A stretch of 64,000 bases of DNA from Polyangiaceae bacterium (GTDB lineage: Bacteria; Myxococcota_A; Polyangia; Polyangiales; Polyangiaceae), in the NCBI GenBank assembly GCA_029261965.1, contig JAJDAH010000477.1:62001-126000 (forward strand), read 5' to 3'. A model generated the notes under the pieces. The model worked only from the letters and a program-made list of their open reading frames with translations. It was not told where the DNA came from and did not search any database. Made by a program: the position numbers and the translations under genes. Of this stretch, positions 1-64,000 are shown in pieces; position 1 is the first letter of the stretch, and the number at the start of each line of letters is the position of its first letter.

Positions 1-381
1 AAGCGTCCTGTCTTCGCCACGCTCGTCAGCGTCGGAACCGATCGGCTGGGCGATCCCAAAGAAAGCGCATCCACCGCACGCGGAACCTTCGAAGTGAGCG
101 CCAAGCACACCACGGCCGCCGGAACCGATCCGAAATCCTTCGCCAACGGCGTCTCGATCTACGACACGCCGTGGGCCCTGGAGCTTTCCTCCGGCCAGCT
201 CATTCACGGATCTTTCTGGCACGACCGCTTCGGCATCGAGCACGGCCCGGGCAACATCCAACTATCGCCGAGCGACGCAGCGAAAGTTTGGCAGTGGGCG
301 GACCCCGGCCTGCCGGAATCGTGGCATGGCGCGATGCGCCCGACCGACGGAAGCAAGACGCTCGTCGTCGTGCGCAAGTAA
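1..381 (+). CDS. L,D-transpeptidase (YkuD-fold) C-terminus, catalytic Cys replaced; 5' partial
   Basis: The reading frame is open from base 1 and encodes the last 126 residues of a larger protein. It matches the YkuD fold: a PVFATLVS-like strand, a GTF turn, then HGSFWHDRFG followed by EHGPGN and LSPSDA. The family normally cross-links or modifies peptidoglycan in the periplasm using a Cys in the motif [S/T]HGCxN. Here the motif reads E-H-G-P-G-N, with Pro encoded at 247-249 where the nucleophile should be and Glu in place of Ser/Thr. The fold looks intact but classical transpeptidation is unlikely, so a binding or structural role is possible. The N-terminal part lies outside the window. A nested inverted repeat follows at 395-440. 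Confidence 0.75.
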   Translation, partial: KRPVFATLVSVGTDRLGDPKESASTARGTFEVSAKHTTAAGTDPKSFANGVSIYDTPWALELSSGQLIHGSFWHDRFGIEHGPGNIQLSPSDAAKVWQWADPGLPESWHGAMRPTDGSKTLVVVRK

Positions 382-394
382 GCGATCTCACAAA

Positions 395-440
395 ATCTGG
401 CGGGATCCGCAGGCGGATCGGCGCACCCTCCGCGCCAGAT
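395..440. repeat. Nested inverted repeat, possible terminator
   Basis: An outer 8-base arm ATCTGGCG (395-402) pairs with CGCCAGAT (433-440). Inside it GATCCGC (404-410) pairs with GCGGATC (413-419). It sits 14 bases after the stop of the transpeptidase-fold gene and ahead of the enoyl-CoA hydratase. There is no T tract, so a terminator or a REP-like element are both possible. Confidence 0.5.
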
Positions 441-476
441 GACGGCGCGCCCCCCACGCTGTAGGCCTTGGGGGTC

Positions 477-1250
477 ATGAGCGAATTCTGCAACGTCGAG
501 CGCGACGGCCGCGTGCTGACCGTCACCATCAACCGTCCCGAAGTCCTGAACGCGATTCATCCGCCGACGAGCGACGCGCTACAAGCCGCATTCGACGAGT
601 TCGAGAGCGATCCTGAGCTTTGGGTGGCCATCCTCACGGGCGCTGGCGACCGCGCGTTTTGCGCGGGCAACGACCTCAAGTTCCAAGCTGCGGGCGGGCA
701 GATCACGATTCCCGCCGGTGGCTTCGGCGGGCTGACCGGGCGCCACGACATGGTCAAGCCGCTCATCGCCGCCGTCAACGGCGTCGCCATGGGGGGAGGC
801 TTCGAAATGGCGCTGGCCTGCGACATCATCATCGCCTCGGACAACGCGCTGTTCGCGCTGCCGGAGCCACGCGTGGGCCTGGCAGCGATGGCCGGCGGCA
901 TGCATCGTCTACCGCGACAGATCCCGCTGAAGCAGGCGATGGGCATGCTGTTGACCGGCCGCCGCGTTGGGGCAGAAGAGGGGCAGAAGCTCGGTTTCGT
1001 GAACGAGGTCGTGTCGCGAACAGACTTGATGAGCACCGCGCGAAAATGGGCGGCTCAGATCCTCGAGTGCGCGCCGTTGAGCGTGCGGGCGAGCAAACAG
1101 TGCGCGATGCAGGGGCTCGGCGAGCCTTCGGTCGCCGCCGCGATGGCCCGCCAATACGACGCCGTCTCGGCGCTCTACTCGTCGAAGGACTTCGTGGAGG
1201 GACCTCGAGCATTCGCCGAGAAGCGCAAGCCCGAGTGGAAGGGTGAGTAG
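477..1250 (+). CDS. Enoyl-CoA hydratase/isomerase (crotonase) family protein
   Basis: A 257-residue crotonase-superfamily enzyme, the usual length. Near residues 60-70 is the oxyanion-hole strand (AFCAGNDLK), near 105-120 the second oxyanion element (NGVAMGGGFEMALACD), then the LPEPRVGL segment that carries a Glu at the normal catalytic region, and a C-terminal helix ending FAEKRKPEWKG. Such enzymes hydrate or isomerise acyl-CoA esters in fatty-acid or amino-acid breakdown; the exact substrate cannot be read from sequence. The ATG at 477 is chosen over an in-frame TTG at 468. A TAGGCC element at 462-467 lies just upstream. The next gene overlaps its end by 8 bases. Confidence 0.85.
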   Translation: MSEFCNVERDGRVLTVTINRPEVLNAIHPPTSDALQAAFDEFESDPELWVAILTGAGDRAFCAGNDLKFQAAGGQITIPAGGFGGLTGRHDMVKPLIAAVNGVAMGGGFEMALACDIIIASDNALFALPEPRVGLAAMAGGMHRLPRQIPLKQAMGMLLTGRRVGAEEGQKLGFVNEVVSRTDLMSTARKWAAQILECAPLSVRASKQCAMQGLGEPSVAAAMARQYDAVSALYSSKDFVEGPRAFAEKRKPEWKGE

Positions 1251-1818
1251 CTTCGGAGTGAACGCTTCGCCGAGATCGCGCTCGTGGGCCGCCCGTTGGC
1301 TGGTCCTGTTCGCCTTCGGTGGCTGCGAAAATTCGGCTCGCGCCCGCGCGAGCAACCCCGCGACCGTGGAGGTTCCCGAGGTCTCCGAGATGGAGCTCGC
1401 CGACGCGCCGGGCGACTCGGGGGTGCCAGAGGCGGAGCGGCCACCGTTCGAAGCGGCGAGCGCCCCGGACTACTTCGAGGGGACCTGGAACGGCGAGTAC
1501 CACGGGACCCAGGCCTTCTCGACCTTGTACGTGCAGCCCGGTGGCACCTTCACGGCATCGGTGACTGCTGGGCCGTCGCACCGATGTTCGGCCCAGGGCA
1601 AGCTGTGGTTCTCAGACGGCCTTTTTCAGATGGAATTCGACTACAACGACTGCGAGTCGTCCGACGATACGGCACTCATCACCCGGCGTGTGCTGTATGC
1701 GAGCGAGAACGAATTCCAGGTCGCGGACGAAAAGCTGCTGTCGGCGGTTCAGCGGCTGCCCGATGGCGGTGTCTTCGGTCCCGTCTGGACCTACCGCCGT
1801 CAGACACGCGAGGATTGA
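1243..1818 (+). CDS. Putative lipoprotein, unknown function
   Basis: 191 residues, GTG start overlapping the end of the enoyl-CoA hydratase. A basic N-terminus and a hydrophobic stretch (WLVLFAFGGC) form a lipoprotein signal with a lipobox ending at a Cys near residue 28. An acidic linker follows, then a domain of about 120 residues beginning YFEGTWNGEYHG, which resembles small beta-barrel or lipocalin-like domains only loosely. Two Cys in the mature domain could pair. It is probably an envelope protein; no specific role is assigned. Confidence 0.65.
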   Translation: MSSFGVNASPRSRSWAARWLVLFAFGGCENSARARASNPATVEVPEVSEMELADAPGDSGVPEAERPPFEAASAPDYFEGTWNGEYHGTQAFSTLYVQPGGTFTASVTAGPSHRCSAQGKLWFSDGLFQMEFDYNDCESSDDTALITRRVLYASENEFQVADEKLLSAVQRLPDGGVFGPVWTYRRQTRED

Positions 1819-1824
1819 TAGCTC

Positions 1825-2229
1825 ATGAGCGATCCCGCCCCAGCGACCGCGCCCATCCCGACGCAATACATCTGTCTCGACTGCAAGGACGGGGAACTGA
1901 CGCTCGGTCTCGGCGCGGACAAAGCATTCATGCTCGCGCTGGCTCTGTGGGACGACGGCACCCAATCGCACGTCGCCCGCAAAATCATCATCGGGCAGTG
2001 GCACATGAGCGGCAACGAGCTGCACCTCCGAGGAACCGGCGTCGAAATCACCTACGAAGCGTCGGTCGTGGAATTCGCCGTCGGAAGCAACTCGAATTCG
2101 GCCAAGGCCTGGACTTGGGTGCGGAGCAGCCAAGAAACCTTCGCCGACCGCTTCAACATGCTCGACCGCGAGACCGTCGAGACGCTCATCCGCCAATCGA
2201 TCTCCGACGGTGGTGTCACGCCGTCCTGA
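1825..2229 (+). CDS. Hypothetical protein
   Basis: 134 residues, ATG start 6 bases after the preceding lipoprotein stop, so probably in one unit with it. There is no signal peptide or membrane segment. An ICLDCKDGE segment near residue 15 has two Cys spaced CxxC-like but no second pair, so a zinc site is not supported. I do not recognise the family. Confidence 0.6.
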   Translation: MSDPAPATAPIPTQYICLDCKDGELTLGLGADKAFMLALALWDDGTQSHVARKIIIGQWHMSGNELHLRGTGVEITYEASVVEFAVGSNSNSAKAWTWVRSSQETFADRFNMLDRETVETLIRQSISDGGVTPS

Positions 2230-2241
2230 AAGTGGCCGCTC

Positions 2242-3123
2242 TCAGCGAATCGCTTCGAGGATTTCGACAGTCGCTCGCGATCGGTTGAGCGTGTAGAAGT
2301 GGATGCCGGGAGCGCCGCGTTCGAGCAGCTCGCGGCATTGCCCAACGGCGTGCTCCACGCCGATCGCCCGAACCTTCGCGACGTCGCCACCGGTCGCCTC
2401 GAGTCGCGCCAGGAGCTCCTTGGGGATCTTCGCTCCGCACATCGCGGTGAACCGCTTCACTTGCGCGAGGTTGGTCACTGGCATGATGCCAGGGATGACC
2501 GGCGGATCGATGCCGTCGGCGCGAGCTCTGTCCACGAAACGAAAGTAGTCCTCGTTGTCGAAAAAGAGCTGCGTGATGAGCACATCGACGCCTGCCCGAA
2601 CCTTGACGCCGAGGTTCCGTAGGTCGGCGTGAGCGTTGGGCGCTTCGGGGTGGGTTTCCGGATAGCACGCGCCAGCGAGGCAAAAATCGTAGCCGCCGGT
2701 ACGAATGAACTCGACGAGCTCGGAGGCGTAGCCGAAGCCCCCTTCGGTCTTGACGAACCGAGCCTCGCCCTTCGGAGGATCGCCACGCAGCGGCAACACG
2801 TTTTCGATGCCGCTCCCGGCGAGCTGGTCGAGCACACCCTTGATTTCGTCTTTCGTGGAACCGACGGAATTGAGGTGCGCCATCGTCTCGATGCCCGTTT
2901 CGCGCTTGATGCGCGTGACCAGGTCGACGGTCAGACGCCGGGTGCTGCCACCCGCACCGTAGGTGACGGACACGTAGGCGGGTTCGTAGCGCCGCAAATG
3001 GGCGACCGTCTCGAAGAGCAATTCCATGCCCGCCTCGTCTCGAGGGGGAAAAAACTCGAACGAGAAGCAGGGCTCCGGGCTCTGCCTCTGGGCGAACGCC
3101 TTCAGCTTGTCGACGATCTTCAC
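2242..3123 (-). CDS. metF: 5,10-methylenetetrahydrofolate reductase
   Basis: Reduces 5,10-methylene-THF to 5-methyl-THF with an FAD cofactor, feeding methionine synthesis in the cytosol. The sequence carries the family hallmarks: FSFEFFPPRDEAG near the N-terminus (the catalytic Glu region), VSVTYGAGGSTR, a DVLITQLFFDNEDYFRFVD segment, and PVIPGIMPV. The 293-residue length matches bacterial MetF. I place the start at GTG 3123 because a TAGGCT hexamer lies 10 bases upstream; an in-frame GTG at 3153 would add ten residues. It diverges from mpl, with only 91 bases between the start codons. Confidence 0.92.
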   Translation of the reverse strand: MKIVDKLKAFAQRQSPEPCFSFEFFPPRDEAGMELLFETVAHLRRYEPAYVSVTYGAGGSTRRLTVDLVTRIKRETGIETMAHLNSVGSTKDEIKGVLDQLAGSGIENVLPLRGDPPKGEARFVKTEGGFGYASELVEFIRTGGYDFCLAGACYPETHPEAPNAHADLRNLGVKVRAGVDVLITQLFFDNEDYFRFVDRARADGIDPPVIPGIMPVTNLAQVKRFTAMCGAKIPKELLARLEATGGDVAKVRAIGVEHAVGQCRELLERGAPGIHFYTLNRSRATVEILEAIR

Positions 3124-3133
3124 TGCGCCATCC

Positions 3134-3139
3134 AGCCTA
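3134..3139 (-). promoter_or_regulatory. -10-like element for metF
   Basis: Reads TAGGCT on the minus strand, 10 bases before GTG 3123. It fits the recurring TAnnnT pattern near start codons in this window and supports the shorter metF start. Confidence 0.35.
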
Positions 3140-3214
3140 GCAACGCGGTTCACGCGTTGCCAAACTCGCGAATCTTTCCCCGCGCTCGCCGCCCTGATAG
3201 GCGCTCAGCCGAGA

Positions 3215-4663
3215 ATGCGCATCCACGTCGTCGCAGTCGCAGGAACCGGCATGGGAGCACTCGCCGGCCTTCTCGGAGAGCTCGGCCACGACGTCTCGGG
3301 TAGTGACGTCGCTTTCGATCCGCCGATGGGCCCTGCGCTACTCGAGTGGGGAATCGAATGTTTGCCCGGATTCGACGCCAAGAACCTCGAGCAAGAACCG
3401 GATCTCGTCGTCATCGGAAACGTCTGCCGAAAGGACAACGTCGAAGCTCGTACCGCCATCGACGGTGGGATGGAATACACTCACATCGCAGGAGCTCTTC
3501 GGCGATTCGCACTCGAGGGCTGCTCACCCCTGGTCGTCGCCGGCACCCACGGGAAAACGACGACCAGCTCGCTCACCGCGTGGCTACTGGACGGGCTCGG
3601 CTTCGAGCCAGGATTTCTCGTCGGGGGCATCCCGAAGAACTTCGGAAGGAGCTTCCGAGCGCCGGGCAAGCGGCGCTTGCCGGTCGACGGTGGCGGAGAG
3701 CGACATAGGCGCACTCCGTTTGTCGTCGAAGGGGATGAGTACGACACGGCGTTCTTCGAAAAGACGGCAAAGTTTCTTCACTATCTCCCCGAGGTCGCCA
3801 TCGTCACCTCGATCGAGCACGACCACATCGACATCTACCCGACGAAGGAGAGCTACGTCGACGCCTTTGAGAAGTTCGTGGCCTCGGTTCCTGAAAGCGG
3901 TCTCCTCGTCGCCAACGCTGCGGACCAGACGGTCGTCGACGTGGTCAATCGCCACGCCAAGGCGACCGTCGCCTGGTACGCGCTTCAGCACGAAGTGGCG
4001 CTCGAGCCGCCGCATTGGCTCGCGGCTCCGGCGACGATGGACGCGAGAGGAACGAGCTTCGACCTATTCGCCGGCGGCGTGTTCGCGAGCCGCCTCGCGG
4101 TCCCGATGTCCGGCGAACACAATCTCAAGAACACCCTCGCGGCGATCGCCGCGGCCTGCCAGGGCTTCGGCGCGCGACTCGACAAGATCGGCCCGGTCTT
4201 GGCGGGCTTCCAGAACGTCAAACGCCGACAGGACCTCATCGGCGAGCCGCGCGGTATCTTCGTCTACGACGATTTCGCCCACCATCCGACCGCTGTTCGC
4301 GAAACGCTCGGCGCCTTCCGCTCGCGCCACCCGGGCGGAAAGCTGTTTGCGGTCTTCGAACCTCGGAGCGCCACTGCGTGCCGAAACCTGCACCAAGCCG
4401 AGTACACGTCGAGCTTTGGCGCCGCTGACGCCGTCCTGCTCGCGCCGCTGGGTCGCTCGGGGCTCGCCGATGACGAACGGCTCGATACGAGCCGCCTCGT
4501 GGAGGAGCTGCGAGCCGCTGGCACCGAAGCCCACAATTTCCCTTCGGTCGACACCATCGTCGAGCATCTGGTGAAAGCTGCTGCGCCCGGCGACACCATC
4601 GCCCTATTGTCGAACGGGGCGTTCGGTGGCATCCACTCGAAGCTCGTCGAGGCACTCGAATGA
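3215..4663 (+). CDS. mpl: UDP-N-acetylmuramate:L-alanyl-gamma-D-glutamyl-meso-diaminopimelate ligase (Mpl)
   Basis: Recycles murein tripeptide by joining it to UDP-MurNAc, ATP-dependent, cytosolic. The 482-residue protein has the Mur ligase order: an N-terminal dinucleotide-like fold ([13 protein letters not shown]), a central ATPase domain with the P-loop [10 protein letters not shown] near residue 115, a [13 protein letters not shown] segment and EHDHIDIYP, then a C-terminal domain with DDFAHHP and FEPRS. The GDEYDTAFF and [10 protein letters not shown] blocks are typical of Mpl rather than MurC. The start at ATG 3215 begins directly at the nucleotide-binding strand. It is coupled (ATGA overlap) to the SEC-C gene. 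Confidence 0.9.
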
Positions 4664-5202
4664 CCGCAGACCCAAATTCCACACCCGCCGTCGAAAAGAA
4701 GTCGGTCCCCGAAGATTGCCCGTGCGAGAGCGGGGCCAAAACTGCCGACTGCTGCGGGCCGTTCGTCGCCGGCAAGAAGAAGCCCGAGACCGCCGAGCAA
4801 CTGATGCGGTCTCGGTACTGCGCCTTCGTGCTCGGCAACGTCGACTACATCATGAAAACGCACCACCCGAGCACGGTGAGCGAGATCGACCGCAAGGGCG
4901 TCGAGGCGTGGTCGAAGAGCTCAGAGTGGAAGGGTCTCGAAATCGTCGACACCCAAGCCGGCGGAAAGGACGACGACAGCGGCGAGGTCGAGTTCATCGC
5001 GAAGTTCGGCGTTCGCGGATTGGTTCAGACGCACCACGAGCGGGCCGAGTTCAAGCGCGACAAGGGCCGATGGTTTTTCGTCGACGGAAAACAGATCGGC
5101 AGCGACCCCGTCGTGCGAGATACGCCTCGCATCGGACGGAACGACCCGTGCTCGTGCGGAAGCGGCAAAAAGTACAAGAAGTGCTGCGGCAAAGCCGGCT
5201 AG
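4660..5202 (+). CDS. YchJ-family protein with two SEC-C type zinc motifs
   Basis: 180 residues, translationally coupled to mpl. An N-terminal Cys cluster ([13 protein letters not shown]) is followed by the YchJ core, with the [19 protein letters not shown] signature, then a C-terminal SEC-C motif ([17 protein letters not shown]). Both Cys clusters match the SEC-C metal-binding pattern seen in SecA and YchJ. The molecular function of YchJ proteins is not established; a zinc-binding adaptor role is inference. The stop codon lies in the first unit of a tandem repeat that runs into the next gene's start. Confidence 0.85.
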
Positions 5203-5267
5203 CAGGGATGAAGCCGGCTAGCAGGGATGAAGCCGGCTGACAGCGTGAAGCCGGCAGAGACAGCGTG
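5192..5267 (+). repeat. Tandem repeat carrying duplicated start codons
   Basis: Four imperfect units of 19, 19, 18 and 20 bases (5192, 5211, 5230, 5248), each beginning AAGCCGGC and each ending in ATG or GTG. The first two are identical. The first unit contains the stop of the SEC-C gene; the last ends at the GTG start of the phosphatase gene, and the pattern continues as AAGCCGCC in its first codons. It looks like local duplication of a start-codon region. Confidence 0.85.
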
Positions 5268-6047
5268 AAGCCGCCCGAAGAGCTTGCAAGAGTCGCGCTA
5301 GAAGTGGCGAGCGAGGCCGCCGCGCTCGTACACGCCGGTTGGCGAACACGATTCGAAGTCTCGAAGAAGGGGCAGACGGACTTACTCACCAAGTTCGATC
5401 TCGAGAGCGAAAAGCTAATCCGCAACCGACTCGCCCGACGCACGCCGGACATTTGCATTCTGGCGGAGGAGAGCGGTGGGGCGCCGCTCGACGACAGCCC
5501 CACCTGGTGCTGCGACCCCCTGGACGGCACGACCAACTTCGTTCACGGGCACCCGTTCTTCGCCGTCAGCATCGGTCTGATGGTCGACCGCCAGCCGCTA
5601 GTGGGCGCGGTGGTCGCCCCGGCGCTCGAAACCACGTGGGCGGGATGGAGCGGCGGCAGGGCCCTCAGAAACACCGAAACATGCGGCGTGAGTGACACCG
5701 AAGAGCTGGGCAACGCCTTGTTGGCAACGGGGTTTCCGTACCGAAACCGCGACCTCGCTCCTGGCAACAACTTCGACTCGTTCATCGCGGTGAAAAAAAA
5801 ATGTCGCGCAGTCCGGCGATGTGGCTCCGCCGCCATCGACCTCTGCCTCGTCGGCGACGGGACCTACGCTGGGTATTGGGAACGGGGGCTCAACGCGTGG
5901 GACCTCGCCGCCGGCGCGGCCGTGGTCCTGGCGGCGGGTGGACGACTGAGCAACCTTCGGGGCGGGCTCGCCGACGTCGGCACGGGCGATGTCGTCGCGT
6001 CCAACGGTCGTATTCACCAGGAGCTCGTGGATTTGCTCGCAACCTAG
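5265..6047 (+). CDS. Inositol monophosphatase family protein
   Basis: 260 residues, the typical length for the family, which hydrolyses inositol-1-phosphate or related sugar and nucleotide phosphates using Mg2+. The metal motifs are intact: an EES near residue 67, DPLDGTTNF near 85-93 and WDLAAG near 216-221. The GDGTYAGYWERGLNAWD block is typical of SuhB-like members. The GTG at 5265 is the last of several repeated start codons. A run of nine A (5793-5801) encodes three Lys in frame and is a possible slippage site. A hairpin begins at the stop codon. Confidence 0.88.
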   Translation: MKPPEELARVALEVASEAAALVHAGWRTRFEVSKKGQTDLLTKFDLESEKLIRNRLARRTPDICILAEESGGAPLDDSPTWCCDPLDGTTNFVHGHPFFAVSIGLMVDRQPLVGAVVAPALETTWAGWSGGRALRNTETCGVSDTEELGNALLATGFPYRNRDLAPGNNFDSFIAVKKKCRAVRRCGSAAIDLCLVGDGTYAGYWERGLNAWDLAAGAAVVLAAGGRLSNLRGGLADVGTGDVVASNGRIHQELVDLLAT

Positions 6048-6087
6048 TGTGGTGGAGCAGAGCTCGACCACACGCTGGAAAAACCAG
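6047..6087 (+). terminator. Two consecutive hairpins after the phosphatase gene
   Basis: GTGTGGT (6047-6053) pairs with ACCACAC (6067-6073), then CTGG-AAAAA-CCAG (6075-6087). The first stem starts at the last base of the stop codon. There is no T tract, so termination is inferred from position in a convergent gap. Confidence 0.4.
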
Positions 6088-6138
6088 GGACTAGTGGTCT
6101 GTCTCAAAGTCAACAATCGCCACTGCTCTAGCGCTCGT

Positions 6139-6771
6139 TCAGCTTTTGCGGAGCGCGCCAAGCGTCGACGCTCGCCACGGCTCGAACGATCCTTCCTCGA
6201 ACCAACTGTTGATGTGCTCCACGGCCGCCGTCAGTCTCAGGATCTGTGCGTCGGTCAGGGGGCTTCGCCCGCTCGTGTGCCCTTGAACGATTCGATCGAT
6301 GCCCTTGCACACGGTCGGCGCCGCGCCCGGACCGCTGCCCGCCTCGACCGCGCTCGAGACCATGGCTTCGACGAGCTCGACCGTCGCGTGGTGCACACCA
6401 GTCACGCTCGGGCCGTCCAGATCGTCCACGACATAGCCCTCGGGCTCGGTGTCGATGCGCGAGGTTTTTTCCGCGGGGACTACCTCGAGGAGATCCGAGC
6501 CGAGGCGGATGACGTCTCTGGCGACGAGCTGCTGCGGAGCTTGGAGCTTCTCGTCGTTCACGTAGGTGCCGTTGCTGCTGCCGAGGTCGCTGATCTCCAA
6601 CCTGCCCCGCTCGAGACGAATGGAAGCGTGCTGGCGAGAGACCAACTTGTTGCTCACGACGATCGAGCAGTACGGGCTCCTTCCCAGGGTCGTCTCACCA
6701 TGTCGAATGGGAAACCGAGTACCGCGATATTTGAGCCAGAGTGCGCCCATCCCCTCCGTCGTGTACGGCAT
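6139..6771 (-). CDS. FHA-domain protein
   Basis: 210 residues. An FHA domain spans about residues 10-105 with the phosphothreonine-binding signature: GRSPYCSIVV, SRQHASI and LGSSNGTYVN. FHA domains read Thr phosphorylation by Hanks-type kinases, two of which (one degenerate) are encoded in this window. The C-terminal half (about 110-210) has no recognised domain; it is partly helical and ends in a Trp-containing segment. No membrane segment is seen. It is convergent with the phosphatase gene and lies downstream of the nuclease lipoprotein on the same strand. Confidence 0.85.
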   Translation of the reverse strand: MPYTTEGMGALWLKYRGTRFPIRHGETTLGRSPYCSIVVSNKLVSRQHASIRLERGRLEISDLGSSNGTYVNDEKLQAPQQLVARDVIRLGSDLLEVVPAEKTSRIDTEPEGYVVDDLDGPSVTGVHHATVELVEAMVSSAVEAGSGPGAAPTVCKGIDRIVQGHTSGRSPLTDAQILRLTAAVEHINSWFEEGSFEPWRASTLGALRKS

Positions 6772-6792
6772 CTAGCACGAAGAGTTGAGCGC

Positions 6793-6822
6793 TTTTTTTC
6801 CGAACGCCCGAGCAAAAAAAAA
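6793..6822 (-). terminator. T7/A9 tract pair between the nuclease and FHA genes
   Basis: A run of seven T (6793-6799) and one of nine A (6814-6822) can pair across a 14-base spacer. On the minus strand the T9 tract follows shortly after the stop at 6830. No strong GC stem precedes it, so this is a weak candidate. Confidence 0.3.
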
Positions 6823-6829
6823 CCGTAGC

Positions 6830-7483
6830 TCAGAGCTCGATGGCGTCGGCAGGCAACGCGCGGTCGCTCGCTTCTTCGAGCTCGTCCGGGCGCATCAATT
6901 CGAACCTCGAAATGTCGACCCCCACTCGATCGACCACATCTTGGGAAACGTGAATCGGGGCGGCGTTGCCGATGGCCAATGCGATGGCATCCGATGGCCG
7001 TGCATCGACAACCGACACCTTGTCGCCGCGTCGGACCAAAACGCTGCCATGGAAAACCTCGTCGTGCAGCCGGTCGACCCTCGCGCTGATGACGCTCCCA
7101 CCGAGCTTGCCCAGGATCTCGTCCAAAAGGTCGTGAGTCAGCGGCCGTGCGTAGCGCTGACCTTTGAGCCTGAGGGCGATGCTCAACGCTTCGGTGCCAC
7201 CCACGAAAATCGGCACGCCGACCTGCTCGTCCTCGTTCTTGAGCACGACAGCGTTGCCCTGAGAGGTCGGCGCGACGCCCCCGACTTCCATCACGATGTA
7301 GCCGCGCGGAGTCGATTCGACCTCGCTCTCTGCGGGCGCGAGCTCCGGCGGTACCGCAATGGGGATCGATGCGAGACTCTCTTCGCCTTCGAGCTGATTG
7401 CGAATTTGAGTGCAGCCGACCGCGCTCCCGAGAGCGAGAACGCCGAGAACGCCGAGAACGGTCATACGTAAGCGCGCGCTCAC
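6830..7483 (-). CDS. Lipoprotein with bifunctional nuclease (DUF151/BFN) domain
   Basis: 217 residues. The N-terminus is a lipoprotein signal (LGSAVGC, Cys near residue 24). A DUF151/bifunctional nuclease domain spans about residues 60-190, recognisable from the VVLKNEDEQVGVPIFVGGTEALSIAL and DARPSDAIALAIG blocks. Soluble members have been linked to DNase/RNase activity; in this lineage lipid-anchored forms would act at the envelope, so a periplasmic role is inference. A TAGACT hexamer lies 6 bases before the GTG start and no Shine-Dalgarno is evident. Confidence 0.85.
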   Translation of the reverse strand: MSARLRMTVLGVLGVLALGSAVGCTQIRNQLEGEESLASIPIAVPPELAPAESEVESTPRGYIVMEVGGVAPTSQGNAVVLKNEDEQVGVPIFVGGTEALSIALRLKGQRYARPLTHDLLDEILGKLGGSVISARVDRLHDEVFHGSVLVRRGDKVSVVDARPSDAIALAIGNAAPIHVSQDVVDRVGVDISRFELMRPDELEEASDRALPADAIEL

Positions 7484-7489
7484 TGAAGA

Positions 7490-7495
7490 AGTCTA
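7490..7495 (-). promoter_or_regulatory. -10-like element for the nuclease lipoprotein
   Basis: TAGACT on the minus strand, 6 bases before GTG 7483. The spacing would place transcription start at or next to the start codon. Confidence 0.4.
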
Positions 7496-7650
7496 GCCCT
7501 CCGTCCGACCCGACGCTGCGAAAAAGCCCTGTCGTGAGGTTTCCCGCTGATGCAGATTGCCAAGCGAGGGCGATGGACGCCCGAGACATCGCTCCGCGTG
7601 CTGCATCGCCCTGCGCAAGTGTTAAGTTGTCTCGACCGGTGCAGACTTCG

Positions 7651-8073
7651 ATGTTCGAACAGCTGGGCGGGGAGCAAGCGCTTCGCCCGATCATCGACGC
7701 CTTCGTGGACCGCGTCTTCGACGACGTCATGATCGGTTTCTTTTTTCGAAAAGCGAATCGGGCGCGCATCAAGGCGAAGGAGTACGAGTTCGCGGCAAGC
7801 CACCTCGGTGCAGACATCGCATACACCGGGCGACCCATCGCCGAAGCCCACGCGAGTCACCCGATCATGGGCGGCCAGTTCATGCGACGACTCACGATCC
7901 TCGACGAGACCTTGCGGGAATTCGACGTGCCCGGGCACATTCGCCAGCACTGGCTGACCCACACGGAAAAGCTGCGTGAGCAGGTCACCCGCGACTCGGG
8001 CGGCGAGTGCGATCCGGCCGACGCACTGGATCGAGTCCGCGAATTGAGGCAAACAGACGACGAGACCGAATGA
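7651..8073 (+). CDS. Truncated hemoglobin (group I-like)
   Basis: 140 residues from ATG 7651; an in-frame GTG at 7639 is an alternative start. The sequence opens FEQLGGEQALRPIIDAFVDRV as in bacterial 2/2 globins, with FFF near the CD region, and a YTGRPIAEAHASHPI block containing the candidate proximal heme His. These proteins bind heme and diatomic gases in the cytosol, often for NO or O2 handling. The C-terminal 25 residues are charged and extend past the globin core. It is coupled (ATGA overlap) to the 3D-domain lipoprotein. Confidence 0.88.
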   Translation: MFEQLGGEQALRPIIDAFVDRVFDDVMIGFFFRKANRARIKAKEYEFAASHLGADIAYTGRPIAEAHASHPIMGGQFMRRLTILDETLREFDVPGHIRQHWLTHTEKLREQVTRDSGGECDPADALDRVRELRQTDDETE

Positions 8074-8924
8074 AGAACGTCGGAAAACGAATGACTCTGG
8101 GCGCCGCGCTCGCACTGGCTGCATGCCACACCGCGGGCAGCAGTTGGATGGCACAGCCGCTTCCGGGTGAGTCCGACGACTTTGCCTCTGAGCTGCCGCC
8201 GCCGCCACCCGAGCCCGAGCGCACCGAACGTCCTCGGCAAACCCGGGTCATCGGCCAAGGAGAGCGGGTGAAAACTCCCCGTCCGATCCAAGCGCGCCCG
8301 CCGTCCAAACCGAGCAAGGCGCAGCTACGAGGCAAAGTGCTCGGGAAGTTTCGCAACACCTACTACGATTTTCCGAGCGAGGGCGACCATCAGGGAGAGC
8401 CCGTCGCGCTCAAGAACGCGAAGTGCAAGACGATCCGCGACGTGCCCCGGGGTTTTTACGAGACCCTTTGCGTGCAGGGGAGCGGAACCCTCGCCGACGG
8501 CACGACGGTGAGCTTCGCGAAACGCGACTGCAAGTGCGCCGAGATTTGTCCGCGCACAGATCAGAAGATCTGCTTCGACGCGCTGCCCCGAAGCAAGTTC
8601 CCGTGGGGACGAGGCGCCACGGGCAGAGCGATCACGCCGTTGCTCACCGTCGCGGTCGACTCCGACGTCATCCCTTTGGGCACCGCACTGTACATCCCAG
8701 AGTACGACGGCCTCCCACGCGACGCCACGCAGACGTCGTTTCACGATGGGTGCTTCGTCGCCGAGGACCGCGGTAGCCGCATCAAGGACAAACACGTGGA
8801 CGTATTCACCGGACACGAATCCATCACCAGGCTCTGGAACCAGCTCTTGCCGAGCAATCGCGGCGTCACGGTCGTGCTCGAGAGCCCCCGCTGTGCGCGC
8901 GCCAAAATCGCGCCAGAAGGGTGA
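8070..8924 (+). CDS. Lipoprotein with 3D (Asp-Asp-Asp) domain
   Basis: 284 residues, ATG overlapping the globin stop. The signal MTLGAALALAAC gives a lipobox Cys near residue 18, followed by a Pro/charged linker. The C-terminal 3D domain (about 180-265) shows the expected Asp positions: VAVDSDVIPLGTALYIPEY, AEDRGSRI and HVDVF. In characterised proteins this fold belongs to the double-psi beta-barrel lytic enzymes that act on peptidoglycan or spore cortex. The middle portion has a Cys-rich stretch (CKTIR, CVQG, CKCAEIC). A cell-wall role is likely; the exact reaction is not shown. Confidence 0.82.
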   Translation: MKNVGKRMTLGAALALAACHTAGSSWMAQPLPGESDDFASELPPPPPEPERTERPRQTRVIGQGERVKTPRPIQARPPSKPSKAQLRGKVLGKFRNTYYDFPSEGDHQGEPVALKNAKCKTIRDVPRGFYETLCVQGSGTLADGTTVSFAKRDCKCAEICPRTDQKICFDALPRSKFPWGRGATGRAITPLLTVAVDSDVIPLGTALYIPEYDGLPRDATQTSFHDGCFVAEDRGSRIKDKHVDVFTGHESITRLWNQLLPSNRGVTVVLESPRCARAKIAPEG

Positions 8925-8937
8925 AACAGGCGCCACG

Positions 8938-10002
8938 ATGATTAGACGCGCTACTCGGCGAGTTCTGGGCAATGCCGCAGCTGCAGTAGACCGCGTCGCG
9001 ACGCACGCCGCCTTCGTTCAGACTTCGCGTGGACGGAGAAAGAGCCAAGCCGAAACCCTCAGCCATTCAGAGCGCGTCGAGGCGCTCGACCTCTTGGCAC
9101 GAGAATACGAGACGTCGAAAGCCGAAAACTTCTTCCGCCCACCGAGGGAGATTTCCCCGTCCGAACGCGTGGTCCGAGCGATGCCCAGCGGCGGGTCGGT
9201 AGTCGACCTGGCCTGGTCGAGCGACTACCAGCCCTTCCTGGGCGGGATGGCTGAGCGATACGATCGCCCGGAAAATCGCGTCGCTGCGGCGCGCATGTTC
9301 CGCGGCCGAGAGCCCCGACCCGTGGCGATCTGTGTGCACGGGTATCTCGGCGGGCACTACGGGATGGAGGAACGAGCGTTCCCGGTCCGCTGGTTCTACA
9401 AGATCGGCCTCGACGTCGCGCTGTTCGTGCTGCCGTTCCACGGAGTGAGAGCGAACCCCAGACGAAATGCTCCGCCCTTCCCCGGCGCTGATCCGCGCAT
9501 GACGAACGAGGGCTTTCGCCAAGCCATGGCGGACCTCTCGGACTTCGTGCAGTGGCTCGGTCACCGCGGCCACTCGGACGTCGGTATCCTCGGGATGAGC
9601 CTTGGTGGGTATACGACGGCGCTCGCCGCAACCGTGGTGCCCGACCTCGCCTTCGGAATTCCAATCATCCCGCTCGGCTCGTTCCCCGACATCGCTCGCG
9701 ACCAGGGCCGCATCGGCTCCGCCCCCGAGCAGATCGCGGAGCAATACGCGGGCCTCGAGCGCGTTCACCGGGTCATCAGTCCACTTCGACGAAAGCCCCT
9801 GCTGAGTCCCAAGCAACTCTTGGTGATCGGCGCGAAAGCCGATCAGATTACGCCCATTGCCCACGCTCGACGCCTGGCGACGCATTTTGGGGCACCCATG
9901 GAAGCGTGGCACGGAGGGCACCTCCTACAATTTGGACGCGCCGAGGGGTTCCGACGGATCGGCCGCCTACTCAACGAGCTCGGTGTCATCGCGCGCGCTT
10001 GA
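8938..10002 (+). CDS. Alpha/beta hydrolase
   Basis: 354 residues. The alpha/beta-hydrolase core starts about residue 130 with the strand VAICVHGYLGGHYG (HG oxyanion motif). The nucleophile elbow is GMSLGG with Ser near residue 221, the acid candidate is the Asp in GAKADQITP, and the His is in WHGGHLLQFGR. The N-terminal 120 residues have no recognised domain. There is no clear signal peptide despite an Ala-rich start. Substrate is unknown. It sits 13 bases after the 3D-domain gene and is convergent with the MscS gene. Confidence 0.82.
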   Translation: MIRRATRRVLGNAAAAVDRVATHAAFVQTSRGRRKSQAETLSHSERVEALDLLAREYETSKAENFFRPPREISPSERVVRAMPSGGSVVDLAWSSDYQPFLGGMAERYDRPENRVAAARMFRGREPRPVAICVHGYLGGHYGMEERAFPVRWFYKIGLDVALFVLPFHGVRANPRRNAPPFPGADPRMTNEGFRQAMADLSDFVQWLGHRGHSDVGILGMSLGGYTTALAATVVPDLAFGIPIIPLGSFPDIARDQGRIGSAPEQIAEQYAGLERVHRVISPLRRKPLLSPKQLLVIGAKADQITPIAHARRLATHFGAPMEAWHGGHLLQFGRAEGFRRIGRLLNELGVIARA

Positions 10003-10004
10003 CC

Positions 10005-10019
10005 AGCCGAGGCTCGGCT
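10005..10019. terminator. Small inverted repeat between convergent genes
   Basis: AGCCGAG-G-CTCGGCT lies between the hydrolase stop and the end of the MscS gene. Its position suits a bidirectional terminator, but it has almost no loop and no T tract. Confidence 0.35.
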
Positions 10020-10035
10020 CGCACGCGCAGCCAGC

Positions 10036-10848
10036 CTAAGCGGCGTTCTTGTGAACGACCATTTGCGGGTACGGAATGTCGATACCGGCCTCGTCGAGTG
10101 CCTTCTTCACGGCCACGAGCCCAGCTTCTCGCACCACAGCGTAGTCCCCGGTCTGGCTCCAGACTCGCATCTGCCAATCGACAGTCGAGTCGCCGAGGCC
10201 TGTGAGCACGATTTGAGGCTCCGGCTCTGCGAGCCTACCGGGCAGCGACTTCGCGACCGTTTCGAGCACTTCGCGCGTCTTTTCCAGATCGGCCGAGTAC
10301 CCGGTACCCACGTCGATGTCGACCCGTCGTGTTGGGTGAAACGAGACATTTTCGATCACTCCGCTGGCCACCTCTTTGTTCGGCACGATGATGCGACGGT
10401 TGTCCGGCGTGTCTATCTCGGTCACGAACAAACCGAGGTCCGTCACCTTGCCCACCTGGCCGGCGGCGTTGATGACGTCGCCCACCTTGAACGGTCGGAA
10501 CACGATGAGCATGACGCCGGCCGAGAAGTTCGACAGCGTGCCCTGGAACGCGAGACCGACAGCAAAACCGGCGGCGCCGATCAGAGCGGCGAATGACGTC
10601 GTCTCGACCCCGAAAACGCCGAGGCAGCTGAGCACCGCGGCTGCAAGAACGAGATACTTGACCAGATTGCCGAGAAAGGTGGCCAACGTGGCCTCGACCC
10701 CACGGTTCTCGAGGCGCGACGCCAAGAATCGCCCGAACCACGCGGCGATGCGTGAGGCGACCCACAACAGGACGAGTACTCCGAGAATTCGAAGCCCGTA
10801 ACTCACGGCTAGGGGCGCGAGAGACTCGATGAGCTTGTCGGTGTCCAT
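10036..10848 (-). CDS. Small-conductance mechanosensitive channel, MscS family
   Basis: 270 residues, close to the minimal MscS length. Two N-terminal membrane segments (about 12-32 and 58-80) precede the pore helix region with the Ala/Gly pattern FAALIGAAGFAVGLAFQG, then the cytoplasmic beta domain starting FRPFKVGDVI and the PNKEV/NVSFHPTRR region. MscS opens under membrane tension to release osmolytes. The ATG at 10848 is fixed by a strong AGGAGAA Shine-Dalgarno 6 bases upstream, which makes this one of the clearly leadered genes in the window. Confidence 0.93.
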   Translation of the reverse strand: MDTDKLIESLAPLAVSYGLRILGVLVLLWVASRIAAWFGRFLASRLENRGVEATLATFLGNLVKYLVLAAAVLSCLGVFGVETTSFAALIGAAGFAVGLAFQGTLSNFSAGVMLIVFRPFKVGDVINAAGQVGKVTDLGLFVTEIDTPDNRRIIVPNKEVASGVIENVSFHPTRRVDIDVGTGYSADLEKTREVLETVAKSLPGRLAEPEPQIVLTGLGDSTVDWQMRVWSQTGDYAVVREAGLVAVKKALDEAGIDIPYPQMVVHKNAA

Positions 10849-10981
10849 ACACTTCTCCTGATGAGCGCCGTGGTGATGACCTGAGCGCGTTTTCGGAGCG
10901 ACCCTGTGCAATGCACGTGCCGCTCGGGGGATCGGATTGGGGCATCGACTACCACGGTCTTCTTTGGCGGCCGATGACTCG

Positions 10982-11005
10982 CACTGCAGTCTGGAGCCTG
11001 CAGTG
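10982..11005. promoter_or_regulatory. Operator-like dyad CACTGCAG-N8-CTGCAGTG
   Basis: A perfect 8-base inverted repeat (10982-10989 and 10998-11005) with an 8-base spacer. It ends 2 bases before a TAGCCT hexamer (11007-11012) and 25 bases before ATG 11030. That is where a repressor would occlude RNA polymerase. The regulator is not identified. Confidence 0.5.
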
Positions 11006-11029
11006 GTAGCCTGCTTCAACCCACAGCGC

Positions 11030-13015
11030 ATGGCGTCCCCCATTGGTGCACGACTTGGTCTGACGCTCGCGATGACGCTGGGAGTCCTCGCCGTTCCCGC
11101 TCACGCGGACGACGGCAGCAAGCATTGCTTGGACGCCGCCAAGGCGTGGCTCGCCAGCTGCCCCACCACCCGCGATCTCGAGCTGGTCAACGCCACATGC
11201 CCGACCGGGGGAGTCGTCATCGTCGTCGAGCCGCTTGGGGGCGCGCCGCTCCGGGTCGAGGTGACGCGGAGCAAGGAGCGCGGCTTCCGACGAGCAGGGG
11301 ATCTCGGAATCAGCCCTGTCGGCGAGTTCACCGACTGGAATCGAGAGCCTCGCGAAGCGCGGGACGCCCTCGACGCCGTCGTCGCCTGCGCCGAAACGAA
11401 CCCCGACGTGCCAATGAGCAAGGGAGAGCTCAGTCCGGGGACCCGCGCGCTCTCGGGCCCCCGCGACCCGACCCCAGCGACGCCCTGGCTCTTGTTCGCT
11501 GGTCTCACCGCCATGGTCGCTACTTGCGCGCTCCGGTGCCGACGCGGCGGCACCAAACGTGCGCTCGCCGAAGGGGCGCTCGTCGCGGCGCTGTGGCTCG
11601 GCACGTGGATCTTGCGACGGTTGATTCATCCGTGGGGATTTTTCCACCAGAACGGCCAAGGCCCGCTTTGGGTGGAGCTGTCCCTCGACGCGGAGTTGGA
11701 CCACCTGCGCGGCTATGGCGACGGTTTCCGCGAGCTCACGAGCTTCATCGCGATTCGGTCCGCCACAGACCCGGATCACGCGGTCCTCCTCGCCATCTCG
11801 GGCCTCGGTGCCTGCGCGGCCCCTGCAACCTGGCTCATCGCGCGCCGAGCCAGCGCTCCGCCCATGTTCGCCGGGGCGCTGGCTTTACTCGTCGCGCTCG
11901 ATCCCGTGCTCGCGCGGGTGAGCCAGAGCGAATCGTACTACGGGATCACACCGGCACTCTTGTTCCTGGCGTGTGCCGTGCTCATGACCGGCGCGCGCCG
12001 GCCGCGGCCGCTCGAGCTGGGGCTCGCCGTCGTCTCTGCAGGGTTGCTCATCGCGCAGGCTGCCCGCGTACACCCCGTGTGTTGGATCGCCGCGGCGACG
12101 ACACCCGCTGTCCTGCTAGTCACCCGAGGGCGACTCAAAACACGCCTGAAGAACACGGTAGCTGCCGGTTTGGGCATCGGTGCTGTCGTGGGCCTCACGA
12201 CCGGAGGCGCCCTGTACGAGGTCGTCACAGGGCCGCTCGGACAACAGTGGACGCCGAGCGGCCCGCAGCTGCGATCGTTGAGTGCACTCTGGGCCGATCC
12301 GAAAGCGTGGACAGCGATGGGACTCTTGGCTCTCGTCACGGTCATCCGCGAACGGCCCAAGGCGACGATCCCCCTCGGCCTTGGCGCGTTCGTGCTCGGC
12401 GTCGTCGCCTTTGCCGACGTGTTGGCGAATCAGAACGAATGGATTCACGCGGCCTACTTCCGCCTGCCCGCCGCGGTCATGGTGGCGATGGTCGCCGGAT
12501 GGTTTGCCCGCGCATTCGATCACCGACACCGTTGGCCGGCGACAGCGGGCAGCACGATGGCCATCGGTGCCGTGCTCGCGACGTCTCCTGGCGTTGGTCC
12601 CTGGATGCCCACCGACGTTCGAGAACAAGACTTGGCTTTCGAGTGGCGTAGCCGCCTGCCGCGCGGCTCGACCGTCTTGTACCTCTGGAGGGTCGAGAAG
12701 GAACCCGAGCGAGGCGCCGGCTGGGACATCTTGCGACTCCCGCTGTACGGACAAGGCTTCGCTGGGGGATCGGTCGCACTGCCGTTCACCCCCGACGACC
12801 CTCCCAATCCCGAACGTCTGACCGGCAGCGTGTACTACTACCGCTCGTCGCTCTGTGACACGAGCTCGGGCCGAGAAGCCTGTTCGGCGATGGAGAACGC
12901 CTATCGATGGGTCCCGGTAGAGCAACACCAGCTGCCGTCGATCCCGAGCATGTTGGACTCCCGCTACGTCGCAAACCCCGTTTCGCTCGGCGTCTTCCGT
13001 CTCGAACGGCGCTAA
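11030..13015 (+). CDS. Multi-pass membrane protein, glycosyltransferase-C-like topology, unknown function
   Basis: 661 residues. A signal peptide (residues 1-24, ending VPAHA) leads into a small periplasmic domain with Cys pairs (HCLDAAKAWLASCP). About ten hydrophobic segments follow from residue 160 to 530, then a C-terminal soluble domain of about 120 residues. The overall plan (many membrane helices, an early Asp/Glu-containing loop WVELSLDAELDH, and a C-terminal soluble domain) resembles GT-C glycosyltransferases and O-antigen-type polymerases. No diagnostic motif settles it. A palindromic operator-like site precedes the gene. Convergent with the acyl-CoA synthetase, overlapping by 4 bases. 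Confidence 0.6.
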   Translation: MASPIGARLGLTLAMTLGVLAVPAHADDGSKHCLDAAKAWLASCPTTRDLELVNATCPTGGVVIVVEPLGGAPLRVEVTRSKERGFRRAGDLGISPVGEFTDWNREPREARDALDAVVACAETNPDVPMSKGELSPGTRALSGPRDPTPATPWLLFAGLTAMVATCALRCRRGGTKRALAEGALVAALWLGTWILRRLIHPWGFFHQNGQGPLWVELSLDAELDHLRGYGDGFRELTSFIAIRSATDPDHAVLLAISGLGACAAPATWLIARRASAPPMFAGALALLVALDPVLARVSQSESYYGITPALLFLACAVLMTGARRPRPLELGLAVVSAGLLIAQAARVHPVCWIAAATTPAVLLVTRGRLKTRLKNTVAAGLGIGAVVGLTTGGALYEVVTGPLGQQWTPSGPQLRSLSALWADPKAWTAMGLLALVTVIRERPKATIPLGLGAFVLGVVAFADVLANQNEWIHAAYFRLPAAVMVAMVAGWFARAFDHRHRWPATAGSTMAIGAVLATSPGVGPWMPTDVREQDLAFEWRSRLPRGSTVLYLWRVEKEPERGAGWDILRLPLYGQGFAGGSVALPFTPDDPPNPERLTGSVYYYRSSLCDTSSGREACSAMENAYRWVPVEQHQLPSIPSMLDSRYVANPVSLGVFRLERR

Positions 13016-14523
13016 TAGCCGGCTGTCTCGAGTCGCCGGCGAACTAGTTTGACGAGCTCCGGCTTGATCACTTTGCCAACGGGATTGCGCGGAAAGTCCT
13101 CGAAGAGCAGGACTCGCTTGGGAACCTTGTACGCGGCGATGTGCTGCTTGGCCCATTGGCGAAGCGGCGCCTCCTCCACTTCGGATTCGCGACCCGCTCG
13201 GGAAATGACCGCGGCGACGGCGATCTCGCCCCAGGTTTCGTCGGGCACGCCGACCACGGCGACATCGTTGACCGCGGAGTGCTCTCGAAGCACTTCTTCG
13301 ATCTCGAGCGCGCTGAGCTTGTAGCCACCACTCTTGAGGATGTCGACCGAGGTACGACCGAGGATCTTGACGTAGCCGTCCTCTGTCCAAGTGGCCGTAT
13401 CCCCCGAGCGGAACCAACCGTCGGTGAATGACCGGCGCGTCACGTCCTGTTGGCCGTCGTAGCCTTTGAAGACACTCGGCCCGCGAATCCAGATCTCACC
13501 AGGCTCCCCGGGCGCCGCATCGTCGCCGTCTTCGCGGACGACACGAATGTCCATTCCCGGTAGCGGTGGGCCGCAAGTGCCGGGCACACGTTTACCCGAA
13601 ACCGGATTCGTCATTCCTACGCCGATCTCGGTCATGCCGAACCGTTCCAGCGGGTACGCGCCGGTCAGCTCCCGCCATCGCTCCCCGACGGTCGACGGCA
13701 ACGCCGCCGACCCGCTCGTCACCAACCTGAGACCGCCGGCATTTTTCTGCCACCGATCGCGGTCCGCCGCTTCCGCCGTGTCCAACGCATCCAGGAGCTT
13801 CTTGTGCATCGTCGGCACACCCATCAATACCGTCGCCTCGGCCATCAGGTCCCACATTCTCGGCGCATCGAACTTCTGAATCATGCGGGTCCGACCGCCC
13901 GCCAACAGCGAAACGAACAGCGAAATCCCCAGACCGTGGAGATGATGAAGGGGCAGCGAATGCAACAGCACATCGTCGGGGCTCCACTGCCAGGCGCTGG
14001 CGACGAGCCGGGCGAGTTCGGCGAGGTTTGCGTGGGTGATGAGCGCGCCTTTGGGTTTCCCCGTGGTCCCGCTCGTGTAGAGGATCACCGCGGTGTCGTC
14101 GTCGCTTCCAGGAGAAACGTGCGCTGTCGGGAACTGCCGCAGCTCTTCGATCTCGAGCACGGGTCGGTCGCCGGCGTAGCCACTCACGCGACGTTCTAGG
14201 TCGCGGGAGACGATGATCGCCTTCGACCGCGAGTTTTCGACGAACCAACGCTGCTCTGCTTCCGGGTGCAACGGGCTCAAGGGAACGACTACGGCTCCAG
14301 ACAACACGGTCCCGAAGAACGCCTCGACCCACCCCGAGCTCTGTGTGACCAGCATGGCCACCCGTTGCCCCTCCAGGCCGCGCCCGCGGAGCGCGGCGGA
14401 CACCGCGCTCGCCCGAGCACCGAGCGTCTCGAAGCTCACGCTTTCGTGGTCGTCGTCGATGGCGACTTTCGCCGCATCTACGCTCGTGACCTGCTGCCAG
14501 CGTTCGACCAGTCGGCTCGTCAT
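13012..14523 (-). CDS. AMP-forming acyl-CoA synthetase, malonyl-CoA synthetase (MatB/ACSF3)-like
   Basis: 503 residues. Activates a carboxylic acid as acyl-AMP and transfers it to CoA. Motifs: the P-loop YTSGTTGKPKGA near residue 165, FGMTEIGVGM, WFRSGDTATWTEDGYVKILGR, and a C-terminal catalytic Lys region near PRNPVGKVIK. The pairing of TSVDILKSGGYKLSALEIE with a GMTEIG...NPVSG..VPGTCG..LPG stretch is characteristic of malonyl- or methylmalonyl-CoA synthetases, so a small dicarboxylate is the likely substrate. That specificity is inference. The ATG overlaps the upstream esterase stop (ATGA), giving a two-gene unit. Confidence 0.85.
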   Translation of the reverse strand: MTSRLVERWQQVTSVDAAKVAIDDDHESVSFETLGARASAVSAALRGRGLEGQRVAMLVTQSSGWVEAFFGTVLSGAVVVPLSPLHPEAEQRWFVENSRSKAIIVSRDLERRVSGYAGDRPVLEIEELRQFPTAHVSPGSDDDTAVILYTSGTTGKPKGALITHANLAELARLVASAWQWSPDDVLLHSLPLHHLHGLGISLFVSLLAGGRTRMIQKFDAPRMWDLMAEATVLMGVPTMHKKLLDALDTAEAADRDRWQKNAGGLRLVTSGSAALPSTVGERWRELTGAYPLERFGMTEIGVGMTNPVSGKRVPGTCGPPLPGMDIRVVREDGDDAAPGEPGEIWIRGPSVFKGYDGQQDVTRRSFTDGWFRSGDTATWTEDGYVKILGRTSVDILKSGGYKLSALEIEEVLREHSAVNDVAVVGVPDETWGEIAVAAVISRAGRESEVEEAPLRQWAKQHIAAYKVPKRVLLFEDFPRNPVGKVIKPELVKLVRRRLETAGY

Positions 14524-15419
14524 CGAAGGCCTCGACCGAGTTGGCGATCGTGCCACAGAAGCATCTCGAGCGAGCCCACCTCCTTCAGCCAAGGTTGATT
14601 GTGCGGACCGGGCGGGACCACCAGCTCGTTCGGCACCCCGAGAGCGCTGAGGCGCTTCGAGAGCAATTCGTTGGCTCGGCGAAACGGGTCCTCAGTCGAG
14701 GTCTCGACGTGTATGGGCCGGGGCCCCGCGATCTCGATCGCACGAGCGATGCGCTCGGCATAGCGGGCGGCGGAGCCCACGCCGAAGGCAGACTGAACTC
14801 CCCCGAAGGATCCAAAAAGCTCTGGCTTCCGCACGAACACCTCCGCACCCACGTACCCACCCAGGGAGCATCCGTCGAGCCCAGTGTTCTCCGGCCCAGA
14901 CAATACGGGAGCCTTCTGACGCACTGCCGGCAGGAGCGCATTTTCGATCCAATCGGCGTAGCTGTCGAGGATCCGAGGAGCAGGTCCGAGACGGCTGGGG
15001 TTGGGAGTCACCGGGCACGCGAAAACGAGCCCACGGAGCGGCTGGCGCCGAAGCTGCTCGTCGAGTTCGCGAGCCCGCGCGTCGGTGAGGTATTTGTGGC
15101 GCTTCAGAGTGCGCTCGACTGGGGGCCGGCGGAGGCGCTCGTACGCTCGGACCAAGCCATAGAGGTCTGCCCAGGCGCGGATCCCGAGCTCCTCGTTGCC
15201 GGTTTCGCCGAGGCCGTGCAGAAGTACCAAAAGTGGAAGCTTCGACCCCGCGGGAACGTGCTTCGGGACCAAAACCAGGCTTCGACGCGCGATCTTCGCA
15301 TCGCCATCGAGCACGAGGTCGAGCCGCTCCAGGTCCCCCGACTCTGGGGTCGCCCCCCCGGCGGGCGGTGAGGCGACCGAAGCGGCGGCCAAGACCGAAA
15401 GAAACTCGCGACGTTTCAT
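14520..15419 (-). CDS. Secreted alpha/beta hydrolase (esterase-like), Tat-type signal
   Basis: 299 residues. The N-terminus MKRREFL followed by an Ala-rich stretch resembles a twin-arginine signal, so export in folded form is likely. The alpha/beta core shows LLVLLHGLGETGN (oxyanion HG) near residue 62, a nucleophile elbow GCSLGG near 190, TSTEDPFRR with a candidate Asp near 243, and GPHNQPW with a candidate His. It resembles esterase-D or PHB-depolymerase-type hydrolases. It is coupled to the acyl-CoA synthetase, suggesting that an acid released outside the cell could be activated inside; this is inference. Confidence 0.75.
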   Translation of the reverse strand: MKRREFLSVLAAASVASPPAGGATPESGDLERLDLVLDGDAKIARRSLVLVPKHVPAGSKLPLLVLLHGLGETGNEELGIRAWADLYGLVRAYERLRRPPVERTLKRHKYLTDARARELDEQLRRQPLRGLVFACPVTPNPSRLGPAPRILDSYADWIENALLPAVRQKAPVLSGPENTGLDGCSLGGYVGAEVFVRKPELFGSFGGVQSAFGVGSAARYAERIARAIEIAGPRPIHVETSTEDPFRRANELLSKRLSALGVPNELVVPPGPHNQPWLKEVGSLEMLLWHDRQLGRGLR

Positions 15420-15521
15420 GCGATAGCTTCCTTGTTAGCGGGAGCCGGAGCGGGAGCCAAACGGCGAACGGTCTTTTGTGCCGAATGCGAATCGTTGCGC
15501 TATCGTCAAACCTCCAGGCCG

Positions 15522-16325
15522 ATGATGCGATACCCGATTTTTCCGCCCCTACTTCTGCTCGCGTGGGTTTCCGTCGCTTGTTCCGGTGGTACCCAAAAGG
15601 GGCCGGGCACGATGGTCCCCGAGGATCCGTTCGAGGATCCTGCGTTCACCTGCGGCGAGTGGGCGAAGGTTGCCTGCGTCGAACGGGTCACGAGCTCGTG
15701 CCTAGCCGAGAGCACCGAGGCGTGCGTCGAAACCCAAAGCGCATTCTGCCTCTCGCTGATTCCCGCGGACTACGACCCGTCGACCGCGGAAGCGTGCATC
15801 GCCGCGGTCGAAAAAGCGTACGCGGACGCTCGCCTGACCCCGGCCGAAGTGGCCGTCGTTCTCGACGGTGATGGCGCCTGTGAGTTCATCGAGCAGACCG
15901 CGGCGATGGAAGGTGGACGCTGCGACGAAGACACCGACTGTAACGGTAGCTTGCGGTGCAAAATTCCCACGGGCGAGCTCACCGGCGTGTGCATCGTCGC
16001 GGACGTCGTTGGCGGCGGACTGCGATGCACCGAGAGCAATCAAATCTGCGACGTGGGCTTTTATTGCAACGGGATGAACTGCATCGCGCGGCAGAATCCT
16101 GGTGAGTCCTGCTCGCCAGACGTTCCTTGCCTCGAAGATCTCGCTTGCGAAGGGTTGCCCGGCGAGCGCGTCTGCATTTCGCGGGGCAGACTGGGTGCCA
16201 CTTGCACCTTCGACGCCGACTGCCTGAGCACCATCTGCCAGAAAGCCGCGGGAGCAAACACCGGACTTTGCGCCAACGAGATCATCCTCTCGGGCACCGA
16301 GCCCATCTGCGAAAACCTTCGCTAG
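15522..16325 (+). CDS. Cys-rich lipoprotein with Dickkopf-like repeats
   Basis: About 266 residues. ATG at 15522 or 15525 is followed by a lipoprotein signal (LLLLAWVSVAC). The mature part has paired Cys throughout, with repeated modules of the form C-x(2-5)-D-C-x-S-x-x-C (GGRCDEDTDCNGSLRC, LRCTESNQICDVGFYC, ATCTFDADCLSTIC), as in many myxobacterial surface lipoproteins of unknown role. A TATCGT hexamer at 15501-15506 may be its -10 box. It probably sits in the outer membrane or periplasm, and disulfides are expected. Confidence 0.75.
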   Translation: MMRYPIFPPLLLLAWVSVACSGGTQKGPGTMVPEDPFEDPAFTCGEWAKVACVERVTSSCLAESTEACVETQSAFCLSLIPADYDPSTAEACIAAVEKAYADARLTPAEVAVVLDGDGACEFIEQTAAMEGGRCDEDTDCNGSLRCKIPTGELTGVCIVADVVGGGLRCTESNQICDVGFYCNGMNCIARQNPGESCSPDVPCLEDLACEGLPGERVCISRGRLGATCTFDADCLSTICQKAAGANTGLCANEIILSGTEPICENLR

Positions 16326-16423
16326 TCGGCTCGGCGGGCACTCTAGCGCACGCCTCGAGGCTTTTTCCCGGCGCTGTCGCTGGGGCTACCCATCGCGCAA
16401 AAAAGTCGAGAGACTCGCCGGCG

Positions 16424-17179
16424 ATGACGTTTCGATGGTTGCTGCCCGGGCTGGCTCTCATTTTTGTTGCTGGGTGCGACGACGCACCGACGAAGAAGAA
16501 CCCGTTCGATCCCCCGCCTTCGGACACGGTCAAACCACCACCGAGCAAGCCTCCGCCCAAGCCGACCGGGCCGCCGCCAATCTTGGTGGGCGAGAACAGC
16601 GTCAAAGTGCGATTCAACGAAGTGATGGTGAGCAAGCCTGACGGCAAGCAGCAACTCACCAAAGCGATCGAAGAGGCGAAGGAACACATCGACGGCAAGG
16701 AGGTCAAAGTCTCGATCGATCGGAAAGCAACCCTCGCCACCGTCGAGCTGGCGATGGATGTGCTGTACGGCAATGGCGCCACGAAGCTCCTCATCACGAC
16801 GAGCACCCGCAACGAGTATCCCGGCCAGCTCGAGTTCACTCCGAAAGCCAAGGTGAGCTCGCCGGCCAAGTGCAGTGTCATCGCGAAAATTCTGGCCGAC
16901 TACAGCACCGCCGTTTGGAACATCAGCGGCGGCACCGCGCGCAAGAAGACGAAGGGCATGGCCGGGCCGGACCTCACGACGACCGGCGACACGATCGAGC
17001 GCAAGGCCGCCGGGTGCAAACAGTCGAAGACGTTCTTCGTCACTGCCGCCAAGGAGGTCGAGTGGGGCCTCGCGTACGATCTGGCAGCATCCACCGGAGT
17101 CTTGGACAAAGAGAAAGCGAGCTTCGATACGGTCGTGTATCTGCCCGAAGTCGCTGCAGGAAAACCCGTCGGCATCTAG
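16424..17179 (+). CDS. Lipoprotein with an ExbD/TolR-like segment, unknown function
   Basis: 251 residues. The lipoprotein signal (LIFVAGC, Cys near residue 16) is followed by a Pro-rich linker to about residue 50. Residues 60-140 (SVKVRFNEVMV, KEVKVSIDRKATLATVELAMDVLYGNG, KLLITT) resemble the periplasmic domain of ExbD/TolR-type biopolymer transport proteins, but the usual N-terminal membrane helix is replaced by the lipid anchor. The C-terminal 100 residues are unassigned. The similarity is weak and based on pattern only. Confidence 0.6.
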   Translation: MTFRWLLPGLALIFVAGCDDAPTKKNPFDPPPSDTVKPPPSKPPPKPTGPPPILVGENSVKVRFNEVMVSKPDGKQQLTKAIEEAKEHIDGKEVKVSIDRKATLATVELAMDVLYGNGATKLLITTSTRNEYPGQLEFTPKAKVSSPAKCSVIAKILADYSTAVWNISGGTARKKTKGMAGPDLTTTGDTIERKAAGCKQSKTFFVTAAKEVEWGLAYDLAASTGVLDKEKASFDTVVYLPEVAAGKPVGI

Positions 17180-17207
17180 CTGGGAAGCCACCGGCCGCTC
17201 CGCTGGC

Positions 17208-17213
17208 TATAGT
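17208..17213 (+). promoter_or_regulatory. -10-like TATAGT for gene at 17221
   Basis: TATAGT lies exactly 7 bases before the GTG start, with no Shine-Dalgarno between. This is the clearest leaderless-type arrangement in the window. No good -35 match is seen. Confidence 0.45.
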
Positions 17214-17220
17214 GCCGGCC

Positions 17221-17835
17221 GTGACGATTCTAGACACCCTTCTGTTGGGCCACGACGACGACCGCAAGGTCGAACGAATCACCGAGGCGCTCGATGCGAT
17301 GAGCCCGAAGGGGCGACTCGCCGCCGTGCGCGGCATGAGCAAGGCCACCATGATCCGGCTCTGGTCGCTGTTCGAAGACGTCAACGAGGTGGACGCCGAC
17401 TTTTTCGTGCCTTCGAGTATAGACCCGCTCGTCGAAGTCATTCATCACGGGAAGAACTCGCTTCCGGCGTACAACTTCTTCCAGAAACGGTTCTGTCGAG
17501 CGGACGACGACTCGGACGATCTGTACGGGTACAATCACCAGGACAACGCCTGGATCACCGGGCCCGGCTACTACGTCGCCCACGCAAGCGAAGAAAACGA
17601 CCCCACGAGGATCAGTCCGTACTTGATCGACTACACGCGAGCTCCACCCAAGAAGGTCGACGCTTGGCCGGAGATCATTTCGAACAAAGCCAAGCTCGGC
17701 CGTTTCGTGTACGCGGGAATGAAGGACTACATGCGGGGCATCTCCGAGCACGTTTCGGTCGGAAAGGCCGTCCGGGGCGGAAAAGAAACCGAAAACTACT
17801 TCATGCTTTGTCGCGAAGACCGCGAAGATGGCTGA
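17221..17835 (+). CDS. Hypothetical protein
   Basis: 204 residues, acidic, with no signal peptide or membrane segment. It contains a PKGRLAAVRGMSKATMIRLW helical stretch near residue 30 and a C-terminal region rich in Tyr and Lys. I do not recognise the family. The GTG start is supported by the TATAGT box 7 bases upstream. Confidence 0.6.
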   Translation: MTILDTLLLGHDDDRKVERITEALDAMSPKGRLAAVRGMSKATMIRLWSLFEDVNEVDADFFVPSSIDPLVEVIHHGKNSLPAYNFFQKRFCRADDDSDDLYGYNHQDNAWITGPGYYVAHASEENDPTRISPYLIDYTRAPPKKVDAWPEIISNKAKLGRFVYAGMKDYMRGISEHVSVGKAVRGGKETENYFMLCREDREDG

Positions 17836-17943
17836 GCTCAATAGCGGAATTTGCCCATAAAAGGCCCGATTGTGGGCTGGGGCTCACTTACAGAAGACGC
17901 TCCGTGCTTGCACTGAGGTTCGAGAGCCGCAAAGCATAACGGT

Positions 17944-20217
17944 GTGGCAGGGCCCGGCGGGATCAGGAAACAACTCGGTAGATACGAGTTCATCTGCGAG
18001 ATCGCCAAGAGTTACGTCGGCCCGCTTTGGGCGGCGAAAACCGGGTCCGGCGCTGGAGAAGGCCTGCCAGCGACAATTCGACGGATTGGGACCCGCGCCG
18101 CGGAAGAAGACGTCGTCGATCACATCTGTGAAGCCGCCTGGTGGGCCATGGAGATCGAGCACGCCGAGGTGGCGCCAACGCTCGACGTCGTCGTCGGTGA
18201 CGGGGAAGTCGGGATCGTTTCGGACTACGTCGATGGCGAGCCCTTGCGTTCTCTCATGCGACAAGCCGGGCTCAAACGGGCACCGATTCCACACAAGGTC
18301 GCTCTGAGAATTGCGGTGGATTTTCTCGAGGGCCTCGCCGCCGTCCATGCACACGTGGAAGAGGACGACGAAGCCGGCAGGCCCGCGCTCGGCGGATTGA
18401 GCCCGGACTGCGTGTTCGTAGGCAGCGACGGGAGCGTGCGCCTCATCGACGTCGGCATCGCCGGGGTGCTGTCGAGCAATCAGACCTACGGACGACATCC
18501 GGAGCGCGCGAGCTATGCCGCCCCGGAGCTCATGCAAGCCGACGGCGAAGTCGACCACCGCACGGACCTCTTCGCCGCTGGCGTGATGCTGTGGGAGATG
18601 CTCTCGAATCGGCGGCTCTTCGTCGGCGTCAACTACGACGGGATCGCAAGAAAAGTACTCGATGCTCCCATCGCGCGCCTCGACACGATTCCATCGGCGA
18701 CCGGGGACGGCCTTCCGTCATCGTTGGTCGACCTAGTCGCCAAGGCACTCGACCGCGCCAAGGAGGCGCGGTTCCAGAACGCCAAGGAAATGATCTCCGC
18801 AATCGAAAGCGCCGATGTCGGCACGTGGGACGACACAGCCGAGCTCGTCAAGAAGCTCGCCGCCTACTCGCTGTCGCCGCGGCGAAAGGCGCTCGAGCGA
18901 GCCACTGGTGTCGACACGGTTCCATTGAGCTCGCGGTTCAAGTCGCACATCCCTCCCAAGGAACCGGGCCGGAAACGAACGCCTCCCCCCATGGCAACAC
19001 CGCTCGGGACAAGGGATGTTGCGGTCGCCACGGCACCGCCACCGCCAGTCGCTCCGCCGGCTCCCGCTGCCCCCCTGCCGGTCCCCCCGGCGCCAACTGC
19101 GACGAAAGCCGCCCCGCCACCGCCACCTCCGCCGCCACCTCCCAAGGGTCGCTCGCCCAAAGCCACACTGTTGGGGATCCCCCCGCCGGCTCGGATTGGG
19201 TTCCCCGAAGATGAGGCGGGCACGAAGCCGAGCGTCGGAGCACCTCCAGTGGACGAAGAGGCGCCGATAAGCGTCGAAGCGGTTTCGATCAAGGAGATTG
19301 GCCCGGCCGAAGACCCCCCAGGCGTGGCGGCCCCGACGAATCCTCCAGCCGACATTCCGCCACCGCCTGCTTTCCAGGCCCCCCAACCGCCGGGGGCCAT
19401 CCCCGTCCCGCCGGGATTTCCGACAGCGGAAGCCAACACTTTACCGAGCGCCACGGGGACGGAAACCACGGCGACACCGCACGCCGTGGTGGCCTCGCCG
19501 CCACGACCACCCGGAGCGGCGGAACCACCTCCTCCCCAACCTGGGGAACCAGGGCCGCCGGAGCCGCCACCCGGAACGCCGCCGGTCCCGCCAGCCGAAG
19601 CGCCGGCGGGCGAAGCGAGGGCGCCAGGTGAGCCCGCCGAAGTCAACGCTTGGGTGCAAGCGTTGCAGGACCGTGGCAGCGCCCACGACGTCGACGAACG
19701 CATCCCAGACGAAGCGCCCCCCGATCCGTCGCTGCGCGCGCCGCCGATCATCGACGGTGGCATCGCCCCGGCCGACGTCGGCGCCCGCGCTGCTGCCCGC
19801 GTTCCCCGCGAGGAACGGAAACGGCGAGGGAAGATCGTGGTCGTGTCGGTGCTCGGAGTGATGCTCCTGCTCTTGGGGGTCGCGGTCGTGATCGCCGCGA
19901 CGCGGTCCGACGACGAGATTCCTCAGACCGACGCGCCCGTGGCCGAGCTGGCGGCGTCTGCCGCATCCTCCGCCGAGGCGGCGCCGACTCCACCTCCGGA
20001 GCCGTCGGCAGTGAGCCACGCCGACCGCGCTGACGCTTCCGCCATCGATGTTGCACCGGTCGATGCCGGCGCCGATGCGGATGCCGAGCCCGAACCCGAC
20101 GCCGCGGAAAAAGCCGAGCCGGAACCCAAAGTGGAGCCTCGACGGACGGTCCGGCGGAAGAAGAAAAAGAAGCGCCGACCCCGACCAAAACCGCGTTTCA
20201 CGCCGGACGACCTCTGA
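17944..20217 (+). CDS. Membrane-anchored protein kinase-fold protein lacking catalytic residues (pseudokinase)
   Basis: 757 residues. The first 290 follow the Hanks kinase fold: a first strand GRYEFICEIA, an APE-like SYAAPELM, HRTDLFAAGVMLWEML, and FQNAKEM near the end. The P-loop glycines are missing (IAKSYVGPLW). The VAIK Lys is Arg (PATIRRI). The HRDLKPxN loop reads GLSPDCVFV, losing the catalytic Asp. The DFG position reads DVG. It is therefore probably inactive as a phosphotransferase. A Pro/Ala-rich linker (about 330-600) leads to one membrane helix (IVVVSVLGVMLLLLGVAVVI, about 635-655), then an acidic segment and a basic C-terminal tail. A scaffold or sensor role is inferred. Confidence 0.82.
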   Translation: MAGPGGIRKQLGRYEFICEIAKSYVGPLWAAKTGSGAGEGLPATIRRIGTRAAEEDVVDHICEAAWWAMEIEHAEVAPTLDVVVGDGEVGIVSDYVDGEPLRSLMRQAGLKRAPIPHKVALRIAVDFLEGLAAVHAHVEEDDEAGRPALGGLSPDCVFVGSDGSVRLIDVGIAGVLSSNQTYGRHPERASYAAPELMQADGEVDHRTDLFAAGVMLWEMLSNRRLFVGVNYDGIARKVLDAPIARLDTIPSATGDGLPSSLVDLVAKALDRAKEARFQNAKEMISAIESADVGTWDDTAELVKKLAAYSLSPRRKALERATGVDTVPLSSRFKSHIPPKEPGRKRTPPPMATPLGTRDVAVATAPPPPVAPPAPAAPLPVPPAPTATKAAPPPPPPPPPPKGRSPKATLLGIPPPARIGFPEDEAGTKPSVGAPPVDEEAPISVEAVSIKEIGPAEDPPGVAAPTNPPADIPPPPAFQAPQPPGAIPVPPGFPTAEANTLPSATGTETTATPHAVVASPPRPPGAAEPPPPQPGEPGPPEPPPGTPPVPPAEAPAGEARAPGEPAEVNAWVQALQDRGSAHDVDERIPDEAPPDPSLRAPPIIDGGIAPADVGARAAARVPREERKRRGKIVVVSVLGVMLLLLGVAVVIAATRSDDEIPQTDAPVAELAASAASSAEAAPTPPPEPSAVSHADRADASAIDVAPVDAGADADAEPEPDAAEKAEPEPKVEPRRTVRRKKKKKRRPRPKPRFTPDDL

Positions 20218-20298
20218 CCACCGAGGCCGTCCGCGCAGGAATCCGGCAGGAAAGTCGGCGCAGGCGAAACGAGCTTTTTGTCGCCGGCACCGAGGCGC

Positions 20299-20304
20299 TA
20301 CGAT
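20299..20304 (+). promoter_or_regulatory. -10-like TACGAT deciding the TPR gene start
   Basis: TACGAT ends 7 bases before ATG 20312 and overlaps the earlier ATG at 20303. This favours 20312 as the start. Confidence 0.35.
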
Positions 20305-20311
20305 GGGCCCG

Positions 20312-21334
20312 ATGCGAATGAAAAGAGCTTGGGCCGCGGCAGTCGTATTCGGTGCATTGGCAGGCCTGGCCGTGAGCGCTCCCGGGCCGGCGTTTGCGCA
20401 GGAAGCCCCCAAAGTCTCGAAGAAGGTCAAGGAAAAGGCCCTCAAGCAATACCGCAAGGCAAAAAAGAAATTCGACGCCAGGAAGTTCGACGAGGCGCTC
20501 GCGGGCTTCCAAGAGTCCTACGCGACATTCGCGAGCCCGAACTCTCACTTGATGGTCGCGCGTACTCTGGCCGAGCTCGGACGTCACTTCGACGCCATTG
20601 CGGAGTACGAGAAAGTGCAAGCCGAGTCGCTCGAAGCAGCGAAGGAGCAACCGAAGTATCAAAAGACGGCGGAGAGCGCGCGAACCGAGCTCGAGGAAGT
20701 GAAGAAGAAACTCGCCGTCGTCACCGTCAAGGTCACGGGAGCCGGCGCCGGCGCGACCGTGAAGCTCGGCGACGAATCGCTCCCGAGTGAACAGTGGGGC
20801 CAACAACTCCTGCGGCTGCCCGGGGCTCTCGTCGCCGTCCTGACTACTGCCGATGGCAAGGAATCCCGAAAAGAGCTCACGCTCGTCGCCGGTGGCAGCG
20901 CCACAATCGAGCTCAGTCCACCAGCGCCGGAAGTTCTGCCAAGCACGCCGACCGAAACCGCGCCCACCGAAACGGCGTCGTTCGACAGTTCCACGGCGAC
21001 ACCGAGAACCTGGGCGTATGTGACCGGGGGCGTCGGCCTCGCCGGCCTCGCCGGTTTTGGCGTGCTGGGTTTTCTGAGCAACAACAAGTTCGACGACCTC
21101 GAGAAAGCGTGCCCGACTCGAATCGCTTGTGACCCGTCTCTTCAGAGCGACGCCGACCAAGGCAAACGGTTTCAGACTGCGGCCAACGTATCGCTGGTCG
21201 TTGGCGCCGCCGGGCTCGGCGCTGGCCTCGCGCTCTTGTTCACGACCGGGTCGAGTAGCAAGGAAGTCGCTAGCAAAAAGAAAACCGTCGTGGGCATCGG
21301 GCCGGGTTCAGTCATGGTGTCCGGGAAATTCTGA
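20312..21334 (+). CDS. TPR-type periplasmic protein with C-terminal membrane segments
   Basis: 340 residues. A signal peptide (1-28, ending PAFAQ) is followed by tetratricopeptide-like helices (about 35-120: KQYRKAKKKFDARKFDEALAGFQESY, HLMVARTLAELGRHFDAIAEYEKV). A PEGA-like beta segment comes next (about 130-185: VTVKVTGAGAGATVKLGDESLP), then a Thr-rich linker and two hydrophobic segments (about 225-250 and 290-315). This TPR plus PEGA plus membrane layout is common in myxobacteria, where function is generally unknown. It follows the pseudokinase gene after 94 bases and overlaps the next lipoprotein gene (TGATG). Confidence 0.75.
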   Translation: MRMKRAWAAAVVFGALAGLAVSAPGPAFAQEAPKVSKKVKEKALKQYRKAKKKFDARKFDEALAGFQESYATFASPNSHLMVARTLAELGRHFDAIAEYEKVQAESLEAAKEQPKYQKTAESARTELEEVKKKLAVVTVKVTGAGAGATVKLGDESLPSEQWGQQLLRLPGALVAVLTTADGKESRKELTLVAGGSATIELSPPAPEVLPSTPTETAPTETASFDSSTATPRTWAYVTGGVGLAGLAGFGVLGFLSNNKFDDLEKACPTRIACDPSLQSDADQGKRFQTAANVSLVVGAAGLGAGLALLFTTGSSSKEVASKKKTVVGIGPGSVMVSGKF

Positions 21335-21975
21335 TGCGGGCGGCGGACGGATTCGTGGCGGTGTTGGCCGCAAGCGGCGTCTTGGGGCTGGGCACCGCCT
21401 GCGACGCGGACTTCGACAGCTTCGACTTCGAAGACGGAGCCGCGGCTGCCGCCGGCTCGGGAGCTGGGGGCTCGACGACGGGCGGCGCGCCAGGCAGCGG
21501 CGGCACTGGCGGATCCGCTGGCACGAGCGGCGCTACCGGCGCGGCTGGGTCCGGTGGCCTCGCTGGCGCCGGAACCGGTGGCAGCGCCGGAATGGGTCCC
21601 TGCGGAGCGCTCGATGGCGACCAACAGTGCGGCAGCTGCGACAACGACTGCACCCAGCTCGGCGCCGTCGGGCTCGTCTGTGCCGGCCGCGTGTGCGGGT
21701 GCGACAGCAACGTGCAGTGCGGCACGGTCACCGGCACGTGCTCACGCGGCGTTTGCTCTTGCGCGGGGAGCTCATGCAATCCGGGAGAGGTCTGCGAAAG
21801 AATGGGCGTCGACACGGTTTGCACTTGCGGAGGCCGCGCACCTTGCGGAGCGGGTGAGACGTGCTGCGAGTCGCCCAGTGGTTGCATCGATCTCGAGAGC
21901 GACGATTCGAACTGTGGTGCCTGCGGTCGTGAATGTCCGTCGAGCACGAGCTGCTCGGGAGGAGCTTGCTCGTGA
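21334..21975 (+). CDS. Gly/Ser-rich, Cys-rich lipoprotein (tandem paralogue A)
   Basis: 213 residues, translationally coupled to the TPR gene. A lipobox at LGTAC is followed directly by the short motif FDSFDF, then a low-complexity Gly/Ser/Ala/Thr linker to about residue 90, then a Cys-rich C-terminal region (CGSCDNDC, CGAGETCCES, NCGACGREC). The next gene has the same order of parts, so the two arose by tandem duplication. It is probably a surface or periplasmic protein with several disulfides. No enzymatic motif is seen. Confidence 0.75.
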   Translation: MRAADGFVAVLAASGVLGLGTACDADFDSFDFEDGAAAAAGSGAGGSTTGGAPGSGGTGGSAGTSGATGAAGSGGLAGAGTGGSAGMGPCGALDGDQQCGSCDNDCTQLGAVGLVCAGRVCGCDSNVQCGTVTGTCSRGVCSCAGSSCNPGEVCERMGVDTVCTCGGRAPCGAGETCCESPSGCIDLESDDSNCGACGRECPSSTSCSGGACS

Positions 21976-22616
21976 GCCCGACCCGCCTCTTGCCTCTTAG
22001 GGTTTCGAGGATCGTCCTCGGAGCGTCGAGCCTCGTCATGATGCTGGGCTGCACCAACGGCTTCAACAGCTTCGACTTCGGGGAGCCGCGCGACGCGGGC
22101 ACATCGAGCGGCGGCACCGGCGGCACCGGTGGCACCGGTGGCAACGACGCGACCGGCGGCGCGGCGGGCACTGGCGGTGGCAGTGGCGGCATGAACGCGT
22201 GCCCCCCGGGAGAGCAGTCCTGCGGCGGCTCGTGCGTGGCTTTCGATGATCGGCGTAACTGCGGCGCATGCGGAAACGACTGCACGCAGCAAGGTTTCGG
22301 AGCCGGGTTCGTTTGTGAGAGCGGGCACTGTGTCTGTGGCCTCAGCCCGCGGTGCGGGGACACCGAGGCGGTTTGCACATCGAACCTCGGCCCGTGTGCT
22401 TGTGGGGGAGCCGACTGCCGCCCAGGAGAGGCGTGCGTCGATCGAGGCGGCGCAATCGAATGCAGTTGCAATGGCGGGTCGGCGTGCGGAAGCGGCGAGA
22501 CCTGCTGTCAAACTCCCGACGGTTGCCGCGACCTGGACGCCGACGACGAAAATTGTGGCCGATGCGGCAACGCGTGCTCAGCCGGACGTAATTGCGTCGA
22601 CGGCGCTTGCCAATAG
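21972..22616 (+). CDS. Gly-rich, Cys-rich lipoprotein (tandem paralogue B)
   Basis: 214 residues from GTG 21972, overlapping the stop of paralogue A by 4 bases. The lipobox is MMLGC; the FNSFDF motif follows within ten residues, then a Gly/Thr linker and Cys modules (NCGACGNDC, CGSGETCCQT, NCGRCGNAC) aligned with those of paralogue A. The conserved short acidic-aromatic motif right after the lipidated Cys may be a sorting or docking signal. Convergent with the next lipoprotein gene. Confidence 0.72.
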   Translation: MSPTRLLPLRVSRIVLGASSLVMMLGCTNGFNSFDFGEPRDAGTSSGGTGGTGGTGGNDATGGAAGTGGGSGGMNACPPGEQSCGGSCVAFDDRRNCGACGNDCTQQGFGAGFVCESGHCVCGLSPRCGDTEAVCTSNLGPCACGGADCRPGEACVDRGGAIECSCNGGSACGSGETCCQTPDGCRDLDADDENCGRCGNACSAGRNCVDGACQ

Positions 22617-22658
22617 CGCCCGCATTCGTTCGCGACTCGAAGACGCGACATTAGCTCA

Positions 22659-23471
22659 CTAGTTCGTGACGATCACGAACCGCGCGATCGTCACGCAGTC
22701 CTGCGCAAGCAGAATGTCCGTCGTCTGCGTCACGCCGCCGAAAGCGAACTCGATGGTGCGGGTGCCTCCTGGAAACTCGTCGATGGCGTCCACGTTGAAG
22801 ATCACCGCTCGCCCCGAAACATCCGTGGTCGTTTCGGTCGACGACCAATTCTGCGCGACGTTGTACGCGACGGTCGCTCCCGTGGGAGCCGTCACCGAGA
22901 CTCCGTCCAGCCCGGTCGCGCCGTCATCGAAAAACAGAAACACCTGAGCCTTGTTCGGGTCGATGGTTTCCGCCGTGAGGAGCGACGCGATGGCGGTATC
23001 CACGACGCCACGCTGAACCACCACGGCGTCGACCGCGGCCGGATCCGAGGTATCGGGTCGGCGGATCCCGCACATTTCTTCTTGAATGACCGTCGTCGGA
23101 TTGGCCGCGAGCCACGGGGCGTCCGAGCTGACTCCAGTAAGGCTGAAGGTCGACGACATGTTGGGATCGAAGTCGGTCTGAACGAAGCCGCCGCCGAACG
23201 CCGAGGCCCGAATCTCCGCCAGGCCCTCGAACGGCACGCCGACGACGAGCTCATCCGAGTTGAGCGCGACGACGGAGCCGGTGATGTCCAGAGGCTCGGT
23301 CAGCCCACTATCTGTCGGACCCGCGTCGCCCCCCGTACCCGACGGGCCTCCACCTCCGGTGGCCCCCGGCGGACGGGAACCGAAAGCTTCGACCGGAGGT
23401 GGGCGTTCGGCGGTGTCCGAGCATCCCACGAGCAGCGGCAGCGCTGCGGCACAAAGCAAACACAGCCTCAT
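22659..23471 (-). CDS. Putative lipoprotein with Ig-like/beta-sandwich character
   Basis: 270 residues. The signal ends at LPLLVGC (Cys near residue 17), followed by a Gly/Pro-rich linker. The mature domain is rich in beta-type segments and Thr/Val, with a stretch (VSVTAPTGATVAYNVAQNWSSTETTTDVSGRA) reminiscent of carboxypeptidase-regulatory or Ig-like beta sandwiches. No catalytic motif is seen. A TAGTCT hexamer lies 6 bases before the ATG. Confidence 0.65.
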   Translation of the reverse strand: MRLCLLCAAALPLLVGCSDTAERPPPVEAFGSRPPGATGGGGPSGTGGDAGPTDSGLTEPLDITGSVVALNSDELVVGVPFEGLAEIRASAFGGGFVQTDFDPNMSSTFSLTGVSSDAPWLAANPTTVIQEEMCGIRRPDTSDPAAVDAVVVQRGVVDTAIASLLTAETIDPNKAQVFLFFDDGATGLDGVSVTAPTGATVAYNVAQNWSSTETTTDVSGRAVIFNVDAIDEFPGGTRTIEFAFGGVTQTTDILLAQDCVTIARFVIVTN

Positions 23472-23477
23472 CCCCCG

Positions 23478-23506
23478 AGACTAGCGTCGACGCCGACCCC
23501 GAGCAA
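23478..23506 (-). promoter_or_regulatory. Promoter TTGCTC-17-TAGTCT for the lipoprotein at 23471
   Basis: On the minus strand TTGCTC (23501-23506) is separated by 17 bases from TAGTCT (23478-23483), which lies 6 bases before the ATG. It is one of the few -10-like boxes here that also has a partial -35 match at ideal spacing. Confidence 0.45.
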
Positions 23507-23520
23507 ATTGGTTGCGAACG

Positions 23521-24360
23521 TCAGTCGCCGCCCGCTCGCAACTTTTGGGCGCGATTGTAAAAAATGCGCTTCGGGCGACCCGTCCTTTCCGCGAGCTCCG
23601 CCGCGAGCTCCTTCGGCGTTGCTCCCGCATCGAGACGGCTAGCGATTTCCTCGTCGATGGCGTCGTCGTCGAGCTCCTCCAAAACGTGCTCGATTGGTCC
23701 GAGGATGATGGTGACTTCACCGCGATACGGCTCTTCATCGACGGCGAGCTTCTCGAGCGTGCCGCGGATGGTCTGCTCGTAGCGCTTCGTCATCTCGCGA
23801 CACACGGCGACCTCGCGCCGAGGCGATCGCTTGGCGAGGTCCTCGAGCGTGCGTCGAGTGCGGTTGGCCGCTTCGAAGACGATCACCGGCTCCGCGGTCT
23901 CGGCGACACGCTCGAGCGAAAGGTCGCGCTTTTTTCCCCGGCGCGGGAGGAAGCCCAGAAAAAGGAAGGGCCCGTCCACGAGACCGCTCACGGCGATCGC
24001 GGCGGTTACGGCGCTTGGTCCGGGCACGGCGACCACCTCGATCCCACGAGCGATCGCGCGGCGAACCAAGTCCGTCCCCGGATCGCTCACCGACGGAGTG
24101 CCGGCGTCGGTGACGCAGGCTAAATCCTCGCCTTCGAGCATTCTATCCAACAATCGATCGATGGCGCTCTCGGATGCGTGGGCGTCGATCGCGGTGAGCT
24201 TGACCCCGCGGATGCCGAGATGCGTCAGGAGCTCGCGCGTGCGCCGGGTGTCCTCCGCAGCGATGCCGGCGACCTTGGCCAGGGTTTGCGCGGCTCGCTC
24301 GGTGATGTCCCCGAGGTTGCCGATGGGCGTCGCGACGACGTGGAGCTTGCCCTGGCTCAC
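23521..24360 (-). CDS. rsmI: 16S rRNA (cytidine-1402-2'-O)-methyltransferase
   Basis: 279 residues, standard length. It uses SAM to 2'-O-methylate C1402 in the ribosomal decoding centre. The tetrapyrrole-methylase fold is clear: HVVATPIGNLGDIT at the start, AEDTRRTRELL, VTDAGTPSVSDPG, VPGPSAVTAAI, FLFLGFLPRRGKKR and FEAANRTRRTL. The start is a GTG. It lies 18 bases downstream of the sigma factor stop on the same strand and is probably co-transcribed with it. Confidence 0.93.
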   Translation of the reverse strand: MSQGKLHVVATPIGNLGDITERAAQTLAKVAGIAAEDTRRTRELLTHLGIRGVKLTAIDAHASESAIDRLLDRMLEGEDLACVTDAGTPSVSDPGTDLVRRAIARGIEVVAVPGPSAVTAAIAVSGLVDGPFLFLGFLPRRGKKRDLSLERVAETAEPVIVFEAANRTRRTLEDLAKRSPRREVAVCREMTKRYEQTIRGTLEKLAVDEEPYRGEVTIILGPIEHVLEELDDDAIDEEIASRLDAGATPKELAAELAERTGRPKRIFYNRAQKLRAGGD

Positions 24361-24378
24361 CGGGCCCCGAACGCTCGA

Positions 24379-25428
24379 CTATCCGCCGACTTCGACCGCG
24401 TCACCGAGCGTCTCCCGCAAGAACTCGCGCAGCCTCTTGGTCATCCGCGCTTCTAGCTGTCGCACGCGTTCTCGGGACACACCGAACTCGTTGCCGAGCT
24501 CCTGCAAGGTGAGCGGCTCGTCGGCCACGACGCGTTTGTCGAAAATGATGAGCTCCTTGCCCTCGAGGGTTTCACGGAATACGTCGAGCCGCTCGCGGAC
24601 GATTTCGGCGATTTCGCGTTGTTCCGCGACGGCGTCTGGCGCAGCGCCGGTGGACGGCAAGAGCTCCAGTCTCGTGGTCTGGCGTCCTTCGGCGTCCCCG
24701 ACGGGCACATCCAACGATGCGTCGCCGCGCGACAACCGACGATCCATTTCGACGACTTCTCTTTCTTCGACCTTGAGACGTTTGGCGATTTCGGCGTCGG
24801 TGGGCTCGATGCCCATCGCCGTCAACTTCGCCTTCTCCTTGTTGAGATTGAAAAACAGCTTGCGCTGGGCCTGGGTCGTCCCAATCTTCACCAAGCGCCA
24901 GTTGTTGAGGATGAAGCGCAGCATGTATGCGCGAATCCAGTAGGCGGAATACGACGATACTTTCACTCCCCGGTAGGGGTCGTACCGTTTGATCGCCTGC
25001 ATGAGACCGATGTTTCCCTCTTGGACGAGGTCCATCATGTTGCGATAGGCGCGCCGGTACTCGTACGCGATCTTGACGACGAGTCGAAGGTTCGACGTCA
25101 CGAGCTTGGCCGCGGCGTCCACGTCACCGGTCTCCGCATAGCTGACGGCCAGCTCCTTTTCCTCCTCCGGCGTCAAGAGCGGATGCTTCTGCACCTGGTT
25201 CATGTACGCCTGAAGCGCGTCCATGCGCGCCAGCGATTTCCCACCGCCGACCTTGGCGGGCGTGCTCGCCGGCACTACCTCCCCCGTGGCGTCGACTACC
25301 GCCTGCTCGGCCAACGCCTCGTCATCCAGATCCCCATCGGAATCGTCGGTGGACTCGCCGTCGTCGGAGCTCTCCGGGGGGGGCGAAGATGCCCGAGAGC
25401 GTTTTTTGGTCTTTTTTCTGGCGGCCAC
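24379..25428 (-). CDS. RNA polymerase sigma-32 (RpoH)-type sigma factor with acidic N-terminal extension
   Basis: 349 residues, longer than the roughly 285 of enteric RpoH because of a charged N-terminal extension of about 65 residues. Region 2 is intact (NMMDLVQEGNIGLMQAIKRY, SSYSAYWIRAYMLRFI), the RpoH box QRKLFFNL is present, and region 4 ends in a helix-turn-helix (LTLQELGNEFGVSRERVRQLE). It is probably a heat-shock or alternative sigma factor; lineages of this kind often carry several RpoH-like paralogues, so the regulon is uncertain. GTG start with a GGAGA Shine-Dalgarno. Confidence 0.88.
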   Translation of the reverse strand: MAARKKTKKRSRASSPPPESSDDGESTDDSDGDLDDEALAEQAVVDATGEVVPASTPAKVGGGKSLARMDALQAYMNQVQKHPLLTPEEEKELAVSYAETGDVDAAAKLVTSNLRLVVKIAYEYRRAYRNMMDLVQEGNIGLMQAIKRYDPYRGVKVSSYSAYWIRAYMLRFILNNWRLVKIGTTQAQRKLFFNLNKEKAKLTAMGIEPTDAEIAKRLKVEEREVVEMDRRLSRGDASLDVPVGDAEGRQTTRLELLPSTGAAPDAVAEQREIAEIVRERLDVFRETLEGKELIIFDKRVVADEPLTLQELGNEFGVSRERVRQLEARMTKRLREFLRETLGDAVEVGG

Positions 25429-25497
25429 GCGATCTCCGGAGGCCGGAGAGGGTGTGTCCGGTGGGGCCCTCGGTCAAGCCGAAACCCGGTTTGAGTC

Positions 25498-25503
25498 TAT
25501 ACT
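25498..25503 (+). promoter_or_regulatory. -10-like TATACT upstream of the TerB/Coq4-like gene
   Basis: TATACT lies 31 bases before GTG 25535 in the gap divergent from the sigma factor. It is close to the -10 consensus; no convincing -35 is seen. Confidence 0.35.
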
Positions 25504-25534
25504 CGCGAGGGTTGAACCAGCGTTCGGCGGAACC

Positions 25535-26659
25535 GTGATCGATACGAAGCACGACGTAGCCAGTTTTCCCATCGAGGACCGCATCGCCTACGCCACGGTC
25601 GTCGGCTCCATGGCGGCGGCCGACGACGTGGTGTCCGGCGCCGAGTTGAGCCGCGTGAGGGAGATGTGTTCCTTGCTCAAGCTCACGAGCGAGCAAGCGG
25701 AGCATATCGTCGCCGCCACCGAGAAAGGCGGCGCGGAAGCGACCGAACGCGCGCTCACCCGACTCAGGACCGCAGACCTCAAATTCACGCTCTACACCGA
25801 CTGCCTGGCCCTCGCCTACGCGGACGAACAGGTAGTTCCAGAGGAGGAGCGCGCGCTGGACGAAGTCGCCCGAGCCCTCGGGATCAACGCCGAACAGGTC
25901 GCCGTGCTGCGAGAGTACGTCGAGGTGACACGAAAGGCCGCGACCGACGACGCCAGCGAACAGGAGCTCGAGGAAATCGGCGCTCGGATGAGCGCCAAGA
26001 TGGAAGCGGCGAAGATTCCAGTCAGCACGGTCGCGGCGTGTTCGACGGCGGGGCTCATCACGACGGGCGTCACCGCCGGTTTCGCGGCGCTCGCGGCCGG
26101 GCTCGGAATCGGAACGGGCATCGGTGCGCTCGTTGGTCTCGGCGTCGGCACCATGTTGGGGGTCAAGTGGCTGCACAACCGCCTCGTGTCCACCGACAAC
26201 GAAAAACGATTCGAGTTTCAGAAGCAGGATACGTCGATGACACTCGCCGAAGGCCTGGCGGAGTTCCACTCGGTGTTCCAGAATTTGAAAGAGGCCAAAG
26301 ACATGTCGTCGCCAGAAGCCGTCGACCTGTTCGCGAAACACGACATTTGCCACGTCGTTTTCGGGTGTGACAACAGCATCGAAAACGAAGCGCTCGTGGA
26401 CACATGGACGGTCTTTGGCACCGACGTGAGCATCCAGAGGTACGTCGAGTACACCAAGGTTCCCGAAGCCAAGGCAGTTTTCGAAGAAACCGGCTACATG
26501 AGGACTCTGCTCGGATCGATCAAAGCCACCCCGAAGCTGTTCGACGTTTTCATGCGAAGTCGAGACATGAAAAAGAAGTGGCCGTTCGACGGACACGACG
26601 CATTCATGGCCCGACCCCTCGGTGCCATCCGCGAAGAATTCGGCATTCGAGTGCTCTGA
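25535..26659 (+). CDS. TerB-like / hydrophobic / Coq4-like fusion protein
   Basis: 374 residues from GTG 25535. Residues 15-120 look like a TerB-type all-helical domain with two acidic repeats (VVGSMAAADDVVSGAELSRV, LALAYADEQVVPEEERALD). Residues 160-215 are a Gly/Ala-rich hydrophobic stretch that could span or insert in a membrane. Residues 240-374 resemble Coq4: the motif H-D-I-C-H followed by eleven residues and Glu (H269, D270, H273, E285) matches the HDxxHx(11)E metal site, and the tail contains GYMRTLLGSIKATPKLFDV. Coq4 works in ubiquinone synthesis; the fusion suggests a membrane lipid or stress role, which is inference. It diverges from the sigma factor. Confidence 0.72.
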   Translation: MIDTKHDVASFPIEDRIAYATVVGSMAAADDVVSGAELSRVREMCSLLKLTSEQAEHIVAATEKGGAEATERALTRLRTADLKFTLYTDCLALAYADEQVVPEEERALDEVARALGINAEQVAVLREYVEVTRKAATDDASEQELEEIGARMSAKMEAAKIPVSTVAACSTAGLITTGVTAGFAALAAGLGIGTGIGALVGLGVGTMLGVKWLHNRLVSTDNEKRFEFQKQDTSMTLAEGLAEFHSVFQNLKEAKDMSSPEAVDLFAKHDICHVVFGCDNSIENEALVDTWTVFGTDVSIQRYVEYTKVPEAKAVFEETGYMRTLLGSIKATPKLFDVFMRSRDMKKKWPFDGHDAFMARPLGAIREEFGIRVL

Positions 26660-26703
26660 ACGGATCTCGACCGACCGCCGCTTCTCGCCCGAGGGCGCGC
26701 TGA

Positions 26704-26709
26704 TATGCT
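26704..26709 (+). promoter_or_regulatory. -10-like TATGCT heading the PPIase-HupE-DUF3604 unit
   Basis: TATGCT ends 6 bases before ATG 26716, with no Shine-Dalgarno. It would give a leaderless transcript for the three-gene unit. Confidence 0.42.
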
Positions 26710-26715
26710 GCGCGC

Positions 26716-27561
26716 ATGTTGAAACGGCTTCTGCTTCACCCCGGGCTGCACTTTGCGCTCGTCGGCACGCTGCTCTTTTTCGCCCACCGCGTCGTTCGTA
26801 GCGAAGGAGATGATGCGTCGATCCTCGTCACACGCGCCACCGTCGAAGCACTCCGCGATCAGCATGTCGAGCGCACGGGCAAAACACCGACCGAGGAGCA
26901 GGAGGCTCAGCTCATCGACGCCCATGTGCGGGCCGAAGCGCTCTATCGCGAAGCCATCGCGCTCGGACTGCACGAAGGCGACGCCATCGTGCACCGTCGG
27001 CTGGTGCAAAAAATGGAGTTTCTCGTCGAGGACGGAGCGCATGTCGAACCGCCGAGCGACGCCCAGCTCGAAGAGTATCTCGAGGCCAACCGCCACGCGC
27101 TCGTCGTACCCGAGCGTCTGAGCCTGACCCACGTCTTCGTCGGAGATCGCTCGGAGTTGCGTGCGGACGAGATCCTGAGGAAGCTGCGCTCCGGAGAGGC
27201 GGCGGCCGATCTCGGTGACCCGTTTCTCAGAGGTCCCGAGGTCGTCGCCAAGACGCCTGCGCAGATCGCGGGCCTTTTTGGCGAAGCGTTCGCCGAGAAG
27301 GTTTCGAAATCGGCGCCGAAACGGTGGCACGGCCCGTTCGAATCGAGCTACGGGCTGCACCTCGTCCGGGTCCATGAGCGCGTGGCTGCGCGCTCGCCCG
27401 CGCTCGAGGAAGTGCGCCAACCCGTCCGCGCTGCATGGCTGCGGGAAAAGCGCGAGGCCGCGGCGCGAGAACGAATCGAGGGGATTCGACAGCGCTACCG
27501 AGTCGACATCGAGCCTCCGACTCGAAACGACGCGGATTCGGCGAAGCAGGCCCGTCGATGA
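26716..27561 (+). CDS. Membrane-anchored parvulin-like peptidyl-prolyl isomerase
   Basis: 281 residues. An N-terminal hydrophobic anchor (about 8-26) is followed by a SurA/PpiD-like helical region (40-120) and a parvulin-like domain (about 125-230) with LSLTHVFVGDR, FGEAFAEKVSKSAPKRWHGPFESSYGLHLVRVHER. The C-terminal part of the domain fits PpiC well, while the N-terminal catalytic part is shortened (ADLGDPFLRGPE), so isomerase activity is uncertain. It probably acts as a periplasmic chaperone. It is the first gene of a coupled unit; its stop overlaps the HupE start (ATGA). Confidence 0.78.
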   Translation: MLKRLLLHPGLHFALVGTLLFFAHRVVRSEGDDASILVTRATVEALRDQHVERTGKTPTEEQEAQLIDAHVRAEALYREAIALGLHEGDAIVHRRLVQKMEFLVEDGAHVEPPSDAQLEEYLEANRHALVVPERLSLTHVFVGDRSELRADEILRKLRSGEAAADLGDPFLRGPEVVAKTPAQIAGLFGEAFAEKVSKSAPKRWHGPFESSYGLHLVRVHERVAARSPALEEVRQPVRAAWLREKREAAARERIEGIRQRYRVDIEPPTRNDADSAKQARR

Positions 27562-28529
27562 TAAAAATACTTCTGTGGGCGCTCGGGCTCTGGTTGTGGA
27601 GCGCTCCGGCGATGGCTCACGAATTTCGCGCGGCAGTCCTGTCGATCGACGCCCGGGCCGACGGCGTTTACGAGGTCGCCTGGACGGTGCGACGGGGCTC
27701 GAGCGCCGAAGCGCGCCTCCGGCCCCACCTTCCCGGCCACTGCCAGAGCGGGCCAAAACACGCCGAACGGCATGGCGCGACGACTCGATCGTCGTGGACG
27801 GTGAATTGCGGTGCTGTCGGCCTGGCAGGTCAAAACATTCGAGTCGAGGGTCTCGCGGACCCAGACAGTGTCTTTCTGCGAGTGAACGCCGAGCGTGAAA
27901 CCACCGTTACCCTGCATGCCGGCGCGCCCGCGCACACGCTATCAGCCACGGGCGCAGAGGGAGGAAACGGCTGGATGGCGTATGCGCGACTCGGGGTCGA
28001 GCACATCGTCACGGGCATCGACCACGTCGCCTTCCTCCTGGTCCTGGTGTTGTGGGTCGGCGGCGGCTTGCGGTTGGTCAGCGCCGTCACTGGTTTCACC
28101 ATCGGGCACAGCATCACGCTGGCCCTGGCGGTGACAGGCCAGGTCGCGGTGCCCGCCGAGCCGGTGGAAACCTTGATCGCCCTGAGCGTCGTGTACGTCG
28201 CCCTGGCGCTCGCCCTAGGGAAGCGAGCCACCGAAACGTCGACGCCATGGTTGGCACCCGCCGGTTTCGGCTTGCTGCACGGTCTCGGGTTCGCCGGCGC
28301 GCTGACCGAACTGGGCATCCCCACCGCCGAGATCCCGAAGGCTCTTTTCGCCTTCAACGTCGGCGTCGAGCTCGCCCAGCTCGGTCTCGTGGGCGTCGCT
28401 CTGGGCGCGCTGTGGCTCGTGAGGAAACATCGCCAGCCCTGGGCGCGGACGGCAGTGGCCTACGGAGTCGGCAGCGTCGCCGCCTTCTGGACGTTGGACC
28501 GCGCGGCGTGGCTCTGGGGGGCAAGCTGA
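27558..28529 (+). CDS. HupE/UreJ-like membrane protein
   Basis: 323 residues. A signal peptide ends at APAMA, giving a mature N-terminus HEF, followed by a periplasmic domain of about 120 residues with two Cys. The C-terminal half has about six membrane helices and the family blocks: GVEHIVTGIDHVAFLL, GFTIGHSITLALA, GFGLLHGLGFAGAL and FNVGVELAQL. Conserved His residues in membrane helices suggest metal handling, as proposed for HupE/UreJ nickel transport, but the periplasmic domain sets this subtype apart. It is coupled both ways (ATGA with the PPIase, TGATG with DUF3604). Confidence 0.85.
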   Translation: MIKILLWALGLWLWSAPAMAHEFRAAVLSIDARADGVYEVAWTVRRGSSAEARLRPHLPGHCQSGPKHAERHGATTRSSWTVNCGAVGLAGQNIRVEGLADPDSVFLRVNAERETTVTLHAGAPAHTLSATGAEGGNGWMAYARLGVEHIVTGIDHVAFLLVLVLWVGGGLRLVSAVTGFTIGHSITLALAVTGQVAVPAEPVETLIALSVVYVALALALGKRATETSTPWLAPAGFGLLHGLGFAGALTELGIPTAEIPKALFAFNVGVELAQLGLVGVALGALWLVRKHRQPWARTAVAYGVGSVAAFWTLDRAAWLWGAS

Positions 28530-30478
28530 TGAGGTGGTCGCGCGTTTTTGGTGCACTCACGACGGCGTTGGCCGCTTGTGGCGACCCGCAATCCTTCGTC
28601 TTGCCGGCGCCGGACGCTGGCGAGCCCCCAGCGCCGTTTCGGTACACCGAAGAGCGCGCGCCGTGCGCCGATCGAAATCCGCTGAGAAACGTGTATTTCG
28701 GCGATCTCCACGTGCACACTCGTTTCTCCTTCGACGCCTACTTTTGGGAAACTCGCGCGGACCCGAGCGACGCCTATCGTTTTGCCAAGGGCGAGCCCAT
28801 CCGGATCCCACCGAGCGACGCCACGGGGCAGCCGTCGCAAACCGTGCGACTCGCGCGAGCCCTGGATTTTGCCGCAGTCACCGACCACGCCGAGTTTCTG
28901 GGGGAAATATCCACCTGCGACATGCCCGGGCAACCAGGGTTCGACAGCACGTTCTGCCAGAACTACCGAGCCTTGGACGCCGATGCGTTTCTGGCGCTCG
29001 GCACGAGCCTGACCTCGCCCTCGCCCCCGCGGCAGGCCGAGGTCTGTGACGAAAGCGAATGTCAGAGCGTCACGCGCAACGTCTGGCAACGCATCGCCGA
29101 AGCCAATGACGCCGCCTACGATCGCTCGTCGGCGTGCAGCTTCACGACTCTGCACGGCTACGAGTGGTCCGGCAACACCGACTTTCGCAACCTGCATCGC
29201 AACGTGATCTTCCGCAACGGCCAGATCCCCGATCGACCGGTGTCTTACTACGATGCGCTGACGCCTGAGCAGCTGTGGGCACGACTCGACACATTGTGTG
29301 AAGACGTCGGCCCGGAGTGCCAGGTTCTGGCCATCCCTCACAACTCCAACCTGAGCAATGGAGGCATGTTCTCTCCGGTGTACCCCGGCGCAGAAACACT
29401 GTCGGACGAGCGAGAGCAGGCCGCGCTGCGCGCGCGCGTCGAGCCCCTCGTCGAGACGTTCCAGCACAAAGGCAACTCGGAATGCACCCCGAGCATCTCT
29501 GGAATCATCGGCGCGCCCGACGAGCTGTGCCGTTTCGAAGAGATCGTGGGAAACAACGAGGACTGCGGCGACGAGATCGGCAATCTCGGCATTCTCGGCA
29601 TGGGATGCGTCTCGCGTCACGACTACGTACGCAACGCCCTTCTGCTCGGCATGGCGGAAGAGGAGCGCCTCGGGGTGAACCCGCATCGCTACGGTTTCAT
29701 CGGGAGCACCGACACGCACAACGCCACCGCCGGCGCAGCGGAAGAAAACGACTACGACGGTCACGTCGGCAACGAGGAGGACACGGCGGCGGAGCGACTC
29801 GGTCCTGGCTTTGCGCAGCCGAGTGGCATCATCGGCAACCCCGGTGGCCTGGCGGGTGTCTGGGCCCTCGAGAATTCACGCGACGGCATTTTCGACGCAC
29901 TCGCTCGGCGCGAAACCTTCACGACGAGCGGAACACGCATCGCGCCCCGCCTCTTCGGCGGGTGGGGATTCGAACCAAACCTCTGCAACGACCCGAAGAT
30001 GCTCGAAAAGGCCTACGAAAGCGGCGTGCCCATGGGCGCAACGCTGCCGGCGCGGGGAGGCGCAATGGCACCGACATTGATCGCGGCGGCGCTGCGGGAC
30101 GCCGCCGGCGAGGTGCCGCTACAGCGCCTTCAGATCGTCAAGGGTTGGATCAGCGCGAATGGCGACTCGAGGTACGAAGTGTTCGACGTCGCCGGTGAGG
30201 CCGACAACGGCGCGACCGTGGACGACTCGACCTGCACCCCGTCCGGTTCGGGGTTCGATTCGCTGTGCAACGTCTGGACCGACCCTGATTTCGATCCGGC
30301 ACGGCCCGCGTTCTACTATCTCCGAGTCGTCGAAAACCCCACTTGCCGTTGGAGCTGGCGGCAGTGTCTACAGTTTACGAGTGGTGACCTTCCACAGGGG
30401 TGCGCGCGAACGGACATTCCGCACACCATTCAAGAGATGGCTTGGTCGTCGCCCATTTGGTACACGCCGCCGAGCTGA
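28529..30478 (+). CDS. DUF3604 family lipoprotein (PHP-like metal-dependent hydrolase fold)
   Basis: 649 residues. The lipobox is TTALAAC (Cys near residue 17). Metal-ligand-type motifs typical of PHP phosphoesterase folds are present: DLHVHT (residues 59-64), TDHAEFLG (118-125), IPHNSNLSNGGMF (about 270) and STDTHNA (about 392). Conserved Cys pairs suggest an oxidising compartment. DUF3604 proteins are widespread and uncharacterised; a secreted, lipid-anchored metal-dependent hydrolase is inferred. It is the last gene of the coupled unit with the HupE-like protein and the PPIase, which could supply metal and folding help. Confidence 0.83.
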   Translation: MRWSRVFGALTTALAACGDPQSFVLPAPDAGEPPAPFRYTEERAPCADRNPLRNVYFGDLHVHTRFSFDAYFWETRADPSDAYRFAKGEPIRIPPSDATGQPSQTVRLARALDFAAVTDHAEFLGEISTCDMPGQPGFDSTFCQNYRALDADAFLALGTSLTSPSPPRQAEVCDESECQSVTRNVWQRIAEANDAAYDRSSACSFTTLHGYEWSGNTDFRNLHRNVIFRNGQIPDRPVSYYDALTPEQLWARLDTLCEDVGPECQVLAIPHNSNLSNGGMFSPVYPGAETLSDEREQAALRARVEPLVETFQHKGNSECTPSISGIIGAPDELCRFEEIVGNNEDCGDEIGNLGILGMGCVSRHDYVRNALLLGMAEEERLGVNPHRYGFIGSTDTHNATAGAAEENDYDGHVGNEEDTAAERLGPGFAQPSGIIGNPGGLAGVWALENSRDGIFDALARRETFTTSGTRIAPRLFGGWGFEPNLCNDPKMLEKAYESGVPMGATLPARGGAMAPTLIAAALRDAAGEVPLQRLQIVKGWISANGDSRYEVFDVAGEADNGATVDDSTCTPSGSGFDSLCNVWTDPDFDPARPAFYYLRVVENPTCRWSWRQCLQFTSGDLPQGCARTDIPHTIQEMAWSSPIWYTPPS

Positions 30479-30481
30479 GAC

Positions 30482-31000
30482 TCAGTCGACCCGAAGCGAC
30501 TCGATGAGCTGGCGGACCTGGGACGTCTCCGGTCCGTGCTTCAGGAAAACCCGCGGACCTTGCCAGAGCAGGGCCGGGCCCGCCGTAGCGAAGATCTTCC
30601 ACGGAAATCCGGGTCGGAAAGCGAACGCCAGACCAGAAAACATGCTGCGCACGGCTCCGGCCCAAAATCCTTTGCCCTCGACGACGATCGCGACGGAATC
30701 GACACGATCACCTAGCTTCTGCAGCATCGAGATCGCGCGCTTGCGCGTCTCGTCACCCGCGAGAGGCGCCGAGCTCCGCACGACCAACAGCACGGCCACC
30801 CGACCCTGCTGCTCTGCGATCTCCTCGAGCTCGAGATCGAGTCGTTCGACGTCGCGAGGATTCGCCGCGCCCCACCACGAGCTGACGTGCAGCATGCCGA
30901 CGGACGCGCTCGCAAAGCTCATCCCGACGGCGGGAACGGGTGATGCGCGCATCTCGAGCTGAGCATCGGTGAGGGAGGCAGCGCGGATGGGGTGTGCCAT
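30482..31000 (-). CDS. Hypothetical protein, STAS-like character
   Basis: 172 residues, no signal peptide. The alternating beta/alpha pattern (VAVLLVVRSSAPLAGDETRKRAISMLQKLGDRVDSVAIVVEG) and a later FPWKIFATAGPALLW segment resemble the uncharacterised STAS/SpoIIAA-like proteins found beside kinases in this lineage. The match is by pattern only. Convergent with the DUF3604 gene. A TAACCT hexamer lies 9 bases before the ATG. Confidence 0.55.
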   Translation of the reverse strand: MAHPIRAASLTDAQLEMRASPVPAVGMSFASASVGMLHVSSWWGAANPRDVERLDLELEEIAEQQGRVAVLLVVRSSAPLAGDETRKRAISMLQKLGDRVDSVAIVVEGKGFWAGAVRSMFSGLAFAFRPGFPWKIFATAGPALLWQGPRVFLKHGPETSQVRQLIESLRVD

Positions 31001-31033
31001 CGGACCTGAAGGTTAGGGACACTCCTGGGCGAT

Positions 31034-31061
31034 GTCTGTCACCCCTTCTTGGGGGACAGAC
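31034..31061. repeat. REP-like palindrome GTCTGTC...GACAGAC
   Basis: GTCTGTC-A-CCCC (31034-31045) pairs with GGGG-GACAGAC (31051-31061) around a TTCTT loop: 11 paired bases with a single bulge. It lies in the gap between divergent genes. The GGGGACAGAC arm resembles REP palindromes associated with TnpA-REP (Y1) transposases, though no such transposase is in the window. Confidence 0.6.
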
Positions 31062-31146
31062 GCTCGGGGGTCCCGGCACTACGACTTCGACAAGCCTTCA
31101 AAAAGCGTACAAAACGCACCCCGTTTCAGCCGAGCCACGACGCGAT

Positions 31147-31152
31147 TAGGCT
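31147..31152 (+). promoter_or_regulatory. -10-like TAGGCT for the response regulator
   Basis: TAGGCT ends 8 bases before GTG 31161. It lies 86 bases downstream of the REP-like palindrome. Confidence 0.35.
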
Positions 31153-31160
31153 GTGGCGTC

Positions 31161-31742
31161 GTGTTACTGGTCGTCGAGGACAGCCCTACGATCGCAACGA
31201 CCATCGAGGCCGCTCTCAAAGATTGCGGCGGCGTACGCATCGAAAGCACGGTTGCCGGCGCCCTCGAGCTCGTGTCCGAGCTCGCTGAATACTCGGGCTT
31301 GATCGTCGACGTGGGTTTGCCGGACGGCTCGGGTTTCGACGTGCTCGAGGCTTGTCGGTCCAGCCATCCCGGGCTGCCGGCGTTGGTGCTCACCTCGCAC
31401 GAAGATCACGACACGATTCGTCGCGCGCAGATTCACGGCGCGCAGTATCTCCCGAAGCCGCCGCCGGTTGGCAATCTGCTCGCGTTCGCGAAGAGCGCCC
31501 TGTCCTCCGAGCACGGCCGGCGTGCCCGCCTTCACGAAGCTGCCCACCGGTTGGCCGACGAACGCGGTCTTTCGCCACGCGAAGAGCAGATCGTTCGTCT
31601 GTCGGCCGAGGGCGTGAGCCCGGGGGCACTGGCCGAGGCCATGGACGTGAGCCCCAACACCATCAAGACCCTGACGCGGCGGCTGCTGCAAAAGTGCGGG
31701 GCGGGGCGGCTGTCGGACATCACCGACCGGCTGCGAAAATAG
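31161..31742 (+). CDS. Response regulator with REC and LuxR-type HTH domains
   Basis: 193 residues. The receiver domain has the acidic pocket in VVEDSPT, the phospho-acceptor Asp in LIVDVGLPDGSGF near residue 51, the LTSHE switch and the Lys in YLPKPPP. The C-terminal HTH (about 130-190: LSPREEQIVRLSAEGVSPG, SPNTIKTLTRRLLQKC) is LuxR/NarL-like. It should bind DNA when phosphorylated. No histidine kinase gene is nearby, so it is an orphan regulator. The GTG start begins directly at the first REC strand. Confidence 0.9.
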   Translation: MLLVVEDSPTIATTIEAALKDCGGVRIESTVAGALELVSELAEYSGLIVDVGLPDGSGFDVLEACRSSHPGLPALVLTSHEDHDTIRRAQIHGAQYLPKPPPVGNLLAFAKSALSSEHGRRARLHEAAHRLADERGLSPREEQIVRLSAEGVSPGALAEAMDVSPNTIKTLTRRLLQKCGAGRLSDITDRLRK

Positions 31743-31792
31743 GCATCTCAGCCCTCGAGCGGCGCTCGAGACCCCCCCGGCCGCTGCTGTGG

Positions 31793-31798
31793 TAATAC
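31793..31798 (+). promoter_or_regulatory. -10-like TAATAC for ffh
   Basis: TAATAC ends exactly 7 bases before GTG 31806, the same spacing as at 17208 and 20299. Confidence 0.38.
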
Positions 31799-31805
31799 CC
31801 GCCCG

Positions 31806-33452
31806 GTGTTCGACGCTTTAGCCCGAGGGTTTCGGGAGGCGCGCAATCGCCTGTCCGGTCTCACCGAGCTCAACGAAAAGAGCATCAAGGCAGCGCTGCG
31901 CGAGATCCGACTGTCGCTGCTCGAAGCGGACGTGGAACTCGGGGTCGTCAAGCGCTTCCTCGCTCGAGTGGAGGAAGCGGCGCTCGGCTCCACGGTGCAG
32001 ACCCGCATCAAACACGGGGGAGACACCCACCAGGTCACGGCGGGCGACCAGTTCATCAAGATCTGCAACGACGAGCTAGTCAAGCTACTCGCCCACGACG
32101 GCGAAGTCGTCGCCTACGCGCCGTCGGGCAGTCGGACCGCGGTGATGATGGTCGGGCTCCAAGGCTCGGGTAAGACGACGACTGCCGCAAAACTCGCGCT
32201 CTGGTTCCAGAAGCAGGACCGCAAACCCATGCTCGTCGCCGCAGACATGCAGCGCCCCGCCGCGGTCGAGCAGCTCAAGGTCCTCGGGGAACAGATCGAC
32301 GTCCCCGTTTTCAACATCCCCAACGAAACCCCGGTGGCCATCTGCACCGCTGCCGACGCCGAAGCTCAGAAGCTCGGTTGCGACGTGGTCATCTACGACA
32401 CCGCGGGCCGACTCGCCATCGACGAACCGTTGATGACGGAGCTCGGAGAAATCAAGAGTGCGGTCACGCCGGACAATGTACTGCTCGTCATCGATGCGAT
32501 GATCGGCCAGGACGCCGTCACCACCGCGAAGAGCTTCAACGAGCGGCTCGCCATCAGCGGCGTCGTGCTCACGAAGCTCGACGGTGACGCCCGAGGCGGC
32601 GCAGCGCTGAGCGTGAAAGAGGTGACGGGGGCCCCCGTTGCTTTCGTCGGCCTCGGTGAGACTCTCGACAAGCTCGAGGAGTTCCGGGCCGAAGGCATGG
32701 CGGGCCGAATCCTCGGCATGGGCGACGTCGTCGGCCTGATGAAGGATTTCGAGGACGTCGTCGATCAGAAGAAGGCGGAGGAGGACGCCGCCAAGATGCT
32801 GTCGGGCGACTTCACGCTCGAAGATTTCCTCAATCAGGTGCGAACCATCCAGCAAATGGGCTCGCTGAAGGATCTCGTCGAGAAGATGCCCGGTCTCGGC
32901 GGAATGATGCCGCCAGGAGCCGACCTGGACGACGGCGAGCTCGTCCGGATCGAAGCGATGATCCAATCGATGACGAAGGCCGAGCGGCGGGATCCGAACA
33001 GCATGGTGCGCGAGCCGACTCGAGTCGCACGCGTCGCAAAAGGCTCAGGGCACACCGAACAAGCTGTCGGCGAGCTGATCCAGAAGTTTCTCTTCATGAA
33101 GCAGATGATGGACGGCATGGGTCAGAACATGGGCATGCTGGGGAACATCCCGGGCATGAAGAACGTCGCCATGGCTCGCAACATGCGTCGAGCCATGAAA
33201 AGCGGGAAGATGCCCGGTGGCGGCATGCCGGGAATGCCGGGGATGCCGGGGATGCCCGGAATGCCGGGGATGCCGGGGATGCCACCCATGGGAGTGCCCG
33301 GAATGGGAATGCCGGGAATGGGAATGCCCGGCGCCGCCGGTCCCGCGTCCGAGCCAGCGAAATCCATGAAAAAGCTCTCGAAATCGGAAAAAAACGCTCG
33401 AAAGAGCCAACGCAAACGCGAACGAGCCGCCCGCAAGAAGGGGAAAAAGTGA
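31806..33452 (+). CDS. ffh: Signal recognition particle protein Ffh (SRP54)
   Basis: GTPase that binds signal sequences and 4.5S RNA and delivers ribosomes to the membrane through FtsY. At 548 residues it is about 100 longer than typical Ffh. The N and G domains are canonical: GLQGSGKTTTAAKLA (G1), DMQRPAAVEQL, YDTAGRLAIDEPLM, TKLDGDARGGAALS and GLGETLDKLEEF. The Met-rich M domain (about 325-450) carries the RNA-binding part. The extra C-terminal tail holds seven tandem M-P-G tripeptides, then more Met/Gly/Pro, and ends in a Lys/Arg-rich segment. It overlaps the next gene (TGATG). Confidence 0.95.
   Translation: MFDALARGFREARNRLSGLTELNEKSIKAALREIRLSLLEADVELGVVKRFLARVEEAALGSTVQTRIKHGGDTHQVTAGDQFIKICNDELVKLLAHDGEVVAYAPSGSRTAVMMVGLQGSGKTTTAAKLALWFQKQDRKPMLVAADMQRPAAVEQLKVLGEQIDVPVFNIPNETPVAICTAADAEAQKLGCDVVIYDTAGRLAIDEPLMTELGEIKSAVTPDNVLLVIDAMIGQDAVTTAKSFNERLAISGVVLTKLDGDARGGAALSVKEVTGAPVAFVGLGETLDKLEEFRAEGMAGRILGMGDVVGLMKDFEDVVDQKKAEEDAAKMLSGDFTLEDFLNQVRTIQQMGSLKDLVEKMPGLGGMMPPGADLDDGELVRIEAMIQSMTKAERRDPNSMVREPTRVARVAKGSGHTEQAVGELIQKFLFMKQMMDGMGQNMGMLGNIPGMKNVAMARNMRRAMKSGKMPGGGMPGMPGMPGMPGMPGMPGMPPMGVPGMGMPGMGMPGAAGPASEPAKSMKKLSKSEKNARKSQRKRERAARKKGKK
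33225..33287 (+). repeat. Nine-base tandem repeat in ffh encoding Met-Pro-Gly
   Basis: Seven near-identical units of the form ATGCCGGGG encode the Met-Pro-Gly run in the Ffh tail. The length may vary between strains by slippage. Confidence 0.85.
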
Positions 33453-34168
33453 TGGCCCTCAGGCTGATGACCGGAAGGTGGCTGGCGGCAGGGACGCTCT
33501 GTGCGGTCGCTGGCTGCAGCCAGCAGGGCGACAAGCGCGAGCCGCCGAAGGTGGATCGCGCGCTGCAGCAATACATCCTCAGCACGGTGCCGGGTGATGC
33601 CGGCACCGAAATCACGCGTACGCATCTCGACTTCGAAGGCAAGATCCACCTGGTCGGCTACGAGATCGAACCGGCAGACCGCGTGGCCCTCGGCGGGACA
33701 GTCCAACTCAAAATGTACTGGCGAAGCGTCGCGCCGCTGTCCGACGGATGGCAACTGTTCACGCACGTCGTCGATGGAGCCGGACGACTCGTCCAGAACG
33801 CAGACGAGAACGGCCCGCTCCGCGCCCCAGCGACAAACGCTCAGGGCGAGCGCACGCAAAAGCTGCCGCCCAGTGACTGGGAGCCGGGCAATGTCTACGT
33901 CGACGAGCAGTCGATCGAGATCCCCGCCAACGTGAAGTCCGAATACGTTGCCATCGCCGTTGGGATCTGGCGCTACAAGCACCGCAAGGACGCCGATGGT
34001 GGGGCTCTCGAACCCATCGACATGCGTCTGAAGGTAACGAGTGGGCCGTCCGACGGACAGGAGCGGGGGATCGTCGCCAAGTTACGAACCGATTACCGGC
34101 GTCCCGCCCCGGCCCCGGCCCCGGAAAAAGAGCCAGAGGAGCCGGCTGCGGCGGCTCCGCAAGGATGA
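33452..34168 (+). CDS. Lipoprotein with a single beta-sandwich domain (paired with next gene)
   Basis: 238 residues, ATG overlapping the ffh stop (an in-frame GTG lies 3 bases earlier). The signal ends at AVAGC. The domain (about 40-185) contains LKMYWRSVAPLSDGW, LFTHVVDGAGRLVQNADENG and VYVDEQSIEIP, a pattern shared with the N-terminal domain of the next gene and with the ligand-binding beta sandwich found at the end of some membrane glycosyltransferases. A carbohydrate- or lipid-binding role is inference. The C-terminal tail is Pro/Glu/Ala-rich. Confidence 0.7.
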   Translation: MALRLMTGRWLAAGTLCAVAGCSQQGDKREPPKVDRALQQYILSTVPGDAGTEITRTHLDFEGKIHLVGYEIEPADRVALGGTVQLKMYWRSVAPLSDGWQLFTHVVDGAGRLVQNADENGPLRAPATNAQGERTQKLPPSDWEPGNVYVDEQSIEIPANVKSEYVAIAVGIWRYKHRKDADGGALEPIDMRLKVTSGPSDGQERGIVAKLRTDYRRPAPAPAPEKEPEEPAAAAPQG

Positions 34169-34182
34169 ACGGAGGAAACCCC

Positions 34183-35640
34183 ATGCGCCGTATCGCTACA
34201 ATTGCGCTCTCGACCGTGTTGGCCACCGCCTGCGTCGGTGGCTCCAAGGAAGTGAACGAGACGGACAAGGCCCGGCTTGCTGCCTTCGTCTTGGACAAGG
34301 AGCCAGCCATCGCGCACAAGCGCGAGATCAACTTCGAGGACAAGATCCGCTTGCTCGGATACAAAACCGAGCCAAAAGGAGCTGTTCGTCCGGGCCAGAA
34401 GGTGAAAGTCACCTTGTACTGGAAGGTCGACAAGGCGCTAGGCGAGGAAGGGTGGAACCTGTTCACCCACGTGCTCGATGGAGCTGGCGAACGCATTCTC
34501 AACATCGACAACGTCGGCCCGCTTCGTGAATGGAGAGAGACCCGGCAGGTGATGTGGCCGAGCTCGTGGAAGGTGGGCAAGGTCTATGTCGACGAGCAGG
34601 AATTCACGGTTCCGCGCACCGTGAAAACCAACAAGATTCAGATCGTCACAGGCCTCTGGAAGGACGCCAAACGGCTCAAGATCACCAAGGGCCCGAACGC
34701 CGGAGAAAATCGCGCCCTCGTCGCGGCCTTGCCGACGACCGCGGCGCCCGCCGCGCCGAGCAAGGTGGTCACTCGAGCGCCGCTCATTCGAGTCGACAAG
34801 CTCGAAAAAGACTCGAAAATCAAGATCGACGGCAAGCTCGACGACGACGCCTGGAAAAGCGCTCCTTCAACCGGCGCGTTCGTCGACGTCAAGACGGGCC
34901 GACCGAATTCGAGCTTCCCGGTGAAAGGGTCGGCGAAGCTTCTGTGGGACGACGAGGCGTTCTACATCGGCTTCGACATCAAGGATCCCGACATCATCGG
35001 AGGGTTCAAAGCGACTGACGTCGACCCGCACCTCTGGACGAAAGACACCGTCGAGATCATGATCGATCCAGACGGCGACGGCGACAATCGCGACTACTAC
35101 GAGATTCAGATCAACCCGCAGAACCTCGTCTTCGACTCGCAGTTCGACGAGTACAACAAGCCGCGAAAGGAACCGAACGGTCCTTTCGGACACCAGGATT
35201 GGTCCGCGAAGCTCGAGAGCGCCGTCACCGTCACCGGAACACTCGACAAACCCGGAGACAAGGACACCGGCTACGTCGTCGAGGCCAAGATCCCTTGGAA
35301 GTCGTTCGGCAAAGCCAAAAAGACCCCACCCGAGCTCGGACAAACGTGGCGCATGAACTTCTACGCCATGCAGAACAATTCCGGAGTCGCGTGGTCTCCC
35401 ATTCTCAATCAAGGCAACTTCCACAAGGCGTCGCGATTCGGAAAGGTGCTGTGGGCTGAAAAAGGCTGGAAAGAGCCCATTCCTGCCCCACCATCGAGCG
35501 CTTCGGCGGTACCCGCGGGGAGTGGCCAAGTCCCGCCGCCTCCGGTATCCGGCAAGAAGACGATCATCCCACAGCCAAAGCTCGACCCGAGCAAGCTGCC
35601 TAGGCTAAAACTACCGAGCGGTGGTCCAAAAGCGAAGTGA
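34183..35640 (+). CDS. Lipoprotein with beta-sandwich plus CBM9-like domain
   Basis: 485 residues. ATG 34183 is chosen over ATG 34165 because GGAGG lies 7 bases upstream of it. Lipobox ATAC. Residues 25-170 repeat the domain of the preceding lipoprotein (LFTHVLDGAGERILNIDNVG, VYVDEQEF). Residues 200-430 match a family 9 carbohydrate-binding-like domain: IDGKLDDDAWKSA, AKLLWDDEAFYIGFDIKDPDI, TKDTVEIMIDPDGDGDNRDYYEIQ and WRMNFY. The DPDGDGDNRDY segment is a plausible Ca site. The tail is Pro-rich. It probably binds polysaccharide at the cell surface. Confidence 0.8.
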   Translation: MRRIATIALSTVLATACVGGSKEVNETDKARLAAFVLDKEPAIAHKREINFEDKIRLLGYKTEPKGAVRPGQKVKVTLYWKVDKALGEEGWNLFTHVLDGAGERILNIDNVGPLREWRETRQVMWPSSWKVGKVYVDEQEFTVPRTVKTNKIQIVTGLWKDAKRLKITKGPNAGENRALVAALPTTAAPAAPSKVVTRAPLIRVDKLEKDSKIKIDGKLDDDAWKSAPSTGAFVDVKTGRPNSSFPVKGSAKLLWDDEAFYIGFDIKDPDIIGGFKATDVDPHLWTKDTVEIMIDPDGDGDNRDYYEIQINPQNLVFDSQFDEYNKPRKEPNGPFGHQDWSAKLESAVTVTGTLDKPGDKDTGYVVEAKIPWKSFGKAKKTPPELGQTWRMNFYAMQNNSGVAWSPILNQGNFHKASRFGKVLWAEKGWKEPIPAPPSSASAVPAGSGQVPPPPVSGKKTIIPQPKLDPSKLPRLKLPSGGPKAK

Positions 35641-36706
35641 GCTGAAGCGCGCGGCGGCGACATTGGCCGCCCTCGGTCTCGTCACATTCGCCGTCCCCGC
35701 CGCGGCTCAAACTCAGGGGTTCAACCCGGGCAGGGCCGACGCGGAGAAGGCCCGCGAGCTGGCTGCCCAAGGCAACTGCGGCGCTGCCCTGACTCGCTTC
35801 GACACCGCCGTGGTGCGCTTGCGGACGGACCCAACGGTTCGACGCGACCGGGGTAAGTGCCACGACCAGCTCGGCAATCCGATGCCGGCCATCGAAGACT
35901 ACCGCGCATATCTCTCGATGGCGCCCAACGCTCCAGACGCTTTCAAGATCCGCCAGAGGCTCGACGCGCTCGAGAGCGAGCACCTGAGCCCCGCGGTCGC
36001 GCCGGACCACGATCGAGACGGTCGCAAAGAGGACATCAAGACGCCGCAGGATCTCGAGGATCCGTTCGCCATCGAAGACCCGAACGCAAAGAAAGCTGAA
36101 CTGGACGACGAGTACGACCCGGTGGTGCGAGTGCCGGCGCGAGGATGGCTGCTCGGCCCCTACCTCGGATGGCGCAAGTGGGAGAACGACGGCCCCAACT
36201 TCAACGACACGCTCTCTTTCGGCGCCATCGTCGGCTACGCGTACCGCCGAGGCGCCGAATTCGAGTTTCGCGGCGCGTACCTCAAGACGAAATCCGAATC
36301 GAGCTTTGGAGGCGCATCAGGCTTCGGGATCAGCGCTGCGCACTATTGGAAAGTCGGCCTCAATCGAACTCGAACTCTCGAGCTGATGCTGGGTGCCGGC
36401 TTCGGTTTCGAGCGCCAGGAAACGAGCGGCCTCGGGCTCACTTTCAACTTCTTTCTGGGACGCCTCAACCCGATGTTGCGGTGGGCGGTCACGCCGGCGA
36501 TCACTCTGCAAGGCGGCCCCGAGGTCGGGGGTGGCGCCGTCAAAGCCGATGTGGCTGGCGGCGCCAGTGCGAGCGCCGAAGAAGTACTTTACTACGGCAT
36601 CGCGATCGCAGCGCTCTGGCGGTTCGGCGTCGGCTCAGGCGACGATCGACACGACACGGTCGATCCCGACGAGCCGCTCGAAGAAGAGGATCTCTGGGAC
36701 GACTAG
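35621..36706 (+). CDS. TPR-like plus outer-membrane beta-barrel protein
   Basis: 361 residues. The GTG start overlaps the preceding lipoprotein by 20 bases. Signal peptide to about residue 29 (PAAAQ). Residues 35-115 form TPR-like helices with one Cys pair; an acidic linker contains a DHDRDGRKED segment. Residues 165-345 alternate aromatic and small residues in a way that suggests an 8- to 10-strand outer-membrane barrel (GPYLGWRKW, IVGYAYRRGAEFEFRGAYL, GISAAHYWKVGLN, MLRWAVTPAITLQGGPEVGGG). It ends with an acidic tail. An envelope role is likely. Confidence 0.68.
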   Translation: MVQKRSELKRAAATLAALGLVTFAVPAAAQTQGFNPGRADAEKARELAAQGNCGAALTRFDTAVVRLRTDPTVRRDRGKCHDQLGNPMPAIEDYRAYLSMAPNAPDAFKIRQRLDALESEHLSPAVAPDHDRDGRKEDIKTPQDLEDPFAIEDPNAKKAELDDEYDPVVRVPARGWLLGPYLGWRKWENDGPNFNDTLSFGAIVGYAYRRGAEFEFRGAYLKTKSESSFGGASGFGISAAHYWKVGLNRTRTLELMLGAGFGFERQETSGLGLTFNFFLGRLNPMLRWAVTPAITLQGGPEVGGGAVKADVAGGASASAEEVLYYGIAIAALWRFGVGSGDDRHDTVDPDEPLEEEDLWDD

Positions 36707-37131
36707 AGCTTGTAGGTGCGACGAAGCTCGGCTTCGAGCGTCGCGCAGTCTTCCGCGAGTGATTTCGCTCGGGCGAGTTGTGTCTCGCTCTGCCTCAGAA
36801 GCTCGAGAGCTCCGTCGTCCGCGGCGTCGGCCGACAACGCAGCCTTCACCGCCCGAAGTGCTTCGAGCGCGCGGACGTGGCGCTCGTACGCTTCCGCACA
36901 GAGCGTCTTGAGCCGGCAGACGTCCTCGGACCGACATTCGGTCGCCTTGAGCGCAGATAGCCATTGCGGCTTCGCGTCGTTGGGCGCCTGGCGAAGCGCC
37001 TCGACCGCGCGAGTGACTCGGTCGGCCTCGGTCGTCGTGCGGGCCGCCTCGCGGCTACAAGCCCCAACCGGTAATGCCAGCGCCCACGAAAGCACCACCG
37101 CGGGGTGGAGCGCCCGAGGGCCCGACTTCAA
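36703..37131 (-). CDS. Small helical lipoprotein
   Basis: 142 residues. Lipobox LPVGAC with Cys near residue 25. The mature part is largely helical, with four Cys in the middle (ATECRSEDVCRLKTLCAEAY, later EDCATLE), so disulfide-linked helices are likely. Unknown function. It overlaps the zinc-ribbon gene upstream by 4 bases (ATGA) and is convergent with the barrel protein. Confidence 0.62.
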   Translation of the reverse strand: MKSGPRALHPAVVLSWALALPVGACSREAARTTTEADRVTRAVEALRQAPNDAKPQWLSALKATECRSEDVCRLKTLCAEAYERHVRALEALRAVKAALSADAADDGALELLRQSETQLARAKSLAEDCATLEAELRRTYKL

Positions 37132-37661
37132 TCGGCGGCCTTCGGGGGCGGGCCCATTTGGATCCGCTCGCCGATGTACGCGCCGATGAGAGTGAAAACC
37201 ACACCGAGAACCGACATCAAAAAGTACATGAAGCCCGGCATCGTCTTCACGGTCTGGCTACCGAACAACAAGAAAGCCGTCGGGATAGCCACCAGGAACA
37301 CGGCCACTACCGGTTCGATGAACGTTTTTCCTGGCGAGATCAAGCCGATGAGCATCCCACCGGTGAACCAGACCGGAACGGCTACCAGCATGCCGGCGGA
37401 TCCTTCGAAGTCGAATATCGGGATGACCATGGGCAGGCCCATGATGATCGCCGCGGAGAGCACGCCATGGATGAGGATCGAAATCGCGAACCACGAAACG
37501 CTGAAGCCTTCCTGCTGATATCGCCTTTCGAGCTCCTCTTGGCGCGTGAGCGATCTCTTGAGGTCCTCGATCTTGGCGCCGCAGGAAACACAGCGATTGT
37601 TCGGCAGCGGCGTCGAGTTCTTGAAACCACAGGACGGGCAGATGATGTGATTCGGGGCCAT
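37128..37661 (-). CDS. Zinc-ribbon membrane protein
   Basis: 177 residues. An N-terminal zinc ribbon (CPSCGFKN, CVSCGAK) and a charged helix are followed by four hydrophobic segments (about 55-75, 85-105, 115-135, 145-165). The ribbon would face the cytosol. This plan is frequent in uncharacterised myxobacterial proteins. A GAGGAG Shine-Dalgarno supports ATG 37661. It heads a two-gene unit with the small lipoprotein. Confidence 0.7.
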   Translation of the reverse strand: MAPNHIICPSCGFKNSTPLPNNRCVSCGAKIEDLKRSLTRQEELERRYQQEGFSVSWFAISILIHGVLSAAIIMGLPMVIPIFDFEGSAGMLVAVPVWFTGGMLIGLISPGKTFIEPVVAVFLVAIPTAFLLFGSQTVKTMPGFMYFLMSVLGVVFTLIGAYIGERIQMGPPPKAAD

Positions 37662-37708
37662 GAATCTCCTCGCGCCCGAGCGTAGCCTACCCCACCGGGT
37701 TCCGAAAA

Positions 37709-37725
37709 CCCCTCGGCGCGAGGGG
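37709..37725. repeat. Inverted repeat CCCCTC-N5-GAGGGG in a 226-base gap
   Basis: A six-pair GC hairpin upstream of the zinc-ribbon gene on its 5' side. It could be a terminator remnant or a regulator site. The rest of the gap 37662-37887 shows nothing I can name. Confidence 0.4.
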
Positions 37726-37887
37726 GGACATGGGATGCGCTGGCACCAAATCCGCGGTATTTAGCCCCATGCGGAACGCTCACCCCGCCGGACCCCACAC
37801 GGCCGGGCGGAACCTCGGTCGGCGAGAGTTGTCGGAGGTTAGGAGCAGCCCCCGCTCGGTCCCCAATCTCGTGAGCGCGTACGACCG

Positions 37888-38535
37888 ATGACCCGCCCCG
37901 ATCCCGCCGTCGATCTCCCGCTCGGGCTTCCGGCCGAAGGCGCTCCCGACCCGGATCTGTCGGATCTACCTGAGCCCCGGCGGCCCTACCGACGCCTGAC
38001 GCTCGGGGCGATGACCCTGACAGCGGTGTTGTCTCTCTTGGTGGCGTTCAGCGTGCGAAGCCAGGTGACCTATGCGCTCGAAAGCGGCCCTCCGGTGGAG
38101 CTCGGCAACCTCGCGCACCTCGAACCGACGGCGGAGCTGGAGAACCGGTGGGCTCATGGGGAGGCGCTGCTCGGAAGTGTGGGGGCGGTTCGCTACGGAC
38201 GTCCGCTCGACGGCGATAGCTTCCGACTAGCGCCGGTCGCGGGGAACGACGACATCTGGGTGGAGATTCGTGTTCCTAGAGGACTCGAAGGTCCTCGATT
38301 CGTGCCGCCAACATCGTTCGTCGGTCGTTTGGTACCCGTGGCCAAAGCCGGCTTGGGGCACGACGCCCTGACGAAGGCCTCGTCGCACATGCCGGAGGGT
38401 GCGTGGTTGTTGGTCGACGGCGACGCGCCATCGACCTCGCGATGGTCGCTCGGGATTGTCGCGCTGCTGCTCCTGTTCGCTGCATTCAACGTTTGGGGCA
38501 TGACGCGCATCCTCCGCCCCGTAAAGGATGGCTGA
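37888..38535 (+). CDS. Membrane protein with two helices and a periplasmic domain
   Basis: 215 residues. A Pro-rich cytosolic start, one membrane helix at about 40-58 (LTAVLSLLVAFSV), a periplasmic domain of about 120 residues, and a second helix near the C-terminus (LGIVALLLLFAAFNVW). No family recognised. Its end overlaps thiO by 8 bases, so the two are probably translated together, but no functional link is apparent. Confidence 0.65.
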   Translation: MTRPDPAVDLPLGLPAEGAPDPDLSDLPEPRRPYRRLTLGAMTLTAVLSLLVAFSVRSQVTYALESGPPVELGNLAHLEPTAELENRWAHGEALLGSVGAVRYGRPLDGDSFRLAPVAGNDDIWVEIRVPRGLEGPRFVPPTSFVGRLVPVAKAGLGHDALTKASSHMPEGAWLLVDGDAPSTSRWSLGIVALLLLFAAFNVWGMTRILRPVKDG

Positions 38536-39649
38536 GCGGCAAAAGCGCGCCGACGTCGTCATCGTCGGCGCCGGCGTGATGGGATGCGCCGCGGCCTGGG
38601 AATTGGCGCGGCGCGGTCTCAGTGTCGTCGTGCTCGAAAAGAGCGTGCCCGGCGCCGAAGCATCCAGCGCCGCCGCGGGCATCCTCGGCGCCCAAGTGGA
38701 GGCAAGCGGGCCTGGGCCGATGAGCAAGTTGTCGCTCGCTAGCCGAAGCCGCTTCCCCCGATGGGCGGAATCGTTGGCCGACGCTACCGGGATCGACATC
38801 GAGCTTCGTCGGGTTGGCGTTCTCAAAATCGGCCTCGACCGCAAGAGCTCCGCCGCTTTGGCCGAAGACGCGGTTTGGCAAAAAGCCGCAGGTCTCTCGG
38901 TTCAGCGGGTCCCTCCGAAGCGCGTGCGGGAGCTCGAACCGGCGATAGGCCGGAACGCCGGCGGGGTGTTTTTTCCCGACGACGCGCGCGTCGACCCCCG
39001 CCGTTTTCTTCGAGCCCTCCATATCGCGGCCCTGCGCGCTGGGGCGTCTTTCAAGAGCGGGGTGAACGTTCGCACCGTTGTCACGCGCGCGGGTCGCGCC
39101 ACGGGAGTCGCGCTCGAGGGCGGCGAGGTGATGGCGGCGAAACACGTCGTCGTCGCCGCGGGCAGCTGGACGAGCCAGGTGCAGGGCCTCGACCTCGCCA
39201 AGGACACGGTGCGACCTGCTCGAGGGCAGATAGTCGAGCTCCTTTCGCCAGCCCCGGTGCTCGAGCGCGTCGTCTTCGGCCCTCGTTGCTACCTGGTGCC
39301 CCGCGACGACGGCCGCACCCTCGTCGGCTCGACTCTCGAGTTCGTCGGCTACAGGCGGGAGGTGACCGCCGGCGCGGTGCGCGAGCTGCTCGACGCTGCC
39401 ATCTGCATCGTGCCCACGCTGCGGCACGCGGCACTCAACGACGCGTGGTCGAACTTTCGACCGCATACCGCCGACGAGCTTCCGCTGGTCGGTCCCACGG
39501 CAATCCGCGGCCTCACGCTGGCGACCGGTCACTATCGAAACGGGATTCTGTTGGCGCCAATCACCGCGGAAATTGTTTCGGCGGTCGTCCGCGGGAAAAA
39601 ACCGCCCATCAGCCTCGAGCCCTTTTCGCCGGGCAGATCCCGCGGATAG
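38528..39649 (+). CDS. thiO: Glycine oxidase ThiO-type FAD oxidoreductase
   Basis: 373 residues, DAO family. The FAD-binding Rossmann motif is at the N-terminus (VVIVGAGVMGCAAAWELARRG), with ASSAAAGILGAQ, PARGQIVEL, CYLVPRDDGRTLVGSTLE and a C-terminal LATGHYRNGILLAPITAE block that matches ThiO. ThiO makes iminoglycine for the thiazole part of thiamine. No thiS, thiG or TPP riboswitch lies nearby, so the thiamine role rests on similarity alone. Confidence 0.87.
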   Translation: MAERQKRADVVIVGAGVMGCAAAWELARRGLSVVVLEKSVPGAEASSAAAGILGAQVEASGPGPMSKLSLASRSRFPRWAESLADATGIDIELRRVGVLKIGLDRKSSAALAEDAVWQKAAGLSVQRVPPKRVRELEPAIGRNAGGVFFPDDARVDPRRFLRALHIAALRAGASFKSGVNVRTVVTRAGRATGVALEGGEVMAAKHVVVAAGSWTSQVQGLDLAKDTVRPARGQIVELLSPAPVLERVVFGPRCYLVPRDDGRTLVGSTLEFVGYRREVTAGAVRELLDAAICIVPTLRHAALNDAWSNFRPHTADELPLVGPTAIRGLTLATGHYRNGILLAPITAEIVSAVVRGKKPPISLEPFSPGRSRG

Positions 39650-39724
39650 CCGACGTTCGCGGCGCCGACAGCGAGCCCGCGAGTGCTGGTGGTCACCCGC
39701 GGAAATCACGGCTAAGCCTCGGCC

Positions 39725-40765
39725 GTGGCCGTCACCTACCGAGAGTCCGGGGTCGACATCGACGCCGGGGATCGACTCGTCGAACGCATCAAACCGCTCG
39801 CCCGGGCCACTCGAACCCGAGAAGTGGTCGACGGCATCGGTGGCTTCGCCGGCCTGTGCTCCGTGCCCGGCGACATCGAAGACCCACTCTTGGTGAGCGG
39901 TACCGACGGCGTCGGGACGAAGCTGAAGGTAGCGTTCGCCACGGGCAAGCACGACACGATTGGTCAGGACCTCGTTGCGATGTGCGTCAACGACGTCATC
40001 ACGACAGGTGCGCGTCCGCTTCTATTTCTCGACTACTTCGCGTGCGGCTCGCTCGACGTGGACATCGCCGAAGCGGTCGTTCGTGGGATCGCGGACGGAT
40101 GCCAGCTCGCTGGGTGTGCACTCCTCGGGGGGGAGACCGCGGAGCACCCAGGGATGCTGCCCGACGGCGAGTACGACTTGGCAGGTTTCTCGGTCGGCGT
40201 CGTTTCTCGGAAAAGTGTGCTCGGGCCGCACCGAGTCCAAGCCGGCGACGCGCTGGTCGCGGTCGCCTCGAGTGGGCTGCACTCGAACGGCTATTCGCTC
40301 GCCCGCCACGTGTTCGAAAAAGAAATGAAGCTCGGCTACGGCGACCACGTCGACGAGCTGGGCGGGAGCGTCGGGGCGACGTTGCTCACCCCGACTCGCA
40401 TCTACGCCAAAGCCACCCGAGCCCTCTGTTCGGACCTTGGCGCCGGATTGCACGCTCTGTGTCACATCACCGGCGGCGGCATCGTCGGCAACTTGCCGCG
40501 GGTGCTACCCCGGGGCACCCGCGCGAGCCTCGAGCTTCCACGGGATCGGCCTGCGGTTTTCGACGTGATCGAAAAAGCGGGACCGGTCGAGGTAGACGAG
40601 ATGCGACGCACGTTCAACCTAGGGGTCGGGCTTGTCGCCATCGTCAGCGCCGAAGCCGCCGACTCCGCGGTCCAGTCCTTGCAAGACGCTGGGGAAAAAG
40701 CGTGGCGTTTCGGTGAGCTGGAAAACACGCCCGCTGACAGCCCGCCAACGGTTTCGATCCGCTAG
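39725..40765 (+). CDS. purM: Phosphoribosylformylglycinamidine cyclo-ligase
   Basis: 346 residues. Converts FGAM to AIR with ATP, step five of purine synthesis. Motifs: TYRESGVDIDAGDRLVERI at the start, LVSGTDGVGTKLKVAF, DLVAMCVNDVITTGARPLLFLDYFA, LLGGETAEHPGM and HITGGGIVGNLPRVLP. GTG start; a TAAGCC hexamer at 39713-39718 lies 6 bases upstream. purN follows after 11 bases. Confidence 0.96.
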   Translation: MAVTYRESGVDIDAGDRLVERIKPLARATRTREVVDGIGGFAGLCSVPGDIEDPLLVSGTDGVGTKLKVAFATGKHDTIGQDLVAMCVNDVITTGARPLLFLDYFACGSLDVDIAEAVVRGIADGCQLAGCALLGGETAEHPGMLPDGEYDLAGFSVGVVSRKSVLGPHRVQAGDALVAVASSGLHSNGYSLARHVFEKEMKLGYGDHVDELGGSVGATLLTPTRIYAKATRALCSDLGAGLHALCHITGGGIVGNLPRVLPRGTRASLELPRDRPAVFDVIEKAGPVEVDEMRRTFNLGVGLVAIVSAEAADSAVQSLQDAGEKAWRFGELENTPADSPPTVSIR

Positions 40766-40768
40766 TGT
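40763..40768 (+). promoter_or_regulatory. -10-like TAGTGT before purN
   Basis: TAGTGT spans the end of purM and lies 8 bases before GTG 40777. It could give an internal leaderless purN transcript, or it may be chance since the TAG in it is the purM stop. Confidence 0.25.
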
Positions 40769-40776
40769 CCTAGCCG

Positions 40777-41406
40777 GTGGCAAAGCTCGCGCTCGGCGTC
40801 TTGGTGTCCGGAAGCGGCACGAATCTTCAGGCGATCTTGGATGCGATTCAGGACGGATCGCTCGACGCCATGATCCGCCTCGTCGTCTCGAACAAAGCTG
40901 ATGCCTACGCCCTGACCCGCGCCGAGCGCGCAGGGGTCCAGACCAAGACGATCCCACACAAGTCGTTCGACTCGCGCGAAGCCTTCGACCAGGCCGTCGT
41001 GGACTCGCTCCGCGACGCCGGTGTGGATTGGATCGTGCTCGCGGGATTCATGCGGCTCATCACACCGGTATTCCTGCGAGCGTTTCCGTGGCGAGTCATC
41101 AACATCCACCCCGCCCTCTTGCCGGCATTCCCAGGCGTGCGCGCTGCGGAACAAGCGGTGGCGTACGGCGTCAAAATCAGCGGTTGCACCGTGCATCTCG
41201 TCGACGAGGGCACGGACACCGGGCCGATCATCGCGCAGCGTACCGTCATCGTGCACGAGGGAGACAGCGCCGACACACTGCAGGCCCGGATCCACGAACA
41301 AGAGCATCAAATCTTGGTCGAGGTGTTGCGATGGATCGCCAGCGACCGAGTCACGGTCCAGGCGGGTGACGGCGACCAGCGCGCGCGGGTGAAGGTTCGA
41401 GAATGA
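40777..41406 (+). CDS. purN: Phosphoribosylglycinamide formyltransferase
   Basis: 209 residues. Transfers a formyl group from 10-formyl-THF to GAR, step three of purine synthesis. Motifs: LVSGSGTNLQAILDAI (phosphate binding), VVSNKADAYALTRAE, DWIVLAGFMRLITPVFL, and the catalytic segment VINIHPALLPAFPG with Asn and His, followed by GCTVHLVDEGTDTGPII with the catalytic Asp. It overlaps the next oxidoreductase gene by 4 bases. Confidence 0.95.
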   Translation: MAKLALGVLVSGSGTNLQAILDAIQDGSLDAMIRLVVSNKADAYALTRAERAGVQTKTIPHKSFDSREAFDQAVVDSLRDAGVDWIVLAGFMRLITPVFLRAFPWRVINIHPALLPAFPGVRAAEQAVAYGVKISGCTVHLVDEGTDTGPIIAQRTVIVHEGDSADTLQARIHEQEHQILVEVLRWIASDRVTVQAGDGDQRARVKVRE

Positions 41407-42968
41407 ACCGATACTACGACGTCATCGTTCTCGGCCGGTCGCTGGGGGCGTTGGCGGCCGCGGCGCTCTTGGCGCGACGCGACTTTCAAGTGCTCGTGCT
41501 GGGTCAGGGCCAGAAGCCCGCGTCCTACCGCTTCGAAGGCAAGACGCTCAAACGGAGAACCTTCACGTTGCTGAGCGGTTACTCGCCCGCGTGGACACGC
41601 ATCCTGCACGAGCTCGCGCAGAGTCCATCGTTCCGGCGCCACGTGGCGCCGTTGGACCCGCTCTTTGCGGTCCTCACCAGAGAGCGGCGCGTCCAGCTGC
41701 CACCTTCGCTCGACCAGTTCTCACGCGAGGTCGACCGCGAGTTCCCCGAAGTTCGCCAGCTCGTCGACGAGCTGTACGCGACATTCGCATCGGTCAACGC
41801 TGCCGCCGACACGGCTTTCGAACGAGACGCGGTCTGGCCACCGGGCAGTTTTTGGGAGCGGCTCGAAACAAACAGACTTTCGTCGACCTTGCCGTTCGTC
41901 GCGGGAGATGGCGCCCGAGACTTGCTCGGAAAGTTTCCGGCGGGGCACCCCTACCGGGAGCTCGTCACTCTCCCGGCGCAATTCGCCTCGGACCTCGCAG
42001 TTCCTGGGGACCAAATGCCGCCCTTCGCTCTCGCCAGGCTCCACGGCGCCTGGACCCGGGGCGTGCTTGGCCTCGCTGACGGCGAGGACGAGCTCGAGCA
42101 ATTCCTGGTCCGGCGGATCCAAGCTCACGGTGGACTGTGCCGCCTCGACGAGAAGGCCACCGAGCTGGTGGTGCGCCGCGGCGCGGTGGTCGGCGTGCTG
42201 GCTGACGGCGAGGACGAGCCGTTTGGTACCGCGAACGTCTTGTGCGACCAAATGGGCGAGATGCTGGCGGAGCTGTCGGGTGGTGACGGCATCACCAAGA
42301 CCGCACGACAAGACTGGCCCCATGTCACCGCTACGAGCGGACGGTTCGTGGTTTCACTGCTCGTCCGCACCGCCGGCGTGCCCGATCCGTTGCCGGCGGA
42401 GTCGTTTCTAATCCCCACGGCGGCGGCGCGCCGCGATCCCCGACGACCAGTGGTGCACCTGCAGCGCGTCGACGTGAAAGCTGACCCAGACGCTGAAAAA
42501 ACACCGTCTTGCACCCTCTTGGTCGCGGAGACCATCATGCCGACCCGGGGGCCCGTCACCCTGCTCGAAGCTCGAGACGCAGTGCTCACGACCGTGCGGG
42601 AGCACCTGCCCTTCATCGACGAGCATCTGATGGTCGTCGACTCGCCCAACGATGGTCTGCCGCTCTACGAGTACGTGAACGGCGTGAGAAAAGAGATCGA
42701 CCGCATTCATCTGACCGAAGGAACCGCCGGACCGGAGCCCATGCGCTGGCAGTGGACGGTGGATCCGCCCGGCTATGCGGGGCTCTCTGGCGAGCCGATT
42801 CGGGGACCGATACCTGGCACCTATCTCGTCGGCAGCACGGTTCTTCCGGGCCTCGGGCAAGAAGGTGAGCTCTTGGCGGCTTGGGGGGCGACGCGTGTCA
42901 TCACCCGGCAGGACCGAACCCGGCAGAAAATGCGGCGTCAGATGTGGAGCCGGATCGAGACGTCATGA
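41403..42968 (+). CDS. FAD-dependent oxidoreductase, CrtI/phytoene desaturase-like
   Basis: 521 residues. The N-terminal dinucleotide motif (YDVIVLGRSLGALAAAALLARRD) has Arg where a central Gly is usual (G-R-S-L-G), so FAD binding may differ. The C-terminal block GTYLVGSTVLPGLGQEGELLAAWGA matches the FAD-binding end of the CrtI/amine-oxidase family. No carotenoid genes are near. It sits in a unit with purN and rsmD by position only. The substrate is unknown. Confidence 0.7.
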   Translation: MNRYYDVIVLGRSLGALAAAALLARRDFQVLVLGQGQKPASYRFEGKTLKRRTFTLLSGYSPAWTRILHELAQSPSFRRHVAPLDPLFAVLTRERRVQLPPSLDQFSREVDREFPEVRQLVDELYATFASVNAAADTAFERDAVWPPGSFWERLETNRLSSTLPFVAGDGARDLLGKFPAGHPYRELVTLPAQFASDLAVPGDQMPPFALARLHGAWTRGVLGLADGEDELEQFLVRRIQAHGGLCRLDEKATELVVRRGAVVGVLADGEDEPFGTANVLCDQMGEMLAELSGGDGITKTARQDWPHVTATSGRFVVSLLVRTAGVPDPLPAESFLIPTAAARRDPRRPVVHLQRVDVKADPDAEKTPSCTLLVAETIMPTRGPVTLLEARDAVLTTVREHLPFIDEHLMVVDSPNDGLPLYEYVNGVRKEIDRIHLTEGTAGPEPMRWQWTVDPPGYAGLSGEPIRGPIPGTYLVGSTVLPGLGQEGELLAAWGATRVITRQDRTRQKMRRQMWSRIETS

Positions 42969-42981
42969 GGCTGCGGGCGCC

Positions 42982-43548
42982 GTGAGGGTCACCGCCGGAA
43001 CGTTGAAAGGCCGAAGGCTGGCCGCGCCGAAGGGTCTGAAAACGAGGCCGACTGCCGACCGAGTGCGGCAAGCCGTGTTCTCGATCCTCGCCGACGTGCG
43101 GGACGCGCGCGTCGTGGACCTCTACGCAGGAACGGGGGCGCTCGGCATCGAGGCGTTGAGTCGCGGGGCCAGCACCGCCACGTTCGTCGAGTCGGGGCGA
43201 GCAGCCCTGGGCGCGATTCGAGCGAACATCGAATCGCTCACCTTGAGCGATCGTTGCCGAGTGGTCACCACCGCGGCGGAGCGGGCGAGCCTCGAGCGCT
43301 TCGGGCCGTTCGATCTGGTTTTCTGCGATCCCCCTTGGGACTCGATCGACGATGCAATGACCGTGGTCAGTCGTCTCGCCGCTCGCGGGGTGCTCGCTCC
43401 TGGCGCGAGATTGGCGATAGAGCACGCCAAGAGCGCGGGACCAACGGTGCTCGGGACGTCTCGGCTCGAGGTCTTCGACGAGCGCTTCTGGGGCGATTCG
43501 GCCGCGACGTTCCTGACTTTCCGGCCCCCCGAGGTCAGCGGGCCTTGA
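42982..43548 (+). CDS. rsmD: 16S rRNA (guanine-966-N2)-methyltransferase
   Basis: 188 residues. The start RVTAGTLKGRRLAAPKGLKTRPT, the SAM motif VVDLYAGTGALGIEALSRGA and the catalytic motif FCDPPWD identify the RsmD family, which methylates G966 of 16S rRNA. The catalytic motif has Trp where Tyr is more usual (DPPY). GTG 42982 is 14 bases after the oxidoreductase stop. Confidence 0.9.
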   Translation: MRVTAGTLKGRRLAAPKGLKTRPTADRVRQAVFSILADVRDARVVDLYAGTGALGIEALSRGASTATFVESGRAALGAIRANIESLTLSDRCRVVTTAAERASLERFGPFDLVFCDPPWDSIDDAMTVVSRLAARGVLAPGARLAIEHAKSAGPTVLGTSRLEVFDERFWGDSAATFLTFRPPEVSGP

Positions 43549-43571
43549 AAACGCCCTCGGGGAGCATGCCC

Positions 43572-43602
43572 TTGTCCGGCGGTGCGTTTGTGCCGTTATA
43601 GT
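43572..43602 (+). promoter_or_regulatory. Promoter TTGTCC-19-TATAGT for the AgmX-type gene
   Basis: TTGTCC (43572-43577) and TATAGT (43597-43602) are 19 bases apart, slightly long. The -10 matches the consensus at five of six positions. The start codon lies 33 bases downstream, leaving a short leader. Confidence 0.42.
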
Positions 43603-43635
43603 AGGCGCCACTTTTTCGCGAGGTCCGACCCAGAC

Positions 43636-44229
43636 ATGGCACCCACCCCCTCCATGACGCCGCCCACCAAGGGCGGCACCGGCGGATTCGTCATCGCCGC
43701 CATCATCATGCTGTTCCTGATGGGCGGCCTGATCTACTGGAAGATGAGCGGCACGGAGGCAGAGCCCGTCGCGGCTGCGCCACCGCCTCCGCCACCGCCG
43801 GCCGCACCCGTGCTGGAAGAGCCGCCGCCTCCGCCTCCGCCGATCGAACCGGACGCCGCGGCGGAGGAGACCAAGAAGGTCGTGCACTCGGGAGGCCGCC
43901 GGAAGGCCGGACCAGGCCCATGCGGCGGTAAGTGCACCGGCAGGGAGACGCCGGCGCTGGTTCGGGCCCTGGGCGGCCGCGCCGGCCAGGCGCGAGGCTG
44001 CTACAACCGGGCGTTGAGGCTCAATCCGACGCTCAAGGGCAGGATCACCGTCAATGTCCGGGTGGGCCCCGGAGGCCGAGTCTGCTCGGCTTCGGTGGGC
44101 TCGAACACCCTCGGAGACGCCAGTGTGGCCTCGTGTGTTGTGCAAATGTTCCGCTCTGCTACCCTGCCCTCGCCCCAAGGGGGTTGCGTAGATACGGCAG
44201 TTCCGATCAACTTCGTCCCCAAGAGCTAA
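43636..44229 (+). CDS. AgmX/PglI C-terminal domain protein (TonB-like)
   Basis: 197 residues. A short cytosolic start, one membrane helix (about 17-36: FVIAAIIMLFLMGGLIYW), a Pro-rich periplasmic linker, and a C-terminal domain (about 95-197) with GCYNRALRLNPTLKGRITVNVRVGPGGRV, SVASCVV and VPINFVPKS. This matches the AgmX/PglI C-terminal, TonB-like family, known in myxobacteria from gliding-related proteins. It may span the periplasm and contact outer-membrane partners. Its stop overlaps the next small lipoprotein start. Confidence 0.85.
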   Translation: MAPTPSMTPPTKGGTGGFVIAAIIMLFLMGGLIYWKMSGTEAEPVAAAPPPPPPPAAPVLEEPPPPPPPIEPDAAAEETKKVVHSGGRRKAGPGPCGGKCTGRETPALVRALGGRAGQARGCYNRALRLNPTLKGRITVNVRVGPGGRVCSASVGSNTLGDASVASCVVQMFRSATLPSPQGGCVDTAVPINFVPKS

Positions 44230-44534
44230 TGCCAGCATCATCGAGCCAAAATCGTTGGCTGACTCGTTCCCGGGTCGCCGTTGCCTCGGCCGCAGCGATC
44301 GCCGCTGCCATCGGCCTCGGCGCGTGTTTCAACGACGGGATCACGACGTCGTGCCCGGAGCCACTCCCGCTCTACAACGTGAAGACGTTGAAAGACGGCG
44401 GGCGAGCGCCGGACCCTGAAGGCAAGCTTCAGCAAGCCATCGACCAGAACTGTGTGACCCCACCCGGAACCGCACAGTCGGTCACCGACGTCACGCCCAA
44501 GGGCACGCTGAACCAAGACGCCAGCACGAGCTAA
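44229..44534 (+). CDS. Small lipoprotein
   Basis: 101 residues, ATG overlapping the AgmX-type gene stop. Lipobox LGAC with Cys near residue 33; the mature part is about 68 residues with two further Cys (TSCPEPLP, QNCVTPP). Probably an envelope partner of the preceding protein by coupling. Unknown function. Confidence 0.62.
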   Translation: MPASSSQNRWLTRSRVAVASAAAIAAAIGLGACFNDGITTSCPEPLPLYNVKTLKDGGRAPDPEGKLQQAIDQNCVTPPGTAQSVTDVTPKGTLNQDASTS

Positions 44535-44547
44535 CCACAAGAGCTCG

Positions 44548-45330
44548 ATGCCGAAGCGCATAGCTTTGGTGGTGGCGTACGACGGCGCGGGTTACTCGGG
44601 TTTTACGCGTCAAGCGAACGCCAGAGCGGTCGTGCACGACCTCGAAGCGGCCATCGGCGAGATGGACCCGGCTGCGAGCCCAGTCGGTTGTGCGAGTCGA
44701 ACCGACGCCGGCGTGCACGCCCGTGGCCAGGTGGTCGTTTTCGACACGGAGCGAGACATTGAGCCCAGAGGTTGGGTGCTCGGGCTCGCGCGATTCCTTC
44801 CGCCGGAGATCGCGGTGACGAGGGCGGCCCGCGCACCGCTCGGCTTCGAGCCCCGACGCGACGCCACCCTCAAGCAGTACCGTTACGAGCTCTTGCGGAG
44901 TCAACTGCGCGACCCCTTCTTCGAGCGTCGGGCCTGGCGCATCGTCGAACCGCTCGACGTGGAAAAAATGCAAACCGAGGCGCGAGCGCTGCTCGGGGAA
45001 CACGACTTCCGGGCCTTTCGTTCGTCCGCGGATCAACGAGAAAACACCGTTCGCAGCATCCGACGCGCACAAATCGACGAAGTTCCGGACGAAGTCCGGC
45101 GCCTCAGCTTCGTCATCGAGGGCAACCGCTTCCTCCACCGAATGGTCAGGATCATCGTCGGTACACTCATCGACGTCGGCCGAGGTCGCCTCGAGAGCGG
45201 CGCGATCAAACGCGCCATCGCGAGCGGGAACCGTACCGATCTCGGCATGACCGCACCGCCCGACGGCCTCTACCTCGAGTGGGTGGAGCTGAACCAGCCT
45301 CTCGCGGACGAGTGGCCCCCGCACGGCTGA
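44548..45330 (+). CDS. truA: tRNA pseudouridine(38-40) synthase
   Basis: 260 residues. Makes pseudouridine at positions 38-40 of the tRNA anticodon arm. The catalytic Asp lies in RTDAGVHARGQV, preceded here by GCAS where GAG or GSG is usual. Other blocks: VVAYDGAGYSGF, GHDFRAF-like EHDFRAFRSSAD, NRFLHRMVRIIVGTLIDVGRG, and APPDGLYLEWV at the end. Confidence 0.95.
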   Translation: MPKRIALVVAYDGAGYSGFTRQANARAVVHDLEAAIGEMDPAASPVGCASRTDAGVHARGQVVVFDTERDIEPRGWVLGLARFLPPEIAVTRAARAPLGFEPRRDATLKQYRYELLRSQLRDPFFERRAWRIVEPLDVEKMQTEARALLGEHDFRAFRSSADQRENTVRSIRRAQIDEVPDEVRRLSFVIEGNRFLHRMVRIIVGTLIDVGRGRLESGAIKRAIASGNRTDLGMTAPPDGLYLEWVELNQPLADEWPPHG

Positions 45331-45355
45331 GCTCGTCCTGACGGGCGGCGAGCTA

Positions 45356-45994
45356 TCAGGGTTTGGTGATCGTCAGCGAATTGAAGAACTTCACCACGTC
45401 CGACTTCGGAATCGTGCCGGGAACGCTTACAGCGGTCAGCTGATACATCCGGTTCTCGGCCAACACGATCCGACCGGAGAACGACAGGCCTTGTTGCGCC
45501 GACGCCTCGAACTCCCGTCCGGGAAAGCCGTTGACGGTGATGGTTTTCTTCGACTTGAGCGTGCCGCTGACCCCTTTGACCGCGCCGTTCATCGCGCCGT
45601 CGAGGATCTTGTTCGGATTGCTCAGCTTGGTCAGCGCTGCGGGGTAGTCCGAATAGTTCGCGATCCAGGCGCTGCCTTTGTCGCCGGTCACCGTGAACAG
45701 GTGGAGCTCGATTTTGCCGACGGCGGTGGGCGTCGAGTCGTTGCTCGCGGTCGGTGTGCCGGGCAGCTGAACGCTGAAACGCCCCTCGGTCGAGGTGAAG
45801 AGCTTCCACTTCCCGGTCGCCGCCGCTCCCAATGGCGATGCGCCGGTGGGTGTGGGAATGGGTTGGGTCGTCGTGACGACGGGTGCCGGGCTCGGATCCG
45901 AGCCGCCCGAGGCCTTTTCGATCTCCTGCGCAAACTTTTTGCAAGCGAGTAGCGCCAGCAAAAGCGGAATCAGGATGAGTATTCGTCGTCGCAT
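45356..45994 (-). CDS. Putative lipoprotein, PsbP/DUF1795-like domain
   Basis: 212 residues. Lipobox LLALLAC, then a Pro/Thr linker to about residue 60. The domain starts WKLFTSTEGRFSVQLPGTP and ends VVKFFNSLTITKP, a start and finish typical of PsbP/DUF1795-like folds in bacterial lipoproteins. A strong GGAGG Shine-Dalgarno lies 8 bases before the ATG. Confidence 0.68.
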   Translation of the reverse strand: MRRRILILIPLLLALLACKKFAQEIEKASGGSDPSPAPVVTTTQPIPTPTGASPLGAAATGKWKLFTSTEGRFSVQLPGTPTASNDSTPTAVGKIELHLFTVTGDKGSAWIANYSDYPAALTKLSNPNKILDGAMNGAVKGVSGTLKSKKTITVNGFPGREFEASAQQGLSFSGRIVLAENRMYQLTAVSVPGTIPKSDVVKFFNSLTITKP

Positions 45995-46081
45995 GTGGAT
46001 CGCCTCCGCTTGCCGCGCGCCGATGAGAATCGGACTGAGACCTTCGAGGCTACATCAGGAATCCGGCGACCGCGACACCCA

Positions 46082-46111
46082 TTGACAGCGCGCGCAGGCC
46101 AGCGGTAGCTC
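46082..46111 (+). promoter_or_regulatory. Promoter TTGACA-18-TAGCTC for the GNAT-like gene
   Basis: A perfect -35 TTGACA (46082-46087) lies 18 bases before TAGCTC (46106-46111). ATG 46123 is 11 bases further on, so the leader would be only a few bases. Confidence 0.45.
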
Positions 46112-46122
46112 ACGCCACGCCG

Positions 46123-47250
46123 ATGGCCATCGAGATCCGGGAAACGCCGATCGGCGGCAAGCTCGACGACTTCCTCGACGTCGTGGACGACATCTACGCG
46201 AGCGACCCGTGCTTCGTTCGTCCGATCGACATGGACCTCAAGAATCGGTTGAGCAAGAAGAACCCGTTCTTCGAGCACGGCGAGGCGACGACGTTCACGG
46301 CGTTTCGTAACGGAAAGTGCGTCGGCCGTTGCTCCGCCAGCATCGACCGCGGTCACCTGGATCTGTATCAGGACGACGTCGGATTTTTTGGTTTCTTCGA
46401 CACCGTCGACGACCAAGAGGTGGCCGACGCGCTGCTCGAAGCCGCTCGAAAATGGCTCACGAAACGCGGCATGAAAAAGATGCGCGGCCCGCTGTCGCTC
46501 AACATCAACGAAGAACTCGGCTGCCTCATCGAAGGCTTCAATACGCCACCAATGGTTCTCATGCCCCACCATCGACCCTATCAGGCTGGGCTGATCGAGA
46601 AGGCAGGCCTGGAGAAGATCAAAGACCTCTTCGCTTGGCGATACGAGGTCGGGCACGTGCCCAGGCGCGCGCAAAAAGCGCTCGTCGACACGGAAGCCGA
46701 CGACAGCATCAAGATCCGCAACGTCGACATGAAAAACTTCGAGCGCGACATTCGCGTCACGATGGAGGTGTTCAACGACGCCTGGAGCGAAAATTGGTCC
46801 TTCGTTCCGCTGACCGAGACCGAACTCAGGCAGGTCGCCAAAGACCTGCGGCCCATTCTCCGTCCCGAGCTGACTTTCATCGCGGAAATCGACGGCGTTC
46901 CGTCAGCGGTGGCCATGGCGCTTCCGAACGTCAACGAGGCGATCGCCGATCTGAACGGAAAGCTCCTGCCTTTTGGGCTGCTCAAGTTGCTCTGGCGGCT
47001 CAAGGTCAAAGGCACCAAAACGGGCCGCCTCGTCATTCTCGGCATCAGCAAGAAGTATCGAATGGTTCGCCGATACGCCGCTCTCAGCGCCGCTCTTTAC
47101 GCCAAGATGAACGCAGCTGCTCAGACCCTCGGCTTGGAATGGGGCGAGCTGAGCTGGACGCTGGAGGACAACGTGCGAATCAACGCGGGCATCAAGTTCA
47201 TGGGCGGAAAAATCTACAAGAAGTATCGAATTTTCGAGAGCGAGATATGA
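46123..47250 (+). CDS. GNAT-superfamily-like protein (YghO type)
   Basis: 375 residues, no signal peptide. The two-lobed pattern (FTAFRNGKCVGRCSASID, GFFGFFDTVDDQEVADALLEAARKWL, then a second half with LTFIAEIDGVPSAVAMALPNVNEAI and GRLVILGISKKYR) matches the long uncharacterised acyltransferase-like proteins of the YghO type. Coupled (ATGA) to the SDR gene, so the two probably act in one pathway, perhaps lipid or surface-polymer modification. That is inference. Confidence 0.7.
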   Translation: MAIEIRETPIGGKLDDFLDVVDDIYASDPCFVRPIDMDLKNRLSKKNPFFEHGEATTFTAFRNGKCVGRCSASIDRGHLDLYQDDVGFFGFFDTVDDQEVADALLEAARKWLTKRGMKKMRGPLSLNINEELGCLIEGFNTPPMVLMPHHRPYQAGLIEKAGLEKIKDLFAWRYEVGHVPRRAQKALVDTEADDSIKIRNVDMKNFERDIRVTMEVFNDAWSENWSFVPLTETELRQVAKDLRPILRPELTFIAEIDGVPSAVAMALPNVNEAIADLNGKLLPFGLLKLLWRLKVKGTKTGRLVILGISKKYRMVRRYAALSAALYAKMNAAAQTLGLEWGELSWTLEDNVRINAGIKFMGGKIYKKYRIFESEI

Positions 47251-48230
47251 AGCCGGTTCTCATCACCGGTGGTTCGGGCTTTTTGGGTTCGCACGTCGCC
47301 GAACAGCTTTCTCGGGACGGCCAGACGGTTCGTGCCCTAGTTCGGAAGACGAGCAATACGAAGTTCCTCGAGACACTCGAGAACGTCGAGCTGGCCGAAG
47401 GCGCAGTGAGCGATGCCGAGGCACTCGAACGTGCGACTCACGGCGTCGACACCGTCGTGCACTCGGCCGGACTCGTGAAAGCCATGACGCCCGAAGACTT
47501 CCACACGACCAATGCCGGTGGGACCGAGATCTTGCTCGACGCGGCCATCGCGGCCGGGGTTCGTCGCTTCGTTCTCGTCTCGAGCATGGCCGCTGCCGGA
47601 CCGAGCCCGGACGGCACGCGCATTACCGTGGGGAACGAATCGGGGCCGGTCACGCACTACGGCCGCAGCAAGCTTGCCGCAGAAAAGGTCGTGCTCGCTC
47701 GTAGAGACGAGATCGAGGTCGTGATTCTTCGGCCTCCGGCTATCTACGGAGCGAGGGACCAGGAGATCTTGGCGTTCTTCAAGGCGGTGAAATCGCGCGT
47801 GCTGCCCACCGTGATGTCGCCGGAGGCCACGCTGAGCATGATCTACGGGCCCGACTGTGCGGCCGCGTGCATCGCGGCCATCGCTGCGGACGTGCCCACC
47901 GGGAGCATCTACTTCGTGGAGGACGGGGAGGTTCATCACTTCGGGGACCTCGTCGAAGCCATCGAGGCGTCGCTCGGAACGAGAACACTGATTCGTTTTC
48001 CTCTGCCCCGTTTCGTGCTTCGAACAGCTGCCTTCGCGAGCGAAACTTATGGTCGCGTCAGCAACCAGGCCATGATGCTCACGCGCGACAAGCTGAACGA
48101 ACTCTTCGCGCCGCACTGGGTCATCGACGGGACAGCGGCGCGGGCCGAGTTGGGTTGGGAGCCGAAGGTAAACATCCGCGAGGGCATCCAGCGAACCGGG
48201 GACTGGTACCGAGAAGCCGGCTGGTTGTGA
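47247..48230 (+). CDS. NAD-dependent epimerase/dehydratase (extended SDR)
   Basis: 327 residues. The nucleotide motif is LITGGSGFLGSHVAEQL; the active site shows LVSSMAAAG and the YGRSK Tyr/Lys pair near residue 140; ILRPPAIYG follows. These are typical of extended SDRs of the sugar epimerase or 3-beta-hydroxysteroid/dihydroflavonol type. The substrate cannot be read. It is translationally coupled to the preceding GNAT-like gene. Confidence 0.87.
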   Translation: MKPVLITGGSGFLGSHVAEQLSRDGQTVRALVRKTSNTKFLETLENVELAEGAVSDAEALERATHGVDTVVHSAGLVKAMTPEDFHTTNAGGTEILLDAAIAAGVRRFVLVSSMAAAGPSPDGTRITVGNESGPVTHYGRSKLAAEKVVLARRDEIEVVILRPPAIYGARDQEILAFFKAVKSRVLPTVMSPEATLSMIYGPDCAAACIAAIAADVPTGSIYFVEDGEVHHFGDLVEAIEASLGTRTLIRFPLPRFVLRTAAFASETYGRVSNQAMMLTRDKLNELFAPHWVIDGTAARAELGWEPKVNIREGIQRTGDWYREAGWL

Positions 48231-48243
48231 CGAAGCCGCCCGC

Positions 48244-48804
48244 TCACCGACCTGCGCGATAAAACTCCGCACCGCCCGACGCTCGAAGCAACGTCGGTGC
48301 ATTTTTTGGCGTACGACCGAGCGCCTCGACGGCTTCGGTGTCGAGATACAGTCCCGGTCCCCAGCCTTCCGCTTCCTCTTCGCGCGCGGCGGCATCGGCG
48401 CTGAGCGCACGACGTAGTGGCTCGCTCGGCCGCGAGACACTCGTCAGCGCGACGTCCCCGGCAAACTCCGTGGAAAAGGGCACGGCCCCCTCGACTTCCC
48501 AACGGCTACCGTGAGTCAGCACCCCTACGGTCGAAAAGCCGCGACCACTCAGCCGAGCGCGAACCATCTTGATCCAACTCAGCGGGTCCTCCGACTGGTC
48601 CCCTTCCGCCACCTCCGCGTAGACCGCGTGGCCGATGTCCATCGCACGCACCCCCCGGCCGAGCGGAATGGCGTCGAGGCATTCGACGATCGTCCGCCGA
48701 AAGAGAGTGAACCGAGCGACGAACTCATCGCGCTCGAGGGCATACTCGTCGTCTTCGACATCGAAGTACGAAATCAAGAACCCGAAGGCGTTTTCGTCGA
48801 TCAT
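48244..48804 (-). CDS. Hypothetical protein coupled to trpE
   Basis: 186 residues, acidic, no signal peptide. Its ATG overlaps the trpE stop by 4 bases. It opens IDENAFGFLISYFDVEDDEYALERDEF and contains a THGSRWEVEG segment. I do not recognise the family. Coupling with trpE suggests shared expression, but no other trp gene is adjacent. Confidence 0.6.
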   Translation of the reverse strand: MIDENAFGFLISYFDVEDDEYALERDEFVARFTLFRRTIVECLDAIPLGRGVRAMDIGHAVYAEVAEGDQSEDPLSWIKMVRARLSGRGFSTVGVLTHGSRWEVEGAVPFSTEFAGDVALTSVSRPSEPLRRALSADAAAREEEAEGWGPGLYLDTEAVEALGRTPKNAPTLLRASGGAEFYRAGR

Positions 48805-50177
48805 CCGCCTCGGAGCGAGCGCGCCGCGTGTATCGACGCGAGGGCGGCGCGCGCCTTGTTGCGGGTTTCTTTGGCTTCGAGACGGGGAATCGAGTCAGCC
48901 ACGATGCCCGCTCCCGCCGTCACCTCGAACCGATCGCCCTTCATCACGACGGTTCGGATGGCGATGGCAAAATCGAGATCGGTGCCGGGTGACACGTAGC
49001 CCAACGCTCCGCCGTAGGCTCCCCGCGGCCGACGCTCGAGCTCGCGAATGATTTGCATGGCTCGAACCTTCGGAGCTCCGGTGAGCGTTCCAGCCGGAAA
49101 GGTCGCGCGAAGGACATCCCACGGGCCTGCGTGCTCACCCACGTCGCCAACGACCTCGCTCACGATGTGCATCACGTGGCTGTAGCGCTCGACCGTCATT
49201 TGCAGCGGCACGCGGACGGTGTTGGTCCTGGCGATCCGGCCGATGTCGTTGCGGGCCAAATCGATGAGCATGACGTGCTCCGCGCGCTCTTTCGGATCGG
49301 AGAGCATTTCTTCCGCCAGCGCGTCGTCCTCTTCCTGGGTATGTCCTCGACGGCGCGTGCCAGCGATTGGTCGGAGGAAAACCTGTCCGTCCTCGACGCG
49401 AACCAGAGTTTCGGGACTCGCACCGGCAACCGACACGGCTTGGGCGCCGTCCTTGGCCGGGAGCTCGAGCAGATACATGTAGGGCGCGGGCGAAAGCACC
49501 CGAAGAGCGCGATACACGTCGAACGAGTCCGCGGAGCCCGTCGGCGTGGAAAATGTTCGAGCGGGTACGATCTGAAAGGCATCCCCCGCGCGGATGTACT
49601 CCTTGCATCGCTCGACGTTTGTTTCGTAGTCGGCGTCGCTCGTGTCGACGGCGACATCGTCCGGAAGAGCGGCAGTGTCCGGCCGGGGCAACGGTGAAAG
49701 CGCCGGCACCGAGTGAAGGATCGCTTCGGCACGTTCGATATCGGCAGGTTGTGCGCCGGCAATCGTCGCCGTGTGCGTCAGGTTGTCGAAGACGATCACG
49801 GTCGCCTCCCCCACGAAGCGCGCGACTTCGTCGTTGCCGGGCCACGGCTCGACCTTGGTCGTGTGGTGTACGGCGTCGTAGTTGATCAGGCCGACGTGCG
49901 AGCCCGCGAACTTTCGCGCGACATCGAGACCATTCGCCTCGGGGTTCGAGCCGATGCGCCGAGCCAGCTCGGTGAACGGATCGACATCACCACTTCCACG
50001 GACGACGACGTGGGAGCGCGGCCGGAAGCCGAGGATCGAGTAGCGCCCCCACCGCTCACCGCCTTCCACACTCTCGAGCAAGAAACTGCCATCACCCGCA
50101 TCCGCACGGAGGGCGGCGTAGGCACCGACCGGCGTCGTTCCGTCGGCAACGACGACTTTCTGATGAACCGATGCCAT
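48801..50177 (-). CDS. trpE: Anthranilate synthase component I
   Basis: 458 residues. Converts chorismate to anthranilate with ammonia supplied by TrpG. The C-terminal chorismate-binding domain is complete: AFQIVPARTF, FLRPIAGTRRRG, EHVMLIDLARNDIGR, ATFPAGTLTGAPKVRAMQII and GYVSPGTDLDFAIAIRT. The N-terminal half has LLESVEGGERWGRYSILGF, where feedback-inhibition residues usually lie. The ATG at 50177 is chosen because an upstream in-frame extension has no family match. No trpG, trpD or leader peptide is visible nearby. Confidence 0.93.
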   Translation of the reverse strand: MASVHQKVVVADGTTPVGAYAALRADAGDGSFLLESVEGGERWGRYSILGFRPRSHVVVRGSGDVDPFTELARRIGSNPEANGLDVARKFAGSHVGLINYDAVHHTTKVEPWPGNDEVARFVGEATVIVFDNLTHTATIAGAQPADIERAEAILHSVPALSPLPRPDTAALPDDVAVDTSDADYETNVERCKEYIRAGDAFQIVPARTFSTPTGSADSFDVYRALRVLSPAPYMYLLELPAKDGAQAVSVAGASPETLVRVEDGQVFLRPIAGTRRRGHTQEEDDALAEEMLSDPKERAEHVMLIDLARNDIGRIARTNTVRVPLQMTVERYSHVMHIVSEVVGDVGEHAGPWDVLRATFPAGTLTGAPKVRAMQIIRELERRPRGAYGGALGYVSPGTDLDFAIAIRTVVMKGDRFEVTAGAGIVADSIPRLEAKETRNKARAALASIHAARSLRGG

Positions 50178-50247
50178 GGCGTGGCCGCCGAGGTTACCAG
50201 GGCAACCCGAGGTGTGCTCGGGATGGAGTCCGCTCGCGGGTTCGAGG

Positions 50248-50253
50248 TAGGAT
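50248..50253 (+). promoter_or_regulatory. -10-like TAGGAT
   Basis: TAGGAT ends 9 bases before ATG 50263, in the gap divergent from trpE. Confidence 0.3.
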
Positions 50254-50262
50254 TCGCACCCC

Positions 50263-50763
50263 ATGGTACGCGCACACTCGGCCTCGCTCGCGGCGGCGGG
50301 ACTCGCCATCGTCACGGCGTGTGGAAGTGTCGAAGTAACACTGAATGACACCGAGGGCCGCGAGTTCAGCGCCAAATGCAAGAACGACCGATGTGAGCTC
50401 GAGCAGAGCTCGGGGCTCGGGGCACCTGCCGGAAAGCCTGCGCTAGCGCTCACCAGGGAGGGCTGGCTCGTCGGCATCTGCAACGTGGCGGAGGGTGGAC
50501 AGGTGGCGGGACCCGACGATTGCCGGGCCCTTCAGTGCAAAACCGACGCCGAGTGCCCACCGCACCACGGCAAGCAGACTGGCGACTGCATGAATGGTTG
50601 GTGCGTGGATCCGTCGAAGGAGCTTCTGGCGGCCGACGCGGTCATGCTGTGCCTGGCCGGCACCGGCCTCGGGCACGACGGCCCCGATCAGATCGACAAA
50701 TATTCGATGGCACTCAACTGCGGCTCGCCGTGTAAAATTCCCAGCCCTTGTCGACAACCGTAA
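50263..50763 (+). CDS. Small Cys-rich lipoprotein
   Basis: 166 residues. Lipobox IVTAC with Cys near residue 20. About nine further Cys are spread through the mature part (AKCKNDRCE, GICNV, DCRALQCKTDAECPP, GDCMNGWCVD, CGSPCKIPSPC), so it is probably held by disulfides. Unknown function; similar in style to other Cys-rich lipoproteins of the window. Confidence 0.68.
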   Translation: MVRAHSASLAAAGLAIVTACGSVEVTLNDTEGREFSAKCKNDRCELEQSSGLGAPAGKPALALTREGWLVGICNVAEGGQVAGPDDCRALQCKTDAECPPHHGKQTGDCMNGWCVDPSKELLAADAVMLCLAGTGLGHDGPDQIDKYSMALNCGSPCKIPSPCRQP

Positions 50764-50795
50764 GCGTCTGTAGGCTGCCGCGCCCTGACTGAAGG

Positions 50796-52415
50796 ATGAC
50801 GCACGAGCTGATGCGACCAAGTGCGGCGCTAGCCGCGTACGCCGAAACTCTCGTCGAAGGTCGACGTGCGCTCGTGCTCTGTGACTCGAGCAGTGACATC
50901 CCGGAGCTCTTGCTCGACCGGGGCGCGCGGCTGGTTCAAGTGTGTGACGCCGACCAAGCCCGGCTCAGCGAAGCGGCAACGAGAAACGCCTCGAGGAACA
51001 TCACGTTCACTGCGCTACCGGACAAGACGCTGCCGGTTCGTGACGGCTCGTTCGACGTCGCCATCGTGGAGAATCTCGCCACACTCGCGAGCCCGGCTCA
51101 CATCCTCGAAAAGCTGCGACGTGCACTGACCCCTCAAGGGGTGGCGCTCATCGCGTCGCCGAACGACGACGCCAAGGCTCGACTGCTTCCAGACGCGGAC
51201 CAGCACCGATCGGAGACACCGAGCTACTACGAGTTCTACGACCTCGTTGCGGAGCACTTCGAGGAGGTAGCGATGTTCGGACAAACGCCGTTTGTCGGCT
51301 ACGCGCTCGCGAGCTTTGCGCCGGATGGAGAACCCGTACCAGCACTCGACACCGGGCTCGTCCCGGGTGGGGCGGAAGAACCCGAGTGGTTCGTCGCGAT
51401 GGCCAGCTTGCGGGCGATCGAGCTCGAGGACTTCGCCGTCATCCAGCTGCCGTTTCGCGGCACCTTGCCGCAAGCGGCGTCACCCGACGTCGGCGAGGAG
51501 ATCCGAGCAGCCAAAGCCGCGGAGCAAAAGTCGCGCGAACGCATGGCGGAGGTCGAAACCGAGCTCACTCGACTGCGAGAAGAGGCTCGCGCCAAGCCCA
51601 CCGAGACCGAAAGCGACGGACGACTGCAGCAGCTCGAAACCGAGCTGAATCGCCGGGAGGCGTGGATCGCCCAGCTCGAGTCGCGAGCGGCGGCCGCAGA
51701 CGCCAGAGCGGACGAGATGGAAGTCGAGCTGAGCCGTGTGCGAACGCGGGATCGAAAACCCGAGAAGAGTGAAGCCGAGGAACAGCTCCAATCCAAGCTC
51801 GGAGCGGCGGTTCGCCGAGCCGGAGAGCTCGAAGCCGAGCTAGCCGGGGCGCGCTCCAAGAACGAGCGCGCTGCTCGACTCGAAAAGGAGCTCGGACGGG
51901 GGAAGCACCGCATCACCGAGCTCGAAGGCCTGCTCGAGACTCGCTCGAAGAAACTCGAAGCCGAGTTGTCGGCGCTCACCGACGCGGGAGAGCTCGGCGA
52001 CGAGGATCCCAACGCCGAGGAGATCGCGCGCCTCGAAGCTCTGCTGGTTTCGCGCGCCGACGAAATTCAGATGCTCGAGCAGCAACTTCGTGCCGCCGAA
52101 CGCATCGGAAAGGAGCTGGTGCTCGAGGTCGAAGAGCTCCGCGCCCCAACCAGCGACGATTCTCCGGCGAGCGAGCCGGCGTCTCCGGACGCGGATCTCG
52201 ATACGAAGATCGAGCACCTGGCCCGAGTCAACGCCGAACGCGAGGCCGACCTCGAGGCCGCCAGGTGGAGCATCGAGGAGCTGGAAACACGGTTGGCAAA
52301 CGCCGCCGAAGCGGGTGTGGCGCGAGAGCTCGACCAAGCTCGCGCCGAAGTGCAGCGTCAGGCCGTTCTCATCGAGCAACTCGAAGGAAGAGCGACGAGC
52401 GAGCGGGCGCGTTGA
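50796..52415 (+). CDS. Methyltransferase-like domain fused to a long coiled coil
   Basis: 539 residues. The first 210 follow the order of class I SAM methyltransferase strands (ALVLCDSSSDIPELLLDRG, VQVCDADQARL, FDVAIVENLATLASPAHILEKLRRALTPQGVALIA). The first loop lacks the GxGxG pattern, so SAM binding is doubtful. Residues about 230-530 are nearly continuous heptad-rich Glu/Arg/Leu/Ala sequence, a long coiled coil with one break near residue 465. Architecture suggests a structural or scaffold protein, reminiscent of AglZ-like myxobacterial coiled-coil proteins but with a different head. An AAGG Shine-Dalgarno precedes the ATG. Confidence 0.75.
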   Translation: MTHELMRPSAALAAYAETLVEGRRALVLCDSSSDIPELLLDRGARLVQVCDADQARLSEAATRNASRNITFTALPDKTLPVRDGSFDVAIVENLATLASPAHILEKLRRALTPQGVALIASPNDDAKARLLPDADQHRSETPSYYEFYDLVAEHFEEVAMFGQTPFVGYALASFAPDGEPVPALDTGLVPGGAEEPEWFVAMASLRAIELEDFAVIQLPFRGTLPQAASPDVGEEIRAAKAAEQKSRERMAEVETELTRLREEARAKPTETESDGRLQQLETELNRREAWIAQLESRAAAADARADEMEVELSRVRTRDRKPEKSEAEEQLQSKLGAAVRRAGELEAELAGARSKNERAARLEKELGRGKHRITELEGLLETRSKKLEAELSALTDAGELGDEDPNAEEIARLEALLVSRADEIQMLEQQLRAAERIGKELVLEVEELRAPTSDDSPASEPASPDADLDTKIEHLARVNAEREADLEAARWSIEELETRLANAAEAGVARELDQARAEVQRQAVLIEQLEGRATSERAR

Positions 52416-52482
52416 CAGCGCCCAGAGCCGCCTTAGCTTCCACTGTGACTTTCTCTGTCTTGGACCCAGTCCGCCGATTGAC

Positions 52483-53586
52483 ATGAGCCAACGCCGCGAT
52501 TTCTACGACGTTTTGGGGGTGTCACGCGAGGCCGGTGAGGACGAGATCCGCCGCGCCTACAAGAAGGCCGCGGTCAAGTTTCACCCCGACCGCAACCAGG
52601 GGGACGCCGAAGCCGAAGCGAAGTTCAAAGAGGCGACCGAGGCGTATTCGGTGCTTTCGGACCAACAAAAGCGCGGCATCTACGACCAATATGGCCACGC
52701 CGGCCTCGAGGGGCAGGGCGGGTTCGACTTCAACTCGGCGGGCATCGGCGATATTTTCAGCCACTTCCAGGACGTCTTTTCCGACTTCTTCGGCGGGTTC
52801 GGTGGGTTTGGGGGACAGGGAGGAAGGCGCCGCGGCCCCGAACGCGGGCGCGACATCCGCATCGAGGAGGTCGTCACTCTCGGCGAGTCGTTGGTGGGCT
52901 GTAAGAAGGAGGTTCAGGTCCGCGGTGCGGCTCCCTGCGAGACTTGCAAGGGCAGCGGTGCAGCGCCCGGGTCCACTCCCGAAACCTGTGGCGCTTGCCG
53001 GGGCTCCGGTCAGGTCACGACTCAGCGCGGTTTCATCATGTTCAGCACTCCGTGCGGCGACTGCGGTGGGTCGGGGGAGTACATCGCGTCACCCTGCGAA
53101 GACTGCCGAGGCCGCGGCGTGGTCGAAAAGACGCGCAGCGTGCTGGTGACTTTCCCTGCCGGCATCGACTCGGGCCAACGCATGAGAGTTCCCGGACAAG
53201 GCATGCCGGGACCCGCCGGCGCGCCGCCCGGCGATCTCTATGTGGACGTCGAGCTCGCCCCCGACGAGCGCTTCGAGCGCCAGGATCTCGACCTGCTCAC
53301 TCGACACAAGATCGCGTTCGGCGATGCCGCCCTCGGAACGGAGATCGAGATCGACCTCCCGGACGAAACCACCGCACAGGTGCGGGTGGAGCCCGGAACT
53401 CAACCAGGGAGCGTCGTGAGCCTCGAAGGCAAGGGTGTACCGAGCCTCGACCGGCGAAACCGCGGAGCGCTTCACGTCTTGATCGATGTACACGTGCCCA
53501 AGAAACTGTCGAAGAAAGCAAAAAAGCTCCTCCGCGAGCTCGAAGAAGAGCTCGGCGACGAAGCGCGGCGTGCCAAAGCCGTCTGA
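52483..53586 (+). CDS. dnaJ: Chaperone protein DnaJ
   Basis: 367 residues, type I DnaJ. The J domain with HPD (KFHPDRN) stimulates DnaK; a Gly/Phe-rich linker (about 75-110) follows; four CxxCxGxG zinc repeats (CETCKGSG, CGACRGSG, CGDCGGSG, CEDCRGRG) and the C-terminal substrate domains complete it. No dnaK or grpE is adjacent. Lineages like this carry several DnaJ copies, so this may not be the principal one. Confidence 0.94.
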   Translation: MSQRRDFYDVLGVSREAGEDEIRRAYKKAAVKFHPDRNQGDAEAEAKFKEATEAYSVLSDQQKRGIYDQYGHAGLEGQGGFDFNSAGIGDIFSHFQDVFSDFFGGFGGFGGQGGRRRGPERGRDIRIEEVVTLGESLVGCKKEVQVRGAAPCETCKGSGAAPGSTPETCGACRGSGQVTTQRGFIMFSTPCGDCGGSGEYIASPCEDCRGRGVVEKTRSVLVTFPAGIDSGQRMRVPGQGMPGPAGAPPGDLYVDVELAPDERFERQDLDLLTRHKIAFGDAALGTEIEIDLPDETTAQVRVEPGTQPGSVVSLEGKGVPSLDRRNRGALHVLIDVHVPKKLSKKAKKLLRELEEELGDEARRAKAV

Positions 53587-53596
53587 GCAAAGACGC

Positions 53597-55060
53597 TCAG
53601 CGACCGAGAAGGCGCGCCAGACGGTTTCGACTCACGCCGAGACGTCTCGCGGCCTCGGTCTTGTTGCCGGCGCAATCTTCCACCGTACGCTCGGCGTAGA
53701 TGCGAACGGCGTCGTCGAGCCGAAGACCCGCCGTCACTGCCCAGCCGTCGGTAGGTGAGCCGCCCGCCGGCGCTGCCTCTCTCGCCGACCCCGGCAGGAG
53801 CTCCTTGTCGATTCGTCCATCGGGGGAAAGCACCACGGCACTCTCGATCCAATTTTCGAGCTCGCGGACGTTCCCGCTCCAGCGATGCGACCTGAGTGAT
53901 TCGAGCGCGCCAGGAGAGAAAGTCGTCGGGGGGCGCGCGTACCGTTCAGCGAACGCACTGGCGAAGTGGCGAGCGAGGATTTCGATCTCCTCGGGGCCGC
54001 GTTCGCGAAGAGGCGGCACGAGGATCTCGACGACCCGGATTCTGTAGTAGAGATCCTCTCGGAAAACCCCGTCGGCCACGCCACGCTTCAAGTCGTGGTG
54101 AGTCGCCGCGAGAATCCGAACGTCGGACTCGAGGGTCTCCCGACCGCCCACTCGCTCGAAGGTGTGGTCCTGCAAGAACCGAAGAAGCTTGCGCTGAGTA
54201 TCGAGCGGGAGATCGCCGATCTCGTCGAGAAACAACGTCCCCCCGTCGGCAACTTCGACTTTGCCCTTGACGCGGCGATCCGCCCCCGTGAATGCGCCGC
54301 GCTCGTGCCCGAAGAGCTCGCTTTCCACCAGCTCCCCAGGAAGCGTCGTGCAATCCACCGTGACCAGGGGCCCGGCCTGCCGCGGCGAGTTGACGTGCAC
54401 GGCCCTGGCGAACAATCCCTTGCCGGTACCCGTTTCACCCCGAAGCAACACCGTCGCATCGGTTTGCGCGGCAATTGCTATGCGTTGGTAGACCTGCTCG
54501 ATTGCCGGGCTGCGGCCGACGATTCGATTGAACGGGCCACGCATCATGAGGCCGGGGCCCGCGCGATCGTCTGCGCGAAGGGTCGTCATGGCGAGCGCGC
54601 TACCGAGCTGCATGGCCAAGGCGTTCAGATAGCGCTCGTCTTCGTCGTCGAAAGGGCCATCTTGACGGTTGAGCAACTGAATCACGCCTCGCACCGGGCC
54701 TCGCGGGTTCTCTCGCACCGGTGCCACGAGCAAGGTCTTGGTCGTGTAACCCGTCTTGAGATCCGCGCTCGGGTCGAACCGCTCGTCGCGACTCGCGTCG
54801 TCCACCCTGACGGCCTCCCCAGTACGGGCGACAAAACCGACGATTCCGCGCTCCAAGGGCTGCCGTAGCTCTCCGAGCTCGGGCAGGAGGGCCACACGGG
54901 TCACGAGATCTCCGGCCTCGGCATCGACCAGCCAGATCGTGGCTCGATCGGCCCGCAACGCCTCCGCCATTCGTTCGCATGCCGAATCGAGCAGAGCGTC
55001 GAGGTCTACCTCCCTTCCCAGAAGAGAAGCGAGATCGACGAGCAGCGACAGACGTGACAT
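53597..55060 (-). CDS. Sigma-54-dependent transcriptional activator with GAF sensor
   Basis: 487 residues. A GAF domain (about 10-155) binds an unknown ligand. The AAA+ domain (about 185-410) has Walker A GETGTGKG, the sigma-54-contacting GAFTGA loop, Walker B GGTLFLDEIGDL and the Arg-finger region FREDLYYRIRV. A Fis-type HTH closes the protein (TEAARRLGVSRNRLARLL). There is no receiver domain, so the GAF domain or protein interactions set its activity. ATG 55060 is preferred because a TATGCT box lies 18 bases upstream; a GTG at 55108 is possible. Confidence 0.92.
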   Translation of the reverse strand: MSRLSLLVDLASLLGREVDLDALLDSACERMAEALRADRATIWLVDAEAGDLVTRVALLPELGELRQPLERGIVGFVARTGEAVRVDDASRDERFDPSADLKTGYTTKTLLVAPVRENPRGPVRGVIQLLNRQDGPFDDEDERYLNALAMQLGSALAMTTLRADDRAGPGLMMRGPFNRIVGRSPAIEQVYQRIAIAAQTDATVLLRGETGTGKGLFARAVHVNSPRQAGPLVTVDCTTLPGELVESELFGHERGAFTGADRRVKGKVEVADGGTLFLDEIGDLPLDTQRKLLRFLQDHTFERVGGRETLESDVRILAATHHDLKRGVADGVFREDLYYRIRVVEILVPPLRERGPEEIEILARHFASAFAERYARPPTTFSPGALESLRSHRWSGNVRELENWIESAVVLSPDGRIDKELLPGSAREAAPAGGSPTDGWAVTAGLRLDDAVRIYAERTVEDCAGNKTEAARRLGVSRNRLARLLGR

Positions 55061-55078
55061 CGAGATGGGACCGACCAG

Positions 55079-55084
55079 AGCATA
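55079..55084 (-). promoter_or_regulatory. -10-like TATGCT for the sigma-54 activator
   Basis: TATGCT on the minus strand, 18 bases before ATG 55060 and inside the longer alternative reading frame. Confidence 0.3.
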
Positions 55085-55140
55085 GGCCCGGCGTGACGGC
55101 GACGTCACCTTCGCCGCCTCGTGCCGACCCCCCGACTCGC

Positions 55141-55983
55141 TCAGGCCGCCCTCGCGACAGGGTCGAGCTCGATGACTGCGCCTTCACGAGCAGCCACCGT
55201 GCTGACGAAGAGCTTCCGAGCCCGGTCCTCTATCTCGTTCACCTCGGTATCCGACCGCTTCGGGTCGTGGTGGAAGAGCACGAGATTGCCGACCCGGGCC
55301 GAATCCGCAGCCCGGGCCGCTGCAGCGAAGGTCGAGTGCCCCCAGCCGACCTTCGACGGGCCCATATCGCCACGGTACTCCTCGGGCGTGTATTGCGAAT
55401 CGTAGATCAGCACGTCCGCTCCATCGGCCAATTGCTCGAGCGCCGGATCCACACAAGCGAAATGCTCGGTGTCAGTCGCGTACACGACGCTTCGACCCCG
55501 ATGCTCGATGCGATACGCCATCACGCCGCCCGGGTGATTCAGCTTCGCTGTCGTCACGATCGCTTCGCCGACGCGAAATCGCGCGCCGCTCGCCACTTCG
55601 ACCAGCTCCGGCCGCGAGCCGAGCTCATCGAACCGCACGGGAAAATTTGGCGACCGCATTTGCGCTCGAAGCGTCCCTTCGAGACTCGTTCCATCGAGAG
55701 CTGCACCGACAATCTTCAGCTTGGAATCCGGCAAATAGAGCGGAACGAAAAACGGCAAACCCTGGATGTGATCCCAGTGATGGTGACTCAAGAGCAACGT
55801 CGCATCGGTAGCGCCGTCTTTCATCAACGAGTCACCGAGAGATCGAATCCCGGTTCCTGCATCCAGCAAGATGCGGGTCTGTCCGCACGTCACTTCGACA
55901 GAGCTGGTATTGCCCCCGACCTCCGCGGTGTCGGGACCGGGTGATGCGATGCTGCCGCGAACTCCCCAAAATCGTACTTCCAT
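55141..55983 (-). CDS. MBL-fold metallo-hydrolase
   Basis: 280 residues. The metallo-beta-lactamase fold shows the HxHxDH signature ([14 protein letters not shown]) with other ligands in [14 protein letters not shown] and FHHDP. The [10 protein letters not shown] start places it near phosphodiesterase-like members acting on cyclic nucleotides or related phosphoesters. The GGAGG Shine-Dalgarno fixes the ATG. It lies upstream of the sigma-54 activator gene on the same strand, 80 bases away. Substrate unknown. Confidence 0.88.
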
Positions 55984-56023
55984 GATGCCTCCTATCGGCG
56001 ATGAGTGGTGGGAACGATGGTGC

Positions 56024-56063
56024 CCAGGGTGAGCCGGGTAAGCCGGTGACCAGGGTGACCGGG
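56024..56063 (+). repeat. Low-complexity direct repeat upstream of the MBL-fold gene
   Basis: CCAGGGTGAGCCGGG (56024-56038) and CCAGGGTGACCGGG (56050-56063) are imperfect direct copies, with GTGA/GGGTA steps between. They lie in the divergent gap 55984-56246, which also holds a GGCCGC-TT-GCGGCC hairpin at 56100-56113 and no other feature. Confidence 0.5.
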
Positions 56064-56235
56064 ATGAACCTTTGCGAAACCCGTGCCGGACCGTTCATCG
56101 GCCGCTTGCGGCCAGATCGTCCACCGACACGCTCCGTTTCGAAGCGCCAATCCCGGAGCGCCGCTCCAAACTGGAGCGATTCCTGGCCCCGGAGACTCGC
56201 CGCTCGGCAGGCGTGCGAGCGACCGACGGCGACGG

Positions 56236-56241
56236 TACTAT
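56236..56241 (+). promoter_or_regulatory. -10-like TACTAT before the Cys-rich lipoprotein
   Basis: TACTAT ends 5 bases before ATG 56247. Confidence 0.35.
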
Positions 56242-56246
56242 TGGCC

Positions 56247-56822
56247 ATGACCCTCATCTCCTTCCGAACAGCGTTCGCAACAGCCGTGCTCGTTTTCGGC
56301 GCCACGGCGCTCGGCGCGGGCTGCGGCAGCTCGAGCAACCTCGACTTCGGTCGCCCATGCGACACCGCCAGAGACTGCGGCGGCGGAGAGCCGCTTTGCA
56401 GTGGCGGCCGGTGCGTGGAATGCACCGGTGATTCGGACTGTGAATCGGGCCAAGAATGCAACAAGACCGCCGGCGAATGTGCCGATGTGTGCGAGTCGAG
56501 CGCCGACTGCAACGACGACCGAATTTGCGATACCGGACCGAACGTGTGCGTCGAATGTCGCAACAACGACGACTGCTCGTCGCGTCGACCCTTCTGCGTC
56601 ACCAAGATCGACGAGTGTGTCGAATGCAAGAGCGACGGCGACTGCGAGCGCGGGGTCTGCGACTCCGAGGGCGAATGCGGAGGTTGCAAGAACGACGGCG
56701 ACTGTGACGGCGACGAGCCGTTCTGCGACCCCGAACGCAACCGCTGCATCCAGTGCGAGCGAGACTCACATTGCCGCGTCAACGAGGAGTGCGTTCGCGG
56801 AGAATGCGAATCCCTCGGGTAA
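56247..56822 (+). CDS. Cys-rich lipoprotein with repeated Dickkopf-like modules
   Basis: 191 residues. Lipobox ALGAGC with Cys near residue 25. The whole mature part is Cys repeats of the style C-V-E-C-x(3-4)-D-C (CVECTGDSDCESGQEC, CVECRNNDDCSS, CVECKSDGDCERGVC, CGGCKNDGDCDG, CIQCERDSHCRV), at least five units about 28-33 residues apart. This repeat is a hallmark of myxobacterial surface lipoproteins of unknown role. Highly acidic. Confidence 0.78.
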   Translation: MTLISFRTAFATAVLVFGATALGAGCGSSSNLDFGRPCDTARDCGGGEPLCSGGRCVECTGDSDCESGQECNKTAGECADVCESSADCNDDRICDTGPNVCVECRNNDDCSSRRPFCVTKIDECVECKSDGDCERGVCDSEGECGGCKNDGDCDGDEPFCDPERNRCIQCERDSHCRVNEECVRGECESLG

Positions 56823-56831
56823 TCGAAGATC

Positions 56832-57650
56832 GTGACGGTCAACGACGCCCTCGATGCCATCGACAAACGCGACTACGACACGGTGGAGTCGCTCCGGGAT
56901 CGAATCCAGGCAGAGCACATCGCGCCAATCCTCGGCACGTGGCGTCGGTCACTACCGTGGGAGGCCAAGGACCTCTATGTGGCCTTGCTCATGGACCAGC
57001 GTGACGCGTCGCTGGAACCCCTGATGCAAGATGCCCTCGACGCTCCCATGGTGGAAACGCGGGCCTATTCGATTTGCTACCTCACCGGGAGTTTCTCGAA
57101 GTTCGACCAGCTCCTCGCGGCCGGTGGATGGATCGATCCGGCCAAGGTGGACGCGCGCATCGCCGAGTATCGAGAAAGCACCGGGGTGCGATCGAAAAAC
57201 GCGTGCCCCAATTGCGGCGCGGCGGCTCCACCAAGCGCTCGGGCGTGCACCTACTGCGGGCTCGAGCTCAAACCGGCGCTCGCCGCCCAACCCGACCCCG
57301 GCCTCTTCGTCGTCGACGGACGACACTTCGAAATTCGGACCGGACCGCCGATCAGCAAGACCGACGCGGAGCTTCGAGAGGTCTCCAGCGTGGTTCGTGC
57401 CCCAGACGTCGCAGTGAAGTTCCGGTCGATGGACCAGCCGTTCGGATTCGACATGCTCGTCGTCAGGCTCCTCCGCGTGGACGGCTCGCAGCTCGTGACG
57501 CTCACGGCCAGCAACAACCAGGTCAAACCGACCTCCACGACCCTCTACAAGAGCTGGAAGATTCCGCGCCCGGCCGAGTACGAAATCCACGTGCTCGACG
57601 CCCACCAAAGGCTGCTTGCCAAAACGCGCGTGCGTATCGTGCCCGGCTGA
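56832..57650 (+). CDS. Zinc-ribbon protein, unknown function
   Basis: 272 residues, GTG start 9 bases after the Cys-rich lipoprotein. An N-terminal helical region is followed by a zinc ribbon (CPNCGAAAPPSARACTYCG, about 125-143) and then by a beta-rich C-terminal domain (YEIHVLDAHQRLLAKTRVRIV) that resembles LURP1-like/scramblase folds only loosely. Cytosolic. Just upstream of the macro-domain gene and possibly in the same unit. Confidence 0.65.
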   Translation: MTVNDALDAIDKRDYDTVESLRDRIQAEHIAPILGTWRRSLPWEAKDLYVALLMDQRDASLEPLMQDALDAPMVETRAYSICYLTGSFSKFDQLLAAGGWIDPAKVDARIAEYRESTGVRSKNACPNCGAAAPPSARACTYCGLELKPALAAQPDPGLFVVDGRHFEIRTGPPISKTDAELREVSSVVRAPDVAVKFRSMDQPFGFDMLVVRLLRVDGSQLVTLTASNNQVKPTSTTLYKSWKIPRPAEYEIHVLDAHQRLLAKTRVRIVPG

Positions 57651-57659
57651 GCTGCGCTG

Positions 57660-58115
57660 ATGAACGTCATACAAGGAGATCTCGTCGAGCTCGCGCTGAC
57701 GAACCGTTTCGACGTCATCGTGCACGGCTGCAACTGCCAGTGCACGATGGGCGCCGGCATTGCCGTGCCCATCCGGGCGAGCTTTCCCGAAGCCTACGAA
57801 GTGGATCGCAAAACACAGAAAGGCGACGACGAAAAGCTCGGAACCATCTCCGTTGCACGAATCGACCGTCTCCGCGCACTCCTGTGGGTCGTCAACGCGT
57901 ACACCCAATTCGACTACCGGGGTGGTGGTGTGCTGGTGAACTACGACGCGGTCCGCTCGGCGATGCGAGAGATCCGATCGCGATTTGCTGACCAACGCAT
58001 CGCCTACCCGAAGATCGGGGCCGGGCTGGCCGGAGGCGATTGGCCCACTATCGCCGCGATCATCGACGAAGAGCTCGGGGGCCTCGACCACACGCTCGTT
58101 CAGCTTCCCGGCTGA
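57660..58115 (+). CDS. Stand-alone macro domain protein (ADP-ribose phosphatase/deacylase type)
   Basis: 151 residues, a single macro domain. The ligand loops are intact: INV-like start MNVIQGDLVELAL, HGCNCQCTMGAGIAVPI, and YPKIGAGLAGGDWPTIAAII. This version resembles Poa1/ALC1-like macro domains that remove or bind ADP-ribose derivatives. No ADP-ribosyltransferase (DarT-type toxin) is adjacent, so a toxin-antitoxin role is not supported; a role in NAD-linked repair or tRNA-splicing by-products is possible. Confidence 0.88.
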   Translation: MNVIQGDLVELALTNRFDVIVHGCNCQCTMGAGIAVPIRASFPEAYEVDRKTQKGDDEKLGTISVARIDRLRALLWVVNAYTQFDYRGGGVLVNYDAVRSAMREIRSRFADQRIAYPKIGAGLAGGDWPTIAAIIDEELGGLDHTLVQLPG

Positions 58116-58142
58116 GCGCCCGCGCGTTGTGCCTGTCTCGCC

Positions 58143-59444
58143 TCAGCGACGGGACAAGCGCTGGAGCTCTTCTAGAGTCGCATCGAGCTCGGGTCGCTCG
58201 TCGGGCGCTTGTTTCAAGAATTTCTGGATGTCGTCGTGGGCAGCGATCGCACGATCCGCGACGGGATCACTACCCTTGGCGTAGGCGCCGAGCGCGATGA
58301 GGTCACGTTTGCTCTCGTAGGCTGAAATTAGAGTACGAACCACGGCGGCGGCGGCACGATGTTCGGCGCTGACCACGGTATCCATCACGCGGGAGAGCGA
58401 AGCCGGCACGTCGACCGCCGGGTAGGTTCCGCGCGCGGCAATTTCGCGCTCGAGCACGATGTGACCATCGAGGATTCCTCGCACCTCGTCGGCGATGGGC
58501 TCGTCCATGTCTCCACCTTCGACCAGGACCGTGTAGATCGCGGTGATGGACCCGCGTTCGCCTTGCCCCGTGCGCTCGAGCAGTCGCGGAAGCATCGCAA
58601 AGACACTCGGTGGGTAGCCACGTCGAGCCGGCGGCTCGCCGGCGGCCAGTCCCACTTCGCGTTGAGCCCGTGCCACTCGGGTCACCGAATCCACGAGCAA
58701 CATGACGCTCTTGCCCTGGTCGCGAAAGTGTTCGGCGGCCGCGGTCGCCACTTGAGCGGCCCTGAGCCGTTCGAGGGCTGGGGCGTCACTGGTCGCCACG
58801 ACCACGACTGAACGCTCGCGCGCCTCGAGCCCTAGCGAACGGTCGAGAAATTCACTCACCTCTCGTCCGCGCTCTCCAACGAGCGAAACGACGACGACGT
58901 CCGCCGTCGTTCCCCGCGCAATGGCGCCGAGCAACGTGCTCTTTCCAACTCCAGAGCCTGCAAACAATCCGACACGTTGGCCCACCCCCAGCGTGAGCAA
59001 CGCGTCGATGACCCGAACGCCAGTCGCGATGGACTGGTCGATTGCGCGACGGCCGAGGGCCGGAGGTGCGTCGCGGTCGACGGGCACGGTGGTCGCCGCC
59101 TCGAGCGGTCCCCCGCCGTCGACCGGACGACCGAGCCCGTCGAGCACACGCCCGAGCAAGTGATCGCCAGCACCGACTCGCAACGCTTCACCGGTCGACT
59201 CGACCGAATCGTCGGGACCGACGCCGGTCAGATCACCGAGGGGCATCACTATCACCTCACCGCGATCGAATCCGACGACCTCAGCAGGAAGGGACGACCC
59301 CCGACGGGCGATCATCACCACATCGCCGACCCGAGCACCCGGCAGCGTCACCCGAACTGCCAGGCCCGTGACCGCGAGCACACGCCCGACCGGGCGTAGC
59401 GCCGGCGCATCGGCGAGCCCACGCTTCAATGAGTCGAGGTCCAC
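58143..59444 (-). CDS. FliI/SctN-family secretion ATPase (solitary)
   Basis: About 433 residues from GTG 59444; ATG 59492 or GTG 59555 would extend it. The family normally powers flagellar or type III export. The F1-like catalytic domain is complete: LFAGSGVGKSTLLGAIARG (Walker A), VVSLVGERGREVSEFL, SVMLLVDSVTRVARAQREVG (Walker B and Arg region), GSITAIYTVLVEGGDMDEPIADEVRG and VLEREIAARGTYPAVD. No other flagellar or T3SS gene lies in this window, so it is either a remote part of a scattered export system or has a new partner. Confidence 0.9.
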   Translation of the reverse strand: MDLDSLKRGLADAPALRPVGRVLAVTGLAVRVTLPGARVGDVVMIARRGSSLPAEVVGFDRGEVIVMPLGDLTGVGPDDSVESTGEALRVGAGDHLLGRVLDGLGRPVDGGGPLEAATTVPVDRDAPPALGRRAIDQSIATGVRVIDALLTLGVGQRVGLFAGSGVGKSTLLGAIARGTTADVVVVSLVGERGREVSEFLDRSLGLEARERSVVVVATSDAPALERLRAAQVATAAAEHFRDQGKSVMLLVDSVTRVARAQREVGLAAGEPPARRGYPPSVFAMLPRLLERTGQGERGSITAIYTVLVEGGDMDEPIADEVRGILDGHIVLEREIAARGTYPAVDVPASLSRVMDTVVSAEHRAAAAVVRTLISAYESKRDLIALGAYAKGSDPVADRAIAAHDDIQKFLKQAPDERPELDATLEELQRLSRR

Positions 59445-59545
59445 GGTGCCCAGAGGGTACCGGGAGGCCGCGAAAACCGCCTCCCCGGCGCGCATTCTGG
59501 CCAAGATTTGCCCCTCTTGCTGCCTCGGTGCCACGATTCGTCGTT

Positions 59546-60187
59546 GTGAAGACACGGGTCCTGGGGAGCATCGTGCTTTTGGCGTTCGCCGCGGGGGGCT
59601 GCGAGGCGTCGCTCAACGCCAAGGTGAACACGGGCGAGGACGACGTCGACTTCGACGAGCCGATTAGCGAAGCGTCCGCCGCAAGTGGGGAGGACGACAA
59701 CTCGTTGACCTCGGGTGCGCTTCTCGGCGCACGACACGATCTGACCCTGTCAGCCAGCGTGCAGAAGACACCGACTTGCAGCTGCATTTTTGCGGCGCTC
59801 GGCAGCGCGGGGGATCCGCGGTTCGAGTGGCAGTCGACCCGCCCCCGCACCAACCCCAACACTCAGCTGGTCGTTGCCATGACCTCCGAGGGCATGCCCT
59901 GCGAGACCACCGACGCAGGCGGTCTGGGCGCGTCCTACTGGGGCTACGTGCGCTCCGGGGACGACATCATCGTTTTCGTCGAGTCAGCGCGGGCTGGTCG
60001 ACCGCTCACCTCCGGCGCGATCATTCCGAAACCCTTCGGCGATGGGCAGGTCATCATTCGCCCCGCCAGCAAGAAGACTCCGTTCGGTCGCCCGCTCAGC
60101 AAAGACAAGAAGAGCTGCGAGCTCGGCAATCCCGGACCCGCGCGGGTCAGCGAGTCGACCAGAACCGGCGTCGACTTCGAAGAGTAG
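59546..60187 (+). CDS. Putative lipoprotein
   Basis: 213 residues from GTG 59546. The signal ends FAAGGC. A short acidic post-Cys segment (VNTGEDDVDFDEP) recalls the FDSFDF-type segments of the paralogues at 21-22 kb. The mature domain (about 60-190) has three Cys near CSCIF and an aromatic YWGYVRSGDDIIVFVE segment. Unknown function. It diverges from the FliI-type ATPase gene and is convergent with the GNAT gene. Confidence 0.65.
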   Translation: MKTRVLGSIVLLAFAAGGCEASLNAKVNTGEDDVDFDEPISEASAASGEDDNSLTSGALLGARHDLTLSASVQKTPTCSCIFAALGSAGDPRFEWQSTRPRTNPNTQLVVAMTSEGMPCETTDAGGLGASYWGYVRSGDDIIVFVESARAGRPLTSGAIIPKPFGDGQVIIRPASKKTPFGRPLSKDKKSCELGNPGPARVSESTRTGVDFEE

Positions 60188-60191
60188 TCCC

Positions 60192-60683
60192 CTACTCTCT
60201 TTGCAAATCGAGCACCCAAGCTTGGTCGCAACGCGCGGACAGGTCGGCCTCGGGATCCGGACGAAAGCCGTTGCGCTCGTACAGTCGAACAGCGTTCGCC
60301 AACACGGTCGCTGTTTCGAGCCTTACGCGCTGGTAGCCGGCGTCGCGCGCGGCGTCGAGAAGCTCGGCGAGCAGCTTGCGTCCGAGACCGCGGCCGCGTG
60401 CTTCGGGGAGGAGATACATCTTGCGCAGCTCGCACTGCTCGGCATCGAGGCGACGGAGCGCACCGCATCCCACGATGGTCCCGTCAGCGTCGACCAGCAC
60501 CCGAAAGAGGCCGCCTCGGCTCTGGTAGCTCGCCTGCAAATCCTCCAGATCCGCGTCGGTGGACCCGGGGGCGGGACTGAGCCCGTGCTCGCGAAGCACC
60601 CGGTAGACCAGCTCGCGCACGACGGGGCCGTCCTCTGGGCGAACGTCCCTACTGTCGTGGGACACGGTTTCGCTACTCGTCAT
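60192..60683 (-). CDS. GNAT family N-acetyltransferase
   Basis: 163 residues. The acetyl-CoA loop reads YLLPEARGRGLGRKLL, with VRLETATVLANAVRLYERNGF at the end as in ArgA-like or RimI-like GNATs. Substrate unknown. Its start overlaps the end of the upstream kinase gene by 11 bases, so the two are co-translated; the acetyltransferase could modify a kinase-linked target, but this is only positional. Confidence 0.88.
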   Translation of the reverse strand: MTSSETVSHDSRDVRPEDGPVVRELVYRVLREHGLSPAPGSTDADLEDLQASYQSRGGLFRVLVDADGTIVGCGALRRLDAEQCELRKMYLLPEARGRGLGRKLLAELLDAARDAGYQRVRLETATVLANAVRLYERNGFRPDPEADLSARCDQAWVLDLQRE

Positions 60684-61857
60684 CGAGGCCAGGTGCGCTC
60701 AGCGCCTCGCTCATCTCCGCCTCGCGTTCGGCAATACTGCCCGCCAAAGACTCGCGGGCGAATTCGGAAACCTCTCGCTCGGTGGCCGGTTGTCGTCCGT
60801 CCGCCGTCGACGCCGCCCGAAGAGCGTGATGAAGCTCCTTGGCGGACTGGTACCGCTCGGAGGGATCGTGACAGAGTGCGCGTTCGATCACTTCCTCGAG
60901 CTCGCGGGGAACTTCGTCGGGCAAAGCGCGCGGCGACGTACCGTTCTTTATCTGCGCAAAGACGTCGACGAGGCCCCCTTCGAACGGAGACGTTCCGGCC
61001 ACCAGCTCGTACAGGACGACACCGAGCGCCCAGACGTCCGACCGCCGATCGACGACGCCCCGCAGGGCTTGCTCGGGTGACATGTAAGCGATCTTGCCCT
61101 TGATGACCCCTGTACGAGTCTGCTCCGCGAGGCGATCCGCCGCCTTGGCGACTCCGAAGTCGATCAACTTCACCTCGCCGTCGGCGGCCAGGAGAATGTT
61201 GGGCGGCGACACATCGCGATGCACGACACCGAGCAACTCACCGTCCTCTCCCCGGAGGTCGTGAGCGGCGTCGAGCCCGAGACAGCACTGCGCGACGATG
61301 TGCACGGCGATTGGCCTCGGCATGCGCGAATCCCCGAGCGAGGCGAGAACGGCGGCGAGCGAATCTCCGTGCACCCACTCCAAGACGACGTAGGGCAGCC
61401 GCTCGTGCACCCCCAAGTCGCGCACGCGCACGACGTTGGGATGGCGGATCCCGCCGAGCAAACGAACCTCGTCGAAGAACATACGGAGGAACGCTCGCTC
61501 GACGGCGAGGTGAGGCAAGATGATCTTGATGGCTGCCACCTCACGTCCCCCTCGCCGCCGGCGGCGCCAAGCCACCCAGATCGCCGCCATGCCGCCCCGC
61601 GCGATGCGTCGCACCAACGTCCACCTCCCGAGGCGCAGACCCGGAGCGGGCATCGTCGTGGGAGTTCGATAAGCGCCGGGAACCGAAATCTGATCCACGG
61701 CTCGTTGCCACCGCTGATGAAGACGGCCGCTCGGCGGCCCCGACATCGAACGCGGAGGCTCGCTCGGCGGCGCTGGTCCTCGTCCGTTCTCGACCATTCG
61801 AACACCAGCGTCGTCATCGCGCTCGCTTTGGTCAACCAGGCTCGCGACCCCGAGCAT
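60673..61857 (-). CDS. Eukaryotic-type Ser/Thr protein kinase (active-site residues present)
   Basis: About 394 residues from ATG 61857 (ATG 61797 is an alternative). The kinase domain lies at about residues 75-345: P-loop ARGGMAAIW, VAIK-type AAIKI, HRDVSPPNI, DFGVAKA, and SPEQALRG in the APE position, SDVWALGVVLYELV. All catalytic positions are present. The C-terminal 50 residues are acidic and Ser/Ala-rich; no membrane helix is seen, so it is soluble. It diverges from the flippase-like gene (39 bases between starts). Confidence 0.9.
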   Translation of the reverse strand: MLGVASLVDQSERDDDAGVRMVENGRGPAPPSEPPRSMSGPPSGRLHQRWQRAVDQISVPGAYRTPTTMPAPGLRLGRWTLVRRIARGGMAAIWVAWRRRRRGGREVAAIKIILPHLAVERAFLRMFFDEVRLLGGIRHPNVVRVRDLGVHERLPYVVLEWVHGDSLAAVLASLGDSRMPRPIAVHIVAQCCLGLDAAHDLRGEDGELLGVVHRDVSPPNILLAADGEVKLIDFGVAKAADRLAEQTRTGVIKGKIAYMSPEQALRGVVDRRSDVWALGVVLYELVAGTSPFEGGLVDVFAQIKNGTSPRALPDEVPRELEEVIERALCHDPSERYQSAKELHHALRAASTADGRQPATEREVSEFARESLAGSIAEREAEMSEALSAPGLDDE

Positions 61858-61884
61858 ATTTGTCGCGTACCGAGAAAAGCGCGA

Positions 61885-61890
61885 TAGCTT
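61885..61890 (+). promoter_or_regulatory. -10-like TAGCTT for the flippase-like gene
   Basis: TAGCTT ends 6 bases before GTG 61897; TTGTCG (61860-61865) lies 19 bases upstream, as in the TTGTCC-19 arrangement at 43572. Confidence 0.38.
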
Positions 61891-61896
61891 GGGATC

Positions 61897-63348
61897 GTGG
61901 GCTCCCGCCGCTGGCTCTTCGTGGTTCTCGGGCTCGCCTCCAGCGCCGGCTTTCTCTGGCTCGCGTTCGCGCGGCTGGAATTCGACGATGTACGAGCGGC
62001 GTTTCGCCAAGCCGACCTCGTTCCTTGGCTACCCTTGGCGGCCCTCAGTTATCTCGCGGGTCACTTCGTGCGAGGGCTCCGGTGCCGGCTGCTAGCGAGT
62101 CAGGACGCGAAGCTGACCACGCTGACGGCAACCAACGTCGTCGTGCTCGGCTACGCAGTGAACAACATCGCCCCGGCGAGGCTCGGTGAGTTCGCGCGGG
62201 CGGCGATGCTCACCCAACGGAGCGGGCTACCCTACATCCAGAGCCTGTCACTCACTTTCCTCGAGCGGATCATGGATGGGCTCGTGATGCTCGCCCTGTT
62301 GGCCGTCGCACTCTGGGCGCTGCCGGTCGGTGGCTGGGTCACGACGACGATGGAGTTCGCCTCCGTAGTATTCGGCATCGCCTTCGTCGGGGTCCTGCTC
62401 GCCGTGACTGCCGGCGACTACCTCGTCCGGTTTGCCGGTCAGGTGGGCCAAATCGGCGGTCGGCGCGTGCACGATCGCCTGGTGCATGCCGTAAACCAGG
62501 CGGTGCAGGGCGTTCGCTACCTGCGCGCTCCCCGCGCGGCACTCGTCGTCGTGCTCCTGAGCGGCATCGTGTGGCTCTTCGAAGCCGGCATGTTCCTCTG
62601 CCTGCTTCCCGCGTTCGGCCTCGAGCCCAGCCCGTGGGTGGCCTTGCTGGCGATGACCGTGACCAACCTCGGGATCCTCGTACCTTCGAGCCCGGGATTC
62701 ATCGGGCCGTTTCACTTCTTCTGCAAGGAAGCGCTGGGCGTCGTCGGTGTCGCCGAAGCCGTGGGGTTGAGCTACGCGGCCCTCGTGCATCTGACGTTTT
62801 ACGTGCCGATCACTGCGTGGGGCGTCGTCATCCTGCTCGTGCACGGTTTCCACCTGAGCTCGGCGATGCAGGCGCGGGCAGCGGCGAGTCCCCTGGCCTT
62901 GCCCGATCTCGACGATATGCCGCCACCGCCGGACCTGCCGCCGAATCCCGAGGCGCGCGAAATCACGCGCGCACTTTGCGAGGCCCTCGTGCCTGTCGAT
63001 TCCCTTTCCGCCGAGAGCCGCCATGAGGTGCTGCTCGAGACTTCGGCGTTCGTCGAAGGTCAGCTCGAAGCCTTGCCCGCTCGACTGCGCGTGCTCTACC
63101 AAATGGGGATCCTCGGTGTGAGATTAATCACCCGCATCGTTTTCGTCCGCAGTCTTTGCGGTCTCCCGCTCGAAAGGCGTCGACGCTGGGTGGAGAAGTG
63201 GGCGTACGGGAGCTTCGGCCTCGGGCGGCAACTGTTCCGCGCCATCCGCGCGACGGCGCTGCTCGCCTACTACGAGCATCCCCTCGTGCGGGCGGAACTC
63301 GCAGCGACCACAAAACTCCGCCCGAAGGAAGCGTCCTCGCGTGACTAG
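61897..63348 (+). CDS. LPG-synthase/flippase-like (UPF0104) membrane protein with extra C-terminal domain
   Basis: 483 residues. Residues 1-330 have about eight membrane helices and the family pattern (GHFVRGLRCRLLA, NNIAPARLGEFARA, SLTFLERIMDGLVM, LGILVPSSPGFIGPFHFFC), as in lipid flippase-type relatives of lysylphosphatidylglycerol synthase. A Pro-rich break (MPPPPDLPPNPEAREI) leads to a C-terminal helical domain (about 360-475: ALCEALVPVDSL, FVRSLCGLPLERRRRWVEKWAYG) that resembles the small N-terminal region of GMC alcohol/steroid oxidases. The following gene encodes a GMC oxidoreductase and overlaps it by 8 bases. Confidence 0.82.
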   Translation: MGSRRWLFVVLGLASSAGFLWLAFARLEFDDVRAAFRQADLVPWLPLAALSYLAGHFVRGLRCRLLASQDAKLTTLTATNVVVLGYAVNNIAPARLGEFARAAMLTQRSGLPYIQSLSLTFLERIMDGLVMLALLAVALWALPVGGWVTTTMEFASVVFGIAFVGVLLAVTAGDYLVRFAGQVGQIGGRRVHDRLVHAVNQAVQGVRYLRAPRAALVVVLLSGIVWLFEAGMFLCLLPAFGLEPSPWVALLAMTVTNLGILVPSSPGFIGPFHFFCKEALGVVGVAEAVGLSYAALVHLTFYVPITAWGVVILLVHGFHLSSAMQARAAASPLALPDLDDMPPPPDLPPNPEAREITRALCEALVPVDSLSAESRHEVLLETSAFVEGQLEALPARLRVLYQMGILGVRLITRIVFVRSLCGLPLERRRRWVEKWAYGSFGLGRQLFRAIRATALLAYYEHPLVRAELAATTKLRPKEASSRD

Positions 63349-64000
63349 TCGGGCACAGGTTCTCGTCATTGGCTCGGGGGCCGGCGGCTCGGTCACCGCG
63401 CTCGAGCTCGGCCGCGCCGGATACGACGTCTTGATCCTGGAGGAGGGCAACCGATACGAGTTCTCGGACTACGGGCAAGCCACTCCCGAAGCGATGCGCC
63501 GCCTGTACCGTCGCCGCGGCATGACCCCCATCCTCGGGAAAGTACCGATTGGCTACGTCGAGGGCGCCTGCGTCGGAGGAAGCACCGAGATCAACAGTGG
63601 GTTTTGGCACCGCGTGCCCCAGGAAATTCTGCTTCGCTGGAAAGCACAGTTCGATCTCGACGTGAGTGAGGGCGAGCTCGGCGAACACTACGACTGGGCC
63701 GAAGAGCGTCTGGGCGTGGGTCTATGGAAAACCGAGTGGCCGAAAAGCACCCAGGTGTTCGCGCGGGGGATCGAAGCCATGGGCTGGTCGTATTCGGAGG
63801 TTCCGCGGGCAGCGCCGGGCTGCCAACAGAGCAACGCCTGCGCTCGAGGATGTCCCACGGGCTCGAAGCAGGGAATGAGCCGCGCCCTCCTGCCCGAAGC
63901 AGAGTCCCACGGCGTCCGCGTCCTAGCTGGAGCACGGGTCAACCGAATTCTCGAACGGAGCGGCCGCGTGCAAGGCGTCGTCGCCACCCTCCGTCGAGAG
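63341..64000 (+). CDS. GMC-family FAD oxidoreductase, 3' end outside window
   Basis: GTG 63341 to the window edge, 220 residues so far, open frame. The FAD Rossmann motif VLVIGSGAGGSVTALELGRAG is near the N-terminus, the ADP/flavin segment ACVGGSTEINSGFWHR near residue 80, and CQQSNACARGCPTGSKQG near 165, all typical of GMC oxidases of alcohols or sterols. It starts directly at the FAD fold, without the N-terminal domain many relatives have; a similar domain sits at the end of the preceding gene. It probably acts with that membrane protein. Confidence 0.88.
   Translation, partial: MTSRAQVLVIGSGAGGSVTALELGRAGYDVLILEEGNRYEFSDYGQATPEAMRRLYRRRGMTPILGKVPIGYVEGACVGGSTEINSGFWHRVPQEILLRWKAQFDLDVSEGELGEHYDWAEERLGVGLWKTEWPKSTQVFARGIEAMGWSYSEVPRAAPGCQQSNACARGCPTGSKQGMSRALLPEAESHGVRVLAGARVNRILERSGRVQGVVATLRRE

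Follow-up and report, generated by a model that had tools for sequence, protein, structure and literature searches.

Why should a parvulin-type PPIase, a HupE-like membrane protein and a DUF3604 lipoprotein be encoded together, by overlapping genes, in a member of the Polyangiaceae? The trio spans positions 26716-30478 (+ strand) of the stretch of DNA that was analysed (64,000 nucleotides; hereafter, the window), and comprises the following genes:

26716..27561, + strand: gene 1, membrane-anchored parvulin-type PPIase/chaperone (Rotamase_2), 281 aa, with an N-terminal hydrophobic anchor
27558..28529, + strand: gene 2, HupE_UreJ_2 membrane protein, 323 aa, with a signal peptide, a ZrgA/anglerase-like ectodomain and seven predicted helices
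28529..30478, + strand: gene 3, DUF3604 lipoprotein, 649 aa, with a predicted PHP-fold metallohydrolase domain (~52-465) and a predicted C-terminal beta-sandwich (~469-649)

The PPIase stop and HupE start overlap in an ATGA (27558-27561), and the HupE/DUF3604 junction is a TGATG (28527-28531). Pfam matches were obtained to Rotamase_2 for gene 1 (4.4e-13; 50.5 bits, cut-off 27), to HupE_UreJ_2 (PF13795) for gene 2 (4.7e-44; 150 bits) and to DUF3604 for gene 3 (3.7e-172). The overlaps and the three family identities claimed in an earlier note on this DNA thus agree with both coordinates and Pfam matches, and its gene boundaries are exact. The promoter that it named fared less well:

26704..26709, + strand: TATGCT string, present as letters, with no evidence for a promoter role

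The string is real, but it ends 6 nt short of the start codon, and would give a leaderless transcript at best; a search of 26400-30900 for sigma-70-type sites came back empty. Searches for riboswitches across 10 trio loci returned just one tRNA, and no palindrome was shared upstream of the loci, so that regulation offers no pointer to a metal.

We considered the DUF3604 protein as the likely enzyme of the locus. Its relevant features are:

28577..28579, + strand: predicted lipobox cysteine C17 (LAAC)
28709..28717, + strand: PHP motif I, H61-x-H63 (DLHVHT), invariant 57/57
28883..28888, + strand: PHP motif II, D119-H120 (TDH), D 56/57 and H 57/57
29162..29197, + strand: PHP motif III, E212 and H223, 57/57 each
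29339..29341, + strand: PHP motif IV, H271 (HN), 57/57
29711..29719, + strand: PHP motif V, D395-x-H397 (STDTH), 57/57 each

All of the motifs that had been quoted for this protein (DLHVHT, TDH, HN and STDTH) are present, and the PHP ligand order HxH, (D)H, E, H, H, DxH is complete, with nine ligands that are, except for D119, invariant. The structure model (pLDDT 88, pTM 0.90) found its best PDB match by VIA-align in 3e38 (Z 16.3, 233 aligned, rmsd 3.9), followed by 2anu (Z 14.9) and other PHP proteins (Z 10-8), with unrelated rows at Z <4. The PHP assignment came from VIA-align; plain Foldseek returned nothing at E <0.001, and a Pfam search reported only DUF3604 at E <=0.1, with no match to PHP (PF02811). 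A direct sequence kinship to the CehA/McbA carbamate hydrolases was considered and dropped, as NCBIfam gave no match. The model thus combines a PHP fold with a full PHP-type ligand set, and on this basis DUF3604 is predicted to be a metal-dependent PHP-fold hydrolase with a beta-sandwich. The lipid anchor proposed previously is supported by the lipobox, LAA-C17; because the window DUF3604 has this lipobox of its own, the suggestion that HupE anchors it is unnecessary. DUF3604 proteins carry Sec export signals and almost no Tat signals, which places their folding where the PPIase is.

The HupE protein has candidate metal ligands in both its ectodomain and its membrane domain:

27618..27620, + strand: His21, predicted mature N-terminus (AMA|HEFR) and candidate metal ligand, H in 65/79 and D in 14/79 homologues
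28002..28025, + strand: HX5DH motif (H149, D155, H156), invariant 79/79
28107-28109, + strand: H184, invariant 79/79
28278-28280, + strand: H241, invariant 79/79
28368-28370, + strand: E271, invariant 79/79

Cleavage of the signal peptide at AMA|H21, judged by inspection, is likely. The modelled ectodomain resembles two metal-binding structures, zinc-binding ZrgA (8F1B) at Z 10.2 and the Ang-1 domain 9GCE, which binds copper, at Z 8.2 (102 aligned, rmsd 3.0); no sequence match to 9GCE (RbAng-1a) was detected by either phmmer or a 79-row profile. The profile of the third member, the PPIase, has PEB4, HP0175, SurA and PrsA as PDB relatives. Both H139 and H215 are present in the parvulin domain of the window protein; among homologues, H215 is invariant (44/44), and position 139 is His in 21/44 and Gln in 23/44.

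Linkage was surveyed in 80 named genomes from HupE as the bait; the rows span eight phyla. The PPIase gene adjoins HupE in 77/80 of these loci, and DUF3604 lies near it in 50/80, or in 34/49 where flanks are complete. None of ten lower-scoring HupEs of other subfamilies was linked, although three of these controls (L142, L145, L149) carry another N-terminal domain, and the ten are therefore not a clean set lacking an ectodomain. Linkage of the trio is far above chance. Two gene orders occur, D-P-H and P-H-D, with at least seven switches between them on the tree. In the Myxococcota, 73/75 genomes encoding this HupE also carry DUF3604 (p 7e-36), and 39/112 of those with DUF3604 have no HupE of this type. 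Among 196 Sphingomonadales genomes, counted without correction for phylogeny, this HupE was found in 65/65 DUF3604-positive genomes, and just four HupE-positive genomes had no DUF3604 (p 1e-47, kinship ignored). The co-occurrence of the three families therefore extends, across many phyla, far beyond close relatives. Of the two outcomes that the earlier note had set as refuting a functional unit, confinement of the trio to close relatives and a DUF3604 model with no metal site, neither was obtained, the DUF3604 model having a complete set of PHP-type ligands. The ratio of the partners is uneven: there are one or two full-length HupEs of this type per genome, as against one to roughly 15-20 DUF3604 proteins; up to six DUF3604 genes surround one PPIase-HupE pair, and many others are distant from any pair. 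Among genomes whose locus contains the pair only, 11/13 encode DUF3604 elsewhere.

Some loci have a different exported protein beside the pair. An exported arginase-family protein takes the DUF3604 position in two loci with opposite gene orders (arg-P-H in L256, P-H-arg in L255), and such a gene also adjoins the pair in Novosphingobium, Tropicibacter and Falsiruegeria. An exported arginase is encoded by two (G460, G608) of the four HupE-positive Sphingomonadales genomes that have no DUF3604; in most Sphingomonadales genomes, kinship ignored, exported arginases are not beside the pair. A single-sequence search for exported arginases in the family to which Falsiruegeria belongs returned nothing at a strict cut-off, yet one lies beside the pair there, indicating that the cut-off was too strict. 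No single family was found to replace DUF3604 in every pair-only locus; the neighbours are diverse, eight loci having beta-helix proteins and a few having exported arginases. Several long neighbouring ORFs (e.g., L122, L133, L076, L128) are probably spurious high-GC frames and were ignored, and MBL and M28 neighbours (L106, L115) were left uncounted because their export was not clear.

That the three genes travel together over so many phyla suggests that the PPIase and HupE may prepare DUF3604. The chances are, in our judgment, evenly balanced that these two proteins form an accessory pair, one for folding and one for metal, that serves exported metallohydrolases, with DUF3604 as the main client. 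The DUF3604 chain would be exported unfolded by Sec and, in the window organism, lipidated; the inner-membrane-anchored PPIase would hold or fold it in the periplasm; and HupE would capture a transition metal through its N-terminal-His ectodomain and intramembrane HX5DH site, either assisting metal loading or adjusting the metal supply of the periplasm to the client's needs. Once mature, the client would work outside the cytoplasm as a PHP-type hydrolase, using a centre of two or three metals to cleave an ester or phosphoester. The computed basis of this model is the operon structure, conservation, swaps of gene order, the invariant metal ligands, the folds predicted, the replacement of one client by another and the fact that clients outnumber pairs; what we infer from it are the physical roles of the PPIase and HupE, the identity of the metal, the direction of its movement and the substrate. 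The earlier note's proposal, that HupE supplies metal and the PPIase helps DUF3604 to fold, thus stands as the best-supported model, but as one that we infer.

Several observations count against an accessory pair. The nickel import known for HupE proteins delivers the metal to the cytoplasm, where it would be of no direct service to a periplasmic enzyme; further, many DUF3604 genes lie far from pairs, the mature HupE N-terminus is Asp in 14/79 homologues, and PPIase position 139 is Gln in 23/44. An unlikely alternative is a role in metal acquisition. As an anglerase-permease, HupE would bring Cu, Ni, Zn or Co to the cytoplasm; DUF3604 would hydrolyse a ligand or metallophore that carries the metal, freeing it for uptake; and the PPIase would fold either envelope protein. 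Such a role would accord with the anglerase model of HupE/UreJ-2 (PMC12537917) and with the ZrgA fold of the ectodomain. Two neighbourhoods also speak for it: TonB/ExbD genes adjoin a trio in Ruegeria AD91A, and in Rhodobacteraceae SC52 a PPIase-HupE unit has as its neighbour a COG0523-type/DUF1826 cluster containing a Zur-box-like sequence. However, the survey found no consistent receptor or metal-regulator neighbour, and neither the many DUF3604 paralogues per genome nor the arginase-family replacement suits a single metallophore-opening enzyme.

Replacement by arginase-family proteins, whose products differ, also argues against a catabolic unit, in which DUF3604 would be a periplasmic hydrolase of an organic ester, a carbamate or a phosphoester, the HupE-like protein would move the product or a counter-ion, and metal would be incidental. 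While large DUF3604 expansions in some lineages and SDR, enoyl-CoA hydratase and acyl-CoA ligase/dehydrogenase neighbours in a minority of loci are in its favour, the metal-type motif of HupE is invariant (79/79) and HupE relatives carry metals, and we regard it as very improbable. We think it quite improbable, too, that the PPIase and HupE function alone, in the service of general metal homeostasis and with the HupE ectodomain folded by the PPIase, while DUF3604 is merely co-expressed because all three need the same conditions. The pair is indeed tighter than its link to DUF3604 (77/80 versus 50/80), but the trio is kept through order changes, DUF3604 in the Sphingomonadales was never found without this HupE (65/65), and, instead of simply disappearing, DUF3604 is at times swapped for a different exported metallohydrolase. 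The accessory-pair reading could also be broadened: the PPIase and HupE may constitute a general periplasmic metal-insertion machine, in which the anglerase domain is a metallochaperone that loads exported hydrolases with di- or trinuclear centres (DUF3604 PHP, arginase-family) kept open by the anchored PPIase, a proposal that we consider speculative and rather doubtful.

The trio offers a specific candidate client for the newly described anglerase permeases, and hints at a bacterial route for metallating enzymes outside the cytoplasm. DUF3604 is a large family with no known function, sometimes with many copies per genome, and we found no functional literature on it; with a PHP fold, full metal ligands and two likely accessory genes, its activity is directly testable. 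The earlier note considered the unit as a whole to be undescribed. This does not hold for the HupE part, as a 2025 study (PMC12537917) described the N-terminal domain that other HupE/UreJ-2 proteins carry, naming it an "anglerase", but the trio and its DUF3604 link are not described in the literature searched.

Each protein can be set against known relatives. The PPIase shares its parvulin domain and envelope location with the periplasmic PPIases SurA, PrsA, PEB4 and HP0175, but is short, anchored in the inner membrane and encoded beside HupE, with one parvulin residue often swapped. DUF3604 has the fold and metal-motif order of PHP hydrolases (BVU_3505/3e38, TM0559/2anu, RNase AM/7ug9), but has larger insertions, carries a beta-sandwich at its C-terminus, is exported or lipidated, and lacks a sequence-level match to Pfam PHP. 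Like Ang-1, whose N-terminal His1 metal chemistry has been reported (PMC12537917; 9GCE), the trio HupE has a predicted post-signal-peptide His, a beta-sandwich ectodomain and a C-terminal HupE/UreJ-2 membrane domain; unlike it, its modelled ectodomain is closer to ZrgA (Z 10.2 versus 8.2), is unrecognised in sequence by comparison with 9GCE, and sits with a PPIase and DUF3604, neither of which is named in the main text of that study. Finally, in hydrogenase, urease and metformin hydrolase operons, the HupE/UreJ nickel permeases (PMC2667541, PMC11399263) similarly place an HX5DH-type membrane domain beside a metalloenzyme, hupE adjoining nickel-dependent ureohydrolases such as metformin hydrolase (PMC11399263); in the trio, however, the proposed client is exported, HupE has an additional ectodomain, and a periplasmic PPIase stands in place of the cytoplasmic nickel chaperones (HypAB).

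The three overlapping genes that the earlier note had read as encoding a PPIase, a HupE-like protein and a DUF3604 protein (the trio) agreed with the coordinates and Pfam matches:

26716-27561, + strand, PPIase gene (Pfam Rotamase_2, E 4e-13)
27558-28529, + strand, HupE gene (Pfam HupE_UreJ_2, E 5e-44)
28529-30478, + strand, DUF3604 gene (Pfam DUF3604, E 4e-172)

The first overlap is ATGA, and the second is one base within TGATG; NCBIfam profiles assigned the three proteins to no confident further family. The proposed placement behind one TATGCT box was not supported, because the string, while present, ends 6 nt 5' of the PPIase start codon and no promoter-like hexamer pair was found in the trio region. 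The gene immediately upstream (25223-26659), which lies outside the conserved unit, encodes a protein with a TerB domain and a hydrophobic segment rich in glycine. Elsewhere in the window, two genes that adjoin and overlap each other (33449-34168 and 34165-35640) have similar N-terminal parts, the second also carrying a CBM9 domain, and seem to have arisen by tandem duplication of a gene for a secreted protein. The window genome also encodes a 785-aa frame, a distant relative with two partial DUF3604 matches (L002, L003; G000:C69:81122-82609); such weak matches occur in many relatives as well.

Linkage was surveyed using HupE (alignment A1) as bait in the named-genome collection, with no selection on DUF3604 or PPIase, and the resulting 80 loci were searched with profiles of all three families. 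PPIase adjoins HupE in 77 of the 80, and DUF3604 lies on the same strand within 2.5 kb in 50 of the 80; of the 49 loci with complete flanks, 34 have DUF3604 within 6 kb. Among the 70 higher-scoring HupE loci of Myxococcota, PPIase was present in 53 and DUF3604 in 30; neither was found near ten lower-scoring HupEs of other subfamilies (0/10). The order DUF3604-PPIase-HupE occurs in 38 named loci and the window order, PPIase-HupE-DUF3604, in 12. The HupE tree covers eight phyla (Pseudomonadota, Myxococcota, Acidobacteriota, Bacteroidota, Verrucomicrobiota, Cyanobacteriota, Thermodesulfobacteriota and Campylobacterota, the last a 3-kb contig carrying neither PPIase nor DUF3604) and requires at least seven switches between the two orders, indicating that the association was re-formed or reshuffled repeatedly. 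DUF3604-PPIase-HupE was also found on annotated plasmids of Sinorhizobium, Rhizobium, Rhodobacter, Roseibium, Ruegeria and Pseudoalteromonas, mostly with a 4-nt PPIase/HupE overlap. On a Sinorhizobium meliloti accessory plasmid (L034), the trio is flanked by virB/type IV secretion and relaxase genes; as this plasmid is typed as conjugative, the trio is probably mobile horizontally.

The association extends to whole genomes. Among 282 Myxococcota genomes, 75 encode this HupE type, 112 a full DUF3604 and 73 both (p 7e-36, phylogeny ignored); in an independent test with 196 Sphingomonadales genomes, all 65 with DUF3604 fall within the 69 with HupE (p 1e-47, phylogeny ignored). Where the PPIase-HupE pair has no DUF3604 neighbor, DUF3604 is encoded elsewhere in 11 of 13 genomes.

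The AlphaFold2 model of DUF3604 (pLDDT 88, pTM 0.90) predicts a PHP fold, with a beta-sandwich at residues 469-649. Its best structural matches are PHP proteins (3e38, Z 16.3 over 233 residues; 2anu, Z 14.9); RNase AM and the PHP domains of DNA polymerase III rank next. The putative metal ligands, assigned from motif order, are H61, H63, H120, E212, H223, H271, D395 and H397, invariant in 57 diverse members; D119 is kept in 56. In a simple pattern scan, pair-adjacent DUF3604 proteins carried either a Sec signal peptide or a lipobox, and Tat motifs were almost absent, from which we would expect both folding and metal uptake of these proteins to be periplasmic.

Full-length HupEs number one or two per genome, versus many more DUF3604 copies: one to nine in eleven trio genomes, and up to about 15-20, fragments counted, in pair-only genomes. 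One pair lies amid six consecutive DUF3604 genes in a Vicinamibacteria locus (L156), and two or three surround one pair in other loci. Such an excess would be expected of an accessory pair that serves several client enzymes. Very large DUF3604 expansions were seen in Myxococcota families f20, f24 and f36, where a first look gave as many as 49 candidates in a single genome.

The client itself may be exchangeable. Arginase-family enzymes are dinuclear metallohydrolases, and exported ureohydrolases are in themselves unusual. Members with signal-peptide-like N-termini adjoin the pair in Tropicibacter (L205), Falsiruegeria (L231) and Novosphingobium (L235); the alphaproteobacterial loci with such proteins beside pairs also include L241, L247, L255 and L256. 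Both DUF3604 arrangements recur, as arginase-PPIase-HupE (L256) and PPIase-HupE-arginase (L255). A profile built from the pair-adjacent arginases of L205, L231 and L235 (A7) matched 13 Sphingomonadales genomes, all with HupE (p 6e-7, phylogeny ignored), and two carriers, G460 and G608, are among the four HupE-positive genomes of that order without DUF3604. These data are suggestive of client exchange between DUF3604 and exported arginase, but not conclusive, because in most of the remaining carriers a DUF3604 trio is present and the arginase is unlinked. Parallel beta-helix proteins, a possible further partner, are encoded near pairs on the same strand at eight loci (L106, L172, L178, L187, L198, L204, L222 and L224), seven without DUF3604 nearby; L204 and L222 match TIGR03805, and the other six cluster with them.

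The linkage, the interchange of gene order, the surplus of clients and their replacement are most simply covered by a model in which PPIase and HupE prepare metallohydrolases for export-side function. The analysis itself shows the genomic and structural features; as the earlier note had proposed, we infer that the PPIase would fold the client and HupE would supply its metal; the identity and direction of the metal, and the DUF3604 substrate, belong to the same conditional part of the model. The main rival holds that HupE imports metal into the cytoplasm and that DUF3604 is a metal-releasing hydrolase, with which TonB genes beside one trio and a Zur-box-like cluster beside another PPIase-HupE unit are compatible. 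That cluster (L240 6583-6979, Rhodobacteraceae SC52 plasmid pSC52_1) directly follows a unit with a truncated DUF3604; it has a Zur-box-like sequence, GTTATGATATAACATTTC, ahead of two genes whose GTP-binding products are probably of the COG0523 type, and of a DUF1826 gene.

The earlier note had considered the unit undescribed, which holds in part. The literature searched names DUF3604 in a single paper, as a Chlamydia transposon target, and does not pair 'HupE UreJ' with 'peptidylprolyl isomerase', weak evidence since the search reached few subscription journals and no bioRxiv preprints. HupE-plus-metalloenzyme operons are known, hupE having been described beside nickel-dependent ureohydrolases (PMC11399263); as far as we found, a variant that combines a periplasmic PPIase with a PHP enzyme that is exported is not. 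The PPIase is related to PEB4, HP0175, SurA and PrsA. The HupE ectodomain is of a known type: the model (pLDDT 90) has a beta-sandwich ectodomain, matching zinc-binding ZrgA (Z 10.2), PA4063 (Z 9.6) and the copper-loaded Ang-1 domain of another HupE/UreJ-2 protein (9GCE, Z 8.2), and seven helices. There is no variation among the homologues in the membrane motif HX5DH or at H184, H241 and E271. According to the 2025 signal-strapping paper (PMC12537917), the N-terminal histidine of Ang-1 mediates binding of Cu (Kd 74 nM) and Ni (220 nM), and Ang-1 was proposed to feed the permease. The mature window HupE is predicted to start with a histidine too, His21, a position at which 65 of 79 homologues have histidine.
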